Part shown: positions 1 through 64,000 of the stretch, in pieces
Layout: the number at the start of each line of letters is the position of its first letter
Position numbering within the stretch: the stretch's first letter is position 1
Assembly: GCA_001899315.1 (NCBI GenBank)
Contig: MOYA01000001.1
Location: forward strand, 807,105 to 871,104
Direction of reading: 5' to 3'
Length of the DNA stretch: 64,000 bases
From: Candidatus Obscuribacter phosphatis
GTDB lineage: Bacteria > Cyanobacteriota > Vampirovibrionia > Obscuribacterales > Obscuribacteraceae
The notes under the pieces: generated by a model
Told to the model about the DNA's origin: nothing
What the model saw: only the letters and a program-made list of their open reading frames with translations
Database searches by the model: none
Translations under genes and position numbers: made by a program

Positions 1-2
1 GC

Positions 3-449
3 CGCTTTGATAATCTCAAGAGCAAGCTGGCTAAATATAGTGATAAAGCCGATTTCAGTGCTTGTCGATTTCGTCCAGGCAGACTGCGTAATGCTAGTGA
101 TCAGTTTGTTGAACTTGCTTCCGCCCCGGTTGTATCTTTGTGTGCCATTGCTCGTCCTGAGAGTTTTGCTGCTTCTCTGCGGTCCCTCGACTTGAATCTC
201 ATACAGAGTCATGCTTATCCCGATCATCACTGGTTTAGCGAAAAGGAGTTAAGGCAGATCTTTGCCTCTGCCGAAGAGAATTCGGCTTATGTGGTTACCA
301 CTGCCAAAGATATGGTGCGCATTAAGGAGTATGCAAACGCTACTGGGCTCTCTCCATTTTTGGCTTCAGGTAAGCTTCTCTATCTGACTCAGGATGTGGA
401 ATGGTTAACTGATTTGCCCAGTTTCTTGTTTAGTGAGTTACCTGAATGA
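3..449 (+). CDS. lpxK: Tetraacyldisaccharide 4'-kinase, C-terminal part (cut by window start)
   Basis: LpxK phosphorylates the 4' position of the lipid A disaccharide at the inner membrane. Only the last 148 codons are here; the frame is open from the first complete codon, so the gene begins upstream. The visible part has features typical of the LpxK C-terminus: an A-x-A-R-P-E-x-F segment (about bases 147-171), a D-H-H-W-F segment (about 225-237) and a V-T-T-A-K-D segment (about 294-312). The stop overlaps the next start by four bases, so the two genes are probably translationally coupled, and both serve lipopolysaccharide assembly. The Walker motif part of the kinase is outside the window, so activity cannot be judged. 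Confidence 0.85.
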   Translation, partial: RFDNLKSKLAKYSDKADFSACRFRPGRLRNASDQFVELASAPVVSLCAIARPESFAASLRSLDLNLIQSHAYPDHHWFSEKELRQIFASAEENSAYVVTTAKDMVRIKEYANATGLSPFLASGKLLYLTQDVEWLTDLPSFLFSELPE

Positions 450-1483
450 AACCCCATGGCGAGCGCATTTTGGTGATTCGCTATCGCTTTATAGGCGATA
501 CTATTTTGACCGTGCCCTTCCTGCGCAATTTGAGGGCAAATTATCCAGAAGCGCGAATCGATGTTTTAGTTGGCCCCAAGAGCGGAGAGGTGCTCAAGGG
601 CTGTCCTTATGTCGACGAGTTAATCGCATTTGATACCACTCGCTTTCATAAGTATGACTCGGGCGAGGGAAAACCGCGCAACTGGTTCAGTTATGCCCTT
701 GAGCTGCGCAAGCGCCGCTACGATCTGGCTTTTGTTCTGAAGCGGTCTTTTTCCAGCGCCGCTCTTTCTTTAGTTTGTGGTGCCAAAAGAAGGGTTGGCT
801 ATCAGGGGGATGGACACTTTTTGCTCACTGATAAAGTGCCTTTTCGCACTGATATTCATGAAGTAGACTCGGTCTTGTCGGTCCTGGAAGGTTGCGGCTT
901 GACCGTCGGCGATCGTCATCTTGAGAGCTTTACTACTGAGGATGAGTTGGCGGCAGTTTTGGCTATCGAACCACGCCTTAAGGAAGGGCGCTATGTGCTT
1001 ATCCACGCTGCCGCCGCCCATCCGGACAAGACCTATCCACTTGAGAGCTTTGCTCAAGTGATAAAGTTGCTTTACTCTGATGGCTTTATCCCTGTTTTCA
1101 GCGGCGATAAACAGGACATTGGTTTATATGCAGAGTTGGCGGCTCTTTTGCCTAAAGACATGCCCTTTATAGACATGAGCGGTCGGCTGCAATTACGTGA
1201 AAGTATGGCTCTTTATTCTTTGATGAAGCTTGCTGTTTGTGTGGACAGCGGCCCTTCACATTTAGCAGCCAGCGCCGGGGTGCCGGTTGTTACGCTCTTT
1301 GGTCCGACCGATCCGGTGCGTTGGGGTCCTTACGGCGGTCGCGCCGTTTTTGATGCCTCTCTCAGTTGTCGTCCCTGTCATTACAAAAAGACCTGTGATA
1401 ACCGACCTTGTCTTACTGAACTTTCAGCCGATTTAGTCTATGAGGCTTGCGCCGCCATGCTAAATGGTCGAGATGGTGCTTAA
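446..1483 (+). CDS. Glycosyltransferase family 9 (heptosyltransferase-like)
   Basis: 345 residues, the usual length for ADP-heptose:LPS heptosyltransferases. It begins with the R-I-L-V-I-R-Y-R-F-I-G-D-T strand-turn typical of the family and has the C-terminal donor-binding part V-D-S-G-P-S-H-L-A-A followed by V-T-L-F-G-P-T-D-P. The expected role is adding heptose to the LPS inner core on the cytoplasmic face. It overlaps the lpxK stop by four bases. Several cysteines near the C-terminus (C-R-P-C-H and C-D-N-R-P-C) resemble the cysteine pattern found in many GT9 proteins. Whether it is WaaC-like, WaaF-like or a more distant member cannot be decided from sequence reading alone. Confidence 0.85.
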   Translation: MKPHGERILVIRYRFIGDTILTVPFLRNLRANYPEARIDVLVGPKSGEVLKGCPYVDELIAFDTTRFHKYDSGEGKPRNWFSYALELRKRRYDLAFVLKRSFSSAALSLVCGAKRRVGYQGDGHFLLTDKVPFRTDIHEVDSVLSVLEGCGLTVGDRHLESFTTEDELAAVLAIEPRLKEGRYVLIHAAAAHPDKTYPLESFAQVIKLLYSDGFIPVFSGDKQDIGLYAELAALLPKDMPFIDMSGRLQLRESMALYSLMKLAVCVDSGPSHLAASAGVPVVTLFGPTDPVRWGPYGGRAVFDASLSCRPCHYKKTCDNRPCLTELSADLVYEACAAMLNGRDGA

Positions 1484-1513
1484 ATATAAGATTTAGAGAT
1501 AAGGTGTCTGGTA

Positions 1514-2302
1514 GTGAGGTGTAAGTTGAGAGTCGCTTTAGTTTCTGTAAGCCTTGGATTGAGTTTAGTTCTCGCCGGTGGTTTGTCTTGCCGGGCTAAA
1601 GATAAAGGCGATTTTGAAAGAACAGGCGGTAAACATTATCCCGGAAAGAGTATTGAATATCTTTCCAGCCTCAAACCAAAGCAAAGAAAGAAAATCACTT
1701 TCCCACCTTATGACCAGGGTGGCGGATACTACTATGCCCATGGTGATTATGAAAAGGCCAGGCAATATTGGATGACCGCCTTACAGATTGCCGAAAGAGA
1801 AGTGCCGGCTGAGCGCGCCGGTGGTTTGTCCAGCGAAACAGAGCAAGCCACTTGCAGTCTAATCAACCACCTGATGTACTTTCTCAAAGACTCGCATTAT
1901 AAGCCGCCATATTTTGCCAGCCAAGGGGCCACGCCGCAGTTCACACCAAAAGGGCTACAACCTTTGCGTGATCCTGATTTGCGCAAAGTTTATCTTTATA
2001 ACTTGAAGGGACAGATGCGCGACTTCGAAGAAGACTTGCGCTTCTGGGACCGGCTGAAGAACTTTGCCAGGCGGTCTCTGGGCGAAGGGCACAATTGTAT
2101 GCGCGTGCCAATAAACAATATCGAGGTGGAATTCAATCGCAAGATCATGAATACACGCGAGATGATTGCTCGTCTAGAGCGTGAGTTGGGTGTTAGTTCA
2201 AGTGATTCGAAGCAGACTCCCTGGGGCGGCGGCTTCGTCAATCCTACCGGTAAGAATGACAATAATCCCAACCAGGGTCAGGTAGAAAATCCCTGGCCTT
2301 AG
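1514..2302 (+). CDS. Exported hypothetical protein with a TPR-like helix pair
   Basis: 262 residues from a GTG start. A basic N-terminus and a hydrophobic stretch (about residues 5-25) form a likely signal peptide; the Cys at about 26 lacks a proper lipobox, so cleavage by signal peptidase I is more likely. Around residues 70-95 the text Y-A-H-G-D-Y-E-K-A-R-Q-Y-W resembles one tetratricopeptide repeat. The C-terminus is Gly/Asn/Pro rich. I do not recognise a family. Its stop codon overlaps the stop of convergent pgsA by four bases, leaving no room for a separate terminator. Confidence 0.7.
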   Translation: MRCKLRVALVSVSLGLSLVLAGGLSCRAKDKGDFERTGGKHYPGKSIEYLSSLKPKQRKKITFPPYDQGGGYYYAHGDYEKARQYWMTALQIAEREVPAERAGGLSSETEQATCSLINHLMYFLKDSHYKPPYFASQGATPQFTPKGLQPLRDPDLRKVYLYNLKGQMRDFEEDLRFWDRLKNFARRSLGEGHNCMRVPINNIEVEFNRKIMNTREMIARLERELGVSSSDSKQTPWGGGFVNPTGKNDNNPNQGQVENPWP

Positions 2303-2904
2303 GGCTTTTCTTTATCTTTAAACAAAAAGGGACTTTCGACCAGTACGGGTAGACCCCTAACCAGGCAAAAGAATACCGATGTATAAACCAAAACATCGGC
2401 GCTGTTGTGCAAAGGCACCTGGAAATCGCTTTTAATTTGAGCGGCGATAACCGCACAAAAGGCTAAAGCTTTCACCACCGCATAGGTAAAGCGACTGAAG
2501 TTAGAGGTGACCAGGAATTTACCCAAAGGGCTTTGCATCATGGTGCTGGTACCAAAGGCGGTGTAACCTTGTTCGGAGGCAAGGGAGCGTATTGCATCAA
2601 CAAAGGTGCCCCTGATCAAGTAAACCAGGGGCACAAAAACGGGAATCCAACCGAGGGTGGAGAAGACTATCCAATAAGCCATTTCAACGGCACGGTCGCC
2701 GGCTATATCAAGGACTGCTCCTAGTTTGGAAGTCTGGTTTAGTTTTCTAGCAAAGTAACCATCGAGCCCATCGGCCCAAATAACGAATATCGTCAGGAAA
2801 AAGGCTATCCATCTAAAGCTGTCTTCTTGGAAGAAAAGCAGAGTCAGAGTAATGAGAGCCAGAAAAACCCTAGATACAGTGATTATATTGGCTACATTGA
2901 CCAT
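2299..2904 (-). CDS. pgsA: CDP-alcohol phosphatidyltransferase (phosphatidylglycerophosphate synthase-like)
   Basis: 201 residues, an integral membrane enzyme that transfers a phosphatidyl group from CDP-diacylglycerol to an alcohol, most likely glycerol 3-phosphate. The family signature D-x2-D-G-x2-A-R-x8-G-x3-D-x3-D is complete (about residues 45-67). Hydrophobic segments cover most of the rest. The ATG directly abuts the gyrB stop, so it is probably cotranscribed with and translationally coupled to gyrB. The exact acceptor is inferred from length and motif; other CDP-alcohol transferases share the signature. Confidence 0.85.
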   Translation of the reverse strand: MVNVANIITVSRVFLALITLTLLFFQEDSFRWIAFFLTIFVIWADGLDGYFARKLNQTSKLGAVLDIAGDRAVEMAYWIVFSTLGWIPVFVPLVYLIRGTFVDAIRSLASEQGYTAFGTSTMMQSPLGKFLVTSNFSRFTYAVVKALAFCAVIAAQIKSDFQVPLHNSADVLVYTSVFFCLVRGLPVLVESPFLFKDKEKP

Positions 2905-4986
<2,082 letters not shown>

Positions 4987-5234
4987 TATCGAGATCCCGT
5001 ATATTCTAATATCAAGGCCTAATATCTAGGCAATTGCTCGCCGCAAGCTGATATCGTCTCGATATATCAGAGAGTGCGGCTTCTTTGCTCAGTGCGATCG
5101 GTTGCCCGAATCGACTAAGAAATTTTAGCATAGATGCCTATCTCATGCCCTTTTTAACCCGATATTGCCAACTTGCGTTATGATCAACACTTGCAACCAA
5201 AGTATTGACAGGATAGCTTTTCAGGGGAGTAGTT
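4987..5234. other. Divergent intergenic region between gyrB and ribF
   Basis: About 250 bases that must hold promoters for both the gyrB-pgsA and the ribF-recF transcripts. A purine-rich GGGGAG at about 5223-5228 lies a few bases before the TTG start of ribF and serves as its ribosome-binding site. I looked for DnaA boxes because recF and gyrB often lie near the origin and saw no clear match. No convincing sigma-70 promoter could be fixed by eye. Confidence 0.4.
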
Positions 5235-6197
5235 TTGGAAGTCTTTTACGAGCCCAAACCCAGTCTGGTAGACCGTTCGGCTATAGCTCTCGGTTTCTTT
5301 GACGGGGTGCATCCCGGTCATCAGGTTGTAATCAAGAAGGCCGTGGATGAAGCCCGTCGTCTCGACGGCCTTGCTGGTGTCGTCACCTTTAGAGACCATC
5401 CCCGTGGTTTGACCAGAGGTCAGGCGCCTCTTTTGCTATCCGTTATCGAAGAGAGATTGGAGCTTTTTCAGAATCTTGGGGTGGAGTTTGCCCTTGTCTT
5501 GACTTTCTCGGAAGAGCTTTGTCGTCTTTCACCCAGGCAGTATGTGGAAACAATGCTGCTTGACTGTCTTGGGGCTAAGTCTATATCGGTGGGTCATAAC
5601 CATCATTTTGGTCGAGACCGCGAGGGCGATGCCGATATGCTCAGATCTATCGGTTCGGAGCGTGATTTTGTCGTGCATGCTGCCGATATGGTTTATGTAG
5701 ATGGGCTGGAAGTTTCAAGTAGTCGAATCAGAGATCTGGTGATTGGCAAGAATCTAGATTTGGCCAGCCGTTTGCTTTCTCGTCCCTTTAGTTTGCGTGG
5801 CACCATTGTCAAAGGGGATCAGCGCGGCAGAACGCTTGGCTTCCCCACCGCCAATGTGCGCCCGGCCTTTAATCAGCTTGTGCCGCCGCCCGGAGTTTAT
5901 GCCGGCTTTGCCGAAGTGGTCGGTGGCACAGATCATGAGAAAAGACTCTGTGTAATCAATATTGGTGTTCGTCCTACTTTCAAGAATCCTGAGCTTTCAC
6001 CTGGGGCTCTGGAGCCGAACTTTACAGTGGAAGCCCATTTGCTTGATTTTGATGGAGACATTTACGACCGAGTCTTAAAGGTGGAGTTTCATAAACATCT
6101 ACGTGATGAAAGAAAATTTGACGGGCTCGATGCCTTGAAAGAGCAGATTGCCCGTGATTGTCAGCTGGCTAGACACAGTCTGCCTTGTTTGATCTAA
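5235..6197 (+). CDS. ribF: Bifunctional riboflavin kinase / FMN adenylyltransferase
   Basis: 320 residues, the normal length for bacterial RibF, which makes FMN and then FAD from riboflavin. The N-terminal adenylyltransferase domain shows G-F-F-D-G-V-H-P-G-H and, further on, the S-S-S-R-I-R-D segment. The C-terminal kinase domain has G-D-Q-R-G-R-T-L-G-F-P-T-A-N (about residues 195-208) and the Y-A-G segment after it. Start is TTG at 5235 behind a GGGGAG ribosome-binding site; no ATG fits the conserved N-terminus. recF starts one base after the stop, so the pair is probably one operon. The flavin product would supply respiratory flavoproteins, but that link is only general. Confidence 0.93.
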   Translation: MEVFYEPKPSLVDRSAIALGFFDGVHPGHQVVIKKAVDEARRLDGLAGVVTFRDHPRGLTRGQAPLLLSVIEERLELFQNLGVEFALVLTFSEELCRLSPRQYVETMLLDCLGAKSISVGHNHHFGRDREGDADMLRSIGSERDFVVHAADMVYVDGLEVSSSRIRDLVIGKNLDLASRLLSRPFSLRGTIVKGDQRGRTLGFPTANVRPAFNQLVPPPGVYAGFAEVVGGTDHEKRLCVINIGVRPTFKNPELSPGALEPNFTVEAHLLDFDGDIYDRVLKVEFHKHLRDERKFDGLDALKEQIARDCQLARHSLPCLI

Positions 6198-6198
6198 A

Positions 6199-7365
6199 GT
6201 GCAGGTCAAGCGTCTTGTTGTCAAAAACTTTCGCAATTACAGAGATACAACTCTCTGTCTTTATCCTCAGCGCAATATCTTAATTGGCGAGAATGCCCAA
6301 GGTAAGACCAATTTATTAGAAGCAATCGAGGTGATGGCCGGATTTCGTAGTCGGCGCACCGCTTCAGACCGGGACTTGGTTTTGAAGGGGGAAAGTCAGA
6401 CCTATTTGGAAGTGACTTATCGCAGTCAAGGCGTAGAAGAAACTGTTAGTTTGCTGCTCAATACCCAGCCGCGCTTGTCTCGAACTATTAAAATTAACGG
6501 CATGAAAGTGCCTCGTTCTGAGACTAGAGGCATGACCCGTCTCACTGCTGTTTCCTTTAGCTCTTCAGATCTCAGTTTACTTAGAGGCGGACCAAAAGAA
6601 AGGCGTGATTGGCTCGATGACGTTGTCTTGCAGTTGCGCCCAGGGCTTAGTGAGATTTTTGCACGCTATGACAAAGTAGTTAGTCAGCGCAACCGCCTCT
6701 TCAAAAGTTGGTTTGAAAGATCACTTGCCCCGGATGAAGAAGAACTCAAGGTCTGGGATGTGCAACTGGCTAAGCTCGGGGCTCGTCTGGTCAAAGCCCG
6801 CAGCGAGGTTCTCTTGGGCCTTTTGCCCGTGGCGGAGGCTAATCTAGCTAGAATTTCGGGACATCGGGAAAAACTGGAAGCAGGTTATCTCTTCAAAGAA
6901 GAGAGTGGTGATTCGGAAGCTAATCTGGTGGTGAACTTGGCTGAGTTTGCCCAAAACAAGGAAGAAGAACTGGCCAAAAGAATTTATCTAGCCCTAAAGG
7001 CGCGCCGTGCCGAAGAACTGGCTAGAAAGCAGACCCTGGCAGGTCCCCACCGCGATGATATGAGTTTTGTCATCAACGACATGCCGGCTCATATATTCGG
7101 TAGTCAGGGGCAGCAAAGGTCGCTTGTTTTAGCCCTCAAACTGGCCGAACTAAAGCTTGTGGAAGATGCTCTCAGTGAGCCTCCCTTGCTTTTGCTCGAT
7201 GATGTACTGGCTGAGCTTGATCTAGGCAGGCAAGGCATGCTCATGGAGTTGGTCAAGAGCGACATGCAGACGATAATTACCACCACTCATCTGGATGGAT
7301 TTAAGGAAGAATGGTTGGCTGGTGCTCAGATAGTCAAGGTTGTAAATGGGCAACTGACTGAATAA
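6199..7365 (+). CDS. recF: DNA replication and repair protein RecF
   Basis: 388 residues. RecF is an SMC-like ATPase that helps load RecA at gaps. The Walker A segment G-E-N-A-Q-G-K-T-N-L-L-E-A-I follows a V-K-N-F-R-N-Y-R start typical of RecF. The C-terminal signature G-S-Q-G-Q-Q-R-S and Walker B L-L-L-L-D-D-V-L-A-E-L-D are intact. It starts at a GTG one base behind the ribF stop. Coupling of recF with ribF rather than dnaN or dnaA is a local arrangement; gyrB lies just across the divergent region. Confidence 0.95.
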   Translation: MQVKRLVVKNFRNYRDTTLCLYPQRNILIGENAQGKTNLLEAIEVMAGFRSRRTASDRDLVLKGESQTYLEVTYRSQGVEETVSLLLNTQPRLSRTIKINGMKVPRSETRGMTRLTAVSFSSSDLSLLRGGPKERRDWLDDVVLQLRPGLSEIFARYDKVVSQRNRLFKSWFERSLAPDEEELKVWDVQLAKLGARLVKARSEVLLGLLPVAEANLARISGHREKLEAGYLFKEESGDSEANLVVNLAEFAQNKEEELAKRIYLALKARRAEELARKQTLAGPHRDDMSFVINDMPAHIFGSQGQQRSLVLALKLAELKLVEDALSEPPLLLLDDVLAELDLGRQGMLMELVKSDMQTIITTTHLDGFKEEWLAGAQIVKVVNGQLTE

Positions 7366-7450
7366 AAGCTCACTTCTGGGTTAGATTTGCAACGGGCAGG
7401 GTACATTAGCATATGTTAAGGTGTCTGTAATGCCATCTTCACTTTAGTTG

Positions 7451-9007
7451 ATGACTTTCTCTCTTTACACCCCCTCAACTCTAATCAGGACAAAAGTGCA
7501 CGCTGGAAACATACATGACGGGCTAGATCAGAAAATCTGTCTTGAGTGCAACAGACAGTTCACCGGTATAGTCAGAGCCTGTCCCCATGATGGGGCGGCT
7601 CTCGTTCCGCTTGCTCGCGACCCAATGATTGGCACTTGTCTGATGGGCAAGTACGACATCATCGATGTTATCGGTCATGGCGGTATGGGGGTAGTCTATA
7701 AGGGGCGACAAGTGCTTATGGAGCGCACTGTCGCCATCAAGATGTTGCAGTCGCAACACATAGCCGATAGCCAGTCGGTGCAGCGCTTCTTGCGAGAGGG
7801 TAAAGCCTCTTGCCGTATGAATCATCCCAACATAATCACGGTCTATGACTTCGGGATCACCCCCCAGAGCGGGCAACCGTTTATTGTTATGGATTATTTG
7901 CAGGGCATTTCGCTCTCTGACATGATTAAGCAAGATGGTCAGGTTTCAGTCGAGCGCTCAATCAAGATATTGACTCAAGCCACCGACGCTCTAGATCATG
8001 CTCACCGTGCCGGTGTTATTCACCGTGATCTTAAGCCCAGCAATATCATGCTCATCGAGTATGAAGACGAAAAAGATTTTGTCAAAATAGTAGATTTTGG
8101 TGTCGCCCAGTTGATTGGCGCCGGCGGTGAACAACAGCGCCTCACCCAGATGGGAGAAGTTTGCGGCAGCCCGGTCTATATGAGTCCCGAGCAGTGTCAG
8201 GGCTTGGAGCTTGATGTTAGATCTGATATTTATTCCATGGGTATCGTCATTTTTGAGACCTTGACCGGTCGACTACCTCTCATTGGTAAGACTATGGTCG
8301 AAACCATGAGTAAGCATATTTCTGAAATGCCGCCGCGCTTTAGCGAGATTCGCCCCAACCTTTATATTCCTGAAAGGTTGGAAGCGGTTATTTGGAAGGC
8401 GATGGCTAAAGATCCCGCTAGCCGTCACCAGAGTATGGCTGAACTTTGTCGAGATCTGGAAACTGCGATTCCTAAGCCTGGAAAGAGTCAAGTTCTACGT
8501 ACTGATTTCCCCACCATGCCTGGTTCTGAGCCTGAAACAAAGGCTAAGAAGATTTCGCCTGTCGTGCTTGGTATAGCGGCAGTCTTCCTTCTGGTTTTGG
8601 GTGTTGCCGGCTTCTTTATGATGAACGGCAAAAAAGATAATGCCGCAGTCATTCCGGTTAAGACTGTTCCTAATAATAGCCCCCAAGCGGTCGCACCACC
8701 GGCAGTGGCGCCGCAGTCTGTTGCACCGCCGCAATCTGTTTCACCGGCGCAGTCTGCCTCTAAGCCAAGTCTTGATAGTAAGCCTGAGAACGGCAGCAAA
8801 TCTGAAGATGATTCTCAGTCGGTTGTGAAGAAAGCTGCCGTGAGCGGCAAACCTACAGCAAGTCAGGTGGAGCGGCCGGTGGTCAAGAAAGTAAAAAAAG
8901 TACGCCCGGCTGTAACGGCGGCGGCACCAGCGCCAAGACCGGCTGCTGCTGCACCGGCTGTATCGTCGGATCCCTTCAAGTCTTTGGCGCGGCGCAAGAG
9001 CTTCTAA
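7451..9007 (+). CDS. Membrane-anchored Ser/Thr protein kinase with N-terminal Cys-rich segment
   Basis: About 518 residues. A short N-terminal segment carries C-L-E-C (about residues 33-36) and C-P-H-D some twelve residues later, a possible zinc ribbon. The kinase domain follows: G-H-G-G-M-G glycine loop, A-I-K-M with the ATP lysine, H-R-D-L-K-P-S-N catalytic loop, D-F-G-V-A and S-P-E-Q, so it looks active. A single hydrophobic helix at about 375-395 is followed by a Pro/Ala/Val/Ser-rich tail of about 120 residues. Kinase inside and tail outside is the usual topology. I chose the ATG at 7451; a TTG directly before it is possible. Its stop overlaps the convergent secreted TPR gene. Substrate unknown. 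Confidence 0.85.
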   Translation: MTFSLYTPSTLIRTKVHAGNIHDGLDQKICLECNRQFTGIVRACPHDGAALVPLARDPMIGTCLMGKYDIIDVIGHGGMGVVYKGRQVLMERTVAIKMLQSQHIADSQSVQRFLREGKASCRMNHPNIITVYDFGITPQSGQPFIVMDYLQGISLSDMIKQDGQVSVERSIKILTQATDALDHAHRAGVIHRDLKPSNIMLIEYEDEKDFVKIVDFGVAQLIGAGGEQQRLTQMGEVCGSPVYMSPEQCQGLELDVRSDIYSMGIVIFETLTGRLPLIGKTMVETMSKHISEMPPRFSEIRPNLYIPERLEAVIWKAMAKDPASRHQSMAELCRDLETAIPKPGKSQVLRTDFPTMPGSEPETKAKKISPVVLGIAAVFLLVLGVAGFFMMNGKKDNAAVIPVKTVPNNSPQAVAPPAVAPQSVAPPQSVSPAQSASKPSLDSKPENGSKSEDDSQSVVKKAAVSGKPTASQVERPVVKKVKKVRPAVTAAAPAPRPAAAAPAVSSDPFKSLARRKSF

Positions 9008-9792
9008 TTGCGTCTTTGTACTTTTCGACTTTCCATACTCTTGAGAGTGTCTTCGTAGGCTTGTATTCTTTCTTGATACTGCCTGATAATCTGCGCGGTT
9101 TCTTCTTCGTGGGCTTTCTTTATAGCCTCTCTGCGCGCGTCATAGTCTTTCTTGACCGCATCTTTAGCTTCTTGGTTGACATAGGTGCCGCCAAAGCGTC
9201 GCCGCACCGGCAGGAAATTTCTTAAGGCTTGCTCTTCTTGCAGATTCATTTCATGAATTTTATTTTCCATCACTCTTTTCTTGACGGCAATTTTGTCTTC
9301 TGCTTCCTTATTCAGTCGTGCCCTCTCTTCTTTCAGTCTTTCTTTTTCGATTGGCTCGGTTGGGATACTAGACAGCTTTGCCTCATTGCCTTGGTTTGGT
9401 GAGTTTGTTTGCAGGTTTTGCAGTCCTCTTAGCGCCTCAGCGCTTAACTTGCCTGCGGCGCTTTGCGGTTGCAGTTTTTGGCAATACTCAAAGCGTGCCC
9501 TTGCTAGGTCGGGGCAGTTCTGTTTGAGCAAAATACAACCCATCAGATAATTGGCTGATTGATCCAGAGGTTTCTTCCTTAAGTACAACTCTAGACTGTT
9601 GCGAGCGCGGCTGTACATGCCTCTCTTATAGCAAGTGAGAGCATCATTTAGGAGGTCTTCTGCCGCTTGTGCTGCACAGCCTAGGCATACAAATAGACCG
9701 AGGTAAATTGCTAGAACTTTCTTGCTGCAGAATTTATTGCAAACTTGCCTAAATCTAGAATTATCGCAGCCAGTTATATATAAGCCTTTCAT
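9004..9792 (-). CDS. Secreted TPR and coiled-coil protein
   Basis: 262 residues with a long basic N-region and a hydrophobic export signal ending near A-Q-A-A (about residue 44). Residues 45-115 hold two to three TPR-like repeats (A-L-T-C-Y-K-R-G-M-Y-S-R-A and N-Y-L-M-G-C-I-L-L-K). The C-terminal half is a highly charged, probably coiled-coil region rich in K, E and R. The same layout and similar wording occur in the protein at 18593-19585, so the two are paralogues. Function unknown; TPR proteins usually hold protein complexes together, here probably in the periplasm. The start region carries short repeats, so the true start is not certain. Confidence 0.72.
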   Translation of the reverse strand: MKGLYITGCDNSRFRQVCNKFCSKKVLAIYLGLFVCLGCAAQAAEDLLNDALTCYKRGMYSRARNSLELYLRKKPLDQSANYLMGCILLKQNCPDLARARFEYCQKLQPQSAAGKLSAEALRGLQNLQTNSPNQGNEAKLSSIPTEPIEKERLKEERARLNKEAEDKIAVKKRVMENKIHEMNLQEEQALRNFLPVRRRFGGTYVNQEAKDAVKKDYDARREAIKKAHEEETAQIIRQYQERIQAYEDTLKSMESRKVQRRN

Positions 9793-9815
9793 ATATAAGC
9801 CTTCACATATAAGCC
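9770..9815. repeat. Triplicated ATATAAGCC motif at a start site
   Basis: The motif ATATAAGCC occurs three times within about 45 bases over the first codons and leader of the secreted TPR gene on the minus strand. The copies create several alternative ATG/GTG start possibilities. It may be simple slippage, or it may tune initiation. Confidence 0.45.
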
Positions 9816-9836
9816 AGTTATGCCTCTTAAACTCAT

Positions 9837-10640
9837 TTACCTAGAAAGCAAGCTTGCTTTCAGCTTTTTGACACGTTCAAGATCTACCGGTTCTTGCCAG
9901 TTGCCGTTTTTCTTGGCATATGTGCCGACAATATAACCGGCGGCACCGTCTTTGTATTTGTCTAGATTTTCCGGGGTGATGCCTGAACCAATCAATACTG
10001 GAATCTTGACTGCACCAGCGGTGGCGTGCACTAAATGTGGTGCAGGGGCGTCGGCGGTGCGCAGCCCGGTGACGATCACACCGTCGGCTTTGAAAAACTC
10101 AGCAGCATGAGCTGTTTCTTCTAGACTGAGGTCTTCGGTGATGGCATGAGCAGAGTGCTTTTTCTTTATATCGGCGTAAATTTTTATATGCTGAGCGCCG
10201 AGAGCCGCGCGCAATCTAATCAGTTCTGGCGCACAAGACTGATGTAGTCCTTCGTCGCCTATATGAGCAAAGACAAAGCCCTCTACCCTCAAGAAATCTA
10301 GTTCGGCGGCAATAGCAACGGCAAGCGCCTCTCTATTGGCTGCCGCCAAAAGCTGTACGCCTATGGGACAGGTAAATCTTTGTCTGATAGCTACCGCCAC
10401 TCTGGTCATGGCGGCTGTTGTCTCAGGCTCAACCCTTCCTCTTAAATATGGCAAGTCATGCATATTCTCAAGGATGATGCCATCGGCGCCCCCATCTAAA
10501 TAGGTTTCAGCATCTTGTAGTGCTTCATCGACAATTTGATCGATGCTCTTCGCCCCTCTGAAGTCGGCTGCACCCGGCAGCGGTTTGACATGCACGGCGC
10601 CAATCAGAGCCGGATGTTTTTTGTTGAAATTGTCTAGCAT
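9837..10640 (-). CDS. BtpA/SgcQ-family protein
   Basis: 267 residues, a TIM-barrel-like family. The N-terminus G-A-V-H-V-K-P-L-P-G and the later G-G-A-D-G-I-I-L-E-N-M-H-D are hallmark segments, as is the C-terminal V-L-I-G-S-G-I-T-P-E-N. In cyanobacteria BtpA is needed for stable photosystem I, whereas SgcQ-like members sit in sugar gene sets of non-phototrophs. No photosystem gene is visible here, and the neighbours are amino-acid catabolism genes, so an enzymatic aldolase- or isomerase-like role is more plausible. The actual reaction is unknown for the family as far as I know. Confidence 0.82.
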   Translation of the reverse strand: MLDNFNKKHPALIGAVHVKPLPGAADFRGAKSIDQIVDEALQDAETYLDGGADGIILENMHDLPYLRGRVEPETTAAMTRVAVAIRQRFTCPIGVQLLAAANREALAVAIAAELDFLRVEGFVFAHIGDEGLHQSCAPELIRLRAALGAQHIKIYADIKKKHSAHAITEDLSLEETAHAAEFFKADGVIVTGLRTADAPAPHLVHATAGAVKIPVLIGSGITPENLDKYKDGAAGYIVGTYAKKNGNWQEPVDLERVKKLKASLLSR

Positions 10641-10689
10641 TTTTAATCTCCGGCAGAAATAGACAAATCTAGTTTAGCTTAGGCTAAGT

Positions 10690-11421
10690 TTAGGCAAGCA
10701 AGACAGCTCGCAGAGGCGAGGCTTCCAGTTCTTCCATCTTGAGAGGCAGGGCAATTAGTTGATAAACACCCTCTTCCACCTCACTTAAATCTAGATTCTC
10801 CAGCCAGACCATACCGGCTTCTTCTAATATGTGGTGGGTGGCCAATACTTTGGCATTAATATGATCGACTGAAGGGGTGTCAAGTCCGACTAACTTGGTT
10901 TTCTCCTGAGCAAGATATTTGGCTGTCTCAGTGCCGATATAGGCATAGCTCGCTTCAAACTGCTCCGGTGCCACCTTGGTTAGGGTTTTGAACAAGACTC
11001 TTTCAGGCATCTGCAAGTCAAACTGCTTTAGCAAAGAGGCAATTTTAGCCTTGATTTCGCCGAGGTGCTCCCCGCCAATTTCTTCTCGCCAGTCTTGGGC
11101 TTTATTTTCAGAATCTTCAACTTGGTTTGCCAATCTGGTCAAGTCAATCACCAAAACAGTACCGAGGAAGGCTGAGAGCTTCATAGCCGCCGCCCCGAGG
11201 CTCTGATCGCTCAAGTCGCCTTTGATATGCACCGGGGCATCGGCATGACTGCCCACATGCGGGCTCATGGTGAAAGCCGTGAGATTGATGACGCCGCTTT
11301 CTTGATAAGACAAGGTGACTCGCTTAGAAAACGGCACATCGCCAGGAAAACAGGCGGTGCGGCTGCTTACCGCTTGCGAAATATCAATGATGCGATTGAA
11401 GCTCAGGCTGCTTTTCTTCAC
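10690..11421 (-). CDS. Cyclase family protein (kynurenine formamidase-like)
   Basis: 243 residues, PF04199-type metal-dependent hydrolase. The zinc site H-V-G-S-H-A-D-A-P-V-H is intact (about residues 55-65), and the C-terminal part has the V-G-L-D-T-P-S-V-D-H run and a late W-L-E-N-L typical of KynB. KynB hydrolyses N-formylkynurenine to kynurenine in tryptophan breakdown. The start is GTG, overlapping the end of the upstream asparaginase gene by 38 bases, so the two are cotranscribed. The divergent neighbours encode an aminomuconate-type ALDH and RidA, which supports a kynurenine role. Other cyclase-family substrates remain possible. Confidence 0.8.
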   Translation of the reverse strand: MKKSSLSFNRIIDISQAVSSRTACFPGDVPFSKRVTLSYQESGVINLTAFTMSPHVGSHADAPVHIKGDLSDQSLGAAAMKLSAFLGTVLVIDLTRLANQVEDSENKAQDWREEIGGEHLGEIKAKIASLLKQFDLQMPERVLFKTLTKVAPEQFEASYAYIGTETAKYLAQEKTKLVGLDTPSVDHINAKVLATHHILEEAGMVWLENLDLSEVEEGVYQLIALPLKMEELEASPLRAVLLA

Positions 11422-12565
11422 TGAAAGCTCCTTGCACTTGGAAGTGAAAATGGGTTTTTATGTGGTCGACTTTGATACCGCCGGCGGCATCGGTTTTTGT
11501 CTCTCCTTTAGGAGGCAACAAATGCAGCTGTCGGAGCAGTTCCTTCAAGATAATTTCCATATGTTTGTTTTCAAAGCCGGAGCTTAGTTTGATGCAAATA
11601 GCCAAACCATTTGGATATTGATCGCTGACAATGGAGACGCCGAGTAAGCCGTCTGCCCCTTCTTTAGCGGCGGCAGTAAAAGTTTGACCGGGGAACAGTT
11701 CACCGGTCATGACTTTGTAATCGACACGGCCTAGACCGGAAAGATGCCGGGGATAGTGATTCATGATGGAACCAAGTTCTCCCCAAGCCTGCCACTGGCT
11801 GGGCAGACTTTCTTTATATCGGCGAAAGCCGAAGAGACTTTCATAAATGCAGGCGATTTCAAAGGTGCTTAAAGCATAATTAGGTAGTTGGCAACCATCG
11901 GTGGTGGCAACAAAACTTTCTTTGCTGCGCCCGGTAAAGGTCGACAAAATATTGATCAAGTCGTTGTGGTGTTGATGATTACTCTTGATGTAGTTGCCGT
12001 ATGCTTCTGGATCGACGGCTTTGAGCGCGGCAAGATAACCCGCATGTTTGCCGCTGCAATTGTGGTATCGCCGGCGAGGCTTTTCCGCGCGTTCTTTCAT
12101 CAAGGCTTTGCTTTCGCTAGAGACCGGTGTGGCTGGGGGGCAAGCCAGCATTGATTCTTCTATACCGGTAATCTTGATTATTTCTTCAAGGGCCTCTATG
12201 TGCATTGGTTCGCCCGAATGCGAAGCCATGAAAAGGGCATAATGTTCTTCTTTGAGCGCCGGGTAGGCCGCTTTCAATATTTCAATGTGAGAGAGTAATT
12301 GCCAGGGCTTAAGCAGAGATCTGGTCCAGAGGGTGAAATTATCATCACCGACACCGACCAGCTTTTGGTAGCGGTCTTCAAGCGGAAGGGCGAAAGGCTC
12401 GCCCAAGGAAGCTCGCTCCTGTTCTTTATTGGTTCGGGCTTTTCTCACCACTACGCTAATAATGCCGTATACGGTTACTTCGGTCTTTTCTCCCCTTTCA
12501 ATGGTGTAGAGGGGGCGCCATGGCAGCAGGGCGGGATTAGCCTTATCTTCGGCACAGAGTGTCAT
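11384..12565 (-). CDS. Asparaginase II family amidohydrolase
   Basis: 393 residues. It matches the thermolabile asparaginase family seen in Rhizobium (AnsA/PF06089), unrelated to the classical E. coli enzymes. Visible family segments are S-G-E-P-M-H (about residues 114-119), H-N-C-S-G-K-H-A-G and, later, T-D-G-C-Q-L-P. The reaction would be hydrolysis of asparagine or a related amide to release ammonia. It is the first gene of a minus-strand operon with the cyclase-family hydrolase, overlapping by 38 bases. In a kynurenine context an amide such as aminomuconate derivatives might be the substrate, but that is speculation. Confidence 0.8.
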   Translation of the reverse strand: MTLCAEDKANPALLPWRPLYTIERGEKTEVTVYGIISVVVRKARTNKEQERASLGEPFALPLEDRYQKLVGVGDDNFTLWTRSLLKPWQLLSHIEILKAAYPALKEEHYALFMASHSGEPMHIEALEEIIKITGIEESMLACPPATPVSSESKALMKERAEKPRRRYHNCSGKHAGYLAALKAVDPEAYGNYIKSNHQHHNDLINILSTFTGRSKESFVATTDGCQLPNYALSTFEIACIYESLFGFRRYKESLPSQWQAWGELGSIMNHYPRHLSGLGRVDYKVMTGELFPGQTFTAAAKEGADGLLGVSIVSDQYPNGLAICIKLSSGFENKHMEIILKELLRQLHLLPPKGETKTDAAGGIKVDHIKTHFHFQVQGAFSEEKQPELQSHH

Positions 12566-12641
12566 AATTATTCTCTAAAGATCTAATGCACGTAAGCCAG
12601 TTTAAATTAACTGCTTAAAGAGTTTCAAGCGGAGCGGTCTC

Positions 12642-13076
12642 ATGGGAAAACAAGCCATCAATCCGGGGCAGTCGGCACCCGGACCTTTGGGTGCTTATTC
12701 GCACGCCATTAGAGTAGGTGATCTGCTTTTCATCAGCGGTCAGGGTTGCCGCGATGCCAAAACAGGCGTGGAGCGCGGTCTTACTTTAGATGAAAGCGGT
12801 AAAGTTTTGGCTTATGACATCGAAGCCCAGACCAGGGGTGTACTCGATAATCTAGGCGTTGTTCTCAAGCATGCCGGCCTCGACTATAGCGATGTTGTCG
12901 ACATTACTGTCTTTTTGCACGACATGAACGATTTTGAAAGATACAACAAGGTGTATGCCACTTATTTTTCGCACTTACCGGTACCGCCCTGTCGAACTAC
13001 TGTGCAGGTGGCGCGTCTGCCCGGGCGTAACTATATCGAGATGAAAGCCATAGCCAGTTTCGCTAAAGAAATCTAG
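12642..13076 (+). CDS. RidA family protein, 2-aminomuconate deaminase-like
   Basis: 144 residues, a YjgF/RidA fold protein that hydrolyses imines or enamines. The wording is closer to aminomuconate deaminases (AmnD/NbaF) than to plain RidA: S-A-P-G-P-L-G-A-Y-S-H-A near the start, Y-D-I-E-A-Q-T-R-G-V in the middle and V-P-P-C-R-T-T-V-Q-V with the conserved arginine towards the end. Its partner 17 bases downstream is an aminomuconate-semialdehyde-type dehydrogenase, which is the preceding step of that pathway. Start ATG at 12642. Confidence in the fold is high, in the exact substrate moderate. Confidence 0.85.
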   Translation: MGKQAINPGQSAPGPLGAYSHAIRVGDLLFISGQGCRDAKTGVERGLTLDESGKVLAYDIEAQTRGVLDNLGVVLKHAGLDYSDVVDITVFLHDMNDFERYNKVYATYFSHLPVPPCRTTVQVARLPGRNYIEMKAIASFAKEI

Positions 13077-13093
13077 TTTTTAGGGAGTTAAAA

Positions 13094-14563
13094 ATGTCTT
13101 CAGCCCTGACCAAGATCGATCATTTTATCGATGGTGATTACACTCAGTCGGCGAGTGCTGCCACTTTTGAGAGTATCAACCCCTCCACCGGCGCCCCTCA
13201 TGCCTTGGTGGCCAGTGGTGATGCTGCCGATATCGATAGGGCGGTCACTGCCGCCCGTCGCGCTTTCGAGAAAGGCGACTGGTCGGGTCTATCTGTGGCT
13301 GAGCGCTGTCAGTATTTGAAGCGCATCGGTGATCTGATTATGGAGCGGCGCAAAGAATTGGCTGTGGCTGAATCAACCGATAACGGCAAACCTATCAGTG
13401 AAAGTTTTGATGGCGACATATTGCGCTCAGCTTCCAATTTTCATTTTTTCAGCCAGTTTGCCGCCAGTCATGCTGATGAGGCCTATAGCGGCGGCTTGGA
13501 TGAAAGACACGTGGCAATTAGAGAACCGCTTGGTGTCTGTGGTCTGATTACACCTTGGAATCTGCCGCTCTATCTGGCTACCTGGAAAATTGCACCGGCA
13601 CTGGCCATGGGCAATACGATTGTTTTGAAACCGGCAGAATGGACGCCCTATACTGCCTATCTATTTGCCGACATCACTAGAGCTGCCGGTTTACCGCCTG
13701 GTGTATTCAATATAGTAAACGGCTTTGGCGCTAAGTCGGCTGGCGAGGCTCTCACTCTCCATCCAGATGTCAGGTCGATTTCTTTTACCGGTGAGACTTC
13801 CACCGGCAAAGCCATCATGCGTGCTTCTTCCGATACGCTCAAGAAACTCTCTTTTGAACTGGGCGGCAAGGGGGCCAATATCATCTTTGATGATGCCAAT
13901 CTTGATGAGGCGATACCCACGGCTGTGCGTGCCGCTTTCCGCAATCAGGGGCAGATTTGTCTGGCCGGTTCGCGCTTGTTTGTACACCAAAAGGTCTACG
14001 ACCAAGTGGTGGAAAGGCTCGTGCAAAGAGTAAAAACTATCAAAGTAGGAGATCCGCTCGATCCCAATACACAGATGGGCGCCCTAGTCTCGCGCGAGCA
14101 TCTCGATAAGGTGCTCTCTTATATTGAAATCGGTAAGAAAGAAGGGCAACTTCTCACTGGGGGCGAGCCTATCGGCGCCCAACTAGGCTCTCAGTTCAAG
14201 AACGGCTATTTCCTTAGTCCGTCTGTTTTTGCCGGGCTCAAGAGCGATTCGCGTTTCTTGCAGGAAGAGATCTTTGGTCCGACCCTACCGGTGGTGGCAT
14301 TCCAAGATGAAGAGGAAGCGATCGCTCTAGCTAATAATTCACCTTATGGATTATCTGCTTCAATTTGGAGCCAAGATGTCGATAGACTGCATAGACTATC
14401 GACGCGCATTAAGGCCGGCATGATTTGGATCAACACCTGGTTCTTGCGCGATTTACGCACACCCTTCGGCGGGCAAAAGTCATCAGGTATCGGCCGTGAA
14501 GGCGGGCGCTACAGTCTGGAATTTTTCTCTGAAGCTAAATGCATCTCTTATAAATATCGTTAG
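13094..14563 (+). CDS. Aldehyde dehydrogenase, (2-amino/hydroxy)muconic semialdehyde type
   Basis: 489 residues, a full-length NAD(P)-dependent aldehyde dehydrogenase. The catalytic glutamate lies in F-E-L-G-G-K-G-A-N and the nucleophilic cysteine in N-Q-G-Q-I-C-L-A-G. The N-terminus (F-I-D-G-D-Y) and the F-H-F-F-S-Q-F-A segment near residue 120 resemble the 2-hydroxymuconic/aminomuconic semialdehyde dehydrogenase branch. A clear ribosome-binding site GGGAG precedes the ATG. Together with the RidA upstream it would convert aminomuconic semialdehyde to aminomuconate and on to an oxalocrotonate. Assignment of substrate is by resemblance and context. Confidence 0.87.
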   Translation: MSSALTKIDHFIDGDYTQSASAATFESINPSTGAPHALVASGDAADIDRAVTAARRAFEKGDWSGLSVAERCQYLKRIGDLIMERRKELAVAESTDNGKPISESFDGDILRSASNFHFFSQFAASHADEAYSGGLDERHVAIREPLGVCGLITPWNLPLYLATWKIAPALAMGNTIVLKPAEWTPYTAYLFADITRAAGLPPGVFNIVNGFGAKSAGEALTLHPDVRSISFTGETSTGKAIMRASSDTLKKLSFELGGKGANIIFDDANLDEAIPTAVRAAFRNQGQICLAGSRLFVHQKVYDQVVERLVQRVKTIKVGDPLDPNTQMGALVSREHLDKVLSYIEIGKKEGQLLTGGEPIGAQLGSQFKNGYFLSPSVFAGLKSDSRFLQEEIFGPTLPVVAFQDEEEAIALANNSPYGLSASIWSQDVDRLHRLSTRIKAGMIWINTWFLRDLRTPFGGQKSSGIGREGGRYSLEFFSEAKCISYKYR

Positions 14564-14580
14564 TGGAGTAAAGCTAAATC

Positions 14581-15339
14581 ATGGATCTGTTCATCAAGGG
14601 TAAGAAAGCTCTGGTTACCGGGGGTACAAAGGGCATCGGCCGTGCCATCGCCCAGACCCTGGCCGCCGAGGGGGCGCAAGTCTTATCTTCGGCTCGCGAG
14701 AAAGCAGATCTCGGTTCCGGTATAGAAGTTTTTCCTTGTGATCTCACCGAGGTGGAAAGTCGCAAGGCACTAATTGAGCAGACGAAGAAAGTTTTGGGTA
14801 CAGTCGATATTCTTGTGCATAATGTCGGTGGTCCAGCTCCTTCAGATGTTCTTTCTACTTCGGCTGAGGCTTGGCAAAGTGGTTTTGAGAGGCTATTTCA
14901 ATCGGTCAGTCATTTGAACGAAGCCTTTATTCCGGGTATGCGCGAAAGAAAGTTTGGAAGAGTAATCTGTGTGACATCGCTATCGGTGGTCGAGCCCATC
15001 GCCGGACTGGCGGTCTCAAATGCGTTGCGTTCGGCTGTTACAGCCATGCTTAAGACCCTTGCCGATGAAGTAGCGGCAGATGGCATTACAGTAAACTGTG
15101 TCGCCCCTGGAGCAATCGATACTGAAAGACTAAAGTCTCTCATGCAGGCGCGTATAGCCCGCACCGGGCAAAGTGCGGCAGAGTACGAAAAACAGTACCT
15201 TTCGGCAATTCCGGCCGGACGTCTCGGTACACCGGAAGAATTTGCCAGTTGTGTTGCTTATCTTGCATCTAAGCAGGCTGCCTATATTACCGGGTCGACC
15301 ATTGCCATTGACGGCGGCAAGCGCAGAAGTACCTATTAA
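14581..15339 (+). CDS. SDR-family protein lacking the catalytic Tyr and Lys
   Basis: 252 residues with a Rossmann fold: V-T-G-G-T-K-G-I-G-R-A at residues 12-22 binds the nucleotide and N-V-G-G at about 82 stands for the usual N-A-G. Where classical SDRs have Y-x3-K, this one has G-L-A-V-S-N-A-L-R, so Tyr is Leu and Lys is Asn. The active-site serine region (V-T-S-L-S) is kept. A known subgroup of FabG-like SDRs lacks the catalytic tetrad in this way. It lies between the ALDH and the lysine-dehydrogenase-like gene and is probably in their operon. It may bind a ligand and NAD(P) without classic reductase chemistry. Confidence 0.83.
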   Translation: MDLFIKGKKALVTGGTKGIGRAIAQTLAAEGAQVLSSAREKADLGSGIEVFPCDLTEVESRKALIEQTKKVLGTVDILVHNVGGPAPSDVLSTSAEAWQSGFERLFQSVSHLNEAFIPGMRERKFGRVICVTSLSVVEPIAGLAVSNALRSAVTAMLKTLADEVAADGITVNCVAPGAIDTERLKSLMQARIARTGQSAAEYEKQYLSAIPAGRLGTPEEFASCVAYLASKQAAYITGSTIAIDGGKRRSTY

Positions 15340-15364
15340 ATTTAGCCATATTTGAGGTGTAGAG

Positions 15365-16516
15365 ATGAAATTTTTAGTGCTTGGGGCCGGCAAAATGGGC
15401 TATGCCGTAGCCTATGATTTAATTCGCTCACCTAAGGTCGAAAAAGTTGTTCTCACCGACCGTTCTGAAGCGATTCTCAAAAGCACCGCCGACCGTTTGA
15501 AAGATCCTAAACTGGTACCAGCCCTGGTGGATGTCACCAATGAGCGCGAACTGGGTCAGCTTATGGAAGAAGTCGATGTAGCCATCAGTTGCGTCACCTA
15601 TGAGCATAACTATGAGCTCACTAAATTGGCACTTTCCACCCGCACGCATTTTGTCGACTTGGGCGGCAATGAAGAGCTTGTGCGCAGACAGTTCTTGCTT
15701 GATGAATTGGCAAAAGAAAGAGGTGTATCGATAATACCCGATGCCGGTTTGGCTCCGGGTATGGTATCGCTTTTGGCTGCTTCTGCCGCCGAAAGTCTCG
15801 ATGAAGTCTATGATATGCGCATTCGTGTCGGTGGGGTGCCTATTGACCGCGAGATCAATACCCTCGGTTATGCCCAGGTCTTTTCGGTAGAGGGTCTGAT
15901 CAACGAATATAGTGAAGACTGCACTCTCATTCGCGATGGTAAGCTGCTTCAATTGCCGGCTCTGTCTGAGCTGGAAGAAGTCGAATTCCCGCCGCCTTTT
16001 GGCCGCATGGAGGCGTTCAATACTTCAGGTGGTATTTCTACTTTGCCTCAGTCTTATCTGAACCGCATTCAACATTTAGACTATAAAACGGTGCGCTATA
16101 TCGGGCACTGTCAAGCAATCAGAGCTATGCAAGAATTAGGATTTTTCAGCCCCGAGAAATTTAACGGCAGCGAGCTTAGCCCCAGGGCGGTTTTGGCGGG
16201 TCAATTGGCTAAACATTTGCCAGTGGGCGAGCCCGATGCCGTTCTGTTACGAGTCTCTGTTTCAGGCAATAAGAGCGGCAAACCTTCTCAATTGGTCTTT
16301 GACTGTGTGGACTATGCCGACCAGGCTGTGGGGCTGTCGGCTATGATGCGCATGACCGCCTTCCCGGCTTCTATTTTGGGTCAAATGCTCGCTCGTGGCG
16401 ACATAAACAAAAGGGGTGTACTCAGGCAGGAAGAGTCTGTACCCACCCGTTTATTCCTGACTGAACTTTCAGGGCGGGGTATTGCTATAAAGATGACCGA
16501 GCGAATCAATACTTAA
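15365..16516 (+). CDS. Saccharopine dehydrogenase / lysine 6-dehydrogenase-like protein
   Basis: 383 residues. It opens with the Rossmann motif V-L-G-A-G-K-M-G-Y-A-V-A, continues through a C-V-T-Y-E-H-N segment and contains D-A-G-L-A-P-G-M-V, typical of the saccharopine dehydrogenase family and of lysine 6-dehydrogenases. Such enzymes oxidise the side-chain amine of lysine or split saccharopine with NAD. The ATG follows a GAGGTGTAGAG leader, 25 bases behind the SDR gene, so it likely closes the catabolic operon begun by the RidA gene. The exact substrate is unclear. Confidence 0.78.
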   Translation: MKFLVLGAGKMGYAVAYDLIRSPKVEKVVLTDRSEAILKSTADRLKDPKLVPALVDVTNERELGQLMEEVDVAISCVTYEHNYELTKLALSTRTHFVDLGGNEELVRRQFLLDELAKERGVSIIPDAGLAPGMVSLLAASAAESLDEVYDMRIRVGGVPIDREINTLGYAQVFSVEGLINEYSEDCTLIRDGKLLQLPALSELEEVEFPPPFGRMEAFNTSGGISTLPQSYLNRIQHLDYKTVRYIGHCQAIRAMQELGFFSPEKFNGSELSPRAVLAGQLAKHLPVGEPDAVLLRVSVSGNKSGKPSQLVFDCVDYADQAVGLSAMMRMTAFPASILGQMLARGDINKRGVLRQEESVPTRLFLTELSGRGIAIKMTERINT

Positions 16517-16597
16517 CTTAAACGAATAGGCAAATTTAATGTCCAGTTTGCCTAACCTGCGCATAGAACTCTTCACTTGGCGAAAGAGGAGTTGACG

Positions 16598-17140
16598 ATG
16601 ATTGACCGACCGGTTGCATTCAGTGACGCAGTGAGCAAGAAGAATGAGAACAGCGAAGTAGCCAATCTGATCAATCCTTACCGGCTGCCTGAAGCCTTCA
16701 ATAGAGGGGATAGTAAAGGGGATAGAACTCCCATCCAGTGGTCTGAGAGTATTGAAGACAAGGTGCGCGAGGCTCGCGAGAATGGTAAGCCACTGGTGGT
16801 CTATTTCACCATTGAAGGCAGCAAGGAATGCGACTGGTGCCGGGCTATGGATACATCTTTCAAAGACCCTAGCATAGGCGCCCTAGCCGGGAAAGCTAAT
16901 TTCCTCAAGGTCGCCTTGCGCGACGGCGTCGAGAACGATTCGATGAAGCTTGCCAGGGCTTTAGACATAAAGGCTTTCCCCACTGTTTCGGTGCTCAATA
17001 TTGAGAAGAACGGACAAGTGAAAGAAGAGGCTCGCATAATTGGCTATCAGTCGGGTACCACCCTGAAAGCTAATTTGGATAAGGCGATCAATCAAGGCAA
17101 TAAGCCCGAGCAACTTGGTGATAAGGCTCTAGTGGCATAG
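16598..17140 (+). CDS. Thioredoxin-fold protein with CDWC centre
   Basis: About 180 residues. A disordered leader of about 55 residues is followed by a thioredoxin-like domain: V-V-Y-F-T, then E-C-D-W-C-R-A-M-D with a C-x-x-C centre, and the cis-proline loop A-F-P-T-V-S. The D-W-C-R-A-M-D wording resembles thioredoxins of the DUF255/Thioredoxin_7 type. No signal peptide is seen, so it is cytoplasmic. The ATG at 16598 is preferred over a TTG 21 bases earlier because AGAGGAG sits at the right distance. It stands alone between two catabolic gene groups; its partner is not evident. Confidence 0.8.
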   Translation: MIDRPVAFSDAVSKKNENSEVANLINPYRLPEAFNRGDSKGDRTPIQWSESIEDKVREARENGKPLVVYFTIEGSKECDWCRAMDTSFKDPSIGALAGKANFLKVALRDGVENDSMKLARALDIKAFPTVSVLNIEKNGQVKEEARIIGYQSGTTLKANLDKAINQGNKPEQLGDKALVA

Positions 17141-17196
17141 AACCTATATAATTTAGAGCGACAGTCTAGAGTCGTCTAAATTAAAAGAGGGAAACA

Positions 17197-18582
17197 GTGA
17201 CCTTGAATATTGAAGAAGCCAACAGTCAGAAAGAGTCTGTTTTGTCATATGCCGACAAGCAACGCAGTAGTTTCGAGGCTAAACTTAAAAAAATAGTCGA
17301 CATGGCCTCTGTCAGTATGGAACCGGAGCGTCGTCCTGAGATTGATGGCACTGCCGAATTGGCCCTTGCTTACCTGCGCGAGATGGGTGCCAAGGGCGAG
17401 ATCGTCAAGACAAAAGGCTATCCGGTTGTGATTGGCGAGTTCCATCATAGTGCCAAAGCTCCGACCGTGACTGTCTATAACCATCTCGATGTGCAGCCTG
17501 CCTTGGCCAGTGAATGGCTTACCGAGCCCTTCGATATGCAAATCGATGGAGAGGTTTACCGCGGACGCGGCACAACCGATGATAAAGGACCGGCCCTGAC
17601 TGTACTTTCGGCGGCTTATTTTGCCCATCAAGCCGGTATACCAATCAATATCAAGTTTATCTGGGAACTGGAAGAAGAAATAGGATCGCCATCTTTCGAG
17701 TCTTTCTTGACAGAAAATCTAGCCAAACTGAAGACCGATTCGGTTGTGGTTTCAGATACGATCTGGGTGTCGAGAGAGCGCCCGGCCATACCTTATGGAC
17801 TGAGAGGTCTGCAGGCTTTTCTGATCAAGCTCAAGACCGGCACCAAAGATGTACATAGCGGCACCACCGGCGGTCTAGCCCGCAATCCCATCGGCGAAAT
17901 GGCCGGTCTCATTGCTGCAATTTACGATCCTTGCACTGGTGAGGTAAGAATTCCAGGCTTTTATGACGCTGTTCGCCCGGTCGATGAGAGCGAGTTGGAT
18001 AATTTCGTTGCTTCCGGCTTTACTGTAGAGAATTTCAAGCGAGCCCATGAGCTGGGCAGCACGCGTACCATGGATGCCGCCCAAGGGGCAAAGAGAATTT
18101 GGGCGCATCCTACTTTCGAGGTGCATGGTATCACCGGTGGTTATGCTGGTCCCGGGGTGAAGACAATTGTGCCTTATCAAAGCGAAGCCAAACTTTCGAC
18201 TAGATTGGTTCCAGATCAAGATCCAGAGAAAATATTTGAATTAATCAAAGCTTTTGTGCAGTCTTATAACCCAGATTTTGAGGTGCTCAAAGAAGGTTCA
18301 CTCAAGCCTTTCTTGGGTGAATTTGTCGGACCCTTTGCCGAAGCAGCCAAAGGTGCCATGCAGACTGCTTTCGGTGTGGAACCAGCCTTTACTCGCGAGG
18401 GCGGATCGATCGGGGCTGTGGTCAGTATGCAGGAAAAATTAAATGTGCCCATTACCTTTATGGGTTTGAGCCTGCCCGAACACGGCTATCATGCCATTAA
18501 TGAAAACTTTGACTGGCAGCAAGCCAGAGGCGGGCAGGTCATGTTTGTGGATTATTTCCAGAGATTGTCTAAGTTGATCTAG
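17197..18582 (+). CDS. M20 family metallopeptidase (dipeptidase-like)
   Basis: 461 residues. The dinuclear zinc site of the M20 family can be followed: Y-N-H-L-D-V-Q-P (about residues 95-102), G-R-G-T-T-D-D-K-G-P and E-L-E-E-E-I-G-S. The insertion domain that serves dimerisation lies between, and the C-terminus has G-L-S-L-P-E-H-G-Y-H-A with the last metal histidine. These enzymes cut dipeptides or small N-acyl amino acids in the cytoplasm. GTG start at 17197, preceded by GAGGGAAAC. Eleven bases separate it from the secreted TPR gene downstream, which may share its transcript although a functional link is not obvious. Confidence 0.88.
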   Translation: MTLNIEEANSQKESVLSYADKQRSSFEAKLKKIVDMASVSMEPERRPEIDGTAELALAYLREMGAKGEIVKTKGYPVVIGEFHHSAKAPTVTVYNHLDVQPALASEWLTEPFDMQIDGEVYRGRGTTDDKGPALTVLSAAYFAHQAGIPINIKFIWELEEEIGSPSFESFLTENLAKLKTDSVVVSDTIWVSRERPAIPYGLRGLQAFLIKLKTGTKDVHSGTTGGLARNPIGEMAGLIAAIYDPCTGEVRIPGFYDAVRPVDESELDNFVASGFTVENFKRAHELGSTRTMDAAQGAKRIWAHPTFEVHGITGGYAGPGVKTIVPYQSEAKLSTRLVPDQDPEKIFELIKAFVQSYNPDFEVLKEGSLKPFLGEFVGPFAEAAKGAMQTAFGVEPAFTREGGSIGAVVSMQEKLNVPITFMGLSLPEHGYHAINENFDWQQARGGQVMFVDYFQRLSKLI

Positions 18583-18592
18583 ACTGGATTGC

Positions 18593-19585
18593 ATGGGAAG
18601 AGACAAGAGTGGCAAGAGCAAGAGTCCGGGTCCAATTGGATCTTTACTTGCCGTTTTCTTGTTTTGCTTTTTCGCTGCCCAGAGCCCTGCTCTGGCTTAT
18701 TCTCAGCAACTGAAAGAAGCCCTCTGTTTGTACGAAGCCGGCAATTATAGATTGGCTTATGGCAAATTTAGAGAGGCTGCGGTAATCGATCCCTATAACG
18801 CCCGCCTTCGTTATCATTTAGGCAATTGCCTAATTAAACTGGGTTGTCTAGATGATGCGGTGGCATCTTTTCGCGCTTGTCTTAGTCTCAATCCCGACCT
18901 AGAGGTTTCGAGCAAGGCATGGAATGCTCTCGAGCAGATTCATTCGGCCAGGCAATCTAAAAGTTTTCGCGAAAGCCCGCCGACTATAAGTCTTGCTAAG
19001 CCTGCTCCTAATTTCATGAGTACAGAACCACCGCCTGCACTGAGCAGGCAGTTGCAGGAGGCGCTCGAACGGTTGCGTCTTTCTAGAACATCGAGGATCA
19101 AAGATATAAATGATACTTACCTCGGTCAGCGCAGCATTATTGAGAGAAATCTCTCCAAAGATATTGCTCAAGTGCCAAGATATATCTACTTTGCTGGAGA
19201 ACGTATTCAGAATCCTGATAGAGAGGTGATTATTGCCGAATTAAAGGCTCAGAGTGCAGCTCGCCTTCAGAAACTAAGCGAAGAGAATGCCAAAGATTTG
19301 GCCCGTGAGAAAACCTATTTTGATGGTGAAGAAACTAAGCTGAAGGAAAGCGGGGAAAACCTTCGTAGTCAATACGCCTCTAAGGGCGGTGAGAATAAGG
19401 CGGTTTCCTTAGGTTCCGGGCTGTTTGTGCGCAATTATGTTAACTTCGGCGGCGCCTTTGAAGATTCTATGCCTAATTCAGCTGGAGCCGCTGCTCCTCC
19501 ACTACCCCTGGAGTTATCGGCAAAGACTGGACGCTTGATGATTAAGAACAAAGTTGATGCGAGTAAGGGAGCGAAGAAACATTGA
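18593..19585 (+). CDS. Secreted TPR and coiled-coil protein (paralogue of 9004-9792)
   Basis: 330 residues. A signal sequence with a long hydrophobic core (about residues 17-35) is followed by two TPR-like repeats, with L-C-L-Y-E-A-G-N-Y-R-L-A-Y and R-Y-H-L-G-N-C-L-I-K-L-G. The second half is charged and probably coiled-coil. Layout and wording match the 262-residue protein on the minus strand at 9004-9792. Its stop overlaps the TTG start of the VWA protein, so the two are translationally coupled and may work together in the periplasm. Function unknown. Confidence 0.72.
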   Translation: MGRDKSGKSKSPGPIGSLLAVFLFCFFAAQSPALAYSQQLKEALCLYEAGNYRLAYGKFREAAVIDPYNARLRYHLGNCLIKLGCLDDAVASFRACLSLNPDLEVSSKAWNALEQIHSARQSKSFRESPPTISLAKPAPNFMSTEPPPALSRQLQEALERLRLSRTSRIKDINDTYLGQRSIIERNLSKDIAQVPRYIYFAGERIQNPDREVIIAELKAQSAARLQKLSEENAKDLAREKTYFDGEETKLKESGENLRSQYASKGGENKAVSLGSGLFVRNYVNFGGAFEDSMPNSAGAAAPPLPLELSAKTGRLMIKNKVDASKGAKKH

Positions 19586-20628
19586 AGTTTTCTAGAGTGA
19601 ATGTTCGCTTGGCACTCTTTTGCTTGGTGTATTTCTGCTTTTCTTCTGCGATTGTTTATTGCCAGCCTCAGAGTCAGACTTTGAAGCTGAAAGGAAGAGT
19701 GGATGAACTGGCCATGTTTGCTTCTATGGCCGGCATGAAACTTTCGTCCAGTCAATTTGAACCTGGTAAGACCAAGGTGGAGGCTGTCCGCAACGGCTCA
19801 AGCGCTTATTATTGTGGTATTCAAAGCGGCGATTTGCTAAGTAATATTCAGGCTTCAGAAGACTTTCTCAAAATTGAATTTAAACGCGCTGGAAAGACCT
19901 ATTCCTCTATGGTGCCAATCAAGCTCAGTGTTTACAGACGCAAGCTGAAAGAAGGAATAAGCGATCCCCAGCCAGGCCCTGTCAATAAGAGCATCAAAAG
20001 CGGCTTGAACTTTAACGATACTATGCTGAAAGCTCTGGCGGCAAAATTGAGCCACTATCGCATTGTCTTTTTGATTGATCGATCTGATTCTATGGATGGC
20101 GGTCTTCGCTATGGCAGAAGTGATATTTCCAGGTTTACTTACTTGCGGCAAGAGTTGCAAGATTTTTCGGGCAGTGTTTTGCCCTTGCTGGGCGACAAGA
20201 AAAATGTCTCAGTGATTACTTTCAATGAAGATTTTGAAGAAAAAGAGATTGCCGATAGCGCTGGTCTCACTGCTATTTTTGATGGCTTGACGCCTGAGGG
20301 GGCGACTAACTTTAGCAAGCCCTTTTCTTATGTCTTTGAAAAGTATAAGTCTCAGCCTTTGTTAGTGATCTTGTTTAGCGACGGCTTTGCCAATCGTGGA
20401 GAAAGTGTAGCCCAGCTCATTGCCAGAGCTTCCAAGGAAATTGATCTTTCTATTTGTATTTTTCAAATTGGCAAAGATGAAGATGGCGAGAAGATCATCA
20501 AGCGACTCGATTCGTCGCTTGAGAGTTTAGGTGCCGAAAGAGATGTGGTCAGCGTTAAAGACTTTAGTTATCTGTTCGACCACGGGCTGAAAGCAGCTCT
20601 CTATGAGCTTTTGCGTGCGGCAAATTGA
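19582..20628 (+). CDS. Exported PDZ-like and von Willebrand A domain protein
   Basis: 348 residues from a TTG start that overlaps the preceding stop (TTGA). An N-terminal hydrophobic export signal is followed by a PDZ-like stretch (V-R-N-G-S-S-A-Y-Y-C-G-I-Q-S-G-D at about residues 70-86). A VWA domain starts at about 155: the MIDAS sequence is D-R-S-D-S, fitting D-x-S-x-S, with a threonine segment (G-A-T-N-F) and an S-D-G-F loop later, so metal-dependent ligand binding looks intact. VWA domains mediate protein-protein contacts. Coupling to the TPR protein suggests one surface or periplasmic complex. Confidence 0.8.
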   Translation: MKFSRVNVRLALFCLVYFCFSSAIVYCQPQSQTLKLKGRVDELAMFASMAGMKLSSSQFEPGKTKVEAVRNGSSAYYCGIQSGDLLSNIQASEDFLKIEFKRAGKTYSSMVPIKLSVYRRKLKEGISDPQPGPVNKSIKSGLNFNDTMLKALAAKLSHYRIVFLIDRSDSMDGGLRYGRSDISRFTYLRQELQDFSGSVLPLLGDKKNVSVITFNEDFEEKEIADSAGLTAIFDGLTPEGATNFSKPFSYVFEKYKSQPLLVILFSDGFANRGESVAQLIARASKEIDLSICIFQIGKDEDGEKIIKRLDSSLESLGAERDVVSVKDFSYLFDHGLKAALYELLRAAN

Positions 20629-20662
20629 TAGCCCCTTTAGTTAAATAAAGCGGACAGATCGG

Positions 20663-22240
20663 TCAACTCAATTGTTTTTTGTCTACCTTGCCTGAAAAGG
20701 TCTTAGCAAAGACATGACTGGCTGGATAGAAAACCCATTCCATCGGTCTCAGCTCTCTCTTTAGGTTTTCTTGACAGTAAGATCGTAATTGTTCTTTTGC
20801 TTTGGCAGAGGCTTCTTTCTTTGTCTCTTCTGCCGTCAGTGCAGCGGACAATTCTTCATCACCTAAGATGATGTGAGCTTTGACTATTTGACCTAAGCGA
20901 GAATGGGCTACGCCGATTATAGCTACGTCTTTCACTAGCGGGCATTTGCGCAGGACACTTTCCACTTCGGCTGGAAAAACTTTGTTGCCGGCCACAATGA
21001 TCATTTCTTTGTTGCGACCCATGACATAGAGATAACCATCTTGCATATAACCAATGTCGCCGGTGCGGTAGCCGCCGTCTCTCATCACCGCCGCCGTCGC
21101 CTCCGCTTGACCGATATAGCCGAGCATCAAGGTCGGTCCACAAATGACAATTTCGCCTGTTTCGCCTTCACTTAAGGGCTTGTTGTTTGCTTCTTCGCCT
21201 ATGGGCAGTATTTCTATGCGACAGCTAGGCACAACTTTCCCCACTGATTGTCTTGGCCCCTCTAGGTTGACGGCGATGATCTTTGATTCAGTAGAGCCAT
21301 AACCATTATTGAGGCGCTTAGCAAATTTTTTCTCGAACTCTTCGGCTAAAGATAGGGGTAAAGGGGCGCCGCCGCAAAGCAAAACTTCGGCTTTGCTTAA
21401 GTCAATAAGCTCTTTGGGGAGGGTCAATATAGCACCATATATGGTGGGGACTCCCACTAAAAATTCCGGTTGATGCAAATTATTGGCTTTAATTATGCCT
21501 TCGACGCTCATCTCGGCGATGATCACGCAGCCATTACCTAGAAGGGCTGCCATGGTCACCTCCAACCCCAGCACATGGCTGAGTGGAACCGGCAGGACCA
21601 GTTTCTTGCCGTCGGTGAGGGCAGCCATTTCAGCCAGCTCTTTGATATTGTGCACCAGTGAATGCAGGTCGTGCAGCGCCCCTTTGGGCATGCCTGTTGT
21701 GCCCGAGGTCAAAATCAAGAAAGCCGGATCAGTAAGTTGCCTGTGATCCGTTACTTTCTCTCTTTCTTTCACCGATTGAGAGGGCACCTCATTTTCAATC
21801 GTTTCTATTGCCGTCAATGTATGTCCATTGGCAAAAGCGCTGAAATCATCTTTTAGTTGTTGAAGCACCGAGTTTGTGGAAAGGAGATGCTTGACTGCCA
21901 GTTTTTCGGCGATATTGGTCAATTCAGGCAGGGTCATGCGAAAGTCGACAGGCACAGCCAAGGCTCCCAGGCGAAAGGCGGCAAGCAAGGCGGCCACTAC
22001 TTCGGGACTATTGGGCGCTAAAATCAAGAGTTTCTCGCCGGCTTTCAGACCGCAACTTTGAAGACGGCTCTCGGCTTTATCAATTAAGGCGCGTAGGTCC
22101 CTATATGAAAGCTTTCTTTCACCGTCGGCGGTAATTTGAATGAGAGCCGGGGCATCCGGCGACGCCGCTGCCAGATCAGGCATTACCAGTTTCTGGATGA
22201 GATTAATGGTTTCCAAGTTGTTTTCTTGTGTCAGCACCAT
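20663..22240 (-). CDS. Class I adenylate-forming enzyme (acyl-CoA synthetase family)
   Basis: 525 residues. AMP-binding signature L-T-S-G-T-T-G-M-P-K-G (about residues 176-186), N-N-G-Y-G-S-T-E-S as the A5 motif, Y-R-T-G-D-I-G as A7 and the C-terminal catalytic lysine in S-G-K-V-D-K-K. It would activate a carboxylic acid as acyl-AMP and pass it to CoA or a carrier protein. An insertion rich in Glu/Ala/Lys just before the end separates two parts of the small C-terminal domain. It stands alone on the minus strand and is divergent from the RNase J-like gene. Substrate unknown, medium- or long-chain fatty acid being the most common choice. Confidence 0.85.
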   Translation of the reverse strand: MVLTQENNLETINLIQKLVMPDLAAASPDAPALIQITADGERKLSYRDLRALIDKAESRLQSCGLKAGEKLLILAPNSPEVVAALLAAFRLGALAVPVDFRMTLPELTNIAEKLAVKHLLSTNSVLQQLKDDFSAFANGHTLTAIETIENEVPSQSVKEREKVTDHRQLTDPAFLILTSGTTGMPKGALHDLHSLVHNIKELAEMAALTDGKKLVLPVPLSHVLGLEVTMAALLGNGCVIIAEMSVEGIIKANNLHQPEFLVGVPTIYGAILTLPKELIDLSKAEVLLCGGAPLPLSLAEEFEKKFAKRLNNGYGSTESKIIAVNLEGPRQSVGKVVPSCRIEILPIGEEANNKPLSEGETGEIVICGPTLMLGYIGQAEATAAVMRDGGYRTGDIGYMQDGYLYVMGRNKEMIIVAGNKVFPAEVESVLRKCPLVKDVAIIGVAHSRLGQIVKAHIILGDEELSAALTAEETKKEASAKAKEQLRSYCQENLKRELRPMEWVFYPASHVFAKTFSGKVDKKQLS

Positions 22241-22348
22241 TTCTGCCGCTCCTTACTCTAAAGTTTTAATGGCTCTATTTTTAATCTGCTCTTGATCTTA
22301 ACTTCTTGAAGATAGAATTGTTACCGGCAACCAACACTTAAGGAAGCA

Positions 22349-24076
22349 ATGGCATTCACTCCGGTTAGTTTTGAAGATTTCGACCCGGCTCACCTCTATT
22401 GCATGCCGCTTGGCGGGCAGAACGAACTGGGTCTGGTTTCTTGGGCCTTTGTTCATCAGTCGAAAATTTTGCTTGTCGATGCCGGGGCGGCTTATCCGGC
22501 CTTCGATTTGCCTGGTGTAGACCTTTTGTTGCCTAATACAGCCTTTCTAGAAGCTAATCAAGACAAGATTGTCGGGCTGGCTCTCACTAATGGGCATGAG
22601 GAGCACTTAGGTGCCTTTGCTTATTTTATGAAGCATCTTTCTATACCCCGCATAATGGGACCTCGTTTTGTCGGGCATCTGATTAGACAGGAAATTTTTG
22701 ATCTCTATGGTCAAGGGCATTTAGACCAGAGCCAATTGTCTTTCGAAGAAGTAAATGGGCAAACCCTCAAGGTTGGTCCGTTCTTGCTGGAATGGATCGC
22801 CGGCAATAACTCTATATATGATGCCTATTGTCTAAAGATAAGTACCCAGGCCGGCACCGTTCTCTATACATCCGGCTTCAAACTAGAGCAAACCCCCCTT
22901 GATGGTGTCATGCTCGATATCGGTCGTCTGGCTGCTTGCGGTGATGAAGGTGTGATGCTTCTTATCTCGTCTTCAGTTAACGTCGAGGAAGGCGGTTATT
23001 CGGCATCTGAGAAAACTGTCTTGCGCAGTATAGAAAAGATCTCGCAGAGCGCCGAAGGTCGATTGATTGTGGTGATGCCGGCCACCAATACTCATAGACT
23101 CAAGGTTTTATTTGAAGTAGCTAAGCGTACAGGGCGCAAGGTCTTTTTGCAGAGTCCGACCTTACACAAAGTGGCGGTCAGTGCCGCTATTTCCGGCTAT
23201 CTTACCTATGATCGCAATATCGAAGGCGAAGCGGACAAATTGGATACGACCGAAGATCGGCAGGTTCTTATTCTAGAGAGCAGTAAAGAAGCTGATCCTA
23301 TTGATGTGCTGCAAGCCATCAGTCGTTTCGAACATCCTACAACCAGGCTTAAAGTTGGCGATACCATCGTATTTTCTTCTGATGTGGTGCCTGGTCAAGT
23401 TCGCCGGATGGCGCATATTCTCGACGAACTCCTCGCCTTATCAGTGCCTTGCTATTACGGTAATCGGCAGGGTGTCAATGTCTCCAGATATGGTGCCAGG
23501 GAAGAACTAAAGCTGATGCTTTCCATAACCAAGCCGAGATATTTTGCGCCTGCTATGGGTGAGTCAAGGCATATAGTGCAGCACGGCAATTTAGGCGAAT
23601 TTTTCAACCTGGGTGCCGATGAGATTTTCAACTTGCAGAATGGCGATGTTCTAGAGATGAAGAACGGCTATGTCAGACCTTTTGGACGTATTGAAGCAGA
23701 GCCTGTTCTCTTTAACTGCGATCAAGGTGAGAGGGTGACTACTGCCTCGATCAAAGAAAGACAGGCTCTGTCGGTGGAAGGCTTTATGACTCTGGGCTTG
23801 ACCTTGGGGCTTGATGGTAAGTTGCTTTCTGGTCCCAATCTCAGCTGTGGTGCCTCTGGCTTTTTGTTGAGTGATGAATGGCCCGATGTGCGGCAAGAGA
23901 TAGAAATTGCTGCCCGTGCGGCTGTCACTAAAGTGGTGCAGGAGCGCATCAATGACGAACGAGATTCGGGACCTTATATGCGCTCGGCTGTGCGTGAGGC
24001 GGTGGTGAAAGTTTTGCGCAATCGTATGGGCGCCAAGACCACTGTCCAGGTTCAGATACACCAAGTGGGCAACTAA
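22349..24076 (+). CDS. RNase J-like protein with degenerate metal site (probable pseudoenzyme)
   Basis: 575 residues, collinear with RNase J: beta-lactamase fold, beta-CASP part and C-terminal domain. However, the metal ligands are changed. The H-x-H-x-D-H motif reads N81-G-H-E-E-H86; the T-H-S segment reads N-N-S (about 153-155); T-G-D-F-K reads T-S-G-F-K (about 174-178); S-G-H-A reads S-R-Y-G; and P-V-H-G-E reads P-A-M-G-E. The surrounding fold sequence is well kept, so it is not a decaying pseudogene. It may have become a structural partner or regulator of a true RNase J elsewhere. ATG start, divergent from the acyl-CoA synthetase gene. Confidence 0.85.
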   Translation: MAFTPVSFEDFDPAHLYCMPLGGQNELGLVSWAFVHQSKILLVDAGAAYPAFDLPGVDLLLPNTAFLEANQDKIVGLALTNGHEEHLGAFAYFMKHLSIPRIMGPRFVGHLIRQEIFDLYGQGHLDQSQLSFEEVNGQTLKVGPFLLEWIAGNNSIYDAYCLKISTQAGTVLYTSGFKLEQTPLDGVMLDIGRLAACGDEGVMLLISSSVNVEEGGYSASEKTVLRSIEKISQSAEGRLIVVMPATNTHRLKVLFEVAKRTGRKVFLQSPTLHKVAVSAAISGYLTYDRNIEGEADKLDTTEDRQVLILESSKEADPIDVLQAISRFEHPTTRLKVGDTIVFSSDVVPGQVRRMAHILDELLALSVPCYYGNRQGVNVSRYGAREELKLMLSITKPRYFAPAMGESRHIVQHGNLGEFFNLGADEIFNLQNGDVLEMKNGYVRPFGRIEAEPVLFNCDQGERVTTASIKERQALSVEGFMTLGLTLGLDGKLLSGPNLSCGASGFLLSDEWPDVRQEIEIAARAAVTKVVQERINDERDSGPYMRSAVREAVVKVLRNRMGAKTTVQVQIHQVGN

Positions 24077-24107
24077 GCAAAGAGAATTTCTAGATCTCTA
24101 AATTTTT

Positions 24108-24203
24108 CTATTTTTGATTCTCTAAAATTCGCTTTTTTAAATTCTCAAAAGTTCTCTATTTTTGAGTATCTAAAATTCGCTGTTTTAAATTCTCTAAAAT
24201 TCT
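24108..24203. repeat. 48-bp tandem duplication between convergent genes
   Basis: Two units of 48 bases, 24108-24155 and 24156-24203, differ at about five positions. They are AT-rich, contain TCTAAAATTCGC and TTTTAAATTCTC, and lie between the convergent RNase J-like gene and a secreted protein gene. They probably form the terminator region of one or both. Confidence 0.8.
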
Positions 24204-25024
24204 TACCAGCCGCCTTGAATCAAGATGGCATTGCTATCGTCCATGGTTAATTGCAATACTTCGCCGGCTTTTACTTTCACCGGTTCCTGCCAGTAATAGA
24301 TAAGACCCGCTACTTTATGTTCGCCGGTAACCCACCACTCGCCTTCACCTAGCTCGCATTGCGATTCGAAAGCAAAAATCTTGTTGTCTTTGGTGAGCGC
24401 TCTGAGCTTTAGCGGTACCGGTTCCAGACCGTGTTTGAGAGCTTCCATCTCTTCATCTTTATGGTTGTCCTCATAGTCTTGAACAGCCTTCATATATTTA
24501 AGCTTGCGTTTTGCTTCGATTTCATTGAGCCGCAAGATTTCGGGTTTGATGTATTTGACCATATCCTTACTAAAGGAATAGGCGCCCATCATGAGCTTGG
24601 GCGTGCTTAGTCCGGAGCGTTTGAGGGCATTACGATAGGCATACTGCCAACGCCAACCGCCTGGCGGATAAGGTTTTTCCAGTGAAACTCGGTTGGAATA
24701 ACCTGTGCCAAGAAGCATACTCTTGATCACAACATCTTTTTCTGGAAGGGGTTCTATCTGGGTGATTAGCTTGGGTGGTTTGACCATGTAGGGAAAGATG
24801 GTGAACCTAGTGCGCGGCTCTTTCATCTGCGGCACTATTACTTTGACTTTCACCTTAGCTTTCGCTTTAGGCTGGTCCTCCTCCGGCGGCAGGGCTTCCG
24901 GTGAAGCCTGCGCATTTGTTTCCGGGCTGTCGGCAGCCTTAGCACTGAGGCAAGTAACGAGCAAGAGAGACAGAAATACTAGAGTCATGCCTCTTAGTAG
25001 TTCTCTAATTTGAATACTGGTCAT
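24203..25024 (-). CDS. Exported hypothetical protein
   Basis: 273 residues with a signal sequence (hydrophobic core about residues 12-30, ending S-A-K-A-A). A Lys/Val/Pro stretch at about 50-65 is followed by an apparently globular domain with many Tyr, Trp and Lys residues. The conserved-looking parts are P-G-G-W-R-W-Q-Y-A-Y-R-N-A at about 122-134 and W-W-V-T-G-E-H-K-V near 230. I do not recognise the family. It is encoded alone, 17 bases behind the end of the HD-GYP gene on the same strand, and may share its transcript. Confidence 0.7.
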   Translation of the reverse strand: MTSIQIRELLRGMTLVFLSLLLVTCLSAKAADSPETNAQASPEALPPEEDQPKAKAKVKVKVIVPQMKEPRTRFTIFPYMVKPPKLITQIEPLPEKDVVIKSMLLGTGYSNRVSLEKPYPPGGWRWQYAYRNALKRSGLSTPKLMMGAYSFSKDMVKYIKPEILRLNEIEAKRKLKYMKAVQDYEDNHKDEEMEALKHGLEPVPLKLRALTKDNKIFAFESQCELGEGEWWVTGEHKVAGLIYYWQEPVKVKAGEVLQLTMDDSNAILIQGGW

Positions 25025-25041
25025 TTCTTTTGCAGTGTTCC

Positions 25042-26505
25042 TCAGTCGAGCGCCTTATAGTTTTCAGGCAAGCCGAAATTATAGAGGCGATCGAAAGTCT
25101 CACGGGCGCCTTCCTCGCCCCGCTTGGGTTTAGAGCCTGCTACCAACTCTACCAACCTTTGCCAGCTCACATTCTTAAACACGCTCAGGTCTTCGTTGGC
25201 TTTGCGATCTCTTTCAGATTCCATCACCGAAAGAACTGCTTCGCAGGGCAGACGGTTGAACATATCGACGCAACGACTGTCGAAATGGTTTCCTTTACCC
25301 GAATCAAGTATTTCAGAAACTTTCACTATGGGCATGCGGTTGCGGTAGTGACGCACCGAGGTCAAAGCATCAAACACATCGGCAACGGCGATGATTCTCG
25401 ACAGAAAAGGAATTTCCTCGCCCTTGAGACCACGATAATAGCCCGTGCCATCAAGCTTTTCATGGTGACAGCTGGCTACATAAGGTACTGCCGCCAGGCG
25501 TTTGGTGAAGGGTAGATTGATAAGCAATTCATAAGTGATGCTGGCGTGCTTTTGTACTGTGGCATACTCTTCCGGCGACAGACGACCGTCTTTCCAGAGA
25601 ATTTGCTCTGGCACGCCGATTTTGCCATAGTCGTGCATCATGGCCGAATATCGCAGCACATCTAATTCTTGCGAAACTACATCGAGTGAATTGCCCAGCA
25701 AGAGACTGTAGTTGGTTACCCGCACCGAATGTCCAGCTGTGAGCGGATCTCTTTTATCGATTGTCTGGGCCAGTACTTCTAAAGTCTTGTCGACAAAGCG
25801 CTCGATCTCGGCATAGGCTTGTGCTTGTTCTATCAAGCCCGAGGCTACGGCAGTGAGAGCTTCGAGCCAGTCTTCGTCTTCAGAGGTGAAAGGACCGGCC
25901 AGTTTATTCAAGACCTGGAAGACACCAATCACGGCACCTTCACGGTTGCGCATCGGTACACAAAGAACGCTTCTTGTTTTATAGCCGGTTTGCTTGTCTA
26001 CGGCTGGGTCGAAGCGTTCATCTTTGTAGGCATCGGGAATATTGATGATTTTGCCGCTGCGGGCGCAATGGCTGACGATGGCAGTACTCGATAGGGGAAT
26101 GCGGATTGTGCGCACTCCGACAAGACCTTGCGCTACCTGGGTCCATAGTTCAGCTTTATCGGCATCGAGAACAAAAACCGAGCAACGGTCGCATTTGACA
26201 ATGGCTTGGGTTTCGCGCGTGATTGTCTCCAATAGAGAATCAAGCTTGCGCTCGGTGGCCATAGCCTTGACCACTCGATAAAGACCGCTCAAGGGTCTGA
26301 GGCGGTCCAGCTCTTCTTGGATGCGCAAAGACTTGATTTCGCGCTCGATAAGATTGATTTCGCGTTTGTTCAGATCTTCTTCAAATTGCTTGAGGTCGAT
26401 AAGGGCCCGCCCTTGCGGCTTGGCGTCGCAATCGCCGGAGCCGCCATGGCTATGTCCATGACTGTGTCCACTCTGGGATTGTCCACCCGGGGTCCCTTTC
26501 ACCAT
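25042..26505 (-). CDS. GAF and HD-GYP domain protein (probable cyclic-di-GMP phosphodiesterase)
   Basis: 487 residues. The first 25 are Gly/His/Ser rich (H-S-H-G-H-S-H-G), a possible metal-binding tail. A GAF domain follows at about 75-220 with C-D-R-C-S-V-F-V-L-D and Y-K-T-R-S-V-L-C-V-P. The HD-GYP domain occupies about 240-430: H-S-V-R-V, M-M-H-D-Y-G-K-I-G-V-P, and H-H-E-K-L-D-G-T-G-Y-Y where the usual GYP reads G-Y-Y. The metal residues are in place, so hydrolysis of c-di-GMP is expected, controlled by the GAF ligand. No transmembrane part. Cytoplasmic signalling protein; target unknown. Confidence 0.87.
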   Translation of the reverse strand: MVKGTPGGQSQSGHSHGHSHGGSGDCDAKPQGRALIDLKQFEEDLNKREINLIEREIKSLRIQEELDRLRPLSGLYRVVKAMATERKLDSLLETITRETQAIVKCDRCSVFVLDADKAELWTQVAQGLVGVRTIRIPLSSTAIVSHCARSGKIINIPDAYKDERFDPAVDKQTGYKTRSVLCVPMRNREGAVIGVFQVLNKLAGPFTSEDEDWLEALTAVASGLIEQAQAYAEIERFVDKTLEVLAQTIDKRDPLTAGHSVRVTNYSLLLGNSLDVVSQELDVLRYSAMMHDYGKIGVPEQILWKDGRLSPEEYATVQKHASITYELLINLPFTKRLAAVPYVASCHHEKLDGTGYYRGLKGEEIPFLSRIIAVADVFDALTSVRHYRNRMPIVKVSEILDSGKGNHFDSRCVDMFNRLPCEAVLSVMESERDRKANEDLSVFKNVSWQRLVELVAGSKPKRGEEGARETFDRLYNFGLPENYKALD

Positions 26506-26602
26506 ATTTCTTGCTCCGCCAAAAATGCCAGTTCTCTAAGCCAGTCTCTAAGATTGTAACAGTAGCCAGCTTTTGGCTGTGTTGTCCAGCTAACTTAGCT
26601 GC

Positions 26603-27343
26603 CTATTCTTGCGCTTGCAAGGACGCAGGATACTTGGGTGCCTCGAGGCGGCGCCAAATCAGAAGGTAAGCCCGGCCAATCACCCTTCTTTGGTCTAGGA
26701 AACCCCAAACATGACTGTCTTCAGAGTTGTTGCGGTTGTCGCCCATCATAAAGAGATGACCGGCCGGAACAATAATCGGGTCCATCTGTTTTTTTGGGTC
26801 TGCCTCCGCCATGATTAGCTGATGTTGGGCATTGGCCCCTCTAATGTCGCCCATAACAGTCAAGTTATAGGCGGGCGGCTCTTTGACATAAGCTGACTCA
26901 TCAAGCAATTGTTGGTTGATATAAACCCCTTGGCCGGCTTGCACTCTGATCTGATCACCCGGTATGCCAATAACCCGCTTGATGAAGGCCGGATCATTAG
27001 GAAAGCAAGGCAGACCTGTCAGTCTGCCCATAATGTGCAGGGGATCATTGGACAAATCTTGTCCGCCCATCTCTTCCTTCGGAGGATAGAAGACTAGAAT
27101 GTCGCCGCGCTCAATTTTCTTGCCCAAGTGCCCTGAAATCTTTTCGACAATCAAGCGGTCGTTAATCTGCAGGGTAGGCTCCATCGAACTGGATGGTATA
27201 TAGCGGGCTTCAGCTATGCCCCAGCGTATGGCTATCAGCAAAGCCAGAGTAACAACTACCAGTTCTACTGCTTCTTTGATAAAGCCGACGACAGCATTGC
27301 CGGATGCTGGCTTTTCGGTCTGAGGGGGCGCTTGCGAGGTCAA
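26603..27343 (-). CDS. lepB: Signal peptidase I
   Basis: 246 residues. One N-terminal membrane helix (about 22-42) is followed by the catalytic serine in P-S-S-S-M-E-P-T-L and the catalytic lysine in F-I-K-R-V-I-G-I-P-G-D. Box E reads G-D-N-R-N-N-S-E-D-S. It removes signal peptides from exported proteins at the outer side of the inner membrane. The start is TTG at 27343 with AAGGA upstream at good distance. It lies 32 bases behind gcvPA on the same strand. Confidence 0.93.
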   Translation of the reverse strand: MTSQAPPQTEKPASGNAVVGFIKEAVELVVVTLALLIAIRWGIAEARYIPSSSMEPTLQINDRLIVEKISGHLGKKIERGDILVFYPPKEEMGGQDLSNDPLHIMGRLTGLPCFPNDPAFIKRVIGIPGDQIRVQAGQGVYINQQLLDESAYVKEPPAYNLTVMGDIRGANAQHQLIMAEADPKKQMDPIIVPAGHLFMMGDNRNNSEDSHVWGFLDQRRVIGRAYLLIWRRLEAPKYPASLQAQE

Positions 27344-27375
27344 TTTCTGTCCTTCTTGGTTGGTCGTGGAGTTAG

Positions 27376-28797
27376 TTAAACAGTCAAAACTTTTTGTCTA
27401 GCAGCGACGCTTTCTTTCATGGCTTTGGCCAAGGTGTCGGCAAAGGCATCAAGTTCACTCTGCTCATTCATCTCGGTAACTGCTATTAAGACACAGTCTT
27501 TCAGTTCTTGCTCTGAATAGAATTTGCTAACCGCTATACCTGCGAGAATGCCGCGTTCTTGCAATTTATTCAGAACGCTTTCGCTGTTTTCAATTTTGAC
27601 CAAGAATTCGTTGAAGAACGGTTTGTTGAAAACAGCGCTAACACCGTCAATCTGACAAAGTTTCTCTTGCAGATAGTGGGCGCGGGTGACGCTAATCTCG
27701 CAAAGTTCGCTCAGCCCTTTAGGACCCATACAGCTTAGATAGACCAGCATAGCCAGAGCGTTTAGGGCTTGGTTGGTACAAATATTTGAGGTGGCTTTGG
27801 CGCGACGAATGTGCTGTTCACGGGTTTGCAGGGTGAGCGTGAAAGCTCTCTGTCCGCGGTTGTCGGTGGTCACACCGGCAAGACGACCGGGCAGTTGTCT
27901 AATATAGTCGTTGCGGCAAGCCATATAGCCGGCCGAAGGTCCGCCGAAACTAAGGAAATTACCGCAGCTTTGCGCGTCGCCGACAACTATATCAGCGCCA
28001 AGATCGCCTGGCGCCTTAAGCACTCCCAGGCTTATCGGATCGGTAACCACCAAAAGCAAGGCGCCTATCTCTTTGCAAGCTTTGCTGAGAGCTTCGAGGT
28101 CTTCGATGACGCCGAAATAGTTGGTGTATTGCACCGCTACGCAGGCTATGTCTTGACCTTTGAGGGCTTTGATTTCGTCGATGCTGGTTGTTCCAGCGGC
28201 GGCGCCGCTGAGAGTGTTTTTCAGTTCGATATAGTGTAGGTCACAAGAGTCGGCATAGGTCTTGCAAACCATCTTGTACTCGGGGTTGACCAGGGGCGAG
28301 AGGACAACCATCTTTTTATTGGAGAGTCTCACCGCCATATAGGCTGCCTCAGCCAGAGCTGTCGGTCCGTCGTACATAGAGGCATTGGCTACTTCCATAC
28401 CGGTAAGTAGGCAGATGGCGGTTTGAAATTCGTAGATGGCCTGCAAACTGCCCTGGGATACTTCCGGTTGATAAGGGGTGTAGGCTGTGGCGAATTCAGA
28501 GCGTGAAACGATGGCTGAGACTGCGGCGGGGACAAAACGGCGATAACTGCCGCCACCCAAGAATGATATTTGTTCCGATATCGGTTTGTTTTTGGCAGAG
28601 AGCTGCTTGACTTTTCTAGTCAGCTCCAGCTCAGAAAGACCATTCTCAAGAGCCAGTGGGTTTGCCCGTACATTGTCAGGAATATGGCTGAGAAGTTCTT
28701 CGAAAGTTCTCACGCCGATTTCCTTGAGCATTTCCTCTCTATCTTGAGGTGTGGCTGGCAGATAAGCAAAGTTCAATCTAGGTTCGCTGGCAGGCAT
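27376..28797 (-). CDS. gcvPA: Glycine dehydrogenase (decarboxylating) subunit 1
   Basis: 473 residues, the N-terminal half of the split P-protein of the glycine cleavage system. The start F-A-Y-L-P-A-T-P-Q-D-R-E-E-M-L and the later G-G-G-S-Y-R-R-F-V-P-A segment match GcvPA, as does Y-T-P-Y-Q-P-E-V-S-Q-G-S-L-Q. The PLP lysine is in the other subunit, gcvPB, which would normally follow but is replaced here by lepB. The split form is typical of Gram-positives and several other phyla, while Cyanobacteria usually have one fused P-protein. gcvT and gcvH are not in the window. Confidence 0.92.
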   Translation of the reverse strand: MPASEPRLNFAYLPATPQDREEMLKEIGVRTFEELLSHIPDNVRANPLALENGLSELELTRKVKQLSAKNKPISEQISFLGGGSYRRFVPAAVSAIVSRSEFATAYTPYQPEVSQGSLQAIYEFQTAICLLTGMEVANASMYDGPTALAEAAYMAVRLSNKKMVVLSPLVNPEYKMVCKTYADSCDLHYIELKNTLSGAAAGTTSIDEIKALKGQDIACVAVQYTNYFGVIEDLEALSKACKEIGALLLVVTDPISLGVLKAPGDLGADIVVGDAQSCGNFLSFGGPSAGYMACRNDYIRQLPGRLAGVTTDNRGQRAFTLTLQTREQHIRRAKATSNICTNQALNALAMLVYLSCMGPKGLSELCEISVTRAHYLQEKLCQIDGVSAVFNKPFFNEFLVKIENSESVLNKLQERGILAGIAVSKFYSEQELKDCVLIAVTEMNEQSELDAFADTLAKAMKESVAARQKVLTV

Positions 28798-28877
28798 TTC
28801 TATTCCTCTGACAATCTATGGCTATAAGTTTAGCGGCAATGACCCGAGTTTTCTTTCTATTCTGTTAAGCTTGCCCC

Positions 28878-29477
28878 ATGAGTGAGAATTTGCGCTTTGT
28901 TTTCGGGCTTGGCAATCCCGGTCAACAATATGAAAGAACTCGCCACAATGCTGGCTTTTTATTTATAGATCGCCTGGGCACTACACTCGGTGCTGAGTTT
29001 CGCGATTCGAAAGATTTGGAATGTCAGTACGCCAGAAAGAAGATTGTGAGGGGCGGTCGCAGTCTTGACCTGGTTTTGGTTAAGCCGCTCACCTATATGA
29101 ATCTTTCCGGAATCTGTTTTCAAAAGGTGGTGCGCTTTTTCAAGGGCAAGCCTGAAAACTGCATTGTCGTTCATGACGACGTTAGTTTGCCCCTCGGCAA
29201 ACTGCGCTTTCAATCGGCGGGTGGCGCCGGCGGACAGCATGGCATCGAATCGATAATTGCTGCCTTGGGCGGCAATAAAGGTTTCGATCGCCTTAAAATC
29301 GGCGTTGGACCAGATCCAGGCGGTGATAAGCGGGCTGCTTTTGTGCTTGCCAGACTCTCGGACAGCGAAATTGAGCTTCTTTCGCGGGTGCTTGCTGCGG
29401 GTGAAGAAGGTCTCATGTTGTGGTTAGATAGTGGAATCTTAAAAGCTGCCAATGATCTAAATGGTTTGTCATTTTAG
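28878..29477 (+). CDS. pth: Peptidyl-tRNA hydrolase
   Basis: 199 residues. It has F-G-L-G-N-P-G-Q-Q-Y near the start, the catalytic histidine in R-T-R-H-N-A-G-F, the K-P-L-T-Y-M-N-L-S-G segment and V-V-H-D-D-V-S-L-P-L-G. It recycles peptidyl-tRNAs released early from the ribosome. It is divergent from gcvPA with 80 bases between the starts, and precedes the long leader of the respiratory gene cluster. Confidence 0.94.
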   Translation: MSENLRFVFGLGNPGQQYERTRHNAGFLFIDRLGTTLGAEFRDSKDLECQYARKKIVRGGRSLDLVLVKPLTYMNLSGICFQKVVRFFKGKPENCIVVHDDVSLPLGKLRFQSAGGAGGQHGIESIIAALGGNKGFDRLKIGVGPDPGGDKRAAFVLARLSDSEIELLSRVLAAGEEGLMLWLDSGILKAANDLNGLSF

Positions 29478-29931
29478 AAGCTGGTTTTTTTGCCTTTAGT
29501 ATCGAGAGTGGTGCTTGGCAACGGCGAGCAGGCTCAAAAATAATTAATCTGGTTGCCAAATTGGTTTCAAAATCGACCCCGATAACAGTCTGAAATCAGC
29601 ATCCTGACAAGTGATATTTACTTTGCTGGCTGAAGAGCTAGGTCACTCTTCTATGCAGTAGCTATGCAATTGCTCTCCAATCGGTAAGTCGCCCCGTTAA
29701 CGTTTGTATCAAAGAGGTGAGTATCCGCGGGAACCCGCCCAGCCACTGAAATAATTTTTGAGTGAAAACTCATGACCCTAGGGTGGGGAATGGGTGATGT
29801 CAGTAGCCTAGAATCTCTTCTGAGTTCTAGTTTTAAGCCTCAACTTTGAATCACTTTCAAGTTTGCTTCAAATTTGGTTCGAATTCGGTTCTCAGAAATG
29901 GCTTGAATCCCTCTAAAAGGAAATTCGTTAA
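29478..29931 (+). promoter_or_regulatory. 454-bp leader of the respiratory cluster with several hairpins
   Basis: No ORF of note. Three small stems can be read: GCGGG-AA-CCCGC (29727-29738), TGAGT-GAAA-ACTCA (29759-29772) and CTAGAA/TTCTAG (29808-29830). The last is followed by TTTTAAG, which could act as a weak terminator. A GAGGTGAGTATCC segment with a nearby GCCACTG slightly recalls a cobalamin riboswitch core, but the B12 box is not found. TTGAA-N5-TTCAA at about 29847 is a weak FNR/CRP-like palindrome. AAAGGA about ten bases before the GTG of ccoN is its ribosome-binding site. Confidence 0.45.
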
Positions 29932-31344
29932 GTGAGCAGTTTGGCACAAACCAGTTTGCTGGATCGGTTCTTTAGCCCGAAGGAAGGTAGCGCTAGCCGC
30001 AATTTCTTCCTTTCTGCGCTGTGGTGGTCGCTTCTCGGTATGGGAGCGGGAATGCTGGCGGCATCGGAATTTTCCATGCCCGACCTGATTCGCAACGTAC
30101 CGCAGTTGTCGATGCCTCACCTGCGTATGTGGCACGTCAATGCAGTTGCGGTTGGATGGCTGTCGATGGGTTATGTCGGCTCCATGTTCCACATGATTCC
30201 GACGCTTTGCAAAAACAAGCTTTACAGCGAGCGTCTGGGCAATTTCACCATGTGGGCTTGGAACCTGGTCATGACCGGTGCCTTCTGTACCTTGCTCAAC
30301 GGCAATACAGAAGGTCGTGAATATGCCGAGCTCGGTGCCATTCTCGATACTCTCGTTGTTGTGGGACTGGTGCTCACAGCTTTCAACCTATATATGACCA
30401 TCGTCAACCGTAAAGTGAAGAAGCTCTATGTGAGCCTTTGGTACTTCCTCGGTTCGCTCTTCTGGTTCCCTCTGGTCTGGGTTATCGGTCAACGTACCTT
30501 CGTTTCGCTACCCGGTCTTAATGACGCCATCATCGGTTGGTTCTACGGACACAATATTCTCGGTATGTGGTTCACCACCGTCGGTGTCGGTATGATGTAT
30601 TACCTAATTCCGCGATACACCAAAGCCCCTCTATATAGTCATGGTCTTTCCATGTTGGGCTTCTGGGGTATCGCTCTTTTCTATGCCCCTACCGGCACTC
30701 ACCACATCACTCAGTCGCCGGTACCGGAGTGGCTGAAGGCTATTGCCATCATTTCGTCAATCTTCCTTCTCGTTCCTGTGTTCACCGTTCTCACCAACTT
30801 CTTCATGTCGATGAAAGGTAAGTGGGGTCAGGTGGTCACTGATATGCCCTTGCGCTTCGCCGTTACATCTTGCATGTTCTACTTGGTCACTTGCACCCAG
30901 GGACCCTTCCAAGCTACTCGTTGGGTTAACTGGTATCTGCACTTCACCCAGTGGGTTGTCGGACACGCTCACTTGGCACTGCTCGGTACTTTCTCCTTCA
31001 TCCTCACCTCGGCTTTCTATTACAGTATGCCGAGATTGACCGGCAAGCAATGGCACTCCGAAGGCTTGATTCGCGCTCACTACTGGCTCAAGTTCTTGGG
31101 CTTCTTGCTGATGATGACTTCACTGACTACCGCCGGCTTGATTCAGTCTGCCGGTTGGGCGATGGGTATGCCTGTCGACCAGTGGGGCTTGCAGATCAGA
31201 CCTTACTGGTATCTGCGTACAGTGAGCGGCATCATGATCGTTCTGGGTCAAGCACTTTTTGCCTACAACGTCTACAAAACGCTATACACAAAGCCCAGTC
31301 TGGCTGATAGAAAAGCCAAGGCGGCTCGGGAGGTCAAAGTCTAA
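29932..31344 (+). CDS. ccoN: cbb3-type (C-family) cytochrome c oxidase subunit I
   Basis: 470 residues, about 12 membrane helices, close to the usual CcoN length. It is the catalytic haem-copper subunit that reduces oxygen. Low-spin haem and CuB ligands can be placed: H-V-N-A-V near residue 67, W-F-Y-G-H-N-I-L-G near 206, T-G-T-H-H-I near 265 and G-H-A-H-L-A-L-L-G near 345. The active-site tyrosine of the C family is expected in the Y-Y-L-I-P-R-Y region. Start GTG at 29932. The last base of its stop is the first of the ccoO start, so translation is coupled. First gene of the respiratory supercluster. Confidence 0.93.
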   Translation: MSSLAQTSLLDRFFSPKEGSASRNFFLSALWWSLLGMGAGMLAASEFSMPDLIRNVPQLSMPHLRMWHVNAVAVGWLSMGYVGSMFHMIPTLCKNKLYSERLGNFTMWAWNLVMTGAFCTLLNGNTEGREYAELGAILDTLVVVGLVLTAFNLYMTIVNRKVKKLYVSLWYFLGSLFWFPLVWVIGQRTFVSLPGLNDAIIGWFYGHNILGMWFTTVGVGMMYYLIPRYTKAPLYSHGLSMLGFWGIALFYAPTGTHHITQSPVPEWLKAIAIISSIFLLVPVFTVLTNFFMSMKGKWGQVVTDMPLRFAVTSCMFYLVTCTQGPFQATRWVNWYLHFTQWVVGHAHLALLGTFSFILTSAFYYSMPRLTGKQWHSEGLIRAHYWLKFLGFLLMMTSLTTAGLIQSAGWAMGMPVDQWGLQIRPYWYLRTVSGIMIVLGQALFAYNVYKTLYTKPSLADRKAKAAREVKV

Positions 31345-32288
31345 TGTACGGTTACAGGCTTGGTGCAATAGGTATTGTCACCACCTTCTTCATCATCATT
31401 TTCTCGACAGTGCTTATGCCGATGGTACTTTTCCAACCTAAGGCGAGCGGTCGTGGAAACGACTACAAGGCTATCGACCCTAAAATCGCCGATGCTGAAC
31501 GCGGTCGCAAAATCTATGTAAGAGAAGGTTGCTTCTATTGCCATACACAGTTCACTCGTATCCAAGACAGAGGCTATGGTCCTCTTGTTAAAGAAGGCGA
31601 CTATGTGTTTGAGACTCCGCACCAGTTGGGCACTGCCCGTACTGGTCCCGACCTCACCAACGAAGGTGGAAGATTCCCCTCCGAATGGCAAAAAGCACAC
31701 TTGATTGCACCCCGTGTGGTCAAGCCCGGCTCAATCATGCCCAGCTTCAGCTATCTATCTGAAGAAGATATGAATGACTTGGTCGCTTACATTCAGACCT
31801 TGGGTAACAAGCGTACAGTCACTACCTTTGTGCAAGCTCCCGACGAGTATCTGCTCACCACCCCACAAGGTCGTGGTCTAGCCGCTCGTAAGAGTGTCGA
31901 TACCAATTCTGATGCAGCCGCCAACGCCGGTCGCGGTATTTATACTCAGAACTGCGCTGCCTGCCACGGTCTCGAAGGTCGCGGCAATGGTCCTAACGCA
32001 ATCACTCTTGAGAAAAAGCCGCCGAACCTCACCCGCGACTACTACAAACAATATCCTGATGAGTTCTGGTACTACCGAATTTCTGAAGGTGTAGTCGGTA
32101 CCCGCATGCCCCGCTTCCAAGAAATTCTTTCTGAAGAGCAGCGCTGGTATCTGGTTGCCTACCTCAAGACTCTTCCCAAAGAGCACGAAGAGACCGTGGA
32201 TAGTCTCGATGACCTGAACGTTGCCGAGCCCATCCATCTGCCTAGACTGACTAGACAGCAATGGGAACCGCACCACGGTAAGGAATAG
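31344..32288 (+). CDS. ccoO: CcoO fused to an additional c-type cytochrome domain
   Basis: 314 residues. Residues 1-155 are CcoO-like: a membrane anchor helix (about 5-27), then E-G-C-F-Y-C-H-T-Q-F with the haem c site, the V-F-E-T-P-H-Q-L-G-T-A-R-T-G-P-D-L segment and the axial methionine in S-I-M-P-S-F. Residues 200-290 form a second cytochrome c domain with N-C-A-A-C-H-G and a later R-M-P-R-F methionine. Ordinary CcoO has only one haem, so this is a fusion that may replace part of CcoP. Both haems would lie outside the cytoplasmic membrane and pass electrons to CcoN. Confidence 0.9.
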   Translation: MYGYRLGAIGIVTTFFIIIFSTVLMPMVLFQPKASGRGNDYKAIDPKIADAERGRKIYVREGCFYCHTQFTRIQDRGYGPLVKEGDYVFETPHQLGTARTGPDLTNEGGRFPSEWQKAHLIAPRVVKPGSIMPSFSYLSEEDMNDLVAYIQTLGNKRTVTTFVQAPDEYLLTTPQGRGLAARKSVDTNSDAAANAGRGIYTQNCAACHGLEGRGNGPNAITLEKKPPNLTRDYYKQYPDEFWYYRISEGVVGTRMPRFQEILSEEQRWYLVAYLKTLPKEHEETVDSLDDLNVAEPIHLPRLTRQQWEPHHGKE

Positions 32289-32341
32289 ATAGAAGTTCTA
32301 ATCGTCTGATTCAGAAATTCAAACTAAATGGAGTCATAACC

Positions 32342-32590
32342 ATGTGCCCAAACTGCGTACTCAATCAAGCCGCCCTCGGAACCGGAATCTATATTGCTTT
32401 CGGCATCTGCGGAGTCTTCTTTCTGATTGCCATGGTGGGCATATGGTGGGCTTTCCGTAATGGTGAGTTTGAAGACCTCGAATCGGTCAAGTTCGATATG
32501 CTTGACGACGGTGAAGATGAACTTTTGAGCAGAAAGGCTCGTGAAGCGGTGGAAAGACACCGCGCCATGCAAGCTTCGGGTGAAGCCTAA
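32342..32590 (+). CDS. ccoS: CcoS-like cbb3 oxidase assembly protein
   Basis: 82 residues. One membrane helix (about 13-37) is followed by W-W-A-F-R-N-G-E-F-E-D-L-E and an acidic D-D-G-E-D-E tail, close to the W-A-x-x-x-G-x-F-D-D-L pattern of CcoS. CcoS helps insert cofactors into cbb3 oxidase. The C-terminal 25 residues are longer than in typical CcoS and charged. The N-terminus carries C-P-N-C, which is unusual. A GGAGTCATAACC leader precedes the ATG. Its place inside the oxidase operon supports the call. Confidence 0.75.
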   Translation: MCPNCVLNQAALGTGIYIAFGICGVFFLIAMVGIWWAFRNGEFEDLESVKFDMLDDGEDELLSRKAREAVERHRAMQASGEA

Positions 32591-32632
32591 GCTATCGAAT
32601 TAAGAGCTACGAAAGAGAATAGGTGAAAGCAA

Positions 32633-32788
32633 ATGGCTGAAGAAGTCAAAAACACAGAAGAAGAGCACTACGAAGTAGTCTCCGAGTATCGAATCGGAGA
32701 AGGAGCGCCGCCGCCCTTCCTGGTCATCAGTTTCATTCTTATCTTTATATACGCAGCAGTATCCTGGATTCCCTTCTTTGGTTATTAA
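32633..32788 (+). CDS. Small one-helix membrane protein (CcoP N-terminal/CcoQ-like)
   Basis: 51 residues, ATG at 32633. A charged N-terminal third (E-E-E-H-Y-E) is followed by G-A-P-P-P-F and one hydrophobic helix (about 29-47). In CcoP proteins a similar P-P-x-hydrophobic helix anchors the dihaem part. Here the anchor may be a separate peptide while the dihaem part is the lipoprotein encoded next. An alternative is a CcoQ/CcoH-type accessory subunit. The position between ccoS and the dihaem cytochrome gene supports a structural role in the oxidase. Confidence 0.65.
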   Translation: MAEEVKNTEEEHYEVVSEYRIGEGAPPPFLVISFILIFIYAAVSWIPFFGY

Positions 32789-32795
32789 TAGGCAG

Positions 32796-33662
32796 ATGGC
32801 ACTTACTAAGGAAAATAAGTTGATTTCTCGACTCACATCGCCACAGGCGGTCAAAAGGGCACTGACCCTGGTTCTCTCGCTTTCGCTCTTTCCGGTTGTC
32901 AGCGCTCTATCTGGATGCTCGGACAGTCAGGTTAATGTAAAAGCCGATAGCGCCTTGGTTTCGACCAAAGCCACCGAAGGCAGTCACGAGCCAATCTGGC
33001 CAAACGATGACCCCTCTATTCCAGACGGCAAAGGTATCTATGAGAAGCAAAATTGCGCCTCATGCCACGGTGCCGATGGCAAGCCTGTGGAAGGCAAGAG
33101 CAAGATAGATTTCTCCGACAAAGCTTGGGCTCGCAAGCAGAAGCCGGTTGAGCAGTATGACTTCATCACTTTCGGTAAGAAAGCCGGTGAGACGGTTGAG
33201 CACCCTGTGGTGCGCGACAAGCTTCGCCCGAGCGAAATCTGGAACTTGGTCTTTTATGTGCGTTCGCTCTCGACACCTCCCTTGACTGATGCCGAGATAG
33301 CCGAACTAGACCCGGTCTTTGGTGCAAACTGTGCTGTTTGCCACGGCAAGAAGGGCTACGGTAATGGTCCTCTTATGAAAGCCAATACCCTGCAACCTTT
33401 GCCTGCCAACTTCCAATCTTTCCCTCGCTTCTATGACCGCGACGATGAGACCCTCTGGGACCACATCGCCAACGGTATCAAGTGGGAAGGCATGCCTAAT
33501 TTCTTAGGCAAAGAAGACAGACGTAACAAGGCTAAATTTGATGAGCCTTATATCTGGCGCATGGTCGGTTATATTCGCCACTTCCATGAAAGCAACAAAA
33601 CCGAGATAGCCACTCGTGAAGCAGCTAAGAAAGAAGCGGCAGAAGAAGCAAAATCTCACTAG
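32796..33662 (+). CDS. Dihaem cytochrome c lipoprotein (CcoP-like)
   Basis: 288 residues from the ATG at 32796. A signal peptide ends in a lipobox L-S-G-C (about residues 38-41), so the protein should be lipid-anchored outside the inner membrane. Two cytochrome c domains follow, with C-A-S-C-H-G (about 88-93) and C-A-V-C-H-G (about 179-184); candidate axial methionine G-M-P-N-F lies near 235. It would take the role of CcoP, bringing electrons to the oxidase, or of cytochrome c1, taking them from the Rieske protein, since no other c1 gene is present. A Lys/Ala/Glu-rich tail ends the protein. Confidence 0.85.
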   Translation: MALTKENKLISRLTSPQAVKRALTLVLSLSLFPVVSALSGCSDSQVNVKADSALVSTKATEGSHEPIWPNDDPSIPDGKGIYEKQNCASCHGADGKPVEGKSKIDFSDKAWARKQKPVEQYDFITFGKKAGETVEHPVVRDKLRPSEIWNLVFYVRSLSTPPLTDAEIAELDPVFGANCAVCHGKKGYGNGPLMKANTLQPLPANFQSFPRFYDRDDETLWDHIANGIKWEGMPNFLGKEDRRNKAKFDEPYIWRMVGYIRHFHESNKTEIATREAAKKEAAEEAKSH

Positions 33663-33708
33663 AATATTGAAGAACAAAAGCTAAAGGGACAAATACAGGT
33701 AGAGAAAA

Positions 33709-34278
33709 ATGACAGACGGCGTCAAACGAAGAGCCTTACTGAAGACGGTGGCAGCACTGCCCTTAGCCCTTACATTCGGGCTTTTGGCATCGCCTTTCTT
33801 GCGCATACTTTTGCCGACAAGAAGACCTCTCGATGTGCTCGGTGAATCAGATCAGCCCCTGGCTGAGCCCCCGATTCCTACATTTACCGACAAAGACTTC
33901 CCCAAAGATTGGACATGCTTGCCATTCATGTTTAACCAGAAGTATCTGGAATATAACCCTGAAGGCAAGGAAGTTCGCAAAATCCCCGGCTTCATCGTCA
34001 AATTGCCGAATGGCGATGTTGTTGCCTACAGCCGCATTTGTCCTCACCTTGGCTGTATCTTCAACTTCGTCGAAGATCCGGATGAATGCGCTAAGGGTTA
34101 CAACTTCAAACCCAATGGTCCGGTGTTTGCCTGCCCGTGCCATTTGAGCGTTTACGACATTGCCCAGGCTGGAAAAGTGGTGAGCGGTCCCGCTCCTCGT
34201 CCTCCGAGAAAATTCGAAGTGAAGAAAGAAGGGGACAGCTACAAGGTGGTCGCATTGGAGGCTGGTTCAATTGCCTAG
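33709..34278 (+). CDS. Rieske [2Fe-2S] protein of a bc-type complex
   Basis: 189 residues. The N-terminus has K-R-R-A-L-L-K-T and a hydrophobic helix, a Tat-like signal anchor as usual for Rieske proteins. The cluster is held by C-P-H-L-G-C (about residues 111-116) and C-P-C-H-L-S (about 143-148), each giving one Cys and one His ligand plus the disulphide pair. The usual G after C-P-C-H is L here, which could shift the redox potential. A long insertion lies between the two ligand boxes. Its stop overlaps the cytochrome b start by eight bases, so the two are translationally coupled. Confidence 0.9.
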   Translation: MTDGVKRRALLKTVAALPLALTFGLLASPFLRILLPTRRPLDVLGESDQPLAEPPIPTFTDKDFPKDWTCLPFMFNQKYLEYNPEGKEVRKIPGFIVKLPNGDVVAYSRICPHLGCIFNFVEDPDECAKGYNFKPNGPVFACPCHLSVYDIAQAGKVVSGPAPRPPRKFEVKKEGDSYKVVALEAGSIA

Positions 34279-36172
34279 TACAACTAACGACAGAAGTCTT
34301 GAAGGCGTCCTCACTTCGGTTGGGGACTGGCTTAAGATACGCATAAAGAACATCGATATCTTCGATGAGCATCACCAGGAAGAAGCAAAGACGAATCCCT
34401 TTTATGCTCTGGGACCGATCTTTTATCTAGTCTGGTTTACGGTCATGGCAACCGGTTTGCTTTTGATCATGTGGTATGTGCCCACAAAGTCTGCCGCCTT
34501 TGATTCCATCCTTAATATTCAGAATGGTATTCCGATGGGCGCCCTAATCAGGGGGATGCACAAATACGGTGCAGACGCCATGATTATCGCTGCCACAATG
34601 CGTCTCTATCGCATGTTTATTATGGCGGACTTCAAGCCTTCCAAAGAATTCAACATCATCATCGCCCTTATTACTCTGCTTCTAGCAATGTACTCCGGTC
34701 TGACCGGCTACCTCCTGATCTGGAACCAGAGGGCATTCTGGGCGACAAAGGTGTTCGCTACCTTCCCGACCTATATGGACCAATTTGCTGTGATGGGCGA
34801 TTACTATTTGCCCCTCTACAAATCACTGCACTTAGGTTGGAACACAGCCGAAGTGCTACTCGGCGGTGGTGCCGCCATCACGCAGAATACAATCACCCGA
34901 TTCTTCTCTCTGCACTTGGCTTTCTCTCTTATCCCGCTCATTCTTGTCGAACTCTACTTCTACAAGAATGCTTATAAGAGAATCCCGCTTAACTGGATCA
35001 AACGCAGCATCATTCTATTGATGCTCGCCTTCGTTGCCATCGCTCTGCCGGCGGCTCAAGGCTCTCGGTCTGATCCGGATGTCACCCCTCTGCCGATTTT
35101 GTCCGACTGGTACTTCCTTGGCTTGTATCAGATGTACAAATATCTAGAGCCGGTTGTTGCCACCTACATAACCCTAGTCATTCCGCTATCAGTGTTTGCT
35201 TTGCCTTTCATGGACAGCTATATCACTGGTCCCGAGAAAGACATAATGAAGCGTCCTTTCATGCTGATGATGACCTTCATGGGTTTTGTTTGCTGGATAG
35301 TGTTCTCGGTATTGATTATCGTCAACATCGCCAACATTCACACCGACCCGCCCTATTGGAGATCTTTCCTCTATCTGACAATTGACATCGGCATCATCTG
35401 GCAGCTCTATCTCATCTCTACAAACAAAGATTTGAAATGGAAAGCTAAACAGACCGTTGCCTGCGCCATCATGTTAGGTCTGGCTCTGGTTCAGTGTTTT
35501 TGGTCATGGGTCTATGACTACATGGCTAAGACCGAAATGTTCATCGACCCGCTTGGCCATGCTGCTCTATATAGTCTTGGTCGCGGAGCGATGGGTGATT
35601 CGGCTGAGCAAGTGGAAACACTGGTGCGTAAGATGCACCCGCCATCTGGCGAGAAGCCTGTCAACCAAGAATACTGGAACCTGCATGTGCTACTCGACCC
35701 GGGCTATATGGCACGCATCGGCAGCCCTGCCGGCAAGGAAGATCTAGAAGCGCTGAAGAAACTTTGCGTCGAAACCAAGACACCTCTCGATTTCGTAGTC
35801 AAAGCCATTCCCACCTTCGAAACTCCAATGGGTCAAAATGGTGCCTTCCTTATCAATGAGAACGGCAAGAAAGTAAGCATGCTCTCTGATAAAGAGAAGG
35901 GTGCCCACCCGACCTATCACGGTCTTGTCGACTTCATGGTCAACAACCGTTGGTGCTGGGACTATTGCACTCTCGTCGACAGAATGAAGGGTGGAGTAGT
36001 GAAAGGCTATCCGATGAGTGTGCCTGACGTTGATTGGTACTGGATCATTGGTGGCATTGTCTCTGCAGTTTATGCTGCCTTCGTTATGGTGCAGTGCAAA
36101 CAAGCGCAGTCTCAAGCCGAGCCGCCCAAGCCGCAGCCCGAGCCAAAACCGGCGCCAGCCTCTGGTAGCTAG
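34271..36172 (+). CDS. Long cytochrome b lacking both bH haem histidines
   Basis: 633 residues from a TTG start inside the Rieske stop region. The N-terminal part is cytochrome b-like, followed by helices of the subunit IV part and a C-terminal extension of about 200 residues with a last helix and a Pro/Gln/Glu tail. In helix B the first ligand is His97, but the partner 14 residues later is Arg111. In helix D His215 is present, but 14 residues later stands Tyr229. So the pair for the outer (bL) haem is kept and the pair for the inner (bH) haem is lost. The Qo motif P-E-W-Y reads S-D-W-Y. It may work only as partner of the second cytochrome b. Confidence 0.9.
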   Translation: MPSTTNDRSLEGVLTSVGDWLKIRIKNIDIFDEHHQEEAKTNPFYALGPIFYLVWFTVMATGLLLIMWYVPTKSAAFDSILNIQNGIPMGALIRGMHKYGADAMIIAATMRLYRMFIMADFKPSKEFNIIIALITLLLAMYSGLTGYLLIWNQRAFWATKVFATFPTYMDQFAVMGDYYLPLYKSLHLGWNTAEVLLGGGAAITQNTITRFFSLHLAFSLIPLILVELYFYKNAYKRIPLNWIKRSIILLMLAFVAIALPAAQGSRSDPDVTPLPILSDWYFLGLYQMYKYLEPVVATYITLVIPLSVFALPFMDSYITGPEKDIMKRPFMLMMTFMGFVCWIVFSVLIIVNIANIHTDPPYWRSFLYLTIDIGIIWQLYLISTNKDLKWKAKQTVACAIMLGLALVQCFWSWVYDYMAKTEMFIDPLGHAALYSLGRGAMGDSAEQVETLVRKMHPPSGEKPVNQEYWNLHVLLDPGYMARIGSPAGKEDLEALKKLCVETKTPLDFVVKAIPTFETPMGQNGAFLINENGKKVSMLSDKEKGAHPTYHGLVDFMVNNRWCWDYCTLVDRMKGGVVKGYPMSVPDVDWYWIIGGIVSAVYAAFVMVQCKQAQSQAEPPKPQPEPKPAPASGS

Positions 36173-36174
36173 TC

Positions 36175-36579
36175 GTGACCTCAGAGAACGAAAGCAATCT
36201 GGATAACGAAAGTAGTAAGGAAAAGAACAAGAAGAAAATGAATTTGAGCGCGGTTCTGAAAGGAAGAAATGCCAACACCGATAAAGTCGGTGCCGGCACC
36301 GCGCCCAAATTCAAAGTTCGCTTCTCTATCAAGTTGTCTGTTTTTGTTCTCGCCACATTAGCTCTTTCCTGGTTTTTCGAAGGATTCAGACAGGTTAATG
36401 AAGCTCCTACCGCCTGGGGACTAGCTCTCCTTTTCGGTGGCACCACCCTGACCATCATTCTGGTTGGTGTCTACGGCTTCTTTATCTATGCTGAGGAGAG
36501 AGCCAAGGGGTCGCCGATTCGCAATATTCCGCTATTTGATCGTTGGTATAGACATTTCACTGAAAAGGGAGATAAGTAA
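36175..36579 (+). CDS. Small membrane protein of the respiratory cluster
   Basis: 134 residues, GTG start three bases behind the cytochrome b stop. The first 45 residues are polar and very rich in Lys, Asn, Ser and Glu. Two hydrophobic helices follow (about 54-70 and 82-103), then a basic C-terminus (F-D-R-W-Y-R-H-F). I do not recognise the family. Its position between the two cytochrome b genes makes an accessory subunit of the bc-like complex likely. Confidence 0.65.
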   Translation: MTSENESNLDNESSKEKNKKKMNLSAVLKGRNANTDKVGAGTAPKFKVRFSIKLSVFVLATLALSWFFEGFRQVNEAPTAWGLALLFGGTTLTIILVGVYGFFIYAEERAKGSPIRNIPLFDRWYRHFTEKGDK

Positions 36580-36583
36580 AGTC

Positions 36584-36937
36584 GTGGGTAAGGGAATAAA
36601 CAGCATCCTCGCCATCGTCGGCGGTGTCCTGTGTGTATTAATCACCCTGGCTATGCCTTGGGCTGAGCTTGGTATGGATGCCTCTTTTCAGAATTGGCCC
36701 GAGTGGTTGAAATGGCTTTCCATCAACCTTAATGTGCCGCTTCCTGATTATGCTCATATGTCCAACTATGCCTCGGAGTGGACAGCGCATCTCAAGAAAG
36801 CCGGTGCTGAGAGCCGTTATGGCGACTATGCCTATGCCTTATTGATGGGCTTAGCCATGTTCGCATCCGCCATTGGTATCGCTGCTGTAGGCAGAGAAGA
36901 AGGCGAAGAAAAAACTGTATTGCCGGTGAAGAAGTAA
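36584..36937 (+). CDS. Small two-helix membrane protein of the respiratory cluster
   Basis: 117 residues from a GTG at 36584, just behind the previous stop. A longer frame opens at 36464 but would overlap the preceding gene by 116 bases, so the later start is preferred. Helices at about 7-25 and 84-103 frame an extracytoplasmic loop of about 55 residues rich in Trp and Tyr (N-W-P-E-W-L-K-W-L). The C-terminus is acidic. No family recognised. Probably an accessory subunit bridging the two unlike cytochrome b proteins. Confidence 0.62.
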   Translation: MGKGINSILAIVGGVLCVLITLAMPWAELGMDASFQNWPEWLKWLSINLNVPLPDYAHMSNYASEWTAHLKKAGAESRYGDYAYALLMGLAMFASAIGIAAVGREEGEEKTVLPVKK

Positions 36938-36962
36938 TTAGTAAAGTTGGGAGATCCTCAAG

Positions 36963-38120
36963 ATGTACTCGTCGATACCGAAGGGCATGACCGATCTGAC
37001 TCTAGCAATAGAGAAAGCGGTAAACGCCGTTCTAACCAATAAGTACAACCCCTTTTATTACCACGGTGCTCTACCGCAGTTTTATTTGTGGGTTTTGTTT
37101 CTGTCTGGTTTGTTGCTATTTGCCTATTACATTCCGACAATCGACAATGCTTACTTCTCTGAGAACCTGGTCAACGCCTGGACCTCAGTAGACTACATCA
37201 CTGACACTCTGCCTTATGGTGCCGTGGTCAGGGCTATACACCGCTATGCCGGCGATGCCATGGTTATCACCATCGTCTTGCACGCCTTGCGTGTTTGGAT
37301 TACCGACCGCTATCGTCAGTACCGCTGGTTCCAGTGGGTGAGCGGCATCGTTCTTTTCCTTATGGTCATGTTCATCGGTCAGACCGGTTATTATCTGGTT
37401 TGGGACGAGCGCTCCCTCATCCTCACCCGTATGACTTCGACCGCTCTAGAAGCTATTCCCTTTATCGGACCCGGGCTCAAGACCTGGTTCTTGAACGGTG
37501 GAGCGATAACCAACCTGACACTCTCCAACTTCCTTTTCATTCATATTGGTTTTTCCTTCTCTCTACTTTTCGGTCTCTGGTTGCACTATGTGCGCATGAC
37601 CAGACCGGTAATTACACCTCCGCCTGCCATCAACTATATGCTTGTGGCTGTGCTCTTGGTCTTTGTCTTCTTGGTTCCGGTCACTTCCGGCAAGATGGCT
37701 GACATCAACACCCAACCGACAAGCTTTGAGATCGACTGGTTCTTCCTCTGGCCCTATTACCTGCTCGCCCACGTGGACATCACCACCTATTGGGTCTTGA
37801 TTATTGGTGGTTCAGTGGCTCTCTGCTTGATTCCTTTGCCCAGTCTCTACAAGGCTGCACATCCGGTCGAGCCTGCCGAAGTGGTGCTCAATAAGTGCAC
37901 CGGATGTTCGATGTGTGCCGCAGACTGTCCTTATCAGGCTATTGAAATGGTACCGGCTCCCTCCGGTTCACGCTTCAAGAAACTGGCTACAGTCAAGGCT
38001 TATCGTTGCTCCGGCTGCGGAGTCTGTGTGGGGGCTTGTGCCTTCGACGCCATCGACCTGCCTAACTTGCTCGATACCGATGTGACCGCCAAGATCAAGG
38101 CGCTCGCTGAAGCCCAGTAA
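36963..38120 (+). CDS. Cytochrome b fused to a 2[4Fe-4S] ferredoxin domain
   Basis: 385 residues. Residues 1-300 are a cytochrome b with about eight helices. All four haem ligands are present: His93 and His107 in helix B, His194 and His208 in helix D. The Qo-site region reads I-D-W-F in place of P-E-W-Y. Residues 310-370 form a bacterial ferredoxin domain with C-T-G-C-S-M-C-A-A-D-C-P and C-S-G-C-G-V-C-V-G-A-C, enough for two [4Fe-4S] clusters, expected on the cytoplasmic side. This gives a route between the quinone pool and cytoplasmic low-potential carriers. An MvhD-like gene follows directly. GGGAG precedes the ATG. Confidence 0.9.
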   Translation: MYSSIPKGMTDLTLAIEKAVNAVLTNKYNPFYYHGALPQFYLWVLFLSGLLLFAYYIPTIDNAYFSENLVNAWTSVDYITDTLPYGAVVRAIHRYAGDAMVITIVLHALRVWITDRYRQYRWFQWVSGIVLFLMVMFIGQTGYYLVWDERSLILTRMTSTALEAIPFIGPGLKTWFLNGGAITNLTLSNFLFIHIGFSFSLLFGLWLHYVRMTRPVITPPPAINYMLVAVLLVFVFLVPVTSGKMADINTQPTSFEIDWFFLWPYYLLAHVDITTYWVLIIGGSVALCLIPLPSLYKAAHPVEPAEVVLNKCTGCSMCAADCPYQAIEMVPAPSGSRFKKLATVKAYRCSGCGVCVGACAFDAIDLPNLLDTDVTAKIKALAEAQ

Positions 38121-38157
38121 TGCACTCAACTTAGTCAACTTTTAAAAGGTTATAGCA

Positions 38158-38547
38158 ATGTCCGAAAAGAAGGTAATAACGCTAATTTGTGAAAGGGCTG
38201 CCGATCTAGATTCGGCATGCAGCGCCAGCGGCGAAGTTAAAGACGTCGAAGGCCTGCACGTGGTCAAACTACCATGCAGTGGAATGATTCAGCCCCTCAT
38301 GATTGAAGCCGCGCTGAAAGCCGGAGCCGCTGGAGTGATTGTCACCGGCTGTCAGATTGGCGATTGCTATTACCGCGAAGGTAATCGCATGATTAGAGAA
38401 AGACTGCTCGGTGAGCGTACACCTGGCTTGAAGAAGAATGTCGACAGAAGACGCATTCTTGCTTTGTGGCTTTCTCGCCCACAGAAAGAAAGATTCTTGT
38501 CTGAGGCGAAAGAGTTCGTCAACTATGTGCGTAAGCTCACAGACTAA
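38158..38547 (+). CDS. MvhD/FlpD-type iron-sulfur electron-transfer protein
   Basis: 129 residues. It resembles MvhD, the small [2Fe-2S] protein that passes electrons between hydrogenase or formate dehydrogenase and heterodisulfide reductase in methanogens and other anaerobes. Family segments are L-P-C-S-G, then V-T-G-C-Q-I-G-D-C-Y-Y-R-E-G-N and a late cluster of charged residues. The usual N-terminal C-N-W-C is changed to I-C-E-R-A, with other Cys nearby (S-A-C-S), so the cluster may be ligated differently. No HdrA or hydrogenase is near. It lies 37 bases behind the cytochrome b-ferredoxin gene, its likely partner. Confidence 0.82.
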   Translation: MSEKKVITLICERAADLDSACSASGEVKDVEGLHVVKLPCSGMIQPLMIEAALKAGAAGVIVTGCQIGDCYYREGNRMIRERLLGERTPGLKKNVDRRRILALWLSRPQKERFLSEAKEFVNYVRKLTD

Positions 38548-38561
38548 GGGAGTTATTGGAA

Positions 38562-38684
38562 ATGGCCGAGAAATCAAACAAGATCTCAGAGATTGACGTC
38601 ATCTATAGATGGGCGTGGTTCTTTGTTTTCTACTTTGTCTGTATTCTTCTTATCGCTTGCTTTGGCCTTGTCGCCGAATTCTAA
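38562..38684 (+). CDS. 40-residue single-helix membrane peptide
   Basis: ATG at 38562, GGGAGTTATTGGA upstream as ribosome-binding site. Twelve polar residues are followed by one hydrophobic helix with several aromatic residues (W-A-W-F-F-V-F-Y-F). Too short for family recognition. It is the last gene of the respiratory cluster and ends just before the convergent sigma factor gene. Small single-helix subunits of this kind are common in cytochrome b6f, bc1 and oxidase complexes. Confidence 0.6.
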   Translation: MAEKSNKISEIDVIYRWAWFFVFYFVCILLIACFGLVAEF

Positions 38685-38685
38685 G

Positions 38686-39630
38686 CTAGTTTAGATAAGC
38701 TCTCAGTTCCGAAAGGCTGCCCGTTTCATTGAGATGGCGCAGCTTTTTGATTGCCTTGTGTTCAAGCTGCCTCACCCTCTCTTCTGAGATATGCAGAATC
38801 TTTCCTGCTTCCTGAGCCGAAAGCGGTCTTTCGTAGTTGATACCAAAGCGCAGCTTTAGAACTTCTCTTTCTCTTGGGTGCAGCTTAAGTAAGGCAGTAT
38901 TCACATCCATCTTGCATAGCGAGATAACTGCTCTCTCTTCCGGGCCGGGTGTGTTTTCGTCAGCTAAAGAAGATGCCAGATCGAATTCTTCTACTCCTCC
39001 GACAGTCTGCGAATCAAGAGAGAGCGGTTCGTTTAGGCTTGCCAAAACCCGCTTCACTTTTTCTTCTTCGATATTTAGTTCTTTGCTTATCTCAAAAGAT
39101 GTCGGTCTACGACCTTCCAAAAGCAAATATTCTCTGGTGATTCGAGCTATCTTTGTGGCAAGCTCACTCATATGCACCGGCACTCTGATCAATTGTCCTT
39201 TATCTTGAATGGCTCTTTGCACCGCCTGGCGAATCCACCAGGTGGCATATGTTGAGAAGCGAAAGCCTTTCTCGGGATCGAATTTTTCGACAGCCTTGAT
39301 TAGTCCCAAGTTGCCCTCCTGAATCAGGTCTTGCAACGGTAGACCCTTACTAGCAAAGCGTTTAGCAATATTGACCACAAGGCGCAGATTGCTTTGAATG
39401 AGGCGTTTCCTGGCTAGCTCCGAGCCTTGTTTTATTTGTCTGGCCAGTTGACGTTCTTCTTCTGCATTCAAGAGATTAAAGCGGCCAAGACTCTTGAGAT
39501 ATTCACTGAGAGCGTCATCGCCATGCTGAGAGGCGACTTCGACGTTCTCGCTACGTTCCATATTCTCGACACTATCTGCGATATCAGCTGAGTCAAGAAA
39601 ATCTATCTGATTAAGGGGCATGGTTTTCAT
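38686..39630 (-). CDS. RNA polymerase sigma factor, sigma-70 family (RpoD/group 2)
   Basis: 314 residues. Region 1.2 starts at about 42 ([10 protein letters not shown]), region 2 has [11 protein letters not shown] and [12 protein letters not shown], then [12 protein letters not shown]. Region 3 and region 4 with the helix-turn-helix ([19 protein letters not shown]) complete it. No region 1.1 is present. The length fits a group 2 sigma such as the SigB-E types of Cyanobacteria, or a short primary sigma. AAGGAGG stands seven bases before the ATG, a strong ribosome-binding site. Confidence 0.92.
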
Positions 39631-39660
39631 AAGTCCTCCTTATAGAGGTGACAAGCTGCA

Positions 39661-39673
39661 CCGCCACTGGCGG
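39661..39673. promoter_or_regulatory. Perfect palindrome upstream of the sigma factor gene
   Basis: CCGCCA-C-TGGCGG, two six-base arms with one base between, lies 30 bases before the sigma factor start on its leader side. This is a plausible operator or a small stem in the leader. No regulator can be named. Confidence 0.3.
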
Positions 39674-39863
39674 CACTTAGTACGTTGAGACTGAAAAGTA
39701 TTTGGAGTGGAAAGTTTCTGCTCGAGCCTATTTCCATTTAAGCAGTTACAAGTAGACCACCCGGTCTAGATAAGCTTGTCTTAATAATCGAAAATTGACT
39801 GGTTCTTTATTTCTCAGTGCGGGACGGCAGAAGCTCTCAAAAGACAGTTCTGGGCGCTATAAA

Positions 39864-39929
39864 GGCTGCAAAACAAAAGAGGCTGCATAGCAGGCTACAA
39901 AACAAAAGAGGCTGCATAGCAGCCTCTTT
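39864..39929 (-). terminator. Duplicated unit ending in a strong terminator hairpin
   Basis: A 29-base unit occurs twice in tandem, 39864-39892 and 39893-39921, with one mismatch. The second copy runs into an 11-base-pair stem with loop ATA (39905-39929, AAAGAGGCTGC and its complement). Read on the minus strand it is followed by TTTTGTTTTG, so it fits a terminator for the secreted protein gene at 40085-40639. The first copy seems to be a duplicated half. Confidence 0.7.
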
Positions 39930-40084
39930 GAGTTTTTGATGACATTACTGTCTTAATGGGGTTGCCGCCGTAAGGTGGTTAATCTTTCCCTGGCTTATTC
40001 AGAGGACGGCGGCCTCAATTACCAGGATAGTTATTGACAAGCCTTGTGAACATAGGGTTTACCCTGTGTCTTTCGGGTTGTCAA
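39930..40084. other. Structured spacer downstream of a secreted protein gene
   Basis: No ORF. Two further inverted repeats: GCCGCCGT at 39964-39971 with ACGGCGGC at 40006-40013, and ACATAGGG/CCCTGTGT with a TTTA loop at about 40049-40068 enclosed by TTGACAA and TTGTCAA. They could form a branched 3' untranslated structure of the minus-strand gene or a small RNA. Nothing known was matched. Confidence 0.35.
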
Positions 40085-40639
40085 TTATTGCGGCTTGGCG
40101 TACTGATAGCGAATCGAGTAACTACCGTTGTCACCCTTCACATCGTAACCGGCTACCGGACCGCTTACTTGCAAGATGCACATATTGCCGCTTTTCTTGT
40201 TTGTGGCGTTAATTGAGTCTTTATCTTGATAGTCTATTTTCCAGCCGTACATCTGGAAGACGCTTCTGTACCAATCAATCACTTGGTTGCTTGTTTCTTT
40301 GGTGTTGAAGTTCATCACATAGCAAGGACCGAGCTTGCCGACATGGTCATAAATAAGACCATTGAGAAACTTGGCTTTACCTGTATATTCAGGCACATCG
40401 GGCAAGCTGACTTTTTCTTTCAAGCCTTCTGGTACTTTGGCTAGAGCTTCACCAGTTTTCAACCAAGCCGGCTTTTTGTTTACTTTGTTTGGATCAATTT
40501 GACCTTTGCTCGAGGCATTCTGCTGTTGACTGGGATACTGGCAATTCCCCTTTTCGATTGACAAAGTCAGTCCGGCTGCCAGTCCCGCCAGTACAAAAGT
40601 GAGACGCCATGCTTTCAAACTGGCTTTAGACCCGTGCAT
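40085..40639 (-). CDS. Exported protein, paralogue of the lipoprotein at 55055-55570
   Basis: 184 residues with an N-terminal signal sequence (hydrophobic part about 11-25). The mature part starts disordered (Gln/Asn/Ser) and then shows V-P-E-G-L-K, a glycine-containing stretch and the run V-I-D-W-Y-R-S-V-F-Q-M-Y-G-W-K-I at about 120-135. The same order (V-P-E-D-L-K and V-A-Q-W-Y-E-Q-T-L-K-N-E-G-W-N-I) is found in the lipoprotein at 55055-55570. Function unknown; such domains often occur in bacterial exported proteins. Single gene on the minus strand. Confidence 0.7.
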   Translation of the reverse strand: MHGSKASLKAWRLTFVLAGLAAGLTLSIEKGNCQYPSQQQNASSKGQIDPNKVNKKPAWLKTGEALAKVPEGLKEKVSLPDVPEYTGKAKFLNGLIYDHVGKLGPCYVMNFNTKETSNQVIDWYRSVFQMYGWKIDYQDKDSINATNKKSGNMCILQVSGPVAGYDVKGDNGSYSIRYQYAKPQ

Positions 40640-40723
40640 CAGTAAATCCTCCCGGTATTGACTGCAATTGTTCTATTGATCAAGATACCCAGATTGATCA
40701 TAACCTAATGTAGTTCAAAACAG

Positions 40724-40818
40724 TATTTTGGAACTAGAAAAGAAGCTGGGTCATATGTCAGCTTCGATTTATTTTGGAATTAGAAAAGAAGCTGGGTTTT
40801 TGACCCAGCTTCTTTTCT
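40724..40818 (-). terminator. Terminator with a partly decayed tandem copy
   Basis: The hairpin at 40782-40818 has a perfect 16-base-pair stem (AGAAAAGAAGCTGGGT and its complement) with a five-base loop. It lies just behind the stop of the Tad-like gene on the minus strand. A 28-base part recurs at 40724-40751 and 40770-40797 with one mismatch, period 46, and the upstream copy still forms a seven-base stem (GAAGCTG/CAGCTTC). This looks like a duplicated and then decaying terminator. Confidence 0.75.
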
Positions 40819-40859
40819 ATCTATCGGATTTAAGCTTGTGCTTAGTGAAGATCTCCTTC

Positions 40860-43010
40860 TTAGTTAGGTTTGGAGTAGGTATCACCGGTAGCAGTCTGTT
40901 CGAATCTCAGTTCTCCGAGGAAGTTGTTGTAACCGGAGCTGGGAGTCCAGATAGCCTGGTCATTACCCACCGAGGTGCCGTTGTATCTGGTGAAAGGTAC
41001 TTCGTGGTAGCCTGCGTCACCAATCGATGCACCACCCACACCTTTGCGAGTATTGACTGTCCAGCCACTCAAGGGGTAGTTGCCAGTGTTGCAGTTGCTG
41101 GCTCCAGTACCGCTGGCACCGTCAGGAGTGAGCGAATCAGCCTTGGCTTTGGTCACGTAGCCGGAGGCGGCGGTGAAGCTCTCGGTCATGTACACACTGG
41201 AACCATCGGCGTAGATGTAGAAGGATTTGCCGAGGGGCAGGGTGCTGGAAGAGAGTGCATCTCTGACGTGCTGAGCAAGGTTGCCGTCTTCGGGGTTGAC
41301 TTGGCGCATTCTGTCGACGATCTTATCGATGGTCGATGTCGATGCACAGCCGCCAATCTCGTTCAGGAGTTCCATGGGTGAGCCTGCTGCCAGGTAGTTG
41401 ATCTTGCCGCCAAGGAAGGGCTTGGCGCTGCCATTGGCTGGCGGACGGAGTACAGTGCCACCGCTTCTTCCCCACAGTTTGAGACCGGAAGGATTGGGAG
41501 CATTGGTGGTAGCAGATCTGTAACCGTGAGCTCTCTGGGCTAGAAGGTCGGCTTTCATGAATTCTACGTTGGTGAAACCAGCGGAGGTATCAATGTGGTC
41601 CGAGGCAGTTCCAGCGGCTCTGTTGTAGTTGCCCATCCACATGGCTGTGTTAGCGTTGGAGCAATGCGGGTTGGTGCTCGGGTCGGCATCGTACATGGTG
41701 TAGATGCAGTTCATGACGTTGGGATTAGCGCTTATCCCATCAAGTTCAGCCTGGGTGGCGAAATGATCTTGGGCAGATGTAGACCTAAGGTCATAAGCTG
41801 CAGGGTTGTTGTAGGCATCTTCAGCCAAACCGGTCCACAGTGCAGGATCGCCGCCGCCGACGTTGCCGACCATGGGGTCAAACGGGAAGTTGCCGCGGGT
41901 GGCATTGTAGGCGCCGATGGCCTGCATGGCTGCTGGTCCACTTGGGCTATGCGAGAAGATGTTGGTGTTCTGATCCATGTTGATACCGGGGGCATGGAAC
42001 AGCTCGTTGTTGAAGATATCGTTGGAGCCGTCATTGACCACGGTGGATAGAGGGAACACAGAAGTGTTTACAGTATTGGCGCTAGGTCCGTTGCTTACTC
42101 TGACAAAGCCTTTCGGGATGCGAGCGGCGAAGTTCCTGTCGATACAACCTACGATTGCGCATGCCATCGAGCCGCCGAACACACCAGTCTTGCCTTCCAG
42201 GGCTCTGGAATTAGTCTGGAACGAGTTGGGCAGAGCCGGAGCGGCAGTTATGCCAGCCGGAGCGGCATTAGAGAAATTGCCTCTGTCGACAAGGTGAGGT
42301 CTGGTTTCAGGGAACAAGGGAACGAAGGCAAACTGGTGTCCGCCGACGGTTACCGCGTTATAACCAGCAGAGTAGGGGTCGCCTGAAGGGGCGTTTTGAC
42401 CGGCAGTGTTTGTTGGAGGCTGCCAGTTACCGAGAGAGCCTCTGGTAGCAGAGTGGAAGTAGACGTTGGCAGAGCTGCCGACTTTCATATAGCCGGGAAC
42501 AATGTCGCTTGCCAGTTGAACTGGGCTGCCGTTCCACATTTTGGTATTGCTGTTGGTAGAGATCGCGTGGAAATCACTGGCCAATGCACCACCGGGAGTG
42601 GCACAAGCAGCAGCGATTTGAGCTTTCAATGTGTTACCCAGGGTGTTGACCTGGTTGTGCATGATACCGGCATTGGCAAGAGCAGTTGCTGTATTTTGAT
42701 CAGCTGCGTTCTTGGCTACGATCATGGCTTTGGCGACGATGCGGTTGTAGCTAAGAAGATCTAATCTGTTTGGCGTTTCGCAAAGTGCTCCGAACTCTTC
42801 CTGGTCAGCAGCAGATGTCAGATTGACCGCGCCTCTTCTAATCGCTTGTTTGGCGACGTTGAGGGCACCGGCGTCAGTCGCGTTAGCAACCTCTCTGCCA
42901 CCACCGATGATTTTGGATAGGAAGAAGAAGCCGACGCCTATTACTATTACGACGAGCACACAAGCAGCTGCTAAGCCTAGTGTTGCTCCTCTCTGTCGTC
43001 GTACTGTCAT
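40860..43010 (-). CDS. Large Tad/TadG-like pilus-assembly-type exported protein
   Basis: 716 residues. The N-terminus is M-T-V-R-R-Q-R-G-A-T-L followed by a hydrophobic helix (about 12-32) and N-A-T-D-A-G-A-L-N-V-A, the pattern of TadE/TadG and related pseudopilin-like proteins (R-G-A, helix, then N-A-A-D-A-A-A-L). The other 650 residues are rich in Asn, Gly, Ala, Pro and Ser, have few charges, and contain some cysteines. It would sit in the inner membrane with a large outer domain and help pilus or surface assembly. No other tad gene lies nearby. A strong terminator follows. Confidence 0.72.
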   Translation of the reverse strand: MTVRRQRGATLGLAAACVLVVIVIGVGFFFLSKIIGGGREVANATDAGALNVAKQAIRRGAVNLTSAADQEEFGALCETPNRLDLLSYNRIVAKAMIVAKNAADQNTATALANAGIMHNQVNTLGNTLKAQIAAACATPGGALASDFHAISTNSNTKMWNGSPVQLASDIVPGYMKVGSSANVYFHSATRGSLGNWQPPTNTAGQNAPSGDPYSAGYNAVTVGGHQFAFVPLFPETRPHLVDRGNFSNAAPAGITAAPALPNSFQTNSRALEGKTGVFGGSMACAIVGCIDRNFAARIPKGFVRVSNGPSANTVNTSVFPLSTVVNDGSNDIFNNELFHAPGINMDQNTNIFSHSPSGPAAMQAIGAYNATRGNFPFDPMVGNVGGGDPALWTGLAEDAYNNPAAYDLRSTSAQDHFATQAELDGISANPNVMNCIYTMYDADPSTNPHCSNANTAMWMGNYNRAAGTASDHIDTSAGFTNVEFMKADLLAQRAHGYRSATTNAPNPSGLKLWGRSGGTVLRPPANGSAKPFLGGKINYLAAGSPMELLNEIGGCASTSTIDKIVDRMRQVNPEDGNLAQHVRDALSSSTLPLGKSFYIYADGSSVYMTESFTAASGYVTKAKADSLTPDGASGTGASNCNTGNYPLSGWTVNTRKGVGGASIGDAGYHEVPFTRYNGTSVGNDQAIWTPSSGYNNFLGELRFEQTATGDTYSKPN

Positions 43011-43265
43011 ATGTTTATTCCTCCACTGCCGACTGTCCGGCTTTGCTTTGTAATTGGTGCTCCGGCTCTCCGAAGGCTTAAATATACTGAACCCGATTAG
43101 TAAAGTGAAACTCTGTTAATTATCATCCTCTAATCTTCCCCCGTCGTCAAGGGTGGTCAGTTTAAACTTGGATCCCTTGTAAACCCCGTAGAGTCGAGAA
43201 AACCCTGGATTACATGCTTCTAATATTCCACGCTTTCTGAGAAATATAGATTAAATTAGTCTGGA

Positions 43266-44735
43266 TTAATCTTTCTTGCGTCTAATTTTATCTATTTCAG
43301 TACTGCTTAATGCAGAAATTGCAGCAACCACGAACCAGAAAATGAAATGCACTTGGGGGCGATAGAAAACCGTATCGACCAGCCCTTGAATCATTAAGGC
43401 AACAAGAGCCGCCGCCAGACCAAGGGCCAGGTATCTATAAGAACTATCGCTATAAAAGATTAAATGGGCTCGGCTCAAGCACATCAATATGATGGCGCCG
43501 GCACTGAATAAACCAAAGAGACCGGTTTCCACCCCCACTTCCAGGGGGACACAATAAGTACCGAGCGCATCGAAGCCACTTTTCATATAGAGCCCATAGG
43601 CAAGGCGAAATGCAGTGTTGCCCGGCCCTACCCCCAGCCACCAGTTATCCTGGAACATGGCTAGCGAGGCTCTCCAGACATGCATGCGGTAGGCATTGCT
43701 CGAATGTTCCGAACCGGCAAAAATCGAGAGTATTCTAGTCTCGAGGCTAGGGGCCAGGAAATGCACTGCTAACCCCCCCGCGGCAAGCATTAGGCCAAGA
43801 CATATTAATGTCGGGAAGATTAGTTTTGGTTTGCGACTGAGAAAATAAAAAGACAAAGCCAGAAGTACAAATGCGGCCGTCCCCCCTATAGATAGATAGC
43901 CGCCCCGGCTGCCGGTCAAAACAATAGCTAAGCCCAGTAAGGCTGTGACAGCAAATGACATGGGCAAGCTGAGATTTCTCACAAGACCTTGCCACCTACC
44001 TATATATGTAGACCAAATTGTAGTTCCTAAGGCAAGTGCCAGAGGCGCCAGAGGCAATAGGTAGCCGGCCAGCAAGTTCGGATTGCCCAAAGTGGAATAA
44101 ATGCGAGTGCCCTTATTTTCCACACTGGGGTCTTCCCAGGTAGCCAGAGGCGCCACTCCGATCTTGTACTGATAAAGTCCGTAAAGACTAACTGCTATGC
44201 CGCTCAATAAGGCAAAAGCGATGAGCCAGGGTAATCTCTCTTTGCGCTGCACAAGAGCATTCTTGATAGTGAAGTAAGTGATTATATAGACCACTACTTT
44301 AGATAGACCTTTGACGCTGGGCACCATATAGTGCGAAGCAAAGGTCGAGATGATATTGGCGGTGAAGTAGGCGCCCACTGCCAGGTCTAAAAGGTTGAAA
44401 CCGGCTTTCTCTTCAGTTTTGGCTTGCCAGAGCCGGCTCATTAAGTACAAAGCCGAGGCGGCAAGCGATATCAGAGCCAAGCCTTCCTTGCCCTCGGCAA
44501 ACTGCGGCAGCCCAAGCCCTGCCAGCAAAAACAAGAGACAGAAAAAGGACAACTTAGCAAAGATATCGCCCAACAAAACCAGTTTGCCGCCCGTCAGTCG
44601 ACTAAGTGATTCTCTGCTTTTCTCAAATACCGATAGCAGCCCGCCCACAAGCATCGATTCTTTTACCATGAGGGCAAACGAATCATCCATCTTTATCAGG
44701 GCTGCTTTCTTTACAAGCTCTAGAACAAAACTCAA
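43266..44735 (-). CDS. O-antigen ligase family membrane protein (WaaL/Wzy-like)
   Basis: 489 residues with about 12 hydrophobic segments. In the middle lies L-T-G-S-R-G-G-Y-L-S (about residues 275-284), the R-G-G motif typical of O-antigen ligases and polymerases, and the large periplasmic loop holds V-G-P-G-N-T-A-F (near 370). It would attach O-polysaccharide to lipid A core, or polymerise a surface polysaccharide. The region fits the LPS genes at the window start and the heptose-type kinase at 46144. It is the third gene of a minus-strand group with the DUF4330 protein and a small protein, 17 bases behind the former. Confidence 0.83.
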   Translation of the reverse strand: MSFVLELVKKAALIKMDDSFALMVKESMLVGGLLSVFEKSRESLSRLTGGKLVLLGDIFAKLSFFCLLFLLAGLGLPQFAEGKEGLALISLAASALYLMSRLWQAKTEEKAGFNLLDLAVGAYFTANIISTFASHYMVPSVKGLSKVVVYIITYFTIKNALVQRKERLPWLIAFALLSGIAVSLYGLYQYKIGVAPLATWEDPSVENKGTRIYSTLGNPNLLAGYLLPLAPLALALGTTIWSTYIGRWQGLVRNLSLPMSFAVTALLGLAIVLTGSRGGYLSIGGTAAFVLLALSFYFLSRKPKLIFPTLICLGLMLAAGGLAVHFLAPSLETRILSIFAGSEHSSNAYRMHVWRASLAMFQDNWWLGVGPGNTAFRLAYGLYMKSGFDALGTYCVPLEVGVETGLFGLFSAGAIILMCLSRAHLIFYSDSSYRYLALGLAAALVALMIQGLVDTVFYRPQVHFIFWFVVAAISALSSTEIDKIRRKKD

Positions 44736-44752
44736 TTTTTCAGCCTGTCCGC

Positions 44753-45256
44753 TTAGTTAGCCTGATAAATATCTACAACCACGCCTTGTACGCGGTATTT
44801 AAAGGCTTCCAGTTCAATCTGATTGCCAACCTTTATTTTATTGCCGCGAATGACATAGCCGTCTTCGGTTTTTTCTGAATCGTCTTGCACAGTAACCAAA
44901 AAGTCATGGGCTATTGAATTGGCTGGATCTGGGAAGGCTACTGCCTTTTTGCCATCTGGAGCCAAGAAAGAAATCTGCTTTTGCCAATGATCGCATTTGA
45001 CTATGGTCATGGGGGGGTGCACTGGTTGGTTTCTAATGGTGATTGAGGCTTTCTCACCAGGCTTGAAGAGCGATGGATCTTTGGTCTTAAGCCCAGTGAT
45101 AAAGACTTCTATATTGACCTTGGGCGTGCCTTGAATCTTTTGGTCTACGCCGGCATAGCCAGCTTTGGCCAAACCGAGACCGAGAGCTGCCACCATGCAG
45201 GAAGCCAATATCGAGTAGTCGATGATATTCAGTTTTAGATATTTTCGCTCAGCCAA
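44753..45256 (-). CDS. DUF4330-like membrane-anchored protein
   Basis: 167 residues. A short basic start (K-Y-L-K-L-N-I-I-D-Y) leads into one hydrophobic helix (about 13-33), then a domain of beta-strand character, with G-N-Q-I-E-L-E-A-F-K-Y-R-V-Q-G near the end. The N-I-I-D-Y/N-x-x-D start with anchor and the general layout resemble DUF4330 proteins, which are frequent in Cyanobacteria. The domain lies probably outside the membrane. Located between a small protein gene and an O-antigen ligase gene, it could assist surface polysaccharide export. The family call is by resemblance only. Confidence 0.6.
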   Translation of the reverse strand: MAERKYLKLNIIDYSILASCMVAALGLGLAKAGYAGVDQKIQGTPKVNIEVFITGLKTKDPSLFKPGEKASITIRNQPVHPPMTIVKCDHWQKQISFLAPDGKKAVAFPDPANSIAHDFLVTVQDDSEKTEDGYVIRGNKIKVGNQIELEAFKYRVQGVVVDIYQAN

Positions 45257-45265
45257 TTTCTTTAC

Positions 45266-45526
45266 CTACTCTTTTGCCTTTTTCTTAGCCGTGGGTTCGG
45301 TCTCTTTCTCAAAAAATATTGAAACCGCTCCTGTCACCCTTCTCACTAATCTGACTTTCTCATGTTCTACTTCCTGTCCATACTCTAGTTCTTCTGCCCC
45401 TTTCAAACGCAGCAAGTCTAAAAGTCTGTCCTTCTCTTCTTGGCTTAAGGTCAGTCTGCCTGTATGGAATTCGTTGGCTACTTGCAGTAGCTCCATAGCG
45501 CTCATGTTGGAAGAAATTTCAGTCAT
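45266..45526 (-). CDS. Small hypothetical protein
   Basis: 86 residues, hydrophilic, predicted mostly helical. The middle part L-T-L-S-Q-E-E-K-D-R-L-L-D-L-L-R-L-K resembles a short helix-bundle. The C-terminus is lysine-rich (A-K-K-K-A-K-E). No family recognised. It precedes the DUF4330-like gene by nine bases on the same strand and is likely cotranscribed with it. Confidence 0.5.
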   Translation of the reverse strand: MTEISSNMSAMELLQVANEFHTGRLTLSQEEKDRLLDLLRLKGAEELEYGQEVEHEKVRLVRRVTGAVSIFFEKETEPTAKKKAKE

Positions 45527-45739
45527 CTTACCGAAGCAGTGCCAAATACATGCACAGTTTAGCAGCTTGAATAGAGGCGGTTTTTACAGATGGTTCAGAC
45601 AGTGAAGTTGACAACATAATTTGTTTGCGGTTTTTACGTAGGGCGCTGTCGAAGAATTCTCTAAGGTCGGTAAATCCATACACAAGGTGAGAAACCTCGG
45701 TTAGAGAACTGAAAATGGAACTGAGAAGGAATTTTAAAA

Positions 45740-46099
45740 ATGGCGAATTTTAACAACGAAAGAATTGAAAACAGCAGAATCGAGAGCCGCTCTGATGGAC
45801 ATGGTCATGAAAACGACCACAAACATGAAATGGTCAGAGAAGCTTGGGATAATCAGAATTTTGCCGGCGACAACATGAAAGAAGTAAGCCGCAGTCAGGA
45901 AATCGCCCAAGCCGTTGAAATCCAGGCTGCCAGAATTGTTGCCAGCGTGATGAAGAGCTTCGATCGTCTGCCTCTTGAGAGCCAGATGGAACTGGTTCGC
46001 GGTCTCAGACCCGAAAATTACGGCACAGAAGATGTTGTCTACAACACCTTCCTCAAGAATATTGAAGCCCGCAACTTCAATCAGACTATGACTGCCTGA
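45740..46099 (+). CDS. Hypothetical hydrophilic protein
   Basis: 119 residues, ATG at 45740 with GAGAAGGA upstream. The first 45 residues are Asn/Glu/Arg/His rich and probably disordered (H-G-H-E-N-D-H-K-H-E). The rest is helical and ends with N-F-N-Q-T-M-T-A. No transmembrane part and no known domain seen. The His/Asp/Glu stretch could bind metal. It stands alone, flanked by minus-strand genes on both sides. Confidence 0.6.
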   Translation: MANFNNERIENSRIESRSDGHGHENDHKHEMVREAWDNQNFAGDNMKEVSRSQEIAQAVEIQAARIVASVMKSFDRLPLESQMELVRGLRPENYGTEDVVYNTFLKNIEARNFNQTMTA

Positions 46100-46143
46100 A
46101 AATAGTTACCAGACCGATTCTGGTTAGCTAAGCTAAGTAGCTA

Positions 46144-47982
46144 TCAGTCGGGTAGATTCAATTTGTCCAGGTGTTCCAACATCTCTCTCTGGCTTGTGAC
46201 CGCAGTTCCAGGTTTTCTCACCACTATGGACGCAGCCAGATTTCCCAGAGCCATCGCTTCTTCCATGGTGGCTCCGGTGGTGAGAGCCAGTGCCATGGTG
46301 GCTACAACAGTGTCGCCGGCGCCGGTAACGTCAAAAACATCGGAGCGATTGAAAGCAGGCAGCTCAAACATGGGCTTTCCTTTCTGGAAAAGTACCATGC
46401 CCTCGCCCCCTCTAGTGACAAGGAGGTTTTTAACCCCAGATTTGGCAAGCAAGATTTCGCCAAGTTTAGCCAAAGAAGTATTGTCGGCAATCGATACTCG
46501 GGCGTAAGCCTCGGCATCAGGTTGATTGGGAGTCATCAGTGTGCAGTCTTGAAAGCGCTGAAAATCGCCTTGAGCGTCCACTATGACAAGCAGATTATGA
46601 GTTTTCGCCAGATTCTTAACTGCTTCAATGACACCATCGGTGATGACACCGGCTTTATAGTCTGACAGAACAAGAGCGTGATTCTCTTTGGGTGAGAGGG
46701 CGTTGACCTTATCAATCAACTGCTTTTCCACTTCTTTTGAAATCGGCTCATGGCTGATGCGGTCAATGCGCAATAGCTGCTGCATGAGACTGTGAGATTT
46801 GCTGATGATGCGGGTCTTGACCGTAGTCGGTCTACTCTCGTCTTGCACCAAGTCATGGGTGATGCCGTAATTTTCAAGGCACTCGCCCAGCTTCTCAGTA
46901 AACTCGTCTTTGCCGCAGATGCCTATGGCATGACACTTACCGCCTATAGCAGTAACGTTGTGTGCTGTATTGGCTGCGCCACCTGGTATGTGCTCGGTGG
47001 ATACATGCTCCAAAATCAAGACCGGTGCTTCTCTTGAGATTCGCTCCGGCTTGCCTTCCAGCAGGCGATCGATTAAAAGGTCGCCTATGACGGTGACTGA
47101 GCCGCCGCTTAAATTGATTATGCGAGTCTTTAATTTCTCTTTCGAGATTGGGTTGAATGTCGCCAAGGCGGCGGTTGTTCCAAGGTCAGTCGGGTGCACT
47201 CTTTCCAGTTCCTTAAAAAGCTGTTTGCCCAGATGGTTGTCAGGGTCTATTCCCAGGGCAAAGCTAGTGGCCTTCTTTGCTTCCTCAATATAGCGTAAAT
47301 GTTGCAGCAAACGGGCTAGATGAAGCGCATTTGAGAGAGCTTCGCCGAGGTTCCGAGTCTGGCTGAGGTTCTTCTGCACCTGGAATAGTGCTGCTTTTTC
47401 CCCGGCCGTCAGCCTTGCATCGTCTCCTATATACGTTTGCAATATGAGTTCGTCGAGGTGCGACTTCAAAATCTTTAAATCTTGCTCGTTAAGAAGGCTG
47501 TCTTTCCCTGTGTCTGCTTTTCTAAGCTGAAAATGCTGTCTAAGGCCGATGGGGAAAAATAGACCAGCATTGGCAGAAGCATCGAGTTTGTCTTTACCGC
47601 CTTCTTTACCTCCTTCTTTGACTCCCTTGGCACTTACTGTAAACTCTCGACTCTTCTTCTCATCGGCATCACTATCTAGGTCTAGACTAGTCTTGATGCC
47701 GGTCTCAACCTTTTCAGTAAGAAATGAGAGCTTCTCGCGGGTCACCCGCGGATCATCGAGGGAGGGCGCCACTTGGTTGAATTCGTTTTGGCGAAGCTCA
47801 GCCTGGGCTTGAGCTTGAATTTGAGCTTGGATTTGCGCTTGAATTTGGGCCTCAAGCTGGACCGCATTCTGGTCCTGATTTTGCCCTAAAGCGCTCTCGC
47901 CGTGCAATTCGCCGGCCGGTCGCTTTGTCTTATCGACTGGGGCTGAATCGCCTAAATTGTCCTCAGGGTCAGAATTACTCAT
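46144..47982 (-). CDS. PfkB-family (RfaE1-like) kinase with a long N-terminal extension
   Basis: 612 residues. Residues 1-290 are unusual: a Gln/Ala repeat (Q-I-Q-A-Q-I-Q-A), a charged part and a TPR-like pair with L-A-R-L-L-Q-H-L-R-Y-I-E-E-A. Residues 300-610 are a PfkB sugar kinase close to RfaE1/HldE-N: G-D-L-L-I-D-R-L-L, H-I-P-G-G-A-A-N-T-A, D-A-Q-G-D-F near 490 and the catalytic G-A-G-D-T-V-V-A near 560. The partner adenylyltransferase domain of HldE is missing. The likely substrate is D-glycero-D-manno-heptose 7-phosphate for LPS core. The N-terminal part may serve protein contacts. Confidence 0.83.
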   Translation of the reverse strand: MSNSDPEDNLGDSAPVDKTKRPAGELHGESALGQNQDQNAVQLEAQIQAQIQAQIQAQAQAELRQNEFNQVAPSLDDPRVTREKLSFLTEKVETGIKTSLDLDSDADEKKSREFTVSAKGVKEGGKEGGKDKLDASANAGLFFPIGLRQHFQLRKADTGKDSLLNEQDLKILKSHLDELILQTYIGDDARLTAGEKAALFQVQKNLSQTRNLGEALSNALHLARLLQHLRYIEEAKKATSFALGIDPDNHLGKQLFKELERVHPTDLGTTAALATFNPISKEKLKTRIINLSGGSVTVIGDLLIDRLLEGKPERISREAPVLILEHVSTEHIPGGAANTAHNVTAIGGKCHAIGICGKDEFTEKLGECLENYGITHDLVQDESRPTTVKTRIISKSHSLMQQLLRIDRISHEPISKEVEKQLIDKVNALSPKENHALVLSDYKAGVITDGVIEAVKNLAKTHNLLVIVDAQGDFQRFQDCTLMTPNQPDAEAYARVSIADNTSLAKLGEILLAKSGVKNLLVTRGGEGMVLFQKGKPMFELPAFNRSDVFDVTGAGDTVVATMALALTTGATMEEAMALGNLAASIVVRKPGTAVTSQREMLEHLDKLNLPD

Positions 47983-47983
47983 G

Positions 47984-48061
47984 CTTTTGAATTACCCAGA
48001 TTCTTGAATTACTCATATTCTTGAATTTATCTCGACTATTCAGGCTCTTGAATGGCTCAAT
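47984..48061. repeat. 17-base direct repeats upstream of the fusion kinase gene
   Basis: Three adjoining 17-base units begin at 47984, 48001 and 48018 and share TTCTTGAATT-like cores; a further related copy stands at 48045-48061. They lie right upstream of the minus-strand kinase gene and before the plus-strand secreted protein gene, thus in a divergent promoter region. They could be protein binding sites or simple slippage. Confidence 0.55.
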
Positions 48062-48118
48062 TATTGCCATTGCCAATCTCTTGTCAATCGCTCCTGACTA
48101 TGATGCTAGAATACAGCC

Positions 48119-48691
48119 ATGTTCGACAAAGCTGTTCATATCAAGTGCATAGTTTATTTTTCGACGGTACTGGTGCTGACCGCCTCGGTCTCTTTGTTGC
48201 TGTCGGCATCGGCTTCGGCACAAAATAGTGCAAGCGATGAGCCGCCGGCGCAACCACAGCTCAAGCCTGCAATCAAGAATGGCTCAGGCACTGTCTATTC
48301 ACCATCTCATTTGCGAAAAGATGTCGGCGCCTGCAAGAAATTAGCCTCTTTGCGCTGGTTCGATCGTGTCGCCTTGGCTCAACCTGAAGTGGTTGCATCG
48401 ATTACCTCTTATTCTTCTTCAGCCACTATTTTGGCTCAACACCCACATATAGATAAAATAGCCGAAGCCGATCCCTATCTTTGTCGGCGTCTGACAAAAT
48501 GGCGCTCTGCCGGGCGGGCATTGGCCCGCAATTCTAGGGCCTATAAAGTAATCGCACGAGACCCGGAAGGAATTTACAGAGCAATCAAGAATGACCGGTC
48601 TTATGCCAAACTGCTCTCAAAAAATCCATACTTCAATCAAATGGTGGTCGAGAATCCTGAGCTTGGCAAAGTACTCTCTCGTTATCTTTAG
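48119..48691 (+). CDS. Exported protein with short degenerate repeats
   Basis: 190 residues. The signal sequence covers about residues 1-36 (hydrophobic core 12-32, ending A-S-A-Q). After a Pro/Gln part, the mature domain has several related helical units of about 20 residues: L-A-Q-P-E-V-V-A-S-I, L-A-Q-H-P-H-I-D-K-I, I-A-R-D-P-E-G-I-Y-R-A-I and L-S-K-N-P-Y-F-N-Q-M. Such units can form an alpha-solenoid. No family recognised. The TauE/SafE gene starts 15 bases behind the stop. Confidence 0.65.
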   Translation: MFDKAVHIKCIVYFSTVLVLTASVSLLLSASASAQNSASDEPPAQPQLKPAIKNGSGTVYSPSHLRKDVGACKKLASLRWFDRVALAQPEVVASITSYSSSATILAQHPHIDKIAEADPYLCRRLTKWRSAGRALARNSRAYKVIARDPEGIYRAIKNDRSYAKLLSKNPYFNQMVVENPELGKVLSRYL

Positions 48692-48706
48692 AAAGCATCT
48701 TCTTAG

Positions 48707-49558
48707 ATGATTCAATTGCTTGCTTCTTGCTTGATTGGGCTAGGCACCGGTTTGATGGCTGGTACTTTTGGTGTCGGCGGCGGTATCGTAGCCACACCCC
48801 TTTTGAAAGTCTTTATGGGCTTTTCAGCCCAGGTGGCGATTGGCACAACCTTAGCTTTGATTTTGCCTACATCTTTGACCGGTGCCATCAATTATTATCG
48901 TCAAAATCTTATCGACTACAAATTAGCCCTTAAGTTAGCCCTACCCTCAGTGCTGGCGGCCACCGGCGGCGCTGCCTTGACCGGATCGGTCAGCGCCAAA
49001 CTGCTTATGCTTTCCTTTTCCGGTTTGATTATTCTGGCGGCATTAGATCTTTTATTTGGCTATAGCGATGGTCTTAAAGCCAGAAGAGCCAAGAAGGCTG
49101 TATCTCTCACAAACGAAAGCTCTCAAGCAGAGAGCGAGAGCAGGAGCGACAGCAGTAGCGAGAGCCGGAGCGACAGTGAAATCTATATTAGCCCAACTCT
49201 TTCCAGGGCTTTACCGGTTGGTCTCTTAGCGGGCTTTCTCTCAGGCTTTTTTGGTGTCGGCGGCGGCTTCATCATGATTCCAATCTTTCTGGCATTATTC
49301 AATATGCCCCTCAAGATGGCTCTTGGCACCTCGCTTTTGACTGTTTCTTTGATTTCGATACCGGGCATAATTACTCACGCCTGGCTTGGTCATGTGCGAT
49401 TTGACACTGTTGCCATGCTAGTCTGCGGTGCTGTGCCGGGTTCTTATCTGGGCAGCAAGATCGCTATAATGGTCAAAGATAAGCTTCTCAAGAAAGGCTT
49501 TGGTCTATTGATGCTTTTCATGGCGGGGCAGATGATCTACAGCGAACTGCAGATGTAA
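48707..49558 (+). CDS. TauE/SafE family membrane transporter
   Basis: 283 residues with two similar halves of four helices. The duplicated signature is visible as F-G-V-G-G-G-I-V-A-T-P (about residues 21-31) and F-G-V-G-G-G-F-I-M-I-P (about 182-192). Family members export sulfite, sulfoacetate and related anions, or have unknown organic anions as substrate. The cytoplasmic link between the halves (about 128-160) is a run of Ser, Glu, Arg and Asp that is unusually polar. It follows the exported repeat protein by 15 bases, probably in one transcript. The substrate is not known. Confidence 0.87.
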   Translation: MIQLLASCLIGLGTGLMAGTFGVGGGIVATPLLKVFMGFSAQVAIGTTLALILPTSLTGAINYYRQNLIDYKLALKLALPSVLAATGGAALTGSVSAKLLMLSFSGLIILAALDLLFGYSDGLKARRAKKAVSLTNESSQAESESRSDSSSESRSDSEIYISPTLSRALPVGLLAGFLSGFFGVGGGFIMIPIFLALFNMPLKMALGTSLLTVSLISIPGIITHAWLGHVRFDTVAMLVCGAVPGSYLGSKIAIMVKDKLLKKGFGLLMLFMAGQMIYSELQM

Positions 49559-49657
49559 TATTGGCTATCGAGTCAATTGTTTGCTTCTCAATCAGAGTCC
49601 GCTATAAATGGCTGTCATTGAGGGCTTCGGTCGGTAAATCAAAAAGGAAAGTGGGCC

Positions 49658-50239
49658 TTGCTCAGGATTCGGTTAGTTGAAATGGAAGCTGAAAAGCTGG
49701 CTCGCGATGAAGCGCAGAAGGCTCTAATAAGCAAGAATTTGCCGCCTGAAGCTGAGATTTTAAAAGGTCATATCGAGCATGAAGTGGGCTTGAAGCTTGG
49801 TCAAGTCTGTCCACCTGAGTTCAAAGGATGGCTTACTTATCGCAGGCTCTCCGGCGACCTGGTTGTCATTCGCGGGCGCGCCTTCAAAGAACCATCTTTG
49901 CTGGGAATGGGAAAATGGCGAGCCGGCTTGGATGTTCCTTTTGGTTTAGACACGGCCACCGAGATGCTTCGAGGTTTTGATGTGACTCCACCTCAGTCGC
50001 TCGATCACCTTATGGTCAATTTTGGCTGCGGCAAGACTGCCAGAGTCTTTCTCTGGTATGGAGAAAATATAGCGCCCTATAGGCTCATATTTGAAGAAGA
50101 ACTAGAAGATGCCGATGAGCATCAAGAGGTGCCTCAAAGCAACTTGATTCAGGCACTAGAAGAAGGTATGGGTTGGGTTTTGAATAAACCCAAGCATCTC
50201 ACTCTGCCTGAGTTCTTCAAAAATCAATCGCCGGGCTAG
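49658..50239 (+). CDS. Hypothetical cytoplasmic protein
   Basis: 193 residues from a TTG at 49658; an ATG eight codons later is an alternative. No signal or membrane segment. The middle part is compact: W-L-T-Y-R-R-L-S-G-D-L, G-K-W-R-A-G-L-D-V-P-F-G and V-N-F-G-C-G-K-T-A-R-V-F-L-W-Y-G. I do not recognise a family. An AAAGGA lies 10-15 bases upstream of the TTG. Standing between the exporter and a minus-strand slipin gene, it gives no context clue. Confidence 0.6.
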   Translation: MLRIRLVEMEAEKLARDEAQKALISKNLPPEAEILKGHIEHEVGLKLGQVCPPEFKGWLTYRRLSGDLVVIRGRAFKEPSLLGMGKWRAGLDVPFGLDTATEMLRGFDVTPPQSLDHLMVNFGCGKTARVFLWYGENIAPYRLIFEEELEDADEHQEVPQSNLIQALEEGMGWVLNKPKHLTLPEFFKNQSPG

Positions 50240-50276
50240 TGATAAATCCGGAAAAAATCCGGTGATAGATCTAAGT

Positions 50277-51083
50277 CTAGGGTGCTTCTTCTTTCTGCTT
50301 TTCTTTGATTTTTATTTTCTCGCCCTTATCTTCTTGAAATAGCTTAGCGGCGCCGCGAGCCATGTCCATGAATTCGATTGGAATAGGGAAGATAAGTGTG
50401 GAATTCTTTTCAGCTGAGACCTCTACCATGGTTTGCAACTGTCTTAGTTGCATGGCGCCAGGGGTGGCTGAGATGACTTCGGCAGCCTGAGCCAGCTTTT
50501 CAGCGGCTTGCATTTCGCCTTCTGCCGCTACAATCTTGGCTCTTCTTTCTCTTTCGGCTTCGGCTTGTTTAGCCATAGCTCTTTGCATAGATTGTGGAAT
50601 TTCCACATCTTTGACTTCTACCGCCATAACCTTGATGCCCCAGCCCTCTGTTTGTCTATCAATAACTGCAGAGAGCTTGGCATTGATGGCATCGCGTTCG
50701 GTCAATAGTTCGTCTAGTTCGTGTTGACCAAGAATACTTCTCAAAGTTGTCTGAGCAATTTGCATGGTCGCCGCCAAAGGGTCTTCTATTTTTGTCACCG
50801 CTTTGAAAGCATCATCTACTTGAAAGAAACATACTGCTGCTGTCTTGACCGAGACGTTGTCTTTGGTGATTGCTTCTTGCATAGGAATCGGCATGGTCAG
50901 AACACGCAGGTCTACTTTCTTGGACTGTTGCAAGAGCGGAAAGACAAGTTGAAGACCCGGACCTCTTACACCATCGGCGCGACCGAGAGTAAAGACTACG
51001 ATTTTTTCGTACTCCTTAATTACTCGAATTGAACTGAGTGTGTACCCGAAGAGGAAGAAGAGGAAAACCAGCAAAAGTTCCAT
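50277..51083 (-). CDS. SPFH/band-7 protein (slipin type)
   Basis: 268 residues. One N-terminal membrane helix (about 2-17) precedes the stomatin-like domain with V-F-T-L-G-R-A-D-G-V-R-G-P-G-L, the I-L-G-Q-H-E-L-D-E-L-L-T-E-R-D segment and the coiled-coil part A-K-Q-A-E-A-E-R-E-R-R-A-K. These features are typical of bacterial slipins, which form membrane microdomain scaffolds and often work with NfeD proteases. No NfeD gene is adjacent. The C-terminus is rich in Lys and Glu. The preceding gene on the same strand is rsmB, with 46 bases between. Confidence 0.88.
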   Translation of the reverse strand: MELLLVFLFFLFGYTLSSIRVIKEYEKIVVFTLGRADGVRGPGLQLVFPLLQQSKKVDLRVLTMPIPMQEAITKDNVSVKTAAVCFFQVDDAFKAVTKIEDPLAATMQIAQTTLRSILGQHELDELLTERDAINAKLSAVIDRQTEGWGIKVMAVEVKDVEIPQSMQRAMAKQAEAERERRAKIVAAEGEMQAAEKLAQAAEVISATPGAMQLRQLQTMVEVSAEKNSTLIFPIPIEFMDMARGAAKLFQEDKGEKIKIKEKQKEEAP

Positions 51084-51129
51084 AGATTAAGCCTCTGACG
51101 GTAGCTTGGGCATTATACTCCCTTTTGCT

Positions 51130-52557
51130 TCAAGACTTCTTGACCAGGCGAGCTATATAAAAGCCAGCGCTGCCATTGGCTGGCGGTAAGAACATGACTG
51201 AGCCTTGGGCGGCGGCTTTGGTCATGTTCCACTTTTCAAGAAGTCCTTCTGGGAAAAATGAACCGATATCGGTTCGTTCGAAATTCGAATGTTTTTCAAG
51301 AAAACTTTCCACGATCTCGGGACCCTCTTCCGGCTCTATGGAGCAGGTGGAATAAACCAGCACGCCCCCCGGTCTGAGCATTTCGGCAGCATTTTCCAAG
51401 AGGGCTGTTTGAATATAAGAGAGGGTCTTGATATCTTCTTCTTGGCGATTGAAGCGAAGGTCGGAACGTTTAGCGATGACGCCGGTGCCTGAGCAGGGTG
51501 CATCCACCAGGACTCTGTCCACGTTGAAGCCTGGTTTGAATTTTTTACCGTCGGCGCTTTTGCTCTCTATATTTCTCAAGTCCATACGCAGTCTCGATTC
51601 TTTCAAAAGATTGAGACGGCTTTCGCTGATGTCAACAGCCACGACTCTGCCCTTACCTTCCATCAATTCAGCCATATGAAGGGTTTTGCCGCCGGGAGCG
51701 GCGCAGAGGTCCACAACTGTTTCGCCTGCTTTTGGATCTACTACTTTCGAGACAAAGGCGGCTGCCTCATCTTGCACAGCAAAGAGACCTTCGGCAAAAC
51801 CGGGCAATTTATCGGGGCGCGCCCCTTTCTTAAGAACTAAACATTCGGGTACCAATTCACCAAAGTCACTTTCTATGCCGGCTTTTTCTAGAATTTCTTT
51901 ATAGGCGGCAGTTTCAATAGCCAAGCTCGAGACTCTCAAAGTAAGTCGCGGTGCCTTTTGGCAGTGTTTGATGATTTCTAGAGCCTGAGCGCCGTAGTTT
52001 TTTAGCCAACTGCGCACAATAAATTCAGGCAGCGAATTTTCGAGAGCTAGCTTTTCGGCTTGGTCTAAAGATATATTTGTGCTTGGCTCGGCAGGCTGAG
52101 CAAGCCCGCCGTCTATGCTTCTCTGGTGCGACCGCAAGATACCCGCTACAAATTTCACCACCCCTTCATGAGCAATCAGTCTGGCGATATCGCAGGCGGT
52201 GTCAAGTACGGCACTTTGGGGAATGTCAGGCATTTCGTTGAGCTGAAAAATCGCCACGCGCAAGAGATTGAGCACAGGCGCCTTGATCTGGTCGATTGGT
52301 TTGGTCGAGAGTTTTTGCAAGGTTGCATCGATAGACTGTCTATTGCGCAAGGCTCCTAGCACAAGGGCTGTTGTGAAAGAGCGGTCGCGCTCTTCCATAT
52401 CGCTTTTTTCGAGAGCTTTATCGAGAGCTATATTGGCATAGGCACCGCTCAAATCAACTTTGGTGAGAGTTTCTACGGCTATTTTGCGGGCTTTCAATCC
52501 CTTCTTCTTTCTTAGATCTTCTTTGGAAAACCTTCTTTTCTGTTTTGTCTTATCCAA
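51130..52557 (-). CDS. rsmB: 16S rRNA (cytosine-967-C5)-methyltransferase
   Basis: 475 residues. The N-terminal NusB-like domain (about 25-170) carries A-V-E-T-L-T and N-L-L-R-V-A-I-F-Q-L. The methyltransferase domain has the SAM motif D-L-C-A-A-P-G-G-K-T, the D-A-P-C-S-G-T-G-V box with one catalytic cysteine, and Y-S-T-C-S-I-E-P-E-E with the other. It methylates C967 of 16S rRNA. It overlaps fmt by eight bases, a classic bacterial pairing (fmt-rsmB) in translation-related operons. A lysine-rich start of about 25 residues precedes the NusB domain. Confidence 0.93.
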   Translation of the reverse strand: MDKTKQKRRFSKEDLRKKKGLKARKIAVETLTKVDLSGAYANIALDKALEKSDMEERDRSFTTALVLGALRNRQSIDATLQKLSTKPIDQIKAPVLNLLRVAIFQLNEMPDIPQSAVLDTACDIARLIAHEGVVKFVAGILRSHQRSIDGGLAQPAEPSTNISLDQAEKLALENSLPEFIVRSWLKNYGAQALEIIKHCQKAPRLTLRVSSLAIETAAYKEILEKAGIESDFGELVPECLVLKKGARPDKLPGFAEGLFAVQDEAAAFVSKVVDPKAGETVVDLCAAPGGKTLHMAELMEGKGRVVAVDISESRLNLLKESRLRMDLRNIESKSADGKKFKPGFNVDRVLVDAPCSGTGVIAKRSDLRFNRQEEDIKTLSYIQTALLENAAEMLRPGGVLVYSTCSIEPEEGPEIVESFLEKHSNFERTDIGSFFPEGLLEKWNMTKAAAQGSVMFLPPANGSAGFYIARLVKKS

Positions 52558-53506
52558 GTCTGTCTTCCTCGGTGAGATGAGCGCCGGTTAAAAAAGCCTG
52601 GGCGGTTTGAGCCGCCCGCGATTCTGGCTGCAGGCTCAAGATCTCTAGAGCCTCGCCTGCACAAACTACATAGAGGCGCTTGTCTGAAACAAATAGGCTG
52701 CCGTCGGCTTTTCCTTTAGTTTGAGGCAAGCATGTTTCTTTCGGGCAAAGCTTTGTTTGAAGAATCTTTAGACCCTTGCCCCTGAAGCTTGTGTAAGTTC
52801 CAGGCCAGGGCTTGAGACCGCGCACTAGATTATGAATGGTTTCTGCACTTTTTGAAAAATCCAGTTTACCCATTTCTTTTGAAAGAATAGGCGCAAAGGT
52901 AACTGCTGCATCATCTTGTTTATGGGCAACCAGGGTACCGGCTTGCAACTCTCTTAGAGTGGCTATCAGGGTTTTGGCTCCCACCTTCGACATTTCCTGT
53001 GAGAGTTCTTCGGCTGTCATGTCGGGGCTGATTTCAATTTCAGCCTTGAGTAGCATCGGTCCGGTGTCTACTCCGAGTTCGGTGAACATGGTTGTGACAC
53101 CGGTGGTGGTATCGCCATTGATAATGGACCAGTTTATCGGGGCTGCTCCCCTCAATTTTGGTAAGAGTGAGCCATGTACGTTTATTACCCCATGGGGCGC
53201 CAAGTCCAAAACCTCTTGCTTCAGTATTTGACCGAAGGCGACCATCACCAAAAGGTCGGGCTTGAGGTCGCGCATGGCTTGCACTATCTCGGGGGCTTTG
53301 GCTAGTTTCTCCGGTTGAAAGACCGGAATGCCGTGCGCTTCTGCCAAGACCTTGGTGGGAGGGGCGGTTAGTTTATTGCCTCGACCCTTGGGGCGGTCCG
53401 GTTGGGCGACAACCGCCAACACTTCATAACTGTCTTTATCTTCAAGCAGCGCCTGAAGGCAAGGAACGGCGAATTCGGGGGTACCGAGATAGATTATTTT
53501 AAGCAT
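52550..53506 (-). CDS. fmt: Methionyl-tRNA formyltransferase
   Basis: 318 residues. It contains I-Y-L-G-T-P-E-F-A-V-P at the start, the formyl-folate site region with the catalytic H-G-S-L-L-P-K-L-R-G-A-A-P-I-N-W and the D-T-G-P-M-L segment. The OB-like C-terminal domain is complete, with G-A-H-L-T-E-E near the end. It formylates initiator Met-tRNA. It is cotranscribed with rsmB (eight-base overlap). The start at 53506 faces the ABC permease gene on the plus strand. Confidence 0.94.
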   Translation of the reverse strand: MLKIIYLGTPEFAVPCLQALLEDKDSYEVLAVVAQPDRPKGRGNKLTAPPTKVLAEAHGIPVFQPEKLAKAPEIVQAMRDLKPDLLVMVAFGQILKQEVLDLAPHGVINVHGSLLPKLRGAAPINWSIINGDTTTGVTTMFTELGVDTGPMLLKAEIEISPDMTAEELSQEMSKVGAKTLIATLRELQAGTLVAHKQDDAAVTFAPILSKEMGKLDFSKSAETIHNLVRGLKPWPGTYTSFRGKGLKILQTKLCPKETCLPQTKGKADGSLFVSDKRLYVVCAGEALEILSLQPESRAAQTAQAFLTGAHLTEEDRLG

Positions 53507-53542
53507 TGTGTTCCTAAAGATTACCAGAGTAATTATAATTCT

Positions 53543-54415
53543 TTGGTTGCTTCTACCTGGCTGTGGTGTACTTTGTTTTCCACAAAAACGGCAAGATCTC
53601 TGCCACTGCTCATCGCGCCTGCCTTTCTGGTTTTGGCGGTGATGGTAGTTCTGCCAATTCTCATACTCTTTGTCTATAGCCTCGGTTTGAGAGACGATTT
53701 GGGTCGAGTGGTGCTTTCATTTCATCCCGACAACTATTTGAGGTTCTTCTGCGGACCCTATCTGGCTTGTCTATGGCGTTCTTTAGCGCTCAGTTTTATC
53801 ACCATGTTTACCACCTTGGTGCTTGGTTATCTTCTTGCCTTTTATCTGGCTTTCCAAGCTTCGCCGCGCTATAGAAATCTATTAGCCTTGCTTGTCGTCT
53901 TGCCTCTATGGACTTCTTCTCTTTTGCGCACTTATGCCTGGATTACTATTTTGCATCCGACCGGGCTCTTGCCAAGCTGGCTTGCTTTGCTGAATATTGA
54001 GGCGCCGCCCCTGCTTTATACACCTTTTGCCGTTTGGTTGGGCATGGTCTATAACTATTTGCCTTATATGGTCTTGCCTCTCTATACTTCTCTAGAGAGG
54101 CTTGATGTCAGGCTTTTGGAAGCTTCATCCGACCTTGGCGCCAAGCCGATTACCACCATATTCAAAGTGCTTTTGCCCCTCACCTCGGGTGGTATCATTG
54201 CCGGTTCCATCATGGTCTTTGTGCCATCCTTGGGTGACTATGTCACACCCGACCTCATGGGCGGAGCAAAAACGATGTTTATCGGCAATCTCATTCAGAA
54301 TCAATTTTTAGCTGTCAGAGACTGGGTATTCGGCTCGGCTGTGTCGACAATTTTGATTTTCTTGGTAAGTTTCGCCGTAGTTCTCTATCTACGTTATGCT
54401 TCCAAAGACATGTAA
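53543..54415 (+). CDS. ABC transporter permease, spermidine/putrescine (PotB) type
   Basis: About 290 residues with six helices. The cytoplasmic loop that contacts the ATPase reads L-E-A-S-S-D-L-G-A-K-P (EAA motif). The wording L-V-L-G-Y-L-L-A-F-Y-L-A and P-L-W-T-S-S-L-L-R-T-Y-A-W matches PotB-like permeases. The open frame reaches back into fmt, so the true start must lie at about 53543 or a TTG 30 bases later; neither has a clear ribosome-binding site. The second permease, ATPase and binding protein are not in the window. Its 3' end overlaps the convergent minus-strand gene by 22 bases. Confidence 0.83.
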   Translation: MVASTWLWCTLFSTKTARSLPLLIAPAFLVLAVMVVLPILILFVYSLGLRDDLGRVVLSFHPDNYLRFFCGPYLACLWRSLALSFITMFTTLVLGYLLAFYLAFQASPRYRNLLALLVVLPLWTSSLLRTYAWITILHPTGLLPSWLALLNIEAPPLLYTPFAVWLGMVYNYLPYMVLPLYTSLERLDVRLLEASSDLGAKPITTIFKVLLPLTSGGIIAGSIMVFVPSLGDYVTPDLMGGAKTMFIGNLIQNQFLAVRDWVFGSAVSTILIFLVSFAVVLYLRYASKDM

Positions 54416-55032
54416 ATTGGATTCGGCTTGATCTTTCTAACCACGCTCACCATGCGTTCGTAGTCGCTTCTAAGAAGCTGGCAAAGAGCTTGCCCTGCCT
54501 CTACCAAATAAGCTTCTCTCTCTGTCTGGGGGCGGTTCAGGGCGGCTTGTCTCACTGTCGCCGCCAAGATTTCGTCTTTCGGTAAGTCACCTGAAAAATT
54601 GAAGAGTAGCCGCAAATACTCAAAATCATCGGTTAGGGCGATGACTGCTCTCTTGCCTGCTTTATAAACAAAGTCGTGCACCAAGGGTGAGCGAGGCGGC
54701 AAGTGATTGTAGACCCTACCATTTTCTATGTAGCCTAGAATAGCGGCCTTGATTTCGGTCTTGAGCAAGGCGAAGATATGAGGCTGTTCTTTTTTAAGTT
54801 CTCTGCGACTTAGACCGAGAGCCGATGGTTTGTGAATAGAGTCGGGCGGACAGGTCACCACATCTAATACCACAGCCAGAATGGAAAGCGGCGTTTCTCC
54901 CTCTTCGTCCAGTACCGAGGTGATGAAGCTGCCAAAATCTGGTCTAGGTGCACCTTCCCTCAGGTCTGCCGTAAATGAAACAAGATTGCCGCTCATTACC
55001 TCTGCTAGAGGCTTGGCGGCAATATCTTCCAT
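54394..55032 (-). CDS. Hypothetical protein, possible HAS-barrel-like N-terminus
   Basis: 212 residues, no signal. The first 60 residues (G-N-L-V-S-F-T-A-D, then F-G-S-F-I-T-S-V and S-I-L-A-V-V-L-D-V-V) look like a small beta-barrel of the HAS-barrel type that also starts HerA-like ATPases, but no ATPase domain follows. The rest has S-R-R-E-L-K-K-E-Q-P-H-I-F and L-P-P-R-S-P-L-V-H-D-F-V-Y. I am not able to name the family with confidence. It precedes the convergent permease gene end and overlaps it by 22 bases. Confidence 0.6.
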   Translation of the reverse strand: MEDIAAKPLAEVMSGNLVSFTADLREGAPRPDFGSFITSVLDEEGETPLSILAVVLDVVTCPPDSIHKPSALGLSRRELKKEQPHIFALLKTEIKAAILGYIENGRVYNHLPPRSPLVHDFVYKAGKRAVIALTDDFEYLRLLFNFSGDLPKDEILAATVRQAALNRPQTEREAYLVEAGQALCQLLRSDYERMVSVVRKIKPNPIYMSLEA

Positions 55033-55054
55033 TTCATTTGCGGGCTGGTGCTTC

Positions 55055-55570
55055 TTAGTCAGTGGGAGTAACCTCTTTATTGGGCTTGTAGTTTTCGATA
55101 CTTTCTTCGTCCGGTATGGCTCCGCTGGAGGCGCTCTTGCTGACTATAATATTGGTGCTACCGGAGTCGTCGACCATGGTGACGCTAATTTCCGATTCTT
55201 TCATGCGTCCTTCCAGGCTTATGGTCTTAGACATCTGTTCATTCTTTTCGATGTTCCAGCCTTCGTTTTTGAGGGTTTGTTCGTACCATTGAGCTACTTT
55301 CTCGACTGAATCGGTTGAGACCAGCTGCATATATTTGCTGTAGTCGGCTGAGTCTTTGCCTTCTTCTTGCGCAGTCTGCACACCACTGGTGGTGGCGCCG
55401 GGATAAATCAAAGTTTTCAGGTCTTCCGGCACACCGGCTTCCTTAACCGATGAAGTATGCTTCATATTGCCTGATGAATAACTTACTTCACCGCTTTTGC
55501 AGCCAAACATAACCAGAGGTAGGGTCGAAAGGGCTATTAGGCAAAATATTAGTCTTCTTTCGCTTCGCAT
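55055..55570 (-). CDS. Lipoprotein, paralogue of the protein at 40085-40639
   Basis: 171 residues from the ATG at 55570 (a TTG one codon earlier is possible). The signal peptide ends V-M-F-G-C-K, a fair lipobox, so it is probably lipid-anchored. The mature part reads V-P-E-D-L-K-T-L-I-Y-P-G-A, then V-A-Q-W-Y-E-Q-T-L-K-N-E-G-W-N-I and S-T-N-I-I-V-S-K. The same order of motifs is found in the exported protein at 40085-40639. Function unknown. It is the 5' neighbour of the HAS-barrel-like gene on the minus strand. Confidence 0.7.
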   Translation of the reverse strand: MRSERRLIFCLIALSTLPLVMFGCKSGEVSYSSGNMKHTSSVKEAGVPEDLKTLIYPGATTSGVQTAQEEGKDSADYSKYMQLVSTDSVEKVAQWYEQTLKNEGWNIEKNEQMSKTISLEGRMKESEISVTMVDDSGSTNIIVSKSASSGAIPDEESIENYKPNKEVTPTD

Positions 55571-55622
55571 CAAGCTTTACCTTTCAGTGAGTGATCGCAT
55601 AATTCACTTGTCTGAAAGAATT

Positions 55623-56498
55623 TTAGCAGCCGCTATTTTTAGATACAGCAATGCTGTCTGAAATGAGATTTATAGAAAGCACGGTGAAAGCAATAAGAAG
55701 CCCGGGAATGATGGCTGCGTGGGCATTCCCGCAGAAAAGACCGATTTGCCCTTCTCTCAACATACTGCCCCAACTGGGTGTGCCTGAGCCAAGACCTAGA
55801 CCTAGATAACTCAGTCCCGATTCCAAAATTATGGCGTCGGCGGTGAGCAAGGTGGCTTCTAAGGCGGCGAGTCCGGCTAGGGCCGGCAGTAAGTGGCGAA
55901 CTAGTATCTCTAGATTGCTGGCTCCCATGGCTCTGGCGGACAATACATAGTCTTCGCCCTTTAGCTTCAAAGTCATACCCCTGGCTACCCTGGCTGCTTC
56001 CAGCCATGAGGTAGAGGCTATGGCGAAAACGACACTGATTATGGGGAGGTAGCCAAGTGAATGTTCGCTCACCTTGAGCAGGGTCTGTACTGTCTGCGGC
56101 ATGGCATGGGTCAGCTCGGGAGCCGAAATGAGAGAGCTGATGGTAAGCAAAAGAACTATTGTAGGAATGGAAAGCAGACCATCCACAATTGCTGTACTGA
56201 TATTGTCGATGGTGCCGCCTGAGAGCGCGCCCGCTGAGCCCCAGATAAAGCCTGCCAGGCTGGCAAGCATTGCCGAAGCCAGTCCGACTGAGAGCGTGCC
56301 CACTCCGCCTTTCATGGCTGAAAGCAAAAGATCGCGCCCCAGTCCGTCGGTACCTAGCGGATACTGCCAATTTTGGAAGGGAGCGATATCGGCTTTGTCT
56401 AATTGGCAGAGGCTATCAGGTGCAAAGAGACCGGATAGTGAAAAGAGCAGGACAGAGAGCAAAATTGCGCTGCCGATGACTTTGCCCTCAATCTTCAT
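55623..56498 (-). CDS. Dipeptide/oligopeptide ABC transporter permease (DppC/OppC type)
   Basis: 291 residues with about six helices. The start has one helix and the segment F-Q-N-W-Q-Y-P-L-G-T-D-G-L-G-R-D that is typical for DppC-type permeases. The ATPase-contact loop reads S-A-R-A-M-G-A-S-N-L-E-I-L-V-R-H, and G-L-G-L-G-S-G-T-P-S-W-G-S-M-L lies in the last part. It overlaps the DppB-type gene by eleven bases. ATPase and binding-protein genes are not present around, so the substrate, a peptide or nickel, is open. Confidence 0.88.
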   Translation of the reverse strand: MKIEGKVIGSAILLSVLLFSLSGLFAPDSLCQLDKADIAPFQNWQYPLGTDGLGRDLLLSAMKGGVGTLSVGLASAMLASLAGFIWGSAGALSGGTIDNISTAIVDGLLSIPTIVLLLTISSLISAPELTHAMPQTVQTLLKVSEHSLGYLPIISVVFAIASTSWLEAARVARGMTLKLKGEDYVLSARAMGASNLEILVRHLLPALAGLAALEATLLTADAIILESGLSYLGLGLGSGTPSWGSMLREGQIGLFCGNAHAAIIPGLLIAFTVLSINLISDSIAVSKNSGC

Positions 56499-57477
56499 TG
56501 ATGGTCAACCTCCGGCTGAAGAGGTCGCTCAAGAAGGAAGCCAGCACTACTGCGCTACCGTAGAGCATGGTCAGCCCCATCATGACAGGATAGTTGCGAC
56601 TGAGGGCTGATTCGACCGAGAGTCTGCCTAGTCCAGGTATACAGAAAATTGTTTCGATAAGCACCGAACCGCCTATTAGAGCTGGAATCTGAACACTGAG
56701 GAGACCGGCTAGGGGCAATTTGCAGTTGGCCAGCACATGCTTGAAGATTCGAGAAAAGGAGAGTCCTCGTGCTTTTGCAGCGATGACATAGGCTTTGTTT
56801 AGTTCGGCGATAAGCAGGCTGCGAGTATAGAAGGCTGCTTTTATCAGTCGCCTTAGGCTGAGAATGAAGGCGGGAGCGATGAGGTAGAGCCATTCACCCT
56901 GGTTGCCGCCGAAGATTGTCAAACTTGGTGGCGGATAGAGCCAGGGAAGAGTGGCGCACAATGCTAAAAAGAGAAAGGCTAAAAAGAAATTGGGCAGTGC
57001 ATAAAGAAAGGCCATGGTCGTTTGTAATGAGGCTGCTAGGGCTCTAATTCCAGACCTGTCTTTATCTAGTTTTTTTTCTTGTTCAAGGAAGGCGAGAAAG
57101 CCGCCTAAAGGAATACCAACAGTAAAAGAGATAAGGAGCGAAAAACCCACCAGGGCAACTGTGGCTGGAATCCTTTCCATGATTACTTCTTTGACGTTTC
57201 TGCCGTCTTTATAGGAGAGACCCATAGCCAAATTGCTCTTAGCCTGGCTGCTGTCGACAAAGGACAATAACCAGCGGCCATACTGCTCTACTGGGCGATC
57301 TAGAGCTAGTTCATCTTTTACTTTTTGTAGGTCTGCTTCACTGAGATCTTTCTGGGCTGAGCCCAGCATAACGTCTATGGGGCTTGCCGGTAATGAGCGC
57401 ATCAGTGCAAAACTGACCAGCGAGACGACGAGCAGGGTCACTAAGGCATAGATTGTTCTTTTCAGCAAAAAGCTCAT
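56488..57477 (-). CDS. Dipeptide/oligopeptide ABC transporter permease (DppB/OppB type)
   Basis: 329 residues with about six helices. It starts with L-L-K-R-T-I-Y-A-L-V-T-L-L-V-V-S, and carries M-R-S-L-P-A-S-P-I-D typical of DppB. The cytoplasmic loop reads I-A-A-K-A-R-G-L-S-F-S-R-I-F-K-H and the end has P-V-M-M-G-L-T-M-L-Y. An insertion of charged residues (E-Q-E-K-K-L-D-K-D-R) follows the second helix. It is the first gene of a two-gene minus-strand operon with the DppC-type permease. Confidence 0.88.
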   Translation of the reverse strand: MSFLLKRTIYALVTLLVVSLVSFALMRSLPASPIDVMLGSAQKDLSEADLQKVKDELALDRPVEQYGRWLLSFVDSSQAKSNLAMGLSYKDGRNVKEVIMERIPATVALVGFSLLISFTVGIPLGGFLAFLEQEKKLDKDRSGIRALAASLQTTMAFLYALPNFFLAFLFLALCATLPWLYPPPSLTIFGGNQGEWLYLIAPAFILSLRRLIKAAFYTRSLLIAELNKAYVIAAKARGLSFSRIFKHVLANCKLPLAGLLSVQIPALIGGSVLIETIFCIPGLGRLSVESALSRNYPVMMGLTMLYGSAVVLASFLSDLFSRRLTINED

Positions 57478-57606
57478 TGATATTTAGGTAATTCTCGTCA
57501 TCGACATTTTGGTAAATGTATTGACTATGATAAACAATTTGGCGCAAGAGCTTTGTATTCAGTCTGGCTATGGTACATTCTTAGAAAGGACTTGCGAGTA
57601 GTCTAC

Positions 57607-57681
<75 letters not shown>

Positions 57682-57766
57682 TTTCCTTCGCGGTGACAAT
57701 CTTAAAAGAGATTGAAAGCCGTGATCAGCTTTCGAGAATTCGCTACAATAGTGACCGAAAGCTCAC

Positions 57767-57839
57767 GGACGGTTGGCGCAGTTGGTAGCGCATCACTTTG
57801 ACATAGTGGGGGCCACTGGTTCGAGTCCAGTACCGTCCA
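57767..57839 (+). tRNA. trnV: tRNA-Val (anticodon GAC)
   Basis: Acceptor stem GGACGGT pairs with ACCGTCC. The anticodon loop TTGACAT carries GAC, read as valine, and the T arm is ACTGG-TTCGAGT-CCAGT. The discriminator base is A and CCA is not encoded, unlike the tRNA-Cys gene 85 bases before. A strong terminator follows. Confidence 0.93.
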
Positions 57840-57851
57840 AATATTGAACCC

Positions 57852-57880
57852 AAAAACGGAGCCGAAAGGCTCCGTTTTTT
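57852..57880 (+). terminator. Strong intrinsic terminator behind tRNA-Val
   Basis: Twelve-base-pair stem AAAAACGGAGCC with a GAAA loop, followed by a run of six T. It terminates the tRNA transcript and, read on the other strand with its T-rich left arm, could also serve the convergent minus-strand gene. Confidence 0.9.
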
Positions 57881-57883
57881 CAC

Positions 57884-57957
57884 ATACATAAATCCGGAGC
57901 CGCAAGGCTCGGCTCTTTCTAGATACATAAATCCGGAGCCGCAAGGCTCGGCTCTTT
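57884..57957. repeat. Perfect 35-bp tandem repeat of hairpin sequence
   Basis: The 35 bases at 57884-57918 recur without mismatch at 57923-57957, period 39. Each unit contains GAGCC-GCAA-GGCTC followed by a GGCTCTTT end, a small terminator-like stem related to the terminator before it (GGAGCC core). The result is three stacked hairpins between tRNA-Val and the convergent hypothetical gene. Confidence 0.85.
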
Positions 57958-57978
57958 TTACCTAGTTAAATGCCAAAG

Positions 57979-58389
57979 CTATGGGTCGGTGGGGCTGCCT
58001 TCCAGCATGGCGAAGAACTTTCGTTCAAAGTCCCAAATATTATCGTCTTTCCAATTACTCAAACTGAGTTTGGCACTGTAGCCGCCTTCTCTGGGCAGCT
58101 TGCAGTCCACCTTCAAAATATAGTGACCCTTGTAGATGTCATTTGGATCATTGGCATGGAAGTCTTTGGTGAAGATGACCTTGCCATCCGGGTCTTCAAT
58201 AGTAACGATACCTTTGTATTGCCGTCTTTCATACGGTGTGCCGAAGCCAAGTACGCAGGTGCAATTCATCTGGTAAGGAAATTGCGGTACGACAAAAAGG
58301 TCGAATAGACCCAGCGCGTCCACTTCGCCATTCTCACCGTGCTGGGCTTCTCTGCAAAAAAGTATGTAGCCGTTGTGTAGATATTTCAT
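57979..58389 (-). CDS. Hypothetical protein (DUF6941-like)
   Basis: 136 residues, no signal or membrane helix. The wording G-Y-I-L-F-C-R-E-A at the start, then G-L-F-D-L-F-V-V-P-Q-F-P-Y-Q and I-E-D-P-D-G-K-V-I-F resembles small beta-sandwich proteins of the DUF6941 type, which sit in many bacterial genomes with unknown function. It has its own start just behind the fusA terminator and ends against the tRNA terminators. The family call is tentative. Confidence 0.6.
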   Translation of the reverse strand: MKYLHNGYILFCREAQHGENGEVDALGLFDLFVVPQFPYQMNCTCVLGFGTPYERRQYKGIVTIEDPDGKVIFTKDFHANDPNDIYKGHYILKVDCKLPREGGYSAKLSLSNWKDDNIWDFERKFFAMLEGSPTDP

Positions 58390-58410
58390 GACGTAATATC
58401 TTAACAGCAG

Positions 58411-58433
58411 AAAGCCCGGGAGACCCGGGCCTT
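58411..58433 (-). terminator. Intrinsic terminator behind fusA
   Basis: Stem GCCCGGG (58414-58420) with AGA loop and CCCGGGC (58424-58430). On the minus strand it is followed by TTTCTG. It lies 33 bases behind the fusA stop and before the next minus-strand start, so the fusA transcript should end here without tufA. Confidence 0.8.
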
Positions 58434-58465
58434 CTTAGAGCTATTTTCACTGTTTGAGGCAGTGC

Positions 58466-60601
58466 TTATTTCTCTTTTCTCGAGCTGATTACAGTCTCGG
58501 CGATGTTGGAAGGCACTTCTTCATACTGGGCAAATTCCATGGTGAAGGTACCTTGACCGCGGGTTTTGTTTCTGATGTCGGTTGCATAACCGAACATTTC
58601 AGAAAGCGGAACCTGCGCTCTTACTTTAGAGAGTCCGGAGATGGTTTCCATACCTTCTACGCGGCCTCTACGGCTGGAGATATCACCGATGACATCGCCC
58701 ATGAACTCTTCCGGTACTTCCACTTCTACTTTCATAACTGGTTCGAGCAGAGTGGGTTGAGCCTTCATGAAGCCTTCTTTGAAGCCCATGGAAGCAGCTG
58801 TACGGAAAGCCATTTCGTTTGAGTCGACATCGTGGTAGGAGCCGAATACCAATGAAACTTTCACGTCGATAACTGGGTAGCCGGCCATTACACCGCCCAC
58901 GAGAGTATCTCTGACACCGGTTTCGCAAGCAGGGATGTATTCTTTCGGAATGACACCGCCGACGATTTTGTTGACCCACTCAAAGCCACCGCCCGGGGGA
59001 AGAGGCTCGATTTCCAGGACGCAGTGTCCGTACTGACCACGACCACCAGACTGTCTGATGAACTTACCTTCGGCTTTGACAGCCTTTTTGCAAGTTTCGC
59101 GGTAAGCAACCTGCGGTTTACCGACGTTGGCTTCTACTTTGAATTCGCGAAGCAGACGGTCAACGATAATTTCAAGGTGCAATTCGCCCATACCAGAGAT
59201 GATGGTCTGACCGGTTTCATGGTCGACACGCACTTTGAAAGTGGGATCTTCTTCAGCCAGACGGCCAAGAGAGACGCCCAGTTTATCGGCATCGCCCTTG
59301 GTTTTGGGTTCGATGGCTACCGAGATAACAGGGTCGGGGAAGTTCATCGATTCAAGAATAATCGGTGAGTTTTCTGCCGAGAGTGTGTCACCGGTGGTGG
59401 TGTCTTTCAAACCAACTGCAGCAACGATGTCGCCGGCAAAGGCTTCTTCAACGTCGGTGCGGTTATCGGCTTGCAACTGCACCAGACGGCTGATGCGCTC
59501 GCGCTTGCCTTTGGTGCTGTTCAAGACATAAGAACCAGCCGAGAGTTTTCCGGAATAAACGCGGATGAAGGTCAGTTTGCCGACGAAAGGATCGTTCATG
59601 ACTTTGAAGGCGAGAGCCGAGAAGGGCTCGTTTTCGTCAGATTTTCTCTCTGTTTCGCTGCCGTCGGGCAAGGTGCCTCTGATGGCGGCAACGTCATCGG
59701 GAGAAGGAAGCAGTTCGACTACTGCGTCGAGAAGCTGCTGGACGCCTTTGTTTTTGAAAGCTGAACCGCAAAGAATCGGGATCAGTTTGTTGTTGCAAAC
59801 TGCTCTACGCAAAGCATCTTTCAGAGACTCTGTGTTTATTTCTTCGCCTTCGAGATATTTGCCCATGAGTTCATCATCGGTTTCGACAATGGCTTCCACC
59901 AGCTGGTGACGCCACATGTCTGTCTCTTCTTTCATGTCAGCGGGAATGTCGACGATATTGAATTTCTGACCCATCGGATCTTTTTCATCATAGACATGGG
60001 CTTTCATTTCGACCAAGTCGATGAGTCCTTTGAAATCGCCTTCAGCGCCAATCGGAATCTGGATGGGATGAGCATTAGCCCAAGTGGTAGTCATGCCGGG
60101 CAGCTGCTCTTTAATTTGTTTGACTACTTTGAAGAAGTCCGCACCGGTGCGGTCCATTTTGTTGACCAAGATCATGCGGGGTACTTCGTAGCGGTTGGCT
60201 TGCTTCCAAACTGTGTTGGTTTGGGGCTGCACGCCGCCGACGGCGCAAAGTACGATGACGACACCGTCAAGAACGCGCATCGAGCGCTCAACTTCAACTG
60301 TGAAGTCGACGTGTCCGGGGGTGTCGATTAGGTTGATGCGCTTGCCTTTCCACTGACTGGTGATGGCGGCGGCGGTGATTGTGATACCGCGCTCTTTTTC
60401 CTGTTCCATCCAGTCGGTGAAGCTTGTGCCTTCGTGCACTTCGCCCATTCTGTGAATCAGACCCGAATAGAAGAGGATGCGCTCTGTGGTTGTGGTTTTG
60501 CCGGCATCGATGTGGGCGGCAATACCCATGTTACGTATATTTTTGAGTTCTACTGTCCTTCCTGACACGGGTTCTGTTTTCCTTTCTTTGACGCTATCCA
60601 T
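58466..60601 (-). CDS. fusA: Elongation factor G
   Basis: 711 residues. GTPase motifs G1 A-H-I-D-A-G-K-T, G3 D-T-P-G-H-V-D-F and G4 N-K-M-D are in place, followed by domains II to V including G-M-G-E-L-H-L-E and the domain IV segment G-R-G-Q-Y-G-H. It drives translocation on the ribosome. The first 22 residues before the G domain are a somewhat long leader; the ATG at 60601 is the only good start in frame. It is the third gene of the rpsL-rpsG-fusA group but separated from rpsG by 214 bases with a terminator, so it probably has its own promoter. Confidence 0.97.
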
Positions 60602-60745
60602 ACATGACCTGCTTGAAGTGAGCTTCTTATTTGTAACCGGTTTGTTGAGGTTATCACTGAGGTGGTCAGCCCCTTTGATTCTTCATAAAGTTTCCAAGTT
60701 TGGCTATTTTATTTGTTACAGAAGCGGCTTCACATTTTTAAAGGC

Positions 60746-60773
60746 AAACGCCCCGGCTCATGCCGAAGCGTTT
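60746..60773 (-). terminator. Hairpin terminator between rpsG and fusA
   Basis: The minus strand reads AAACGCTTCGGC-ATGA-GCCGGGGCGTTT, an almost perfect twelve-base stem, then GCCTTTAAAAATG. It lies about 43 bases behind the rpsG stop. It is expected to stop or attenuate the rpsL-rpsG transcript before fusA. Confidence 0.65.
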
Positions 60774-60815
60774 CTAAAGCCTGTTCAATCGCCCTGTCTT
60801 GAGCCCTGCTTAGAC

Positions 60816-61286
60816 TTAATAGCGATAGTGAGCGAAAGCTTTGTTGGCTTCAGCCATCTTGTGGGTTTCGTCTTTCTTCTTGACGGAAGCTCCAGTGCCG
60901 TTGGCGGCATCGAAGAGTTCAGAGGAAAGTCTTTCAGCAAAAGTGCGGCCCGGACGCTTTCTGGAGTTGTTGATGATCCATTGGGTAGCGAGGGCGAAGC
61001 CACGAGTTTGCTTCACTTCAACCGGCACTTGGTAGGTCGAACCGCCAACCCTTCTGGCTTTTACTTCAACCAAGGGGGTGACGTTTTTCACTGCTTTGTT
61101 GAAAACATCCAAGGGCTCTTGCTTGGTTCTGTCTTTAAGAATTTGCAGAGCTTCGTAGAAGAGACTCTGGGCGGTGCTGCGCTTACCGCGCTGCATCATG
61201 CGGTTGACGAAACGTGAGACCAGTTGGCTGTTGTAAACGGGATCAGCCTTCGGAATTCTCTTGTCGGCTACTTTTCTGCGGGACAT
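60816..61286 (-). CDS. rpsG: 30S ribosomal protein S7
   Basis: 156 residues, the standard length. It starts S-R-R-K-V-A-D-K-R and contains V-N-R-M-M-Q-R-G-K-R-S-T-A and V-K-A-R-R-V-G-G-S-T-Y-Q-V-P, signatures of S7, ending with A-F-A-H-Y-R-Y. It binds the 3' major domain of 16S rRNA and organises the 30S head. It lies 35 bases behind rpsL in the str operon order. Confidence 0.97.
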   Translation of the reverse strand: MSRRKVADKRIPKADPVYNSQLVSRFVNRMMQRGKRSTAQSLFYEALQILKDRTKQEPLDVFNKAVKNVTPLVEVKARRVGGSTYQVPVEVKQTRGFALATQWIINNSRKRPGRTFAERLSSELFDAANGTGASVKKKDETHKMAEANKAFAHYRY

Positions 61287-61321
61287 TTCAATCTTCTTCC
61301 TATATTGAACTTCTTAACTGC

Positions 61322-61729
61322 TTATTTTTTCTTGCCGCCGGCAGCTGCTGCCTGACCCGGCTTAGGACGTTTGGCGCCATACTTGGAGCGTCCCTGCATG
61401 CGGTCTTTGACACCAGCTGTATCGAGGGCGCCTCTGACGATGTGATAGCGAACACCCGGAAGATCTTTGACCCTGCCGCCGCGAATGAGCACAACCGAGT
61501 GCTCTTGCAAGTTATGGCCGACACCGGGGATATAGGCGGTAACTTCAATACCGTTTGTCAGTCTTACCCTGGCGATTTTGCGAAGAGCCGAGTTCGGTTT
61601 TTTCGGGGTGGTTGTCTTTACCTGGGTGCAAACGCCGCGTCTTTGCGGGCAAGATTTCAAGGCCGGGGACTTAGTCTTGTAAGTCACTTTGGCACGTTCG
61701 CGTCTGATCAACTGGTTTATGGTAGGCAC
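61322..61729 (-). CDS. rpsL: 30S ribosomal protein S12
   Basis: 135 residues, starting P-T-I-N-Q-L-I-R as usual. Two GTG codons follow one another (61732 and 61729); the second gives the canonical M-P-T-I-N start and better spacing to AGGAG, so it is chosen. The decoding-site loop K-K-P-N-S-A-L-R-K and G-H-N-L-Q-E-H are intact, with lysines at the positions linked to streptomycin sensitivity. The C-terminal tail is A/G/K rich. First gene of the str operon. Confidence 0.96.
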
Positions 61730-61761
61730 CACTTAACTCCTAAAAACACAAGCTAAAAACA

Positions 61762-61780
61762 GGTATCCCCAACAGATACC
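61762..61780 (-). promoter_or_regulatory. Small hairpin in the rpsL leader
   Basis: GGTATC at 61762-61767 and GATACC at 61775-61780 form a six-base-pair stem with a seven-base loop, about 35 bases before the rpsL start. It may be part of the 5' leader. No known ribosomal leader motif was matched. The promoter itself should lie in the 61790-61900 stretch, where AT-rich hexamers occur but no pair stands out. Confidence 0.3.
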
Positions 61781-61907
61781 GCGAACGTTCAGATTATCAG
61801 AAGAGCGACTGGATATATAAGAACTTCGCAAATCATTTACAATGCTAAGCCAAGATTATCGAATTATTAGCTGTGAAGCCCTATATGGGGCGGCTTCTTA
61901 GCAGCGC

Positions 61908-62984
61908 TTAATTAAGCGAACCCGGCCAGATGTCGGTCATTTCTCTATTAATATTGATGGCTGGATTGCCAAGTGCCGGTAAGTTGACTGAGGTCTCTAG
62001 AGAAAGTTTGCGCGGCTTCTTCGCTCTCATCCAGTAGTCTCTGGTGAGCAACGAGAAGTCTCCCAGTCTTTCCAGCCCAGCCGCCTCAAGTGCCTCCACC
62101 ACCGACTTTTGGAAGTCATAAGCTTTTACGACTACCATGCCTTTCATACCGGCTCGGCGCATTATCGAAAGCACAAAGTTGATCATGTCGGGGGCTGTAT
62201 GGGCAAAGCCCGGGTGCACGGCAAACTCTAAATGATAGTCGCCTTCGCGGTGGGCGGTTACCCGGCAGGCTGATGTAATCACTTTTCGCTCCTGGTCTTG
62301 CGAAACCCAGAACCAACTACGACGGCGCAGCAACCTTCTTGCTAGAGTGTCCAGACTTTCGACTTTAATTGGAAAGACTCTAAAATCAAGCGGAGTGTGT
62401 TGGAAAGTAAGGCGGATATCGGCCGGCAGAATATCTTCGTGCAACTGGTAAAGTCCGATTTGATCTTCGGGCAGCGCCAGGCGGAAGGCTTCTGAATTGA
62501 TTTCAGCAGCCTGCAGCTTGAGGTCGCTTGGTACTTGATAATGCGTGATGCGGGCTGATCTTCTAAAGCCACAACTACCGAGCAGCGATAGGGCGGCTGG
62601 ATTGCGATCCGACACTTCCGCTATGAAATGGCTGATTCCCTGACTACCAAAGAGAGCACAGGCAAAGCGCAGAAGTTCTTGGGCAATACCTCGACCGCGA
62701 TGGTTGGGATGGACCACCAAGTGATCTACCTGCCAACAAGACTTTGATCTGCCAATTGGATGCAGTGAAATCAGCCCCAGAATGAGACCGTCCTCTTTGG
62801 CTATATATACAGATGGGGAAACATGCAGGTGGCAGGGCAGCCAATGCTGCCAGAAAGCCAGTCCTGTGATTAAGTAACGTTCTTCGGCACAAAAGCTCTC
62901 ATAAGGCACAGGTTCTTCCTGGTAACGCAAAAGTGCCCTTACCTGGGTCGAATCGGTGGCAAATAGAGGCTGGATCTTAATCAT
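61908..62984 (-). CDS. GNAT-family acetyltransferase
   Basis: 358 residues. The GNAT domain occupies about residues 45-145: V-D-H-L-V-V-H-P-N-H-R-G-R-G-I-A-Q-E-L-L is the acetyl-CoA binding R/Q-x-x-G-x-G/A loop, and later F-I-A-E-V-S-D-R-N-P-A-A follows. The second half (about 160-330) seems to be a second, degenerate GNAT-like fold. The substrate is unknown. It is located between rpsL and smpB and is divergent from the latter across 83 bases. Confidence 0.82.
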   Translation of the reverse strand: MIKIQPLFATDSTQVRALLRYQEEPVPYESFCAEERYLITGLAFWQHWLPCHLHVSPSVYIAKEDGLILGLISLHPIGRSKSCWQVDHLVVHPNHRGRGIAQELLRFACALFGSQGISHFIAEVSDRNPAALSLLGSCGFRRSARITHYQVPSDLKLQAAEINSEAFRLALPEDQIGLYQLHEDILPADIRLTFQHTPLDFRVFPIKVESLDTLARRLLRRRSWFWVSQDQERKVITSACRVTAHREGDYHLEFAVHPGFAHTAPDMINFVLSIMRRAGMKGMVVVKAYDFQKSVVEALEAAGLERLGDFSLLTRDYWMRAKKPRKLSLETSVNLPALGNPAININREMTDIWPGSLN

Positions 62985-63067
62985 ATGAAAATAATACCAC
63001 TTACAGAATGGCTGCCAAGTGAGCCGCTCTCAAGCTCTACTTCTTATTTACCGCTAGAATACTTCGC

Positions 63068-63574
63068 ATGACTAAGCAAGGCAAAGCTCAAAACGAGAAA
63101 AAGAAAGACGGGGACAAACCGGTTTATCGCACTGTCGCCGATAATCGCCGGGCTCGGCACGACTTTGAGATATTAGAGACCCATGAGGCGGGCATCAGTC
63201 TGCTTGGTACCGAAGTTAAGGCGATTCGCGCCGGAAAGGCTAATTTGCAAGACAGTCATATCCGCATAGAGGACGGCGATCTCTGGCTCTATAACTGCCA
63301 TATATCTCCCTACGATTATGGCAATAGATTCAATCATGAGCCAACCAGAAAACGTCGCTTGCTCATGCATTCTAGGCAGATTCTCAAGTTAAAGGCTACA
63401 ACCCAGGAAAAGGGTCTGACCTTGATACCGCTTAAGCTCTACTTCAAAGGAAACTTGGTAAAAGTAGATCTGGCGGTGGTGCGAGGTAAAAAATTGCATG
63501 ATAAGAGAGACACGATTGCCAAGCGCGAAACCAAGCGCCAACTCGATAGAATTACTAAAACAAGCCGCTATTAA
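63068..63574 (+). CDS. smpB: SsrA-binding protein SmpB
   Basis: 168 residues. It contains N-R-R-A-R-H-D-F-E-I-L-E, then G-I-S-L-L-G-T-E-V-K-A-I-R and Y-N-C-H-I-S-P-Y, and ends K-R-E-T-K-R-Q-L-D-R, all typical of SmpB. It binds tmRNA and brings it to stalled ribosomes. The N-terminal 20 residues are a Lys-rich leader longer than the usual. No tmRNA gene is seen nearby. The ATG at 63068 follows directly behind an intergenic region shared with the GNAT gene. Confidence 0.95.
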   Translation: MTKQGKAQNEKKKDGDKPVYRTVADNRRARHDFEILETHEAGISLLGTEVKAIRAGKANLQDSHIRIEDGDLWLYNCHISPYDYGNRFNHEPTRKRRLLMHSRQILKLKATTQEKGLTLIPLKLYFKGNLVKVDLAVVRGKKLHDKRDTIAKRETKRQLDRITKTSRY

Positions 63575-63598
63575 GAAGTAACAGGAGATAGAGCGAAG

Positions 63599-64000
63599 GT
63601 GAAGAAAGTGGGTGTTGTCAGCACGGTTGTTTTGTTCTCGCTTTCCTTTGTGCTTAGTTTACTGGTCAATCTCTGGTCGGCCACTGCAGCTTATGCCGCT
63701 TCTCCTGTCGCTGTGCTGAAAAGTGCGCGAAATGCGGCTGTTTATCAAGATCAACATATAGGCACATTCGAAGATGATTTCAAAGTCTTCAAGTCGACCA
63801 TGGACGGAGCCAACGTTCGTTTTGACGAGTTGAGCGATGCCGATATTGAAGCCGGGCAGAGTAAACTTTCCGGTTATAAGCTTATCGTTGTGCCGCTCTT
63901 GGTCGATATTCCTGCCACTGAAGTAGCCGCCTTGAACGCTTATCAATCAGCCGGCGGTAAATTGCTCATCACCGATGGTGCTGGTGTCGCCGGCAGTGGC
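63599..64000 (+). CDS. Exported protein, N-terminal part (cut by window end)
   Basis: 134 codons from the GTG at 63599, open to the window end. The signal peptide is clear: K-K-V start, hydrophobic core of about 20 residues and an A-Y-A-A-S end (about residue 34). The mature part starts V-A-V-L-K-S-A-R-N and continues with Y-K-L-I-V-V-P-L-L-V-D-I and G-K-L-L-I-T-D-G, a layout recalling the amidotransferase-like domain found in front of some glycoside hydrolases. AGGAG stands upstream. The rest of the gene is needed to name the family. Confidence 0.7.
   Translation, partial: MKKVGVVSTVVLFSLSFVLSLLVNLWSATAAYAASPVAVLKSARNAAVYQDQHIGTFEDDFKVFKSTMDGANVRFDELSDADIEAGQSKLSGYKLIVVPLLVDIPATEVAALNAYQSAGGKLLITDGAGVAGSG

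Follow-up and report, generated by a model that had tools for sequence, protein, structure and literature searches.

What would a bacterium that already has an intact RNase J gain from a second copy whose active site is largely gone? The question is raised by a gene of Candidatus Obscuribacter phosphatis that lies at 22349-24076 on the forward strand of the window, the whole stretch of 64,000 nucleotides analysed here. These limits are exactly those of an ATG-started open reading frame of 575 aa, and what reads as a Shine-Dalgarno-like AAGGAAG (22340-22346, +) lies 2 bases 5' of the ATG. The product has all three domains of an RNase J, namely the MBL, beta-CASP and C-terminal domains: Pfam RNase_J_b_CASP and RNase_J_C were matched, together with a Lactamase_B match below its own cut-off, and homology to the NCBIfam model RNase_J1_RnjA runs along the whole length (E = 3.6e-95). 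Against TIGR00649, the family of active RNase J, the protein scores 300 bits, under the curated cut-off of 400 bits, a value that some degenerate orthologues of family f7 surpass. An antisense frame at 23651-24064 (-) was discarded as a shadow of the main open reading frame.

The metal-binding residues were compared using the numbering of S. epidermidis and B. subtilis RNase J1, in which the seven ligands are H74, H76, D78, H79, H144, D166 and H390. The former HxHxDH motif now reads N81-G-H83-E-E85-H86 (22589-22606, +), with H74 and D78 replaced, the latter by glutamate, and H76 and H79 kept. The former ligand H144 is Asn154 (22808-22810, +), the former bridging ligand D166 is Gly176 (22874-22876, +) and the former ligand H390 is Met403 (23555-23557, +). 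Five of the seven ligands are therefore replaced, and the protein does not have the two-metal site of an active RNase J. An earlier note on this DNA had described the gene as being without any metal ligand, which is overstated because His83 and His86 remain, with Glu85 in the place of Asp; the five replacements stand. The altered motifs that it listed were read correctly (NGHEEH, NNS, SGFK, SRYG and AMGE), NNS, SGFK and AMGE standing at canonical THS, GDFK and HGE, but SRYG is no metal-ligand motif: S379-R-Y381-G (23483-23494, +) is the former motif C (SGHA), part of the 5'-phosphate pocket. DSTN is also changed, to SSVN. Both the motif A Asp and the motif C His are gone in the genus to which the window belongs and are retained by most relatives of the same family, the motif C His being kept by most relatives outside the genus.

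Residues that hold RNA are changed as well. In S. coelicolor RNase J, R267 is among the RNA-gripping residues and sandwiches RNA bases (PMC4652760); its counterpart here is Pro270 (23156-23158, +), a position where most orthologues have Glu or Asp. Of the other gripping residues, F241 has become P244, the Asn of PGN has become Gln and F52 has become Tyr. Across the degenerate copies, H74, H144, D166 and the PGN Asn are absent from every one and Arg267 from most, and between 0 and 3 of the 7 ligands are retained, as compared to 7/7 in all 95 canonical sequences. The substitutions at the lost ligands vary between families, which is what an early end to catalysis would lead one to expect. The lost-ligand pattern recurs in about 70 orthologues, and the changes of the window type recur in two further sequences that are 98% (L003) and 69% (L004) identical; assembly error, which the earlier note had named as a ground for giving up its reading, is ruled out because the changes recur in separate genomes. 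From these residues we infer that the degenerate RNase J is catalytically inactive.

The loss of catalytic residues has left the fold in place. An AlphaFold2 model, built from an input alignment of 68 sequences, has a mean pLDDT of 91 and superposes on 3bk2 with a Z of 50.6 over 543 residues at 27% identity, the C-terminal domain included; against solved RNase J structures Z is 45-50 over nearly the full chain. By Foldseek E-value the top match is 9a5v, a model of B. subtilis J1-J2, and by Z the RNase J/J1 chains are best; CPSF73 and INTS11 also resemble the model in structure, with a Z of about 30. By both Pfam and AlphaFold2, the degenerate protein has the architecture and fold of RNase J, and the statement that fold and length are preserved holds for a full-length RNase J of 575 aa (pLDDT 91, Z about 50). 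That selection still acts was likewise borne out: dN/dS between the window gene and its nearest relative (L003) is 0.021 at a dS of 0.60, as compared to 0.015 for the canonical gene in the same two genomes, and it ranges from 0.010 to 0.092 over all degenerate pairs with a computable dS. Taken together, the retained fold of the model, the lost catalytic residues and the purifying selection strongly support the status of this degenerate RNase J as a pseudoenzyme.

We looked for an active counterpart in the same genome (5.49 Mb), as the earlier note had proposed, and found one canonical RNase J (L002) of 599 aa, 34% identical to the window protein. Every motif in it is intact (HGHEDH, THS, GDFK, SGHA and HGE), all seven ligands are kept, and it scores 595 bits against TIGR00649; the absence of a second RNase J, on which that note would have been abandoned, is thus not the case here. 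The canonical gene lies behind dapB-dapA (L002, 492-3219; dapB and dapA named from translations). A dapA-RNase J linkage also occurs among cyanobacteria and, in Bacillus, with rnjB; on that basis the arrangement here may be ancient. The degenerate and canonical genes share no operon. A search of genome contigs matched only a near-identical relative. The genome also has RNase E/G, and RNase Y was not found in it.

At the family f1 loci, the degenerate gene stands alone, with a divergent AMP-ligase or other gene on one side and a convergent uncharacterised gene on the other, and no conserved operon was found around it. In the window, the divergent flanking gene is an AMP-binding acyl-CoA-synthetase-like ligase (20663-22240, -). 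The convergent gene (24203-25024, -) encodes a 273-aa protein for which Pfam gave no match, and it directly follows the pseudo-RNase J gene in 44 f1 loci, one of them a near-duplicate record. Beyond it lies a flanking gene for a GAF + HD-domain protein (25042-26505, -). The ligase and GAF/HD genes accompany the pseudo-RNase J gene in many family members, with no RNA-related function evident.

The pairing of a degenerate with a canonical copy extends across the class. Among 289 Vampirovibrionia-type genomes, 78 have a true RNase J, with at least two matches in 66 of the 78; about 210 genomes, members of other families, have neither copy. In families f1, f2, f4, f6 and f7, inspection of motifs revealed that genomes pair a single degenerate copy with a single canonical one. 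Genomes with a single match are mostly drafts of at most 88% completeness, the exceptions being two genomes at 93%, one with the degenerate copy only (G019) and one with the degenerate copy and a canonical fragment (G032), and no canonical-only genome was found among class genomes at least 90% complete. The degenerate copy thus co-occurs near-perfectly with the canonical RNase J. Other Cyanobacteriota that have RNase J, in a phylum-wide sample, carry one copy each, with an extra short fragment in a single genome (G297), and all 35 of the 35 sequences examined from them are canonical. The sampled genomes without RNase J all keep RNase E/G, joined in f5 and f12 by RNase Y. Families f3, f5, f8 and f12 are without RNase J, the sampled genomes of f3 and f8 carrying RNase E/G only. 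Two proteins from such genomes (L153 and L154, from G287 and G188, families f5/f12) were rejected as degenerate RNase J, being other MBL proteins with SHAHPDH motifs; their scores against the RNase J model are low (75-81 bits), and they are possibly another MBL/beta-CASP nuclease.

Trees of both copies, another check that the earlier note had called for, were computed with the catalytic columns removed, on sets of 96 and 43 sequences. The degenerate copies form one deep clade (SH-aLRT 100 with 96 sequences; 100/100 with 43), the canonical copies of the class form a separate clade, and Firmicutes J1 and J2 together form a distinct one (100/99). In this comparison Firmicutes J2 was represented by the retrieved S. 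epidermidis sequence and by a provisional B. subtilis one. A joint clade of the degenerate copies with Firmicutes RNase J2 was rejected with the 43 sequences (log-likelihood 40 lower, AU p = 1.7e-5), and the duplication is therefore independent and old. The nearest relatives of the degenerate clade are the Cyanobacteriia and the canonical Vampirovibrionia-type copy; the best tree places it just outside these two, a placement that long branches may have caused, and a class-specific clade of degenerate and canonical copies is compatible with the data (p = 0.31). On these sequences, the simplest reading would be a single duplication, distinct from the Firmicutes one, that took place when the class arose or close to that point.

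Which parts of the degenerate protein have been held constant may hint at what it does. Twenty-four columns are invariant over all degenerate copies, mostly glycines, prolines and core residues common to canonical RNase J; D58, R352, D359, R407 and W511 are among those that are invariant in the degenerate and variable in the canonical copies, and some fixed residues are unique to the degenerate clade, such as W511, D359 and Y173. Asp359 (23423-23425, +) is present in 70/70 pseudo copies, its position being Asn in 57/60 canonical partners, and corresponds to Asp353 of the M. tuberculosis enzyme, a dimer-interface residue; Arg407 (23567-23569, +), also in 70/70, corresponds to Arg401, the interface partner of Asp353, and D58 to the dimer-interface D61 of D. 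radiodurans (PMC10119312). These positions were selected in hindsight from published work, and further interface residues described there (K357 and E424 of M. tuberculosis, D456 of D. radiodurans) are not conserved in the degenerate copy, so that the match is suggestive only. As the protomer interface of RNase J adjoins the RNA exit cleft (PMC10119312), a dead subunit at this interface could influence a live one.

We consider it fairly likely that the dead RNase J arose by duplication near the base of the class and has been kept as a non-catalytic subunit of a mixed oligomer with the canonical copy. By this account, the degenerate copy would have split off when the Vampirovibrionia-type class arose, or nearly so, and would ever since have been the obligate companion of the cell's own canonical RNase J. 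The MBL, beta-CASP and C-terminal surfaces of the dead subunit would assemble with the live one and, because both protomers jointly shape the RNA cleft in known structures, the dead subunit may tune the live one in its activity, its stability, its balance of exo- and endonucleolytic action or its docking to other decay factors. The heteromer of degenerate and canonical RNase J proposed here is putative, the invariant interface-like residues (D58, D359 and R407) being only an indirect sign of it; the joint loss of both copies could instead mark a general loss of RNase J-dependent decay and not a physical complex.

Other roles for the degenerate copy were weighed against this mixed oligomer. It might be a stand-alone scaffold, homo-oligomeric and with a new job such as docking RNase E/G, a helicase or PNPase, that makes no contact with the canonical RNase J. 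Such a protein would be equally served by the conserved interface-like residues and the C-terminal domain, would fit a genome with RNase E/G and no RNase Y, and could account for the fixed residues unique to the clade. The families without canonical RNase J are, however, also without the degenerate copy and yet keep RNase E/G, which ties the degenerate copy to RNase J and not to RNase E; we hold the scaffold to be unlikely. We are more doubtful still of an RNA-binding competitor or decoy, which would bind 5'-monophosphate ends without cutting and either protect RNAs or present them to RNase J. Many relatives do keep the motif A Asp and the motif C Ser/His (38/45 and 40/44 in f1; 10/10 and 11/11 in f7), and the change of Phe52 to Tyr is conservative in f1. 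However, the RNA-gripping residues are lost and charge-reversed, with Arg267 turned to Glu or Asp in most copies and both Phe241 and the PGN Asn lost, the degenerate protein is the more acidic of the two copies (median net charge in f1 of -17 versus -9 for canonical RNase J), and from the window gene the motif A Asp and motif C His have also gone. The same losses weaken the earlier suggestion that the dead copy is an RNA-binding partner of an active one.

Unusual catalysis, in which a single metal is held by His83, Glu85, His86 and acids nearby, or in which the protein acts free of metal, appears very improbable. N-x-H-x-E-H is near-universal in f1, and S. epidermidis RNase J2 is active with an altered site and a single Mn ion (PMC7864078), but the positions that hold this metal include H74, H144 and D166 (as Glu), the very three lost in every degenerate copy, which argues against a one-metal enzyme; in addition, orthologues of f2, f4 and f6 have at least one of His76, Asp78 and His79 changed to Lys, Tyr, Arg, Phe or others. 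A functionless gene, whether a decaying relic or an assembly artefact, is barely conceivable: the variation of ligands between families would be expected once catalysis is lost, but dN/dS is 0.01-0.09 over all measurable pairs, full length is kept in families that diverged long ago, and neither internal nor inactivating stops were found in the degenerate gene of any matched genome.

In the open-access literature we found no paper linking RNase J with Melainabacteria, ribonucleases with Obscuribacter, or RNA degradation with Vampirovibrionia, and this analysis gives a first view of the RNA decay genes of a little-studied Vampirovibrionia-type class, in which several families have lost RNase J altogether. 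The canonical cyanobacterial RNase J, a 5'-3' exo/endoribonuclease, shares the fold of the degenerate protein and differs from it by its intact catalytic motifs and its occurrence as one gene per genome. The pair described here is apparently the second live/dead RNase J pair to have evolved independently in bacteria, and is class-wide and more degenerate than Firmicutes J2.

The closest experimental model for a degenerate/canonical pair would be, by analogy, J1-J2 of S. aureus, where J1 supplies the activity and J2, though needed as a protein, can do without its active site (PMC3937233). Like Firmicutes RNase J2 (RnjB of B. subtilis, S. aureus and S. epidermidis), the degenerate copy is a second paralogue beside a canonical one, with a weakened HxHxDH motif and a full-length fold; unlike it, the copy is of independent origin, with no descent from the Firmicutes J1/J2 duplication, and its host has RNase E/G and is without RNase Y. 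S. epidermidis J2 has a single-metal site formed by H74, H76, the His at the D78 position, H144 and E166, which binds one Mn and gives residual activity (PMC7864078). Firmicutes J2 keeps H74, H76, H144 and D/E166, while the degenerate copies are without H74, H144 and D166, and their pair would avoid the residual J2 activity that confused the Firmicutes case.

A catalytically dead MBL/beta-CASP paralogue beside an active one is also seen in INTS9 (with INTS11) and CPSF100 (with CPSF73), INTS9 having lost three of four ligands in its HxHxDH-type motif (PMC7980224); these proteins differ in belonging to another MBL/beta-CASP family, that of 3'-end endonucleases, at about 14% identity and with extra domains. 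We see an even chance that the non-photosynthetic Cyanobacteriota, on a path separate from that of Firmicutes, evolved an RNase J holoenzyme in which a live subunit is obligatorily joined by a fully dead one. Such an enzyme would be a bacterial counterpart of INTS11-INTS9 and CPSF73-CPSF100, its dead subunit binding neither metal nor RNA and serving purely in assembly or allosteric control. If the same solution arose once in Firmicutes and once here, as well as among eukaryotic MBL/beta-CASP nucleases, it would become possible to test why RNase J requires, or puts up with, a dead partner.

Follow-up and report, generated by a model that had tools for sequence, protein, structure and literature searches.

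Complementary loss of bH ligands and Qo residues in two cytochromes b of a Candidatus Obscuribacter phosphatis operon, and a proposed asymmetric Rieske/cytochrome b complex

An operon with two cytochromes b

The window analyzed here is a stretch of 64,000 nt from contig MOYA01000001.1 of Candidatus Obscuribacter phosphatis, and all coordinates are window positions. It harbors an operon in which ccoN, a fusion of ccoO with a cytochrome c gene, a dihaem cytochrome c gene, and a Rieske gene are followed by a first cytochrome b (c1), two small hydrophobic open reading frames, a second cytochrome b (c2), and flpD. The pairing of complexes III and IV in Melainabacteria (Obscuribacter) is already known; the operon described there is of the same type, with a cbb3 oxidase beside petB- and petC-like genes annotated as cytochrome b6f subunits, and the available part of that report mentions neither missing ligands nor a Qo loss in the partner nor FlpD (PMC6349859). 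The genes of the operon are as follows:

29932..31344, + strand: CcoN, catalytic subunit of a cbb3 oxidase, the operon's terminal oxidase (Pfam COX1, 4.5e-79)
31344..32288, + strand: fusion of CcoO with a second cytochrome c domain (Pfam FixO, 1e-30; Cytochrom_C)
32778..33662, + strand: dihaem cytochrome c, probable lipoprotein (two cytochrome c stretches; CASCH, CAVCH)
33709..34278, + strand: Rieske [2Fe-2S] protein (Pfam Rieske, 8.2e-10; both cluster boxes, CPHLGC and CPCH)
34271..36172, + strand: c1, with bL ligands only, Qo site kept and bH ligands absent (Pfam Cytochrome_B, 2.8e-20)
36175..36579, + strand: small hydrophobic protein between c1 and c2, family-specific and in the same place in relatives
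36464..36937, + strand: second small hydrophobic protein, its open reading frame overlapping the first
36963..38120, + strand: c2, with four His ligands, a degenerate Qo site and a C-terminal 2x[4Fe-4S] domain
38158..38547, + strand: FlpD/MvhD-like [2Fe-2S] protein (Pfam FlpD, PF02662, 7.3e-21)

The Rieske gene is encoded together with cytochrome b, as in canonical bc1 and b6f complexes, and the dihaem cytochrome c is the likely acceptor of electrons from the Rieske protein. The order Rieske–c1–c2–flpD is present in 71 of 80 loci, the other nine being cut by contig ends, and the linkage of c1 to c2 is strictly 1:1 in the uncut loci (71/71), which makes the second cytochrome b a constant operon partner of c1. 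ccoN is found in the same order in 60 of the 80 loci. The two overlapping hydrophobic open reading frames between c1 and c2 are kept across the order and have no match in Pfam or NCBIfam; the true start of the second probably lies inside the annotated frame.

The c1 gene starts with TTG, about 10 nt downstream of a GGAGG-like site, and encodes 633 amino acids. Its product scores above the cut-off of the Pfam families PF00033 and PF13631, which assigns it to the cytochrome b family, and is predicted to have the cytochrome b fold: an AlphaFold2 model matches the cytochromes b of bc1 complexes with Z scores of about 20–24 and an rmsd of 3–5 Å over about 320 residues, consistent with the claim of the initial annotation that the rest of the fold is conserved. 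With a mean pLDDT of 67 and a weak C-terminal tail, the c1 model is too weak for haem-site geometry, as is that of c2, which has the cytochrome b fold but a poor ferredoxin part (pLDDT 73.5).

Loss of the bH ligands in c1 and of the Qo site in c2

The initial annotation held that helices B and D of c1 each retain the ligand of the P-side (bL) haem, whereas the two ligands of the N-side (bH) haem are replaced. A profile alignment to solved cytochrome b6 bears this out. The motifs H97-x13-R111 (helix B) and H215-x13-Y229 (helix D) place His97 and His215 on the bL histidines of the two helices, and Arg111 and Tyr229 on the bH histidines. Conservation was assessed across 111 non-identical c1 from at least five bacterial groups, with identities to the c1 of the window down to 35%; the residues discussed below are:

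34559..34561, + strand: c1 His97, helix B bL ligand (His in 111/111)
34601..34603, + strand: c1 Arg111, helix B bH-ligand position (R 99, K 12 of 111)
34739..34744, + strand: c1 Trp157-Ala158, Qo cd1 region (both 111/111)
34913..34915, + strand: c1 His215, helix D bL ligand (His in 111/111)
34949..34957, + strand: c1 Glu227 and Tyr229, the latter at the helix D bH-ligand position (227: E 111/111; 229: Y80 F15 R10 L4 M1 H1)
35102..35119, + strand: c1 SDWYFL, Qo ef-loop motif equivalent to PEWY (invariant, 111/111)
37239..37283, + strand: c2 His93 and His107, helix B ligands (122/122)
37422..37424, + strand: c2 Leu154 (L91 I23 V4 across c2), at a Qo position where canonical cytochromes b carry Ala/Gly
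37542..37586, + strand: c2 His194 and His208, helix D ligands (110/110 readable)
37896..38039, + strand: c2, eight invariant Cys of two [4Fe-4S] clusters (C312–C359)

The helix B bH histidine is absent from all 111 c1 and that of helix D from 110, so that both bH ligand positions are lost in 110 of 111 proteins, which are left with the bL pair instead of two pairs of histidines. The initial annotation had named relatives with intact ligands as evidence that would speak against such a loss. For helix B there are none; for helix D there is one, a c1 from a metagenome-assembled genome (MAG) with a Symbiobacterium title (L126:9956-11152), which keeps the histidine there and has Arg in helix B. This protein, which shows that the helix B ligand can be absent alone, is possibly an intermediate in ligand loss. 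The glycine on the bH side of helix C, present in all canonical cytochromes b (32/32) and all c2 (122/122), is retained in only 28 of 111 c1 and otherwise relaxed to A, L, C, S, or T. Both helix A glycines are retained in c1, as is the Arg that canonical cytochromes b carry three residues after the helix B bH ligand.

Several other causes were considered and rejected. A sequencing or assembly error does not account for the same residues in 111 distinct genes. The participation of other histidines of helices B and D, the other objection foreseen in the initial annotation, is excluded because only those at positions 97 and 215 are invariant among 13 diverse c1. Decay to a pseudogene disagrees with the presence of Arg or Lys at position 111 in all c1, the invariance of Glu227, and a dN/dS of about 0.06, which together uphold the earlier suggestion of adaptation. 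Compared with the same gene of a congener, dN is 0.09 and dS 1.4 for c1, close to the values for c2 (0.06 and 1.0), with dS near saturation in both cases. Haem cn was likewise rejected as a substitute electron carrier because the Cys for its covalent attachment on the N side of helix A, at the position occupied in b6, is present neither in c1 (mostly A/L/S/T/Q) nor in c2 (Y/F), which sets both proteins apart from b6f.

It is very unlikely that c1 binds a second b haem via non-His ligands, be it Arg/Lys111, Tyr229, or Glu227. Although Lys or Tyr ligate haem in some proteins and the helix A glycines are kept, Arg is not a usual haem ligand, position 229 varies over Y, F, R, L, and M, and the bH-side glycine of helix C is relaxed. 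Glu227 is two residues away from the ligand position and would face elsewhere on a regular helix. Since it would thus face away from residue 229, a salt bridge between Arg111 and Glu227 that fills the bH pocket of c1 is a mere guess. Glu227 may instead sit at the dimer interface; in c2, the same column is occupied by an invariant Trp206.

The losses in c2 are of a different kind. All c2 readable at these positions keep the four histidines, as do the canonical cytochromes b of the same alignment. The column of c1 Ala158, a residue that we take to correspond to Gly158 of Rhodobacter capsulatus cytochrome b because of the conserved W-A/G motif, is occupied by L, I, or V in 118 of 119 c2. The column of c1 Trp157 is mostly non-aromatic in c2, where nothing of a PEWY-like motif is conserved except an Asp. 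When columns were scanned without bias for those that tell c1 and c2 apart, seven emerged, R111/H107, A158/L154, and E227/W206 among them. In R. capsulatus, the mutation G158W has been used to inactivate the Qo site (PMC4330944). To judge from these residues, the losses are complementary: c1 keeps Qo and lacks bH and Qi, and c2 keeps bH and lacks Qo. The Qo motif of c1 reads SDWY instead of PEWY, and quinol-oxidizing activity of c1 is assumed. Residue 34 of c2, next to the bH-side helix A glycine, is His (91/122) or Thr (28/122), whereas canonical cytochromes b mostly have Leu; the His is possibly an extra ligand or a Qi residue. A novel haem between two His of a cytochrome b dimer is featured in the models of anammox complexes, as presented in the available part of that study (PMC12954380).

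Electron transfer in a putative c1/c2 heterodimer

The best explanation of this pattern, and a likely one, is an obligate asymmetric Rieske/cytochrome b complex that is built on a c1/c2 heterodimer with divided labor. Quinol, probably menaquinol, would be oxidized at the Qo site of c1 only. One electron would pass via the Rieske cluster and the dihaem cytochrome c to the cbb3 oxidase; the other, the low-potential electron, would go from Qo(c1) to bL(c1) and, as that subunit lacks bH, would have to move over to bL(c2) in the partner before it reaches bH(c2). With c1 lacking bH and Qi and c2 lacking Qo, this would be the single route left for the low-potential electron. From bH(c2), it could exit on the cytoplasmic side to quinone, which would amount to an ordinary Q-cycle distributed across the two subunits, or it could be passed by the c2 ferredoxin domain and FlpD to some soluble partner. 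A heterodimer of c1 with an intact copy had already been proposed in the initial annotation, together with a Q-cycle broken on one side. Constant pairing makes the heterodimer the natural reading, but the partner is itself degenerate at Qo, and two complementary losses most likely create one asymmetric unit and not a one-sided defect.

Such an arrangement has a precedent in the laboratory. In engineered, cross-inactivated bc1 dimers of R. capsulatus and R. sphaeroides (B-B and BS-B fusions), where bH is knocked out in one half (H212N) and Qo blocked in the other (G158W), electrons must go from bL via bL to bH, and the transfer between the bL haems occurs at catalytic rate (PMC4330944). In c1, the same bH ligand pair is changed as in the H212N half, and in c2 the residue that aligns with G158; at the level of sequence, one half without bH and another without Qo correspond to the make-up of a cross-inactivated heterodimer. 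By analogy, the same bL–bL route may operate in c1/c2, and the pair is best read as a natural counterpart of the Rhodobacter dimers. Unlike these point mutants of one protein, c1 and c2 are two anciently diverged genes, accompanied by a ferredoxin domain and FlpD. The pair shares the cytochrome b fold, the bL ligands, the Rieske protein, a periplasmic cytochrome c, and a Qo-like loop with canonical bc1 and b6f complexes; by contrast, the latter are symmetric, with PEWY and a bH in each monomer, whereas each monomer of c1/c2 would have a single role and c1, lacking canonical bH ligands, appears not to hold the full chain of bL and bH haems.

Several observations count against this reading. A single Rieske gene is present, the Qo motif of c1 departs from PEWY, one c1 has retained the helix D histidine, the helix A glycines and the downstream Arg of helix B persist in c1, and the residue at position 229 (Y, H) could lie near a haem in some members. 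It is also conceivable, if rather unlikely, that c1 and c2 belong to separate complexes, either two homodimers or a c1–Rieske and a c2–FlpD unit, that merely share an operon. Such a separation would agree with the resemblance of c2 to the membrane anchors of other redox enzymes. However, a c1 homodimer would have bL haems without an exit and c2 would have no Qo, and the strict 1:1 linkage and the complementary losses would go unexplained.

The ferredoxin domain of c2 and flpD, which the initial annotation did not include, suggest an additional electron route on the cytoplasmic side of the putative heterodimer. The tail of c2 matches residues 572–643 of HdrA2 and FlpD matches residues 649–772 of the same family, both far below the whole-protein cut-off, as expected for a part; because of this collinearity, the pair corresponds to the C-terminal ferredoxin of HdrA plus MvhD, placed on a cytochrome b. 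FlpD also matches the MvhD structure 5odc_D (1.8e-15), and its cluster cysteines (C11, C40, C65, C70) are invariant, as expected for a member of the family. A separate HdrA partner was rejected on the strength of a genome search for FlpD, which gave no second copy; because flpD is present in a single copy, its product is expected to serve the Rieske/c1/c2 complex. In the HdrABC-MvhAGD complex of methanogens, it is MvhD that hands electrons from the hydrogenase on to HdrA. Unlike HdrABC-MvhAGD and HdrA2, where the homologous module accompanies a flavin-bearing HdrA core, the operon has it attached to a cytochrome b, and neither that core nor HdrB or HdrC was detected among the operon genes examined.

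If electrons leave through this module, the low-potential electron would travel from bH(c2) over the two [4Fe-4S] clusters and the [2Fe-2S] cluster of FlpD to a cytoplasmic acceptor, and quinol-dependent electron bifurcation would be paid for by the reduction of O2. This is a refinement of the heterodimer and not an alternative to it, and we hold it tentatively. It draws on the collinearity with the electron-transfer part of HdrA2, the invariance of all cluster cysteines in the c2 ferredoxin and FlpD, the single flpD copy, and the presence of futalosine-pathway menaquinone genes in the genome, which makes a low-potential quinone likely. A comparable proposal exists for anammox bacteria: in the available part of that study, the complexes Kuste4569-4574 and Kustd1480-1485 have a Rieske/cytochrome b core joined by an NAD(P) oxidoreductase and by an FeS wire on the N side, and the low-potential electron is proposed to reach a cytoplasmic acceptor (PMC12954380). 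The models in the same part are of homodimers that contain both bP and bN haems, along with SUIV-like subunits and multihaem cytochromes, and a cytochrome b without ligands is not described there (PMC12954380). Against bifurcation speak the absence of an NAD, F420, or flavin subunit from the operon, the possibility that c2 retains a Qi site, and the role of the module as electron input in HdrA-MvhD.

The reverse direction, in which electrons from a soluble cytoplasmic dehydrogenase enter at FlpD, run over the [4Fe-4S] clusters to bH(c2), and end on quinone, would merge a dehydrogenase port with a Q-cycle. We hold this reading about as tentatively. The match of FlpD to MvhD is in its favor, and so is the need for other entry points in a genome where the NADH-binding subunit of complex I (NuoF, PF01512) was not found despite the presence of a respiratory chain. 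Yet no dehydrogenase gene adjoins flpD, and the loss of bH in c1 and of Qo in c2 would be left unexplained. Output explains the removal of bH and Qi from c1 better than input does, because a second bH/Qi would leak the electron into the quinone pool. The full combination, a natural asymmetric heterodimer, fixed long ago, with obligatory bL–bL crossing, whose quinone-based bifurcation would supply a soluble acceptor in the cytoplasm by way of the c2 ferredoxin and FlpD, is offered with due reserve as a possibility.

The open-access literature yielded no report of the missing bH ligands, of a complementary loss of Qo, or of the c2–ferredoxin–FlpD arrangement, and nothing on complex III of Vampirovibrio. 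Electron crossing between monomers during normal bc1 catalysis has so far been debated mostly on the basis of engineered dimers; in a natural enzyme whose only exit from Qo lies across the dimer, bL–bL transfer would be obligatory and could be tested directly. Such an enzyme would illustrate how a symmetric complex can give rise to two specialized subunits, tie complex III to the HdrA/FlpD modules for electron transfer in anaerobic bifurcating enzymes, and alter current views on complex III in the non-photosynthetic relatives of Cyanobacteria. If bifurcation via FlpD holds true, a respiratory complex III would generate low-potential reductant.

Distribution and lineage-specific features

All c1 fall into one clade and all c2 into another, both distinct from the canonical cytochromes b, which indicates that the division of roles is old. 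c1 is present in nearly every genome searched within the family and order of the source. In an even sample of its phylum, the high-scoring c1 matches all fall into its own class and the others score like canonical b6. A scan of named genomes located the complex in Obscuribacterales, Caenarcanales, Vampirovibrionales, Holophagaceae (Acidobacteria), the Symbiobacterium-titled MAG, and a MAG of Deinococcales. When only matches above about 300 bits were counted, c1 was recovered from 4 of 247 genomes in the Acidobacteria sample, 4 of 111 in the Deinococcales sample, and 1 of 299 in the Symbiobacterium sample. One small phylum (G063), to which this threshold was not applied, has c1-type matches in 38 of 43 genomes, two of them weak or partial.

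Individual lineages show further peculiarities. In locus L129 of the small phylum (further loci L150-L179), the complex adjoins genes for cytochrome c maturation, and no cbb3 oxidase was found. In the c1 of Caenarcanales-like loci (L045-L048), the cd loop is enlarged by a long insertion, and position 111 is Lys instead of Arg. In Obscuribacterales, residues ~390–580 of c1 form a long, poorly conserved stretch before the last helix, which is short or absent in other c1.

Follow-up and report, generated by a model that had tools for sequence, protein, structure and literature searches.

An MvhD-type adapter as a candidate n-side subunit of a proposed asymmetric Rieske/cytochrome b complex encoded with a cbb3-type oxidase in Candidatus Obscuribacter phosphatis

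The stretch of DNA analyzed here (the window) comprised 64,000 nucleotides of contig MOYA01000001.1 of Candidatus Obscuribacter phosphatis, in which a cbb3-oxidase/Rieske/cytochrome b cluster ends with a gene for an MvhD/FlpD adapter protein, all of the upstream cluster genes lying on the same strand (Table 1). This cluster had been described as oxygen-respiring in a first-pass annotation made from the sequence, which agreed with the CcoN, CcoO-cytochrome c, cytochrome c, Rieske and cytochrome b genes identified upstream; the MvhD gene also followed the cytochrome b-ferredoxin gene as annotated, with a gap of 37 bp from the stop codon of the latter. Both a Rieske protein and a cytochrome b with a Qo-type motif, which together are taken to mark a bc1/b6f complex, were present in the cluster. 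The Rieske motifs CPHxGC and CPCH were conserved (58 sequences), the ferredoxin domain of the cytochrome b-ferredoxin corresponded approximately to residues 305–385, and the position of the two-domain cytochrome c was kept in the related loci. The first of the two small membrane proteins was conserved in position in Obscuribacterales and more weakly elsewhere; the ORF of the second overlaps it and its true start is uncertain. No gene for an n-side NAD(P) oxidoreductase of the anammox type was detected among the cluster ORFs with family profiles, and the surroundings of MvhD revealed no gene for a dedicated electron donor.

Table 1. Genes of the oxidase/Rieske/cytochrome b/MvhD cluster, in window coordinates.
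Feature	Position	Strand	Evidence and remarks
CcoN-like cbb3-type haem-copper oxidase subunit I	29932..31344	+	PF00115 4.5e-79, TIGR00780 2.8e-81
CcoO-like subunit fused to a cytochrome c domain	31344..32288	+	PF02433 1e-30, PF00034
Two-domain (di-haem) cytochrome c, start codon uncertain	32778..33662	+	PF13442/PF00034, two stretches
Rieske [2Fe-2S] protein	33709..34278	+	PF00355 8.2e-10
Rieske-side cytochrome b, 633 aa	34271..36172	+	PF00033 2.8e-20
Small membrane protein, no Pfam match	36175..36579	+	Positional homologues
Second small membrane protein	36464..36937	+	ORF, no convincing family match
Cytochrome b with C-terminal 2x[4Fe-4S] ferredoxin domain	36963..38120	+	PF00033 5e-23, PF12838 2.7e-9
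MvhD/FlpD [2Fe-2S] adapter protein	38158..38547	+	PF02662 74.9 bits, 129 aa; only FlpD copy in a genome-wide search
40-aa single-helix membrane protein	38562..38684	+	Homologous ORF directly 3' of MvhD in about 60 related loci

The whole MvhD ORF was covered by the PF02662 (FlpD) profile (7.3e-21; profile positions 1–122 of 123; curated cut-off of 22.3 bits), and its closest solved relatives by sequence were MvhD chains (5odc_D, 1.8e-15), which confirmed the assignment of the product as an MvhD-type protein. A dN/dS of approximately 0.03–0.06 was obtained against close relatives, and hence the gene is under strong purifying selection. The segment GCQIGDC, reported in the first-pass annotation as kept, was present, and in the alignment with 5odc_D residues Cys42, Cys67 and Cys72 of the latter corresponded to C40, C65 and C70, all of them retained. 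The N-terminal cysteine pair had been described as changed, and this was correct only in part: Cys12 was replaced (I10), as was Cys16 (A14), but Cys13 was kept (C11), so that CCNWC of 5odc_D reads ICERA in the window MvhD. The four cysteines C11, C40, C65 and C70 were nearly invariant (at least 97% of 64 sequences) and occurred also in most of the fused relatives from SAR324 and Nitrospinota. A purely structural MvhD devoid of a functional cluster, which the loss of Cys16 and the lack of the fourth cysteine in one tandem copy from Nitrospinota might suggest, was considered very improbable in view of this conservation.

MvhD adapters are best known from methanogenic archaea and anaerobic methanogenesis. 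In the source genome no HdrA was found, the HdrA2 profile matching only the window MvhD, the window ferredoxin domain and weak fragments. The CCG-domain matches were confined, genome-wide, to a single GlcF-like ORF of 465 aa, which is probably a glycolate oxidase, since it adjoins a GlcE-like protein (both named by sequence reading). Two NiFe hydrogenases were encoded in the genome, both unlinked to the window cluster and neither of them beside an MvhD gene. The first, a group 2a-like uptake hydrogenase (L121:5625-12814), had its own accessory genes, a NifU/Rieske-like fusion and an NHL-repeat protein being encoded close by; the second, a group 3b-like soluble enzyme (L122:7080-11156), had its own diaphorase-like subunits, and its neighbors on the flanks were universal stress proteins and an acetyl-CoA hydrolase-like gene. 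The earlier statement that neither HdrA nor hydrogenase is present was therefore right for the cluster, and for HdrA in the whole genome as well, but the genome does hold the two unlinked hydrogenases. The view that MvhD stands outside its usual Hdr/hydrogenase setting was upheld, and no normal Hdr-hydrogenase set using this gene, the finding that would have spoken against that view, was encountered in the genome-wide Hdr search. With no HdrA, one GlcF-like CCG protein and unlinked hydrogenases, HdrA, HdrB/C and hydrogenase were rejected as partners of MvhD.

A related possibility is that the complex receives electrons through MvhD from one particular cytosolic enzyme, either a dehydrogenase or a hydrogenase such as the group 3b-like or the 2a-like NiFe enzyme, in parallel to the relay that MvhD provides between Mvh or Fdh and Hdr. 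Hydrogenase and formate dehydrogenase are indeed enzymes for which MvhD is known to act as connector (PMC12350162, PMC6019823), and two NiFe hydrogenases are available in the genome; nevertheless, neither is linked to MvhD and each comes with its own diaphorase-like subunits (3b-like) or accessory genes (2a-like), and this explanation was judged improbable. The NuoF family gave no match in the source genome, so that complex I probably lacks the NADH module, and two matches of the 2-oxoacid:ferredoxin oxidoreductase (POR) type were found; the two observations together would suit a ferredoxin economy.

The link between MvhD and the cytochrome b-ferredoxin was analyzed in 382 Vampirovibrionia genomes with a model for each protein. 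MvhD was detected in 78 genomes, always as one copy, and the cytochrome b-ferredoxin in 80; the only two genomes with the latter and without MvhD (G233 and G278) both stop at contig edges. MvhD lay directly after the cytochrome b-ferredoxin gene in 64 of the 67 related loci, the remaining three being cut at the contig end; the set includes two loci (L065 and L067) from bins named Chloroflexi and Proteobacteria, which are probably mislabelled. The gene order from CcoN to MvhD was kept from Obscuribacterales to Vampirovibrio and Caenarcanales wherever the contig was long enough. Among the Vampirovibrionia genomes listed, no member of family f2, which from its size may be Gastranaerophilales, carried MvhD or the cytochrome b-ferredoxin. 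Gut Gastranaerophilales have been described as fermenters (PMC4040986). Weak FlpD-like matches from two further genomes within the phylum (L011 and L012; about 209 aa) were set aside, with no cytochrome b-ferredoxin match nearby and the first cysteine of the GC-DC segment missing.

Furthermore, cytochrome b, ferredoxin and MvhD formed one single chain, in this order, in 11/11 complete homologues found in SAR324 and Nitrospinota; a twelfth, partial homologue (L119:1-996) was also fused, and L120 was cut. All four haem-ligand histidines were kept in the fused proteins of SAR324. The fused genes adjoined oxidase and SCO1 genes and, in SAR324, also a cd1-type nitrite reductase-like gene (two loci; sequence reading). 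Some Nitrospinota carried the fusion genes in tandem (L113:5644-7152 and 7755-9479; L119:1-996 and 1852-3342), the first copy reading EDG instead of EDC at the fourth MvhD cysteine, and in the SAR324 fusions MvhD was followed by an additional C-terminal part containing a hydrophobic stretch (L111:9483-10103). A study of Nitrospina gracilis (PMC3578206) mentions, as the second of its kind there, an unsplit cytochrome b of the b/b6 type, which may be the fused cytochrome b-ferredoxin-MvhD protein.

Additionally, the ferredoxin and MvhD gene pair was collinear with the C-terminus of HdrA2 (ferredoxin at 572–644, MvhD at 647–775); the HdrA2 model matched only these two parts at the locus, and the flavin-binding HdrA part was absent next to them. 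A fused MvhD is a known part of the HdrA2 C-terminus (PMC6019823), and the order ferredoxin-then-MvhD is shared with the latter (NF040770), but here two adjacent genes are involved and a cytochrome b takes the place of the flavin-binding part. Chance adjacency of MvhD and the cytochrome b-ferredoxin was ruled out by the co-occurrence and the natural fusions. Because co-occurrence had no real exception, adjacency was strict, and both the fusions and the collinearity with HdrA2 pointed the same way, the fused ferredoxin was identified as the putative partner of MvhD. In the first-pass annotation a soluble low-potential donor had been put forward as a new docking partner that meets the membrane complex through MvhD and the fused ferredoxin, possibly in a confurcation with quinol; the pairing of MvhD with the ferredoxin was upheld, and the donor and the confurcation are kept as hypotheses. 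Gene-neighborhood statistics without a link, named there as a refutation, were not obtained. At the level of gene content and order, MvhD and the cytochrome b-ferredoxin were thereby shown to behave as one predicted functional unit.

A single-chain model of a fused Nitrospinota relative (28 sequences; mean pLDDT 81, pTM 0.75) contained six transmembrane-length helices, counted manually, followed by the ferredoxin and MvhD domains. In b6 the side of the N-terminus is the n-side. Since six helices precede them, both domains would lie on the side of the N-terminus, the n-side in b6, and the modelled topology is fitting for a cytoplasmic C-terminus carrying ferredoxin and MvhD. The single-chain model of the Rieske-side cytochrome b had a mean pLDDT of 77, with a poor stretch at residues 151–209. 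Both models matched the cytochrome b of bc1 in structure comparison, the matches covering the cytochrome b part only. The Rieske-side cytochrome b also had a long, poorly conserved C-terminal extension (window 35380-36172), with further helices in the model.

The bc-type complexes are homodimers in which each cytochrome b holds both haems. In the Rieske-side cytochrome b, the p-side haem ligands H97 and H215 were present in 56/56 sequences, and the core of a Qo-like motif, ILSDWYF, with S-D replacing P-E of PEWY, was likewise invariant (56/56). The n-side ligand positions were without histidine, position 111 being R in 54 sequences and K in two and position 229 being Y in all 56, and so this partner of the Rieske protein does not show the two bis-His b haems that serve to recognize such complexes. 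Profile alignment to the paralogue (hhalign) paired H107 with R111 and H208 with Y229, and the alignment to b6 agreed; in a b6-style count, which adds one residue to the last helix, F, Y, I or L and never His occupied position 230 or 231. Both His pairs were kept in the controls, namely two other Rieske-linked cytochromes b of the source genome and the cytochromes b of Nitrospinota, and therefore the n-side ligand loss is specific to the Rieske-side cytochrome b. An alignment error was ruled out by the three alignments and by these controls. From the ligand positions we infer that the n-side haem is absent from this cytochrome b, other ligands being conceivable.

In the cytochrome b-ferredoxin, all four histidine ligands (H93, H107, H194 and H208) were present in 65/65 sequences, and the Qo-type motif was decayed (D258 in 64/65, W259 in 48/65). 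Judged by these residues, the two cytochromes b of the cluster were shown to be complementary, each having lost what the other has kept. With the loss of the n-side ligands, which the first-pass annotation had missed, the unit departs further from the usual than an ordinary bc complex to which an adapter docks. The genome encoded two additional Rieske/cytochrome b sets (L132:6306-7963 and L133:4219-6641), with PEWY and all of the haem ligands; one adjoined a bd-like oxidase that has a cytochrome c domain, and the other lay in a nitrate/nitrite oxidoreductase-like cluster.

The reading we tentatively prefer, at slightly less than an even chance, is that an asymmetric Rieske/cytochrome b complex, encoded with the cbb3-type oxidase, includes MvhD as a dedicated subunit on its n-side, where bn, ferredoxin and MvhD would form an electron port. 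The corresponding mechanism, held with the same reserve, would start from a heterodimer of the two cluster cytochromes b, in which quinol would be oxidized at the Rieske-side cytochrome b with its p-side haem only. One electron would pass through the Rieske protein and the cytochromes c to O2, and the other would cross the bL-bL bridge into the cytochrome b-ferredoxin and reach the n-side haem bn, the only bn of the complex, which the two [4Fe-4S] clusters and the [2Fe-2S] cluster of MvhD would connect to a soluble low-potential carrier. Carrier and quinol would in this way exchange electrons coupled to O2 reduction, and the SAR324 and Nitrospinota fusions would represent stand-alone ports. 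Electron transfer between monomers through bL-bL does occur and is catalytically relevant in engineered bc1 (PMC4330944).

Within the asymmetric complex the usual direction, which is less certain, would be inward, from the carrier (probably ferredoxin) through MvhD and the [4Fe-4S] clusters to bn and the n-side quinone, where the carrier electron could join the electron coming from Qo. Ferredoxin-assisted Q-cycles have been proposed for b6f and are analogous to such an inward flow. MvhD would then probably let a soluble low-potential carrier feed directly into oxygen respiration. This direction was favored by thermodynamic reasoning, because outward flow would have to work against the membrane potential and to attain a very low potential (our own estimate).

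The same complex could also work outward: quinol would bifurcate at Qo, with reduction of O2 on one branch as the driving force, and on the other the low-potential electron would leave by way of bn, the ferredoxin domain and MvhD and reduce a soluble acceptor, either ferredoxin or, through an oxidoreductase, NAD(P). Such a flow has been proposed for the Rieske/cytochrome b complexes of anammox bacteria, which bear an n-side NAD(P) oxidoreductase (PMC12954380), a precedent that speaks against a firm choice of direction; the linkage to Rieske and oxidase genes would fit an O2-driven bifurcation, and the route to reduced ferredoxin in autotrophic Nitrospinota is an open question (PMC3578206). However, electrons moving from the p-side to the n-side against the membrane potential would hardly reach ferredoxin potentials, by our own estimate, and the fetched flanks of the SAR324 and Nitrospinota fusions, which were short, contained no match to the window-type Rieske protein. 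Outward flow was therefore regarded as unlikely, though still a serious alternative.

In a different arrangement, each cytochrome b would form a homodimer of its own: the Rieske unit would have a single haem, the cytochrome b-ferredoxin with MvhD would act independently as a carrier:quinone oxidoreductase, and the two would merely be co-expressed. No second cytochrome b of the Rieske-side kind was found in three SAR324 genomes, possibly incomplete, and so the fused protein, which keeps all four haem ligands, seems to work without such a partner there; the module can probably function alone. Nevertheless, a Rieske-side cytochrome b without bn would have no outlet for the low-potential electron unless the other cytochrome b supplied one, and the complementary losses were invariant across the class. 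We regard separate homodimers as decidedly unlikely, and the asymmetric heterodimer was retained as the preferred reading.

Relative to MvhD, VhuD and ElpC of methanogen HdrABC (PDB 5odc, 7bkb; PMC12350162), the window protein was alike in family, length and GC-x4-C segment (GCQIGDC), and a connector role beside a ferredoxin-type domain is likely common to them. It differed in the absence of Hdr and of a linked hydrogenase, in the reduction of the N-terminal CxxC to one cysteine (CER) and in its partner, here a membrane cytochrome b in an oxygen-respiring cluster. The anammox complexes (PMC12954380) likewise combine a b6f-like cytochrome b and a Rieske protein with a cytoplasmic iron-sulfur route near the n-side haem; theirs is a flavin NAD(P) module, whereas here ferredoxin and MvhD are found, with no flavin, together with two different cytochromes b, one of them without n-side haem ligands. 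A complex III-IV cluster, with cytochrome b6/Rieske genes beside a C-type oxygen reductase, was already noted in Obscuribacter and other Melainabacteria (PMC6349859), and this is the same kind of organism and cluster as here; that text does not contain 'mvh', and no mention of a ferredoxin fusion or of haem-ligand loss was found in it. Within the open literature searched, no description was found of MvhD in a Rieske/cytochrome b cluster, nor of the ferredoxin fusion, the haem-ligand loss or the 40-aa ORF of such a cluster.

Cytochrome b6f receives ferredoxin input in cyclic electron flow, and engineered asymmetric bc1 complexes serve to test electron crossing between monomers. The proteins described here are related to b6 by sequence, and a ferredoxin port on the n-side that feeds a Q-cycle would be a counterpart of that input; unlike in b6f, the ferredoxin domain and the adapter are genetically fixed parts, there is no photosystem, and no cysteine was read at the covalent haem position of b6. 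If the proposed complex exists, a lineage whose haem roles are divided over two genes would offer a naturally occurring equivalent of the engineered complexes, a methanogenesis-type adapter would serve aerobic respiration in close relatives of cyanobacteria that do not photosynthesize, and the case would bear on the origin of ferredoxin input into b6f-type complexes. Should the Nitrospinota fusions work alike, they would be candidates for how these bacteria handle low-potential electrons.

Finally, the 40-aa ORF directly downstream of MvhD was unannotated and had been missed in the first-pass annotation. It carried a C-terminal motif like IA[CS]FG[LI][VI]AE, and its nucleotide changes were mostly synonymous (pS 0.73–1.0 versus pN 0.09–0.15). 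Its product is a likely extra subunit of the complex.
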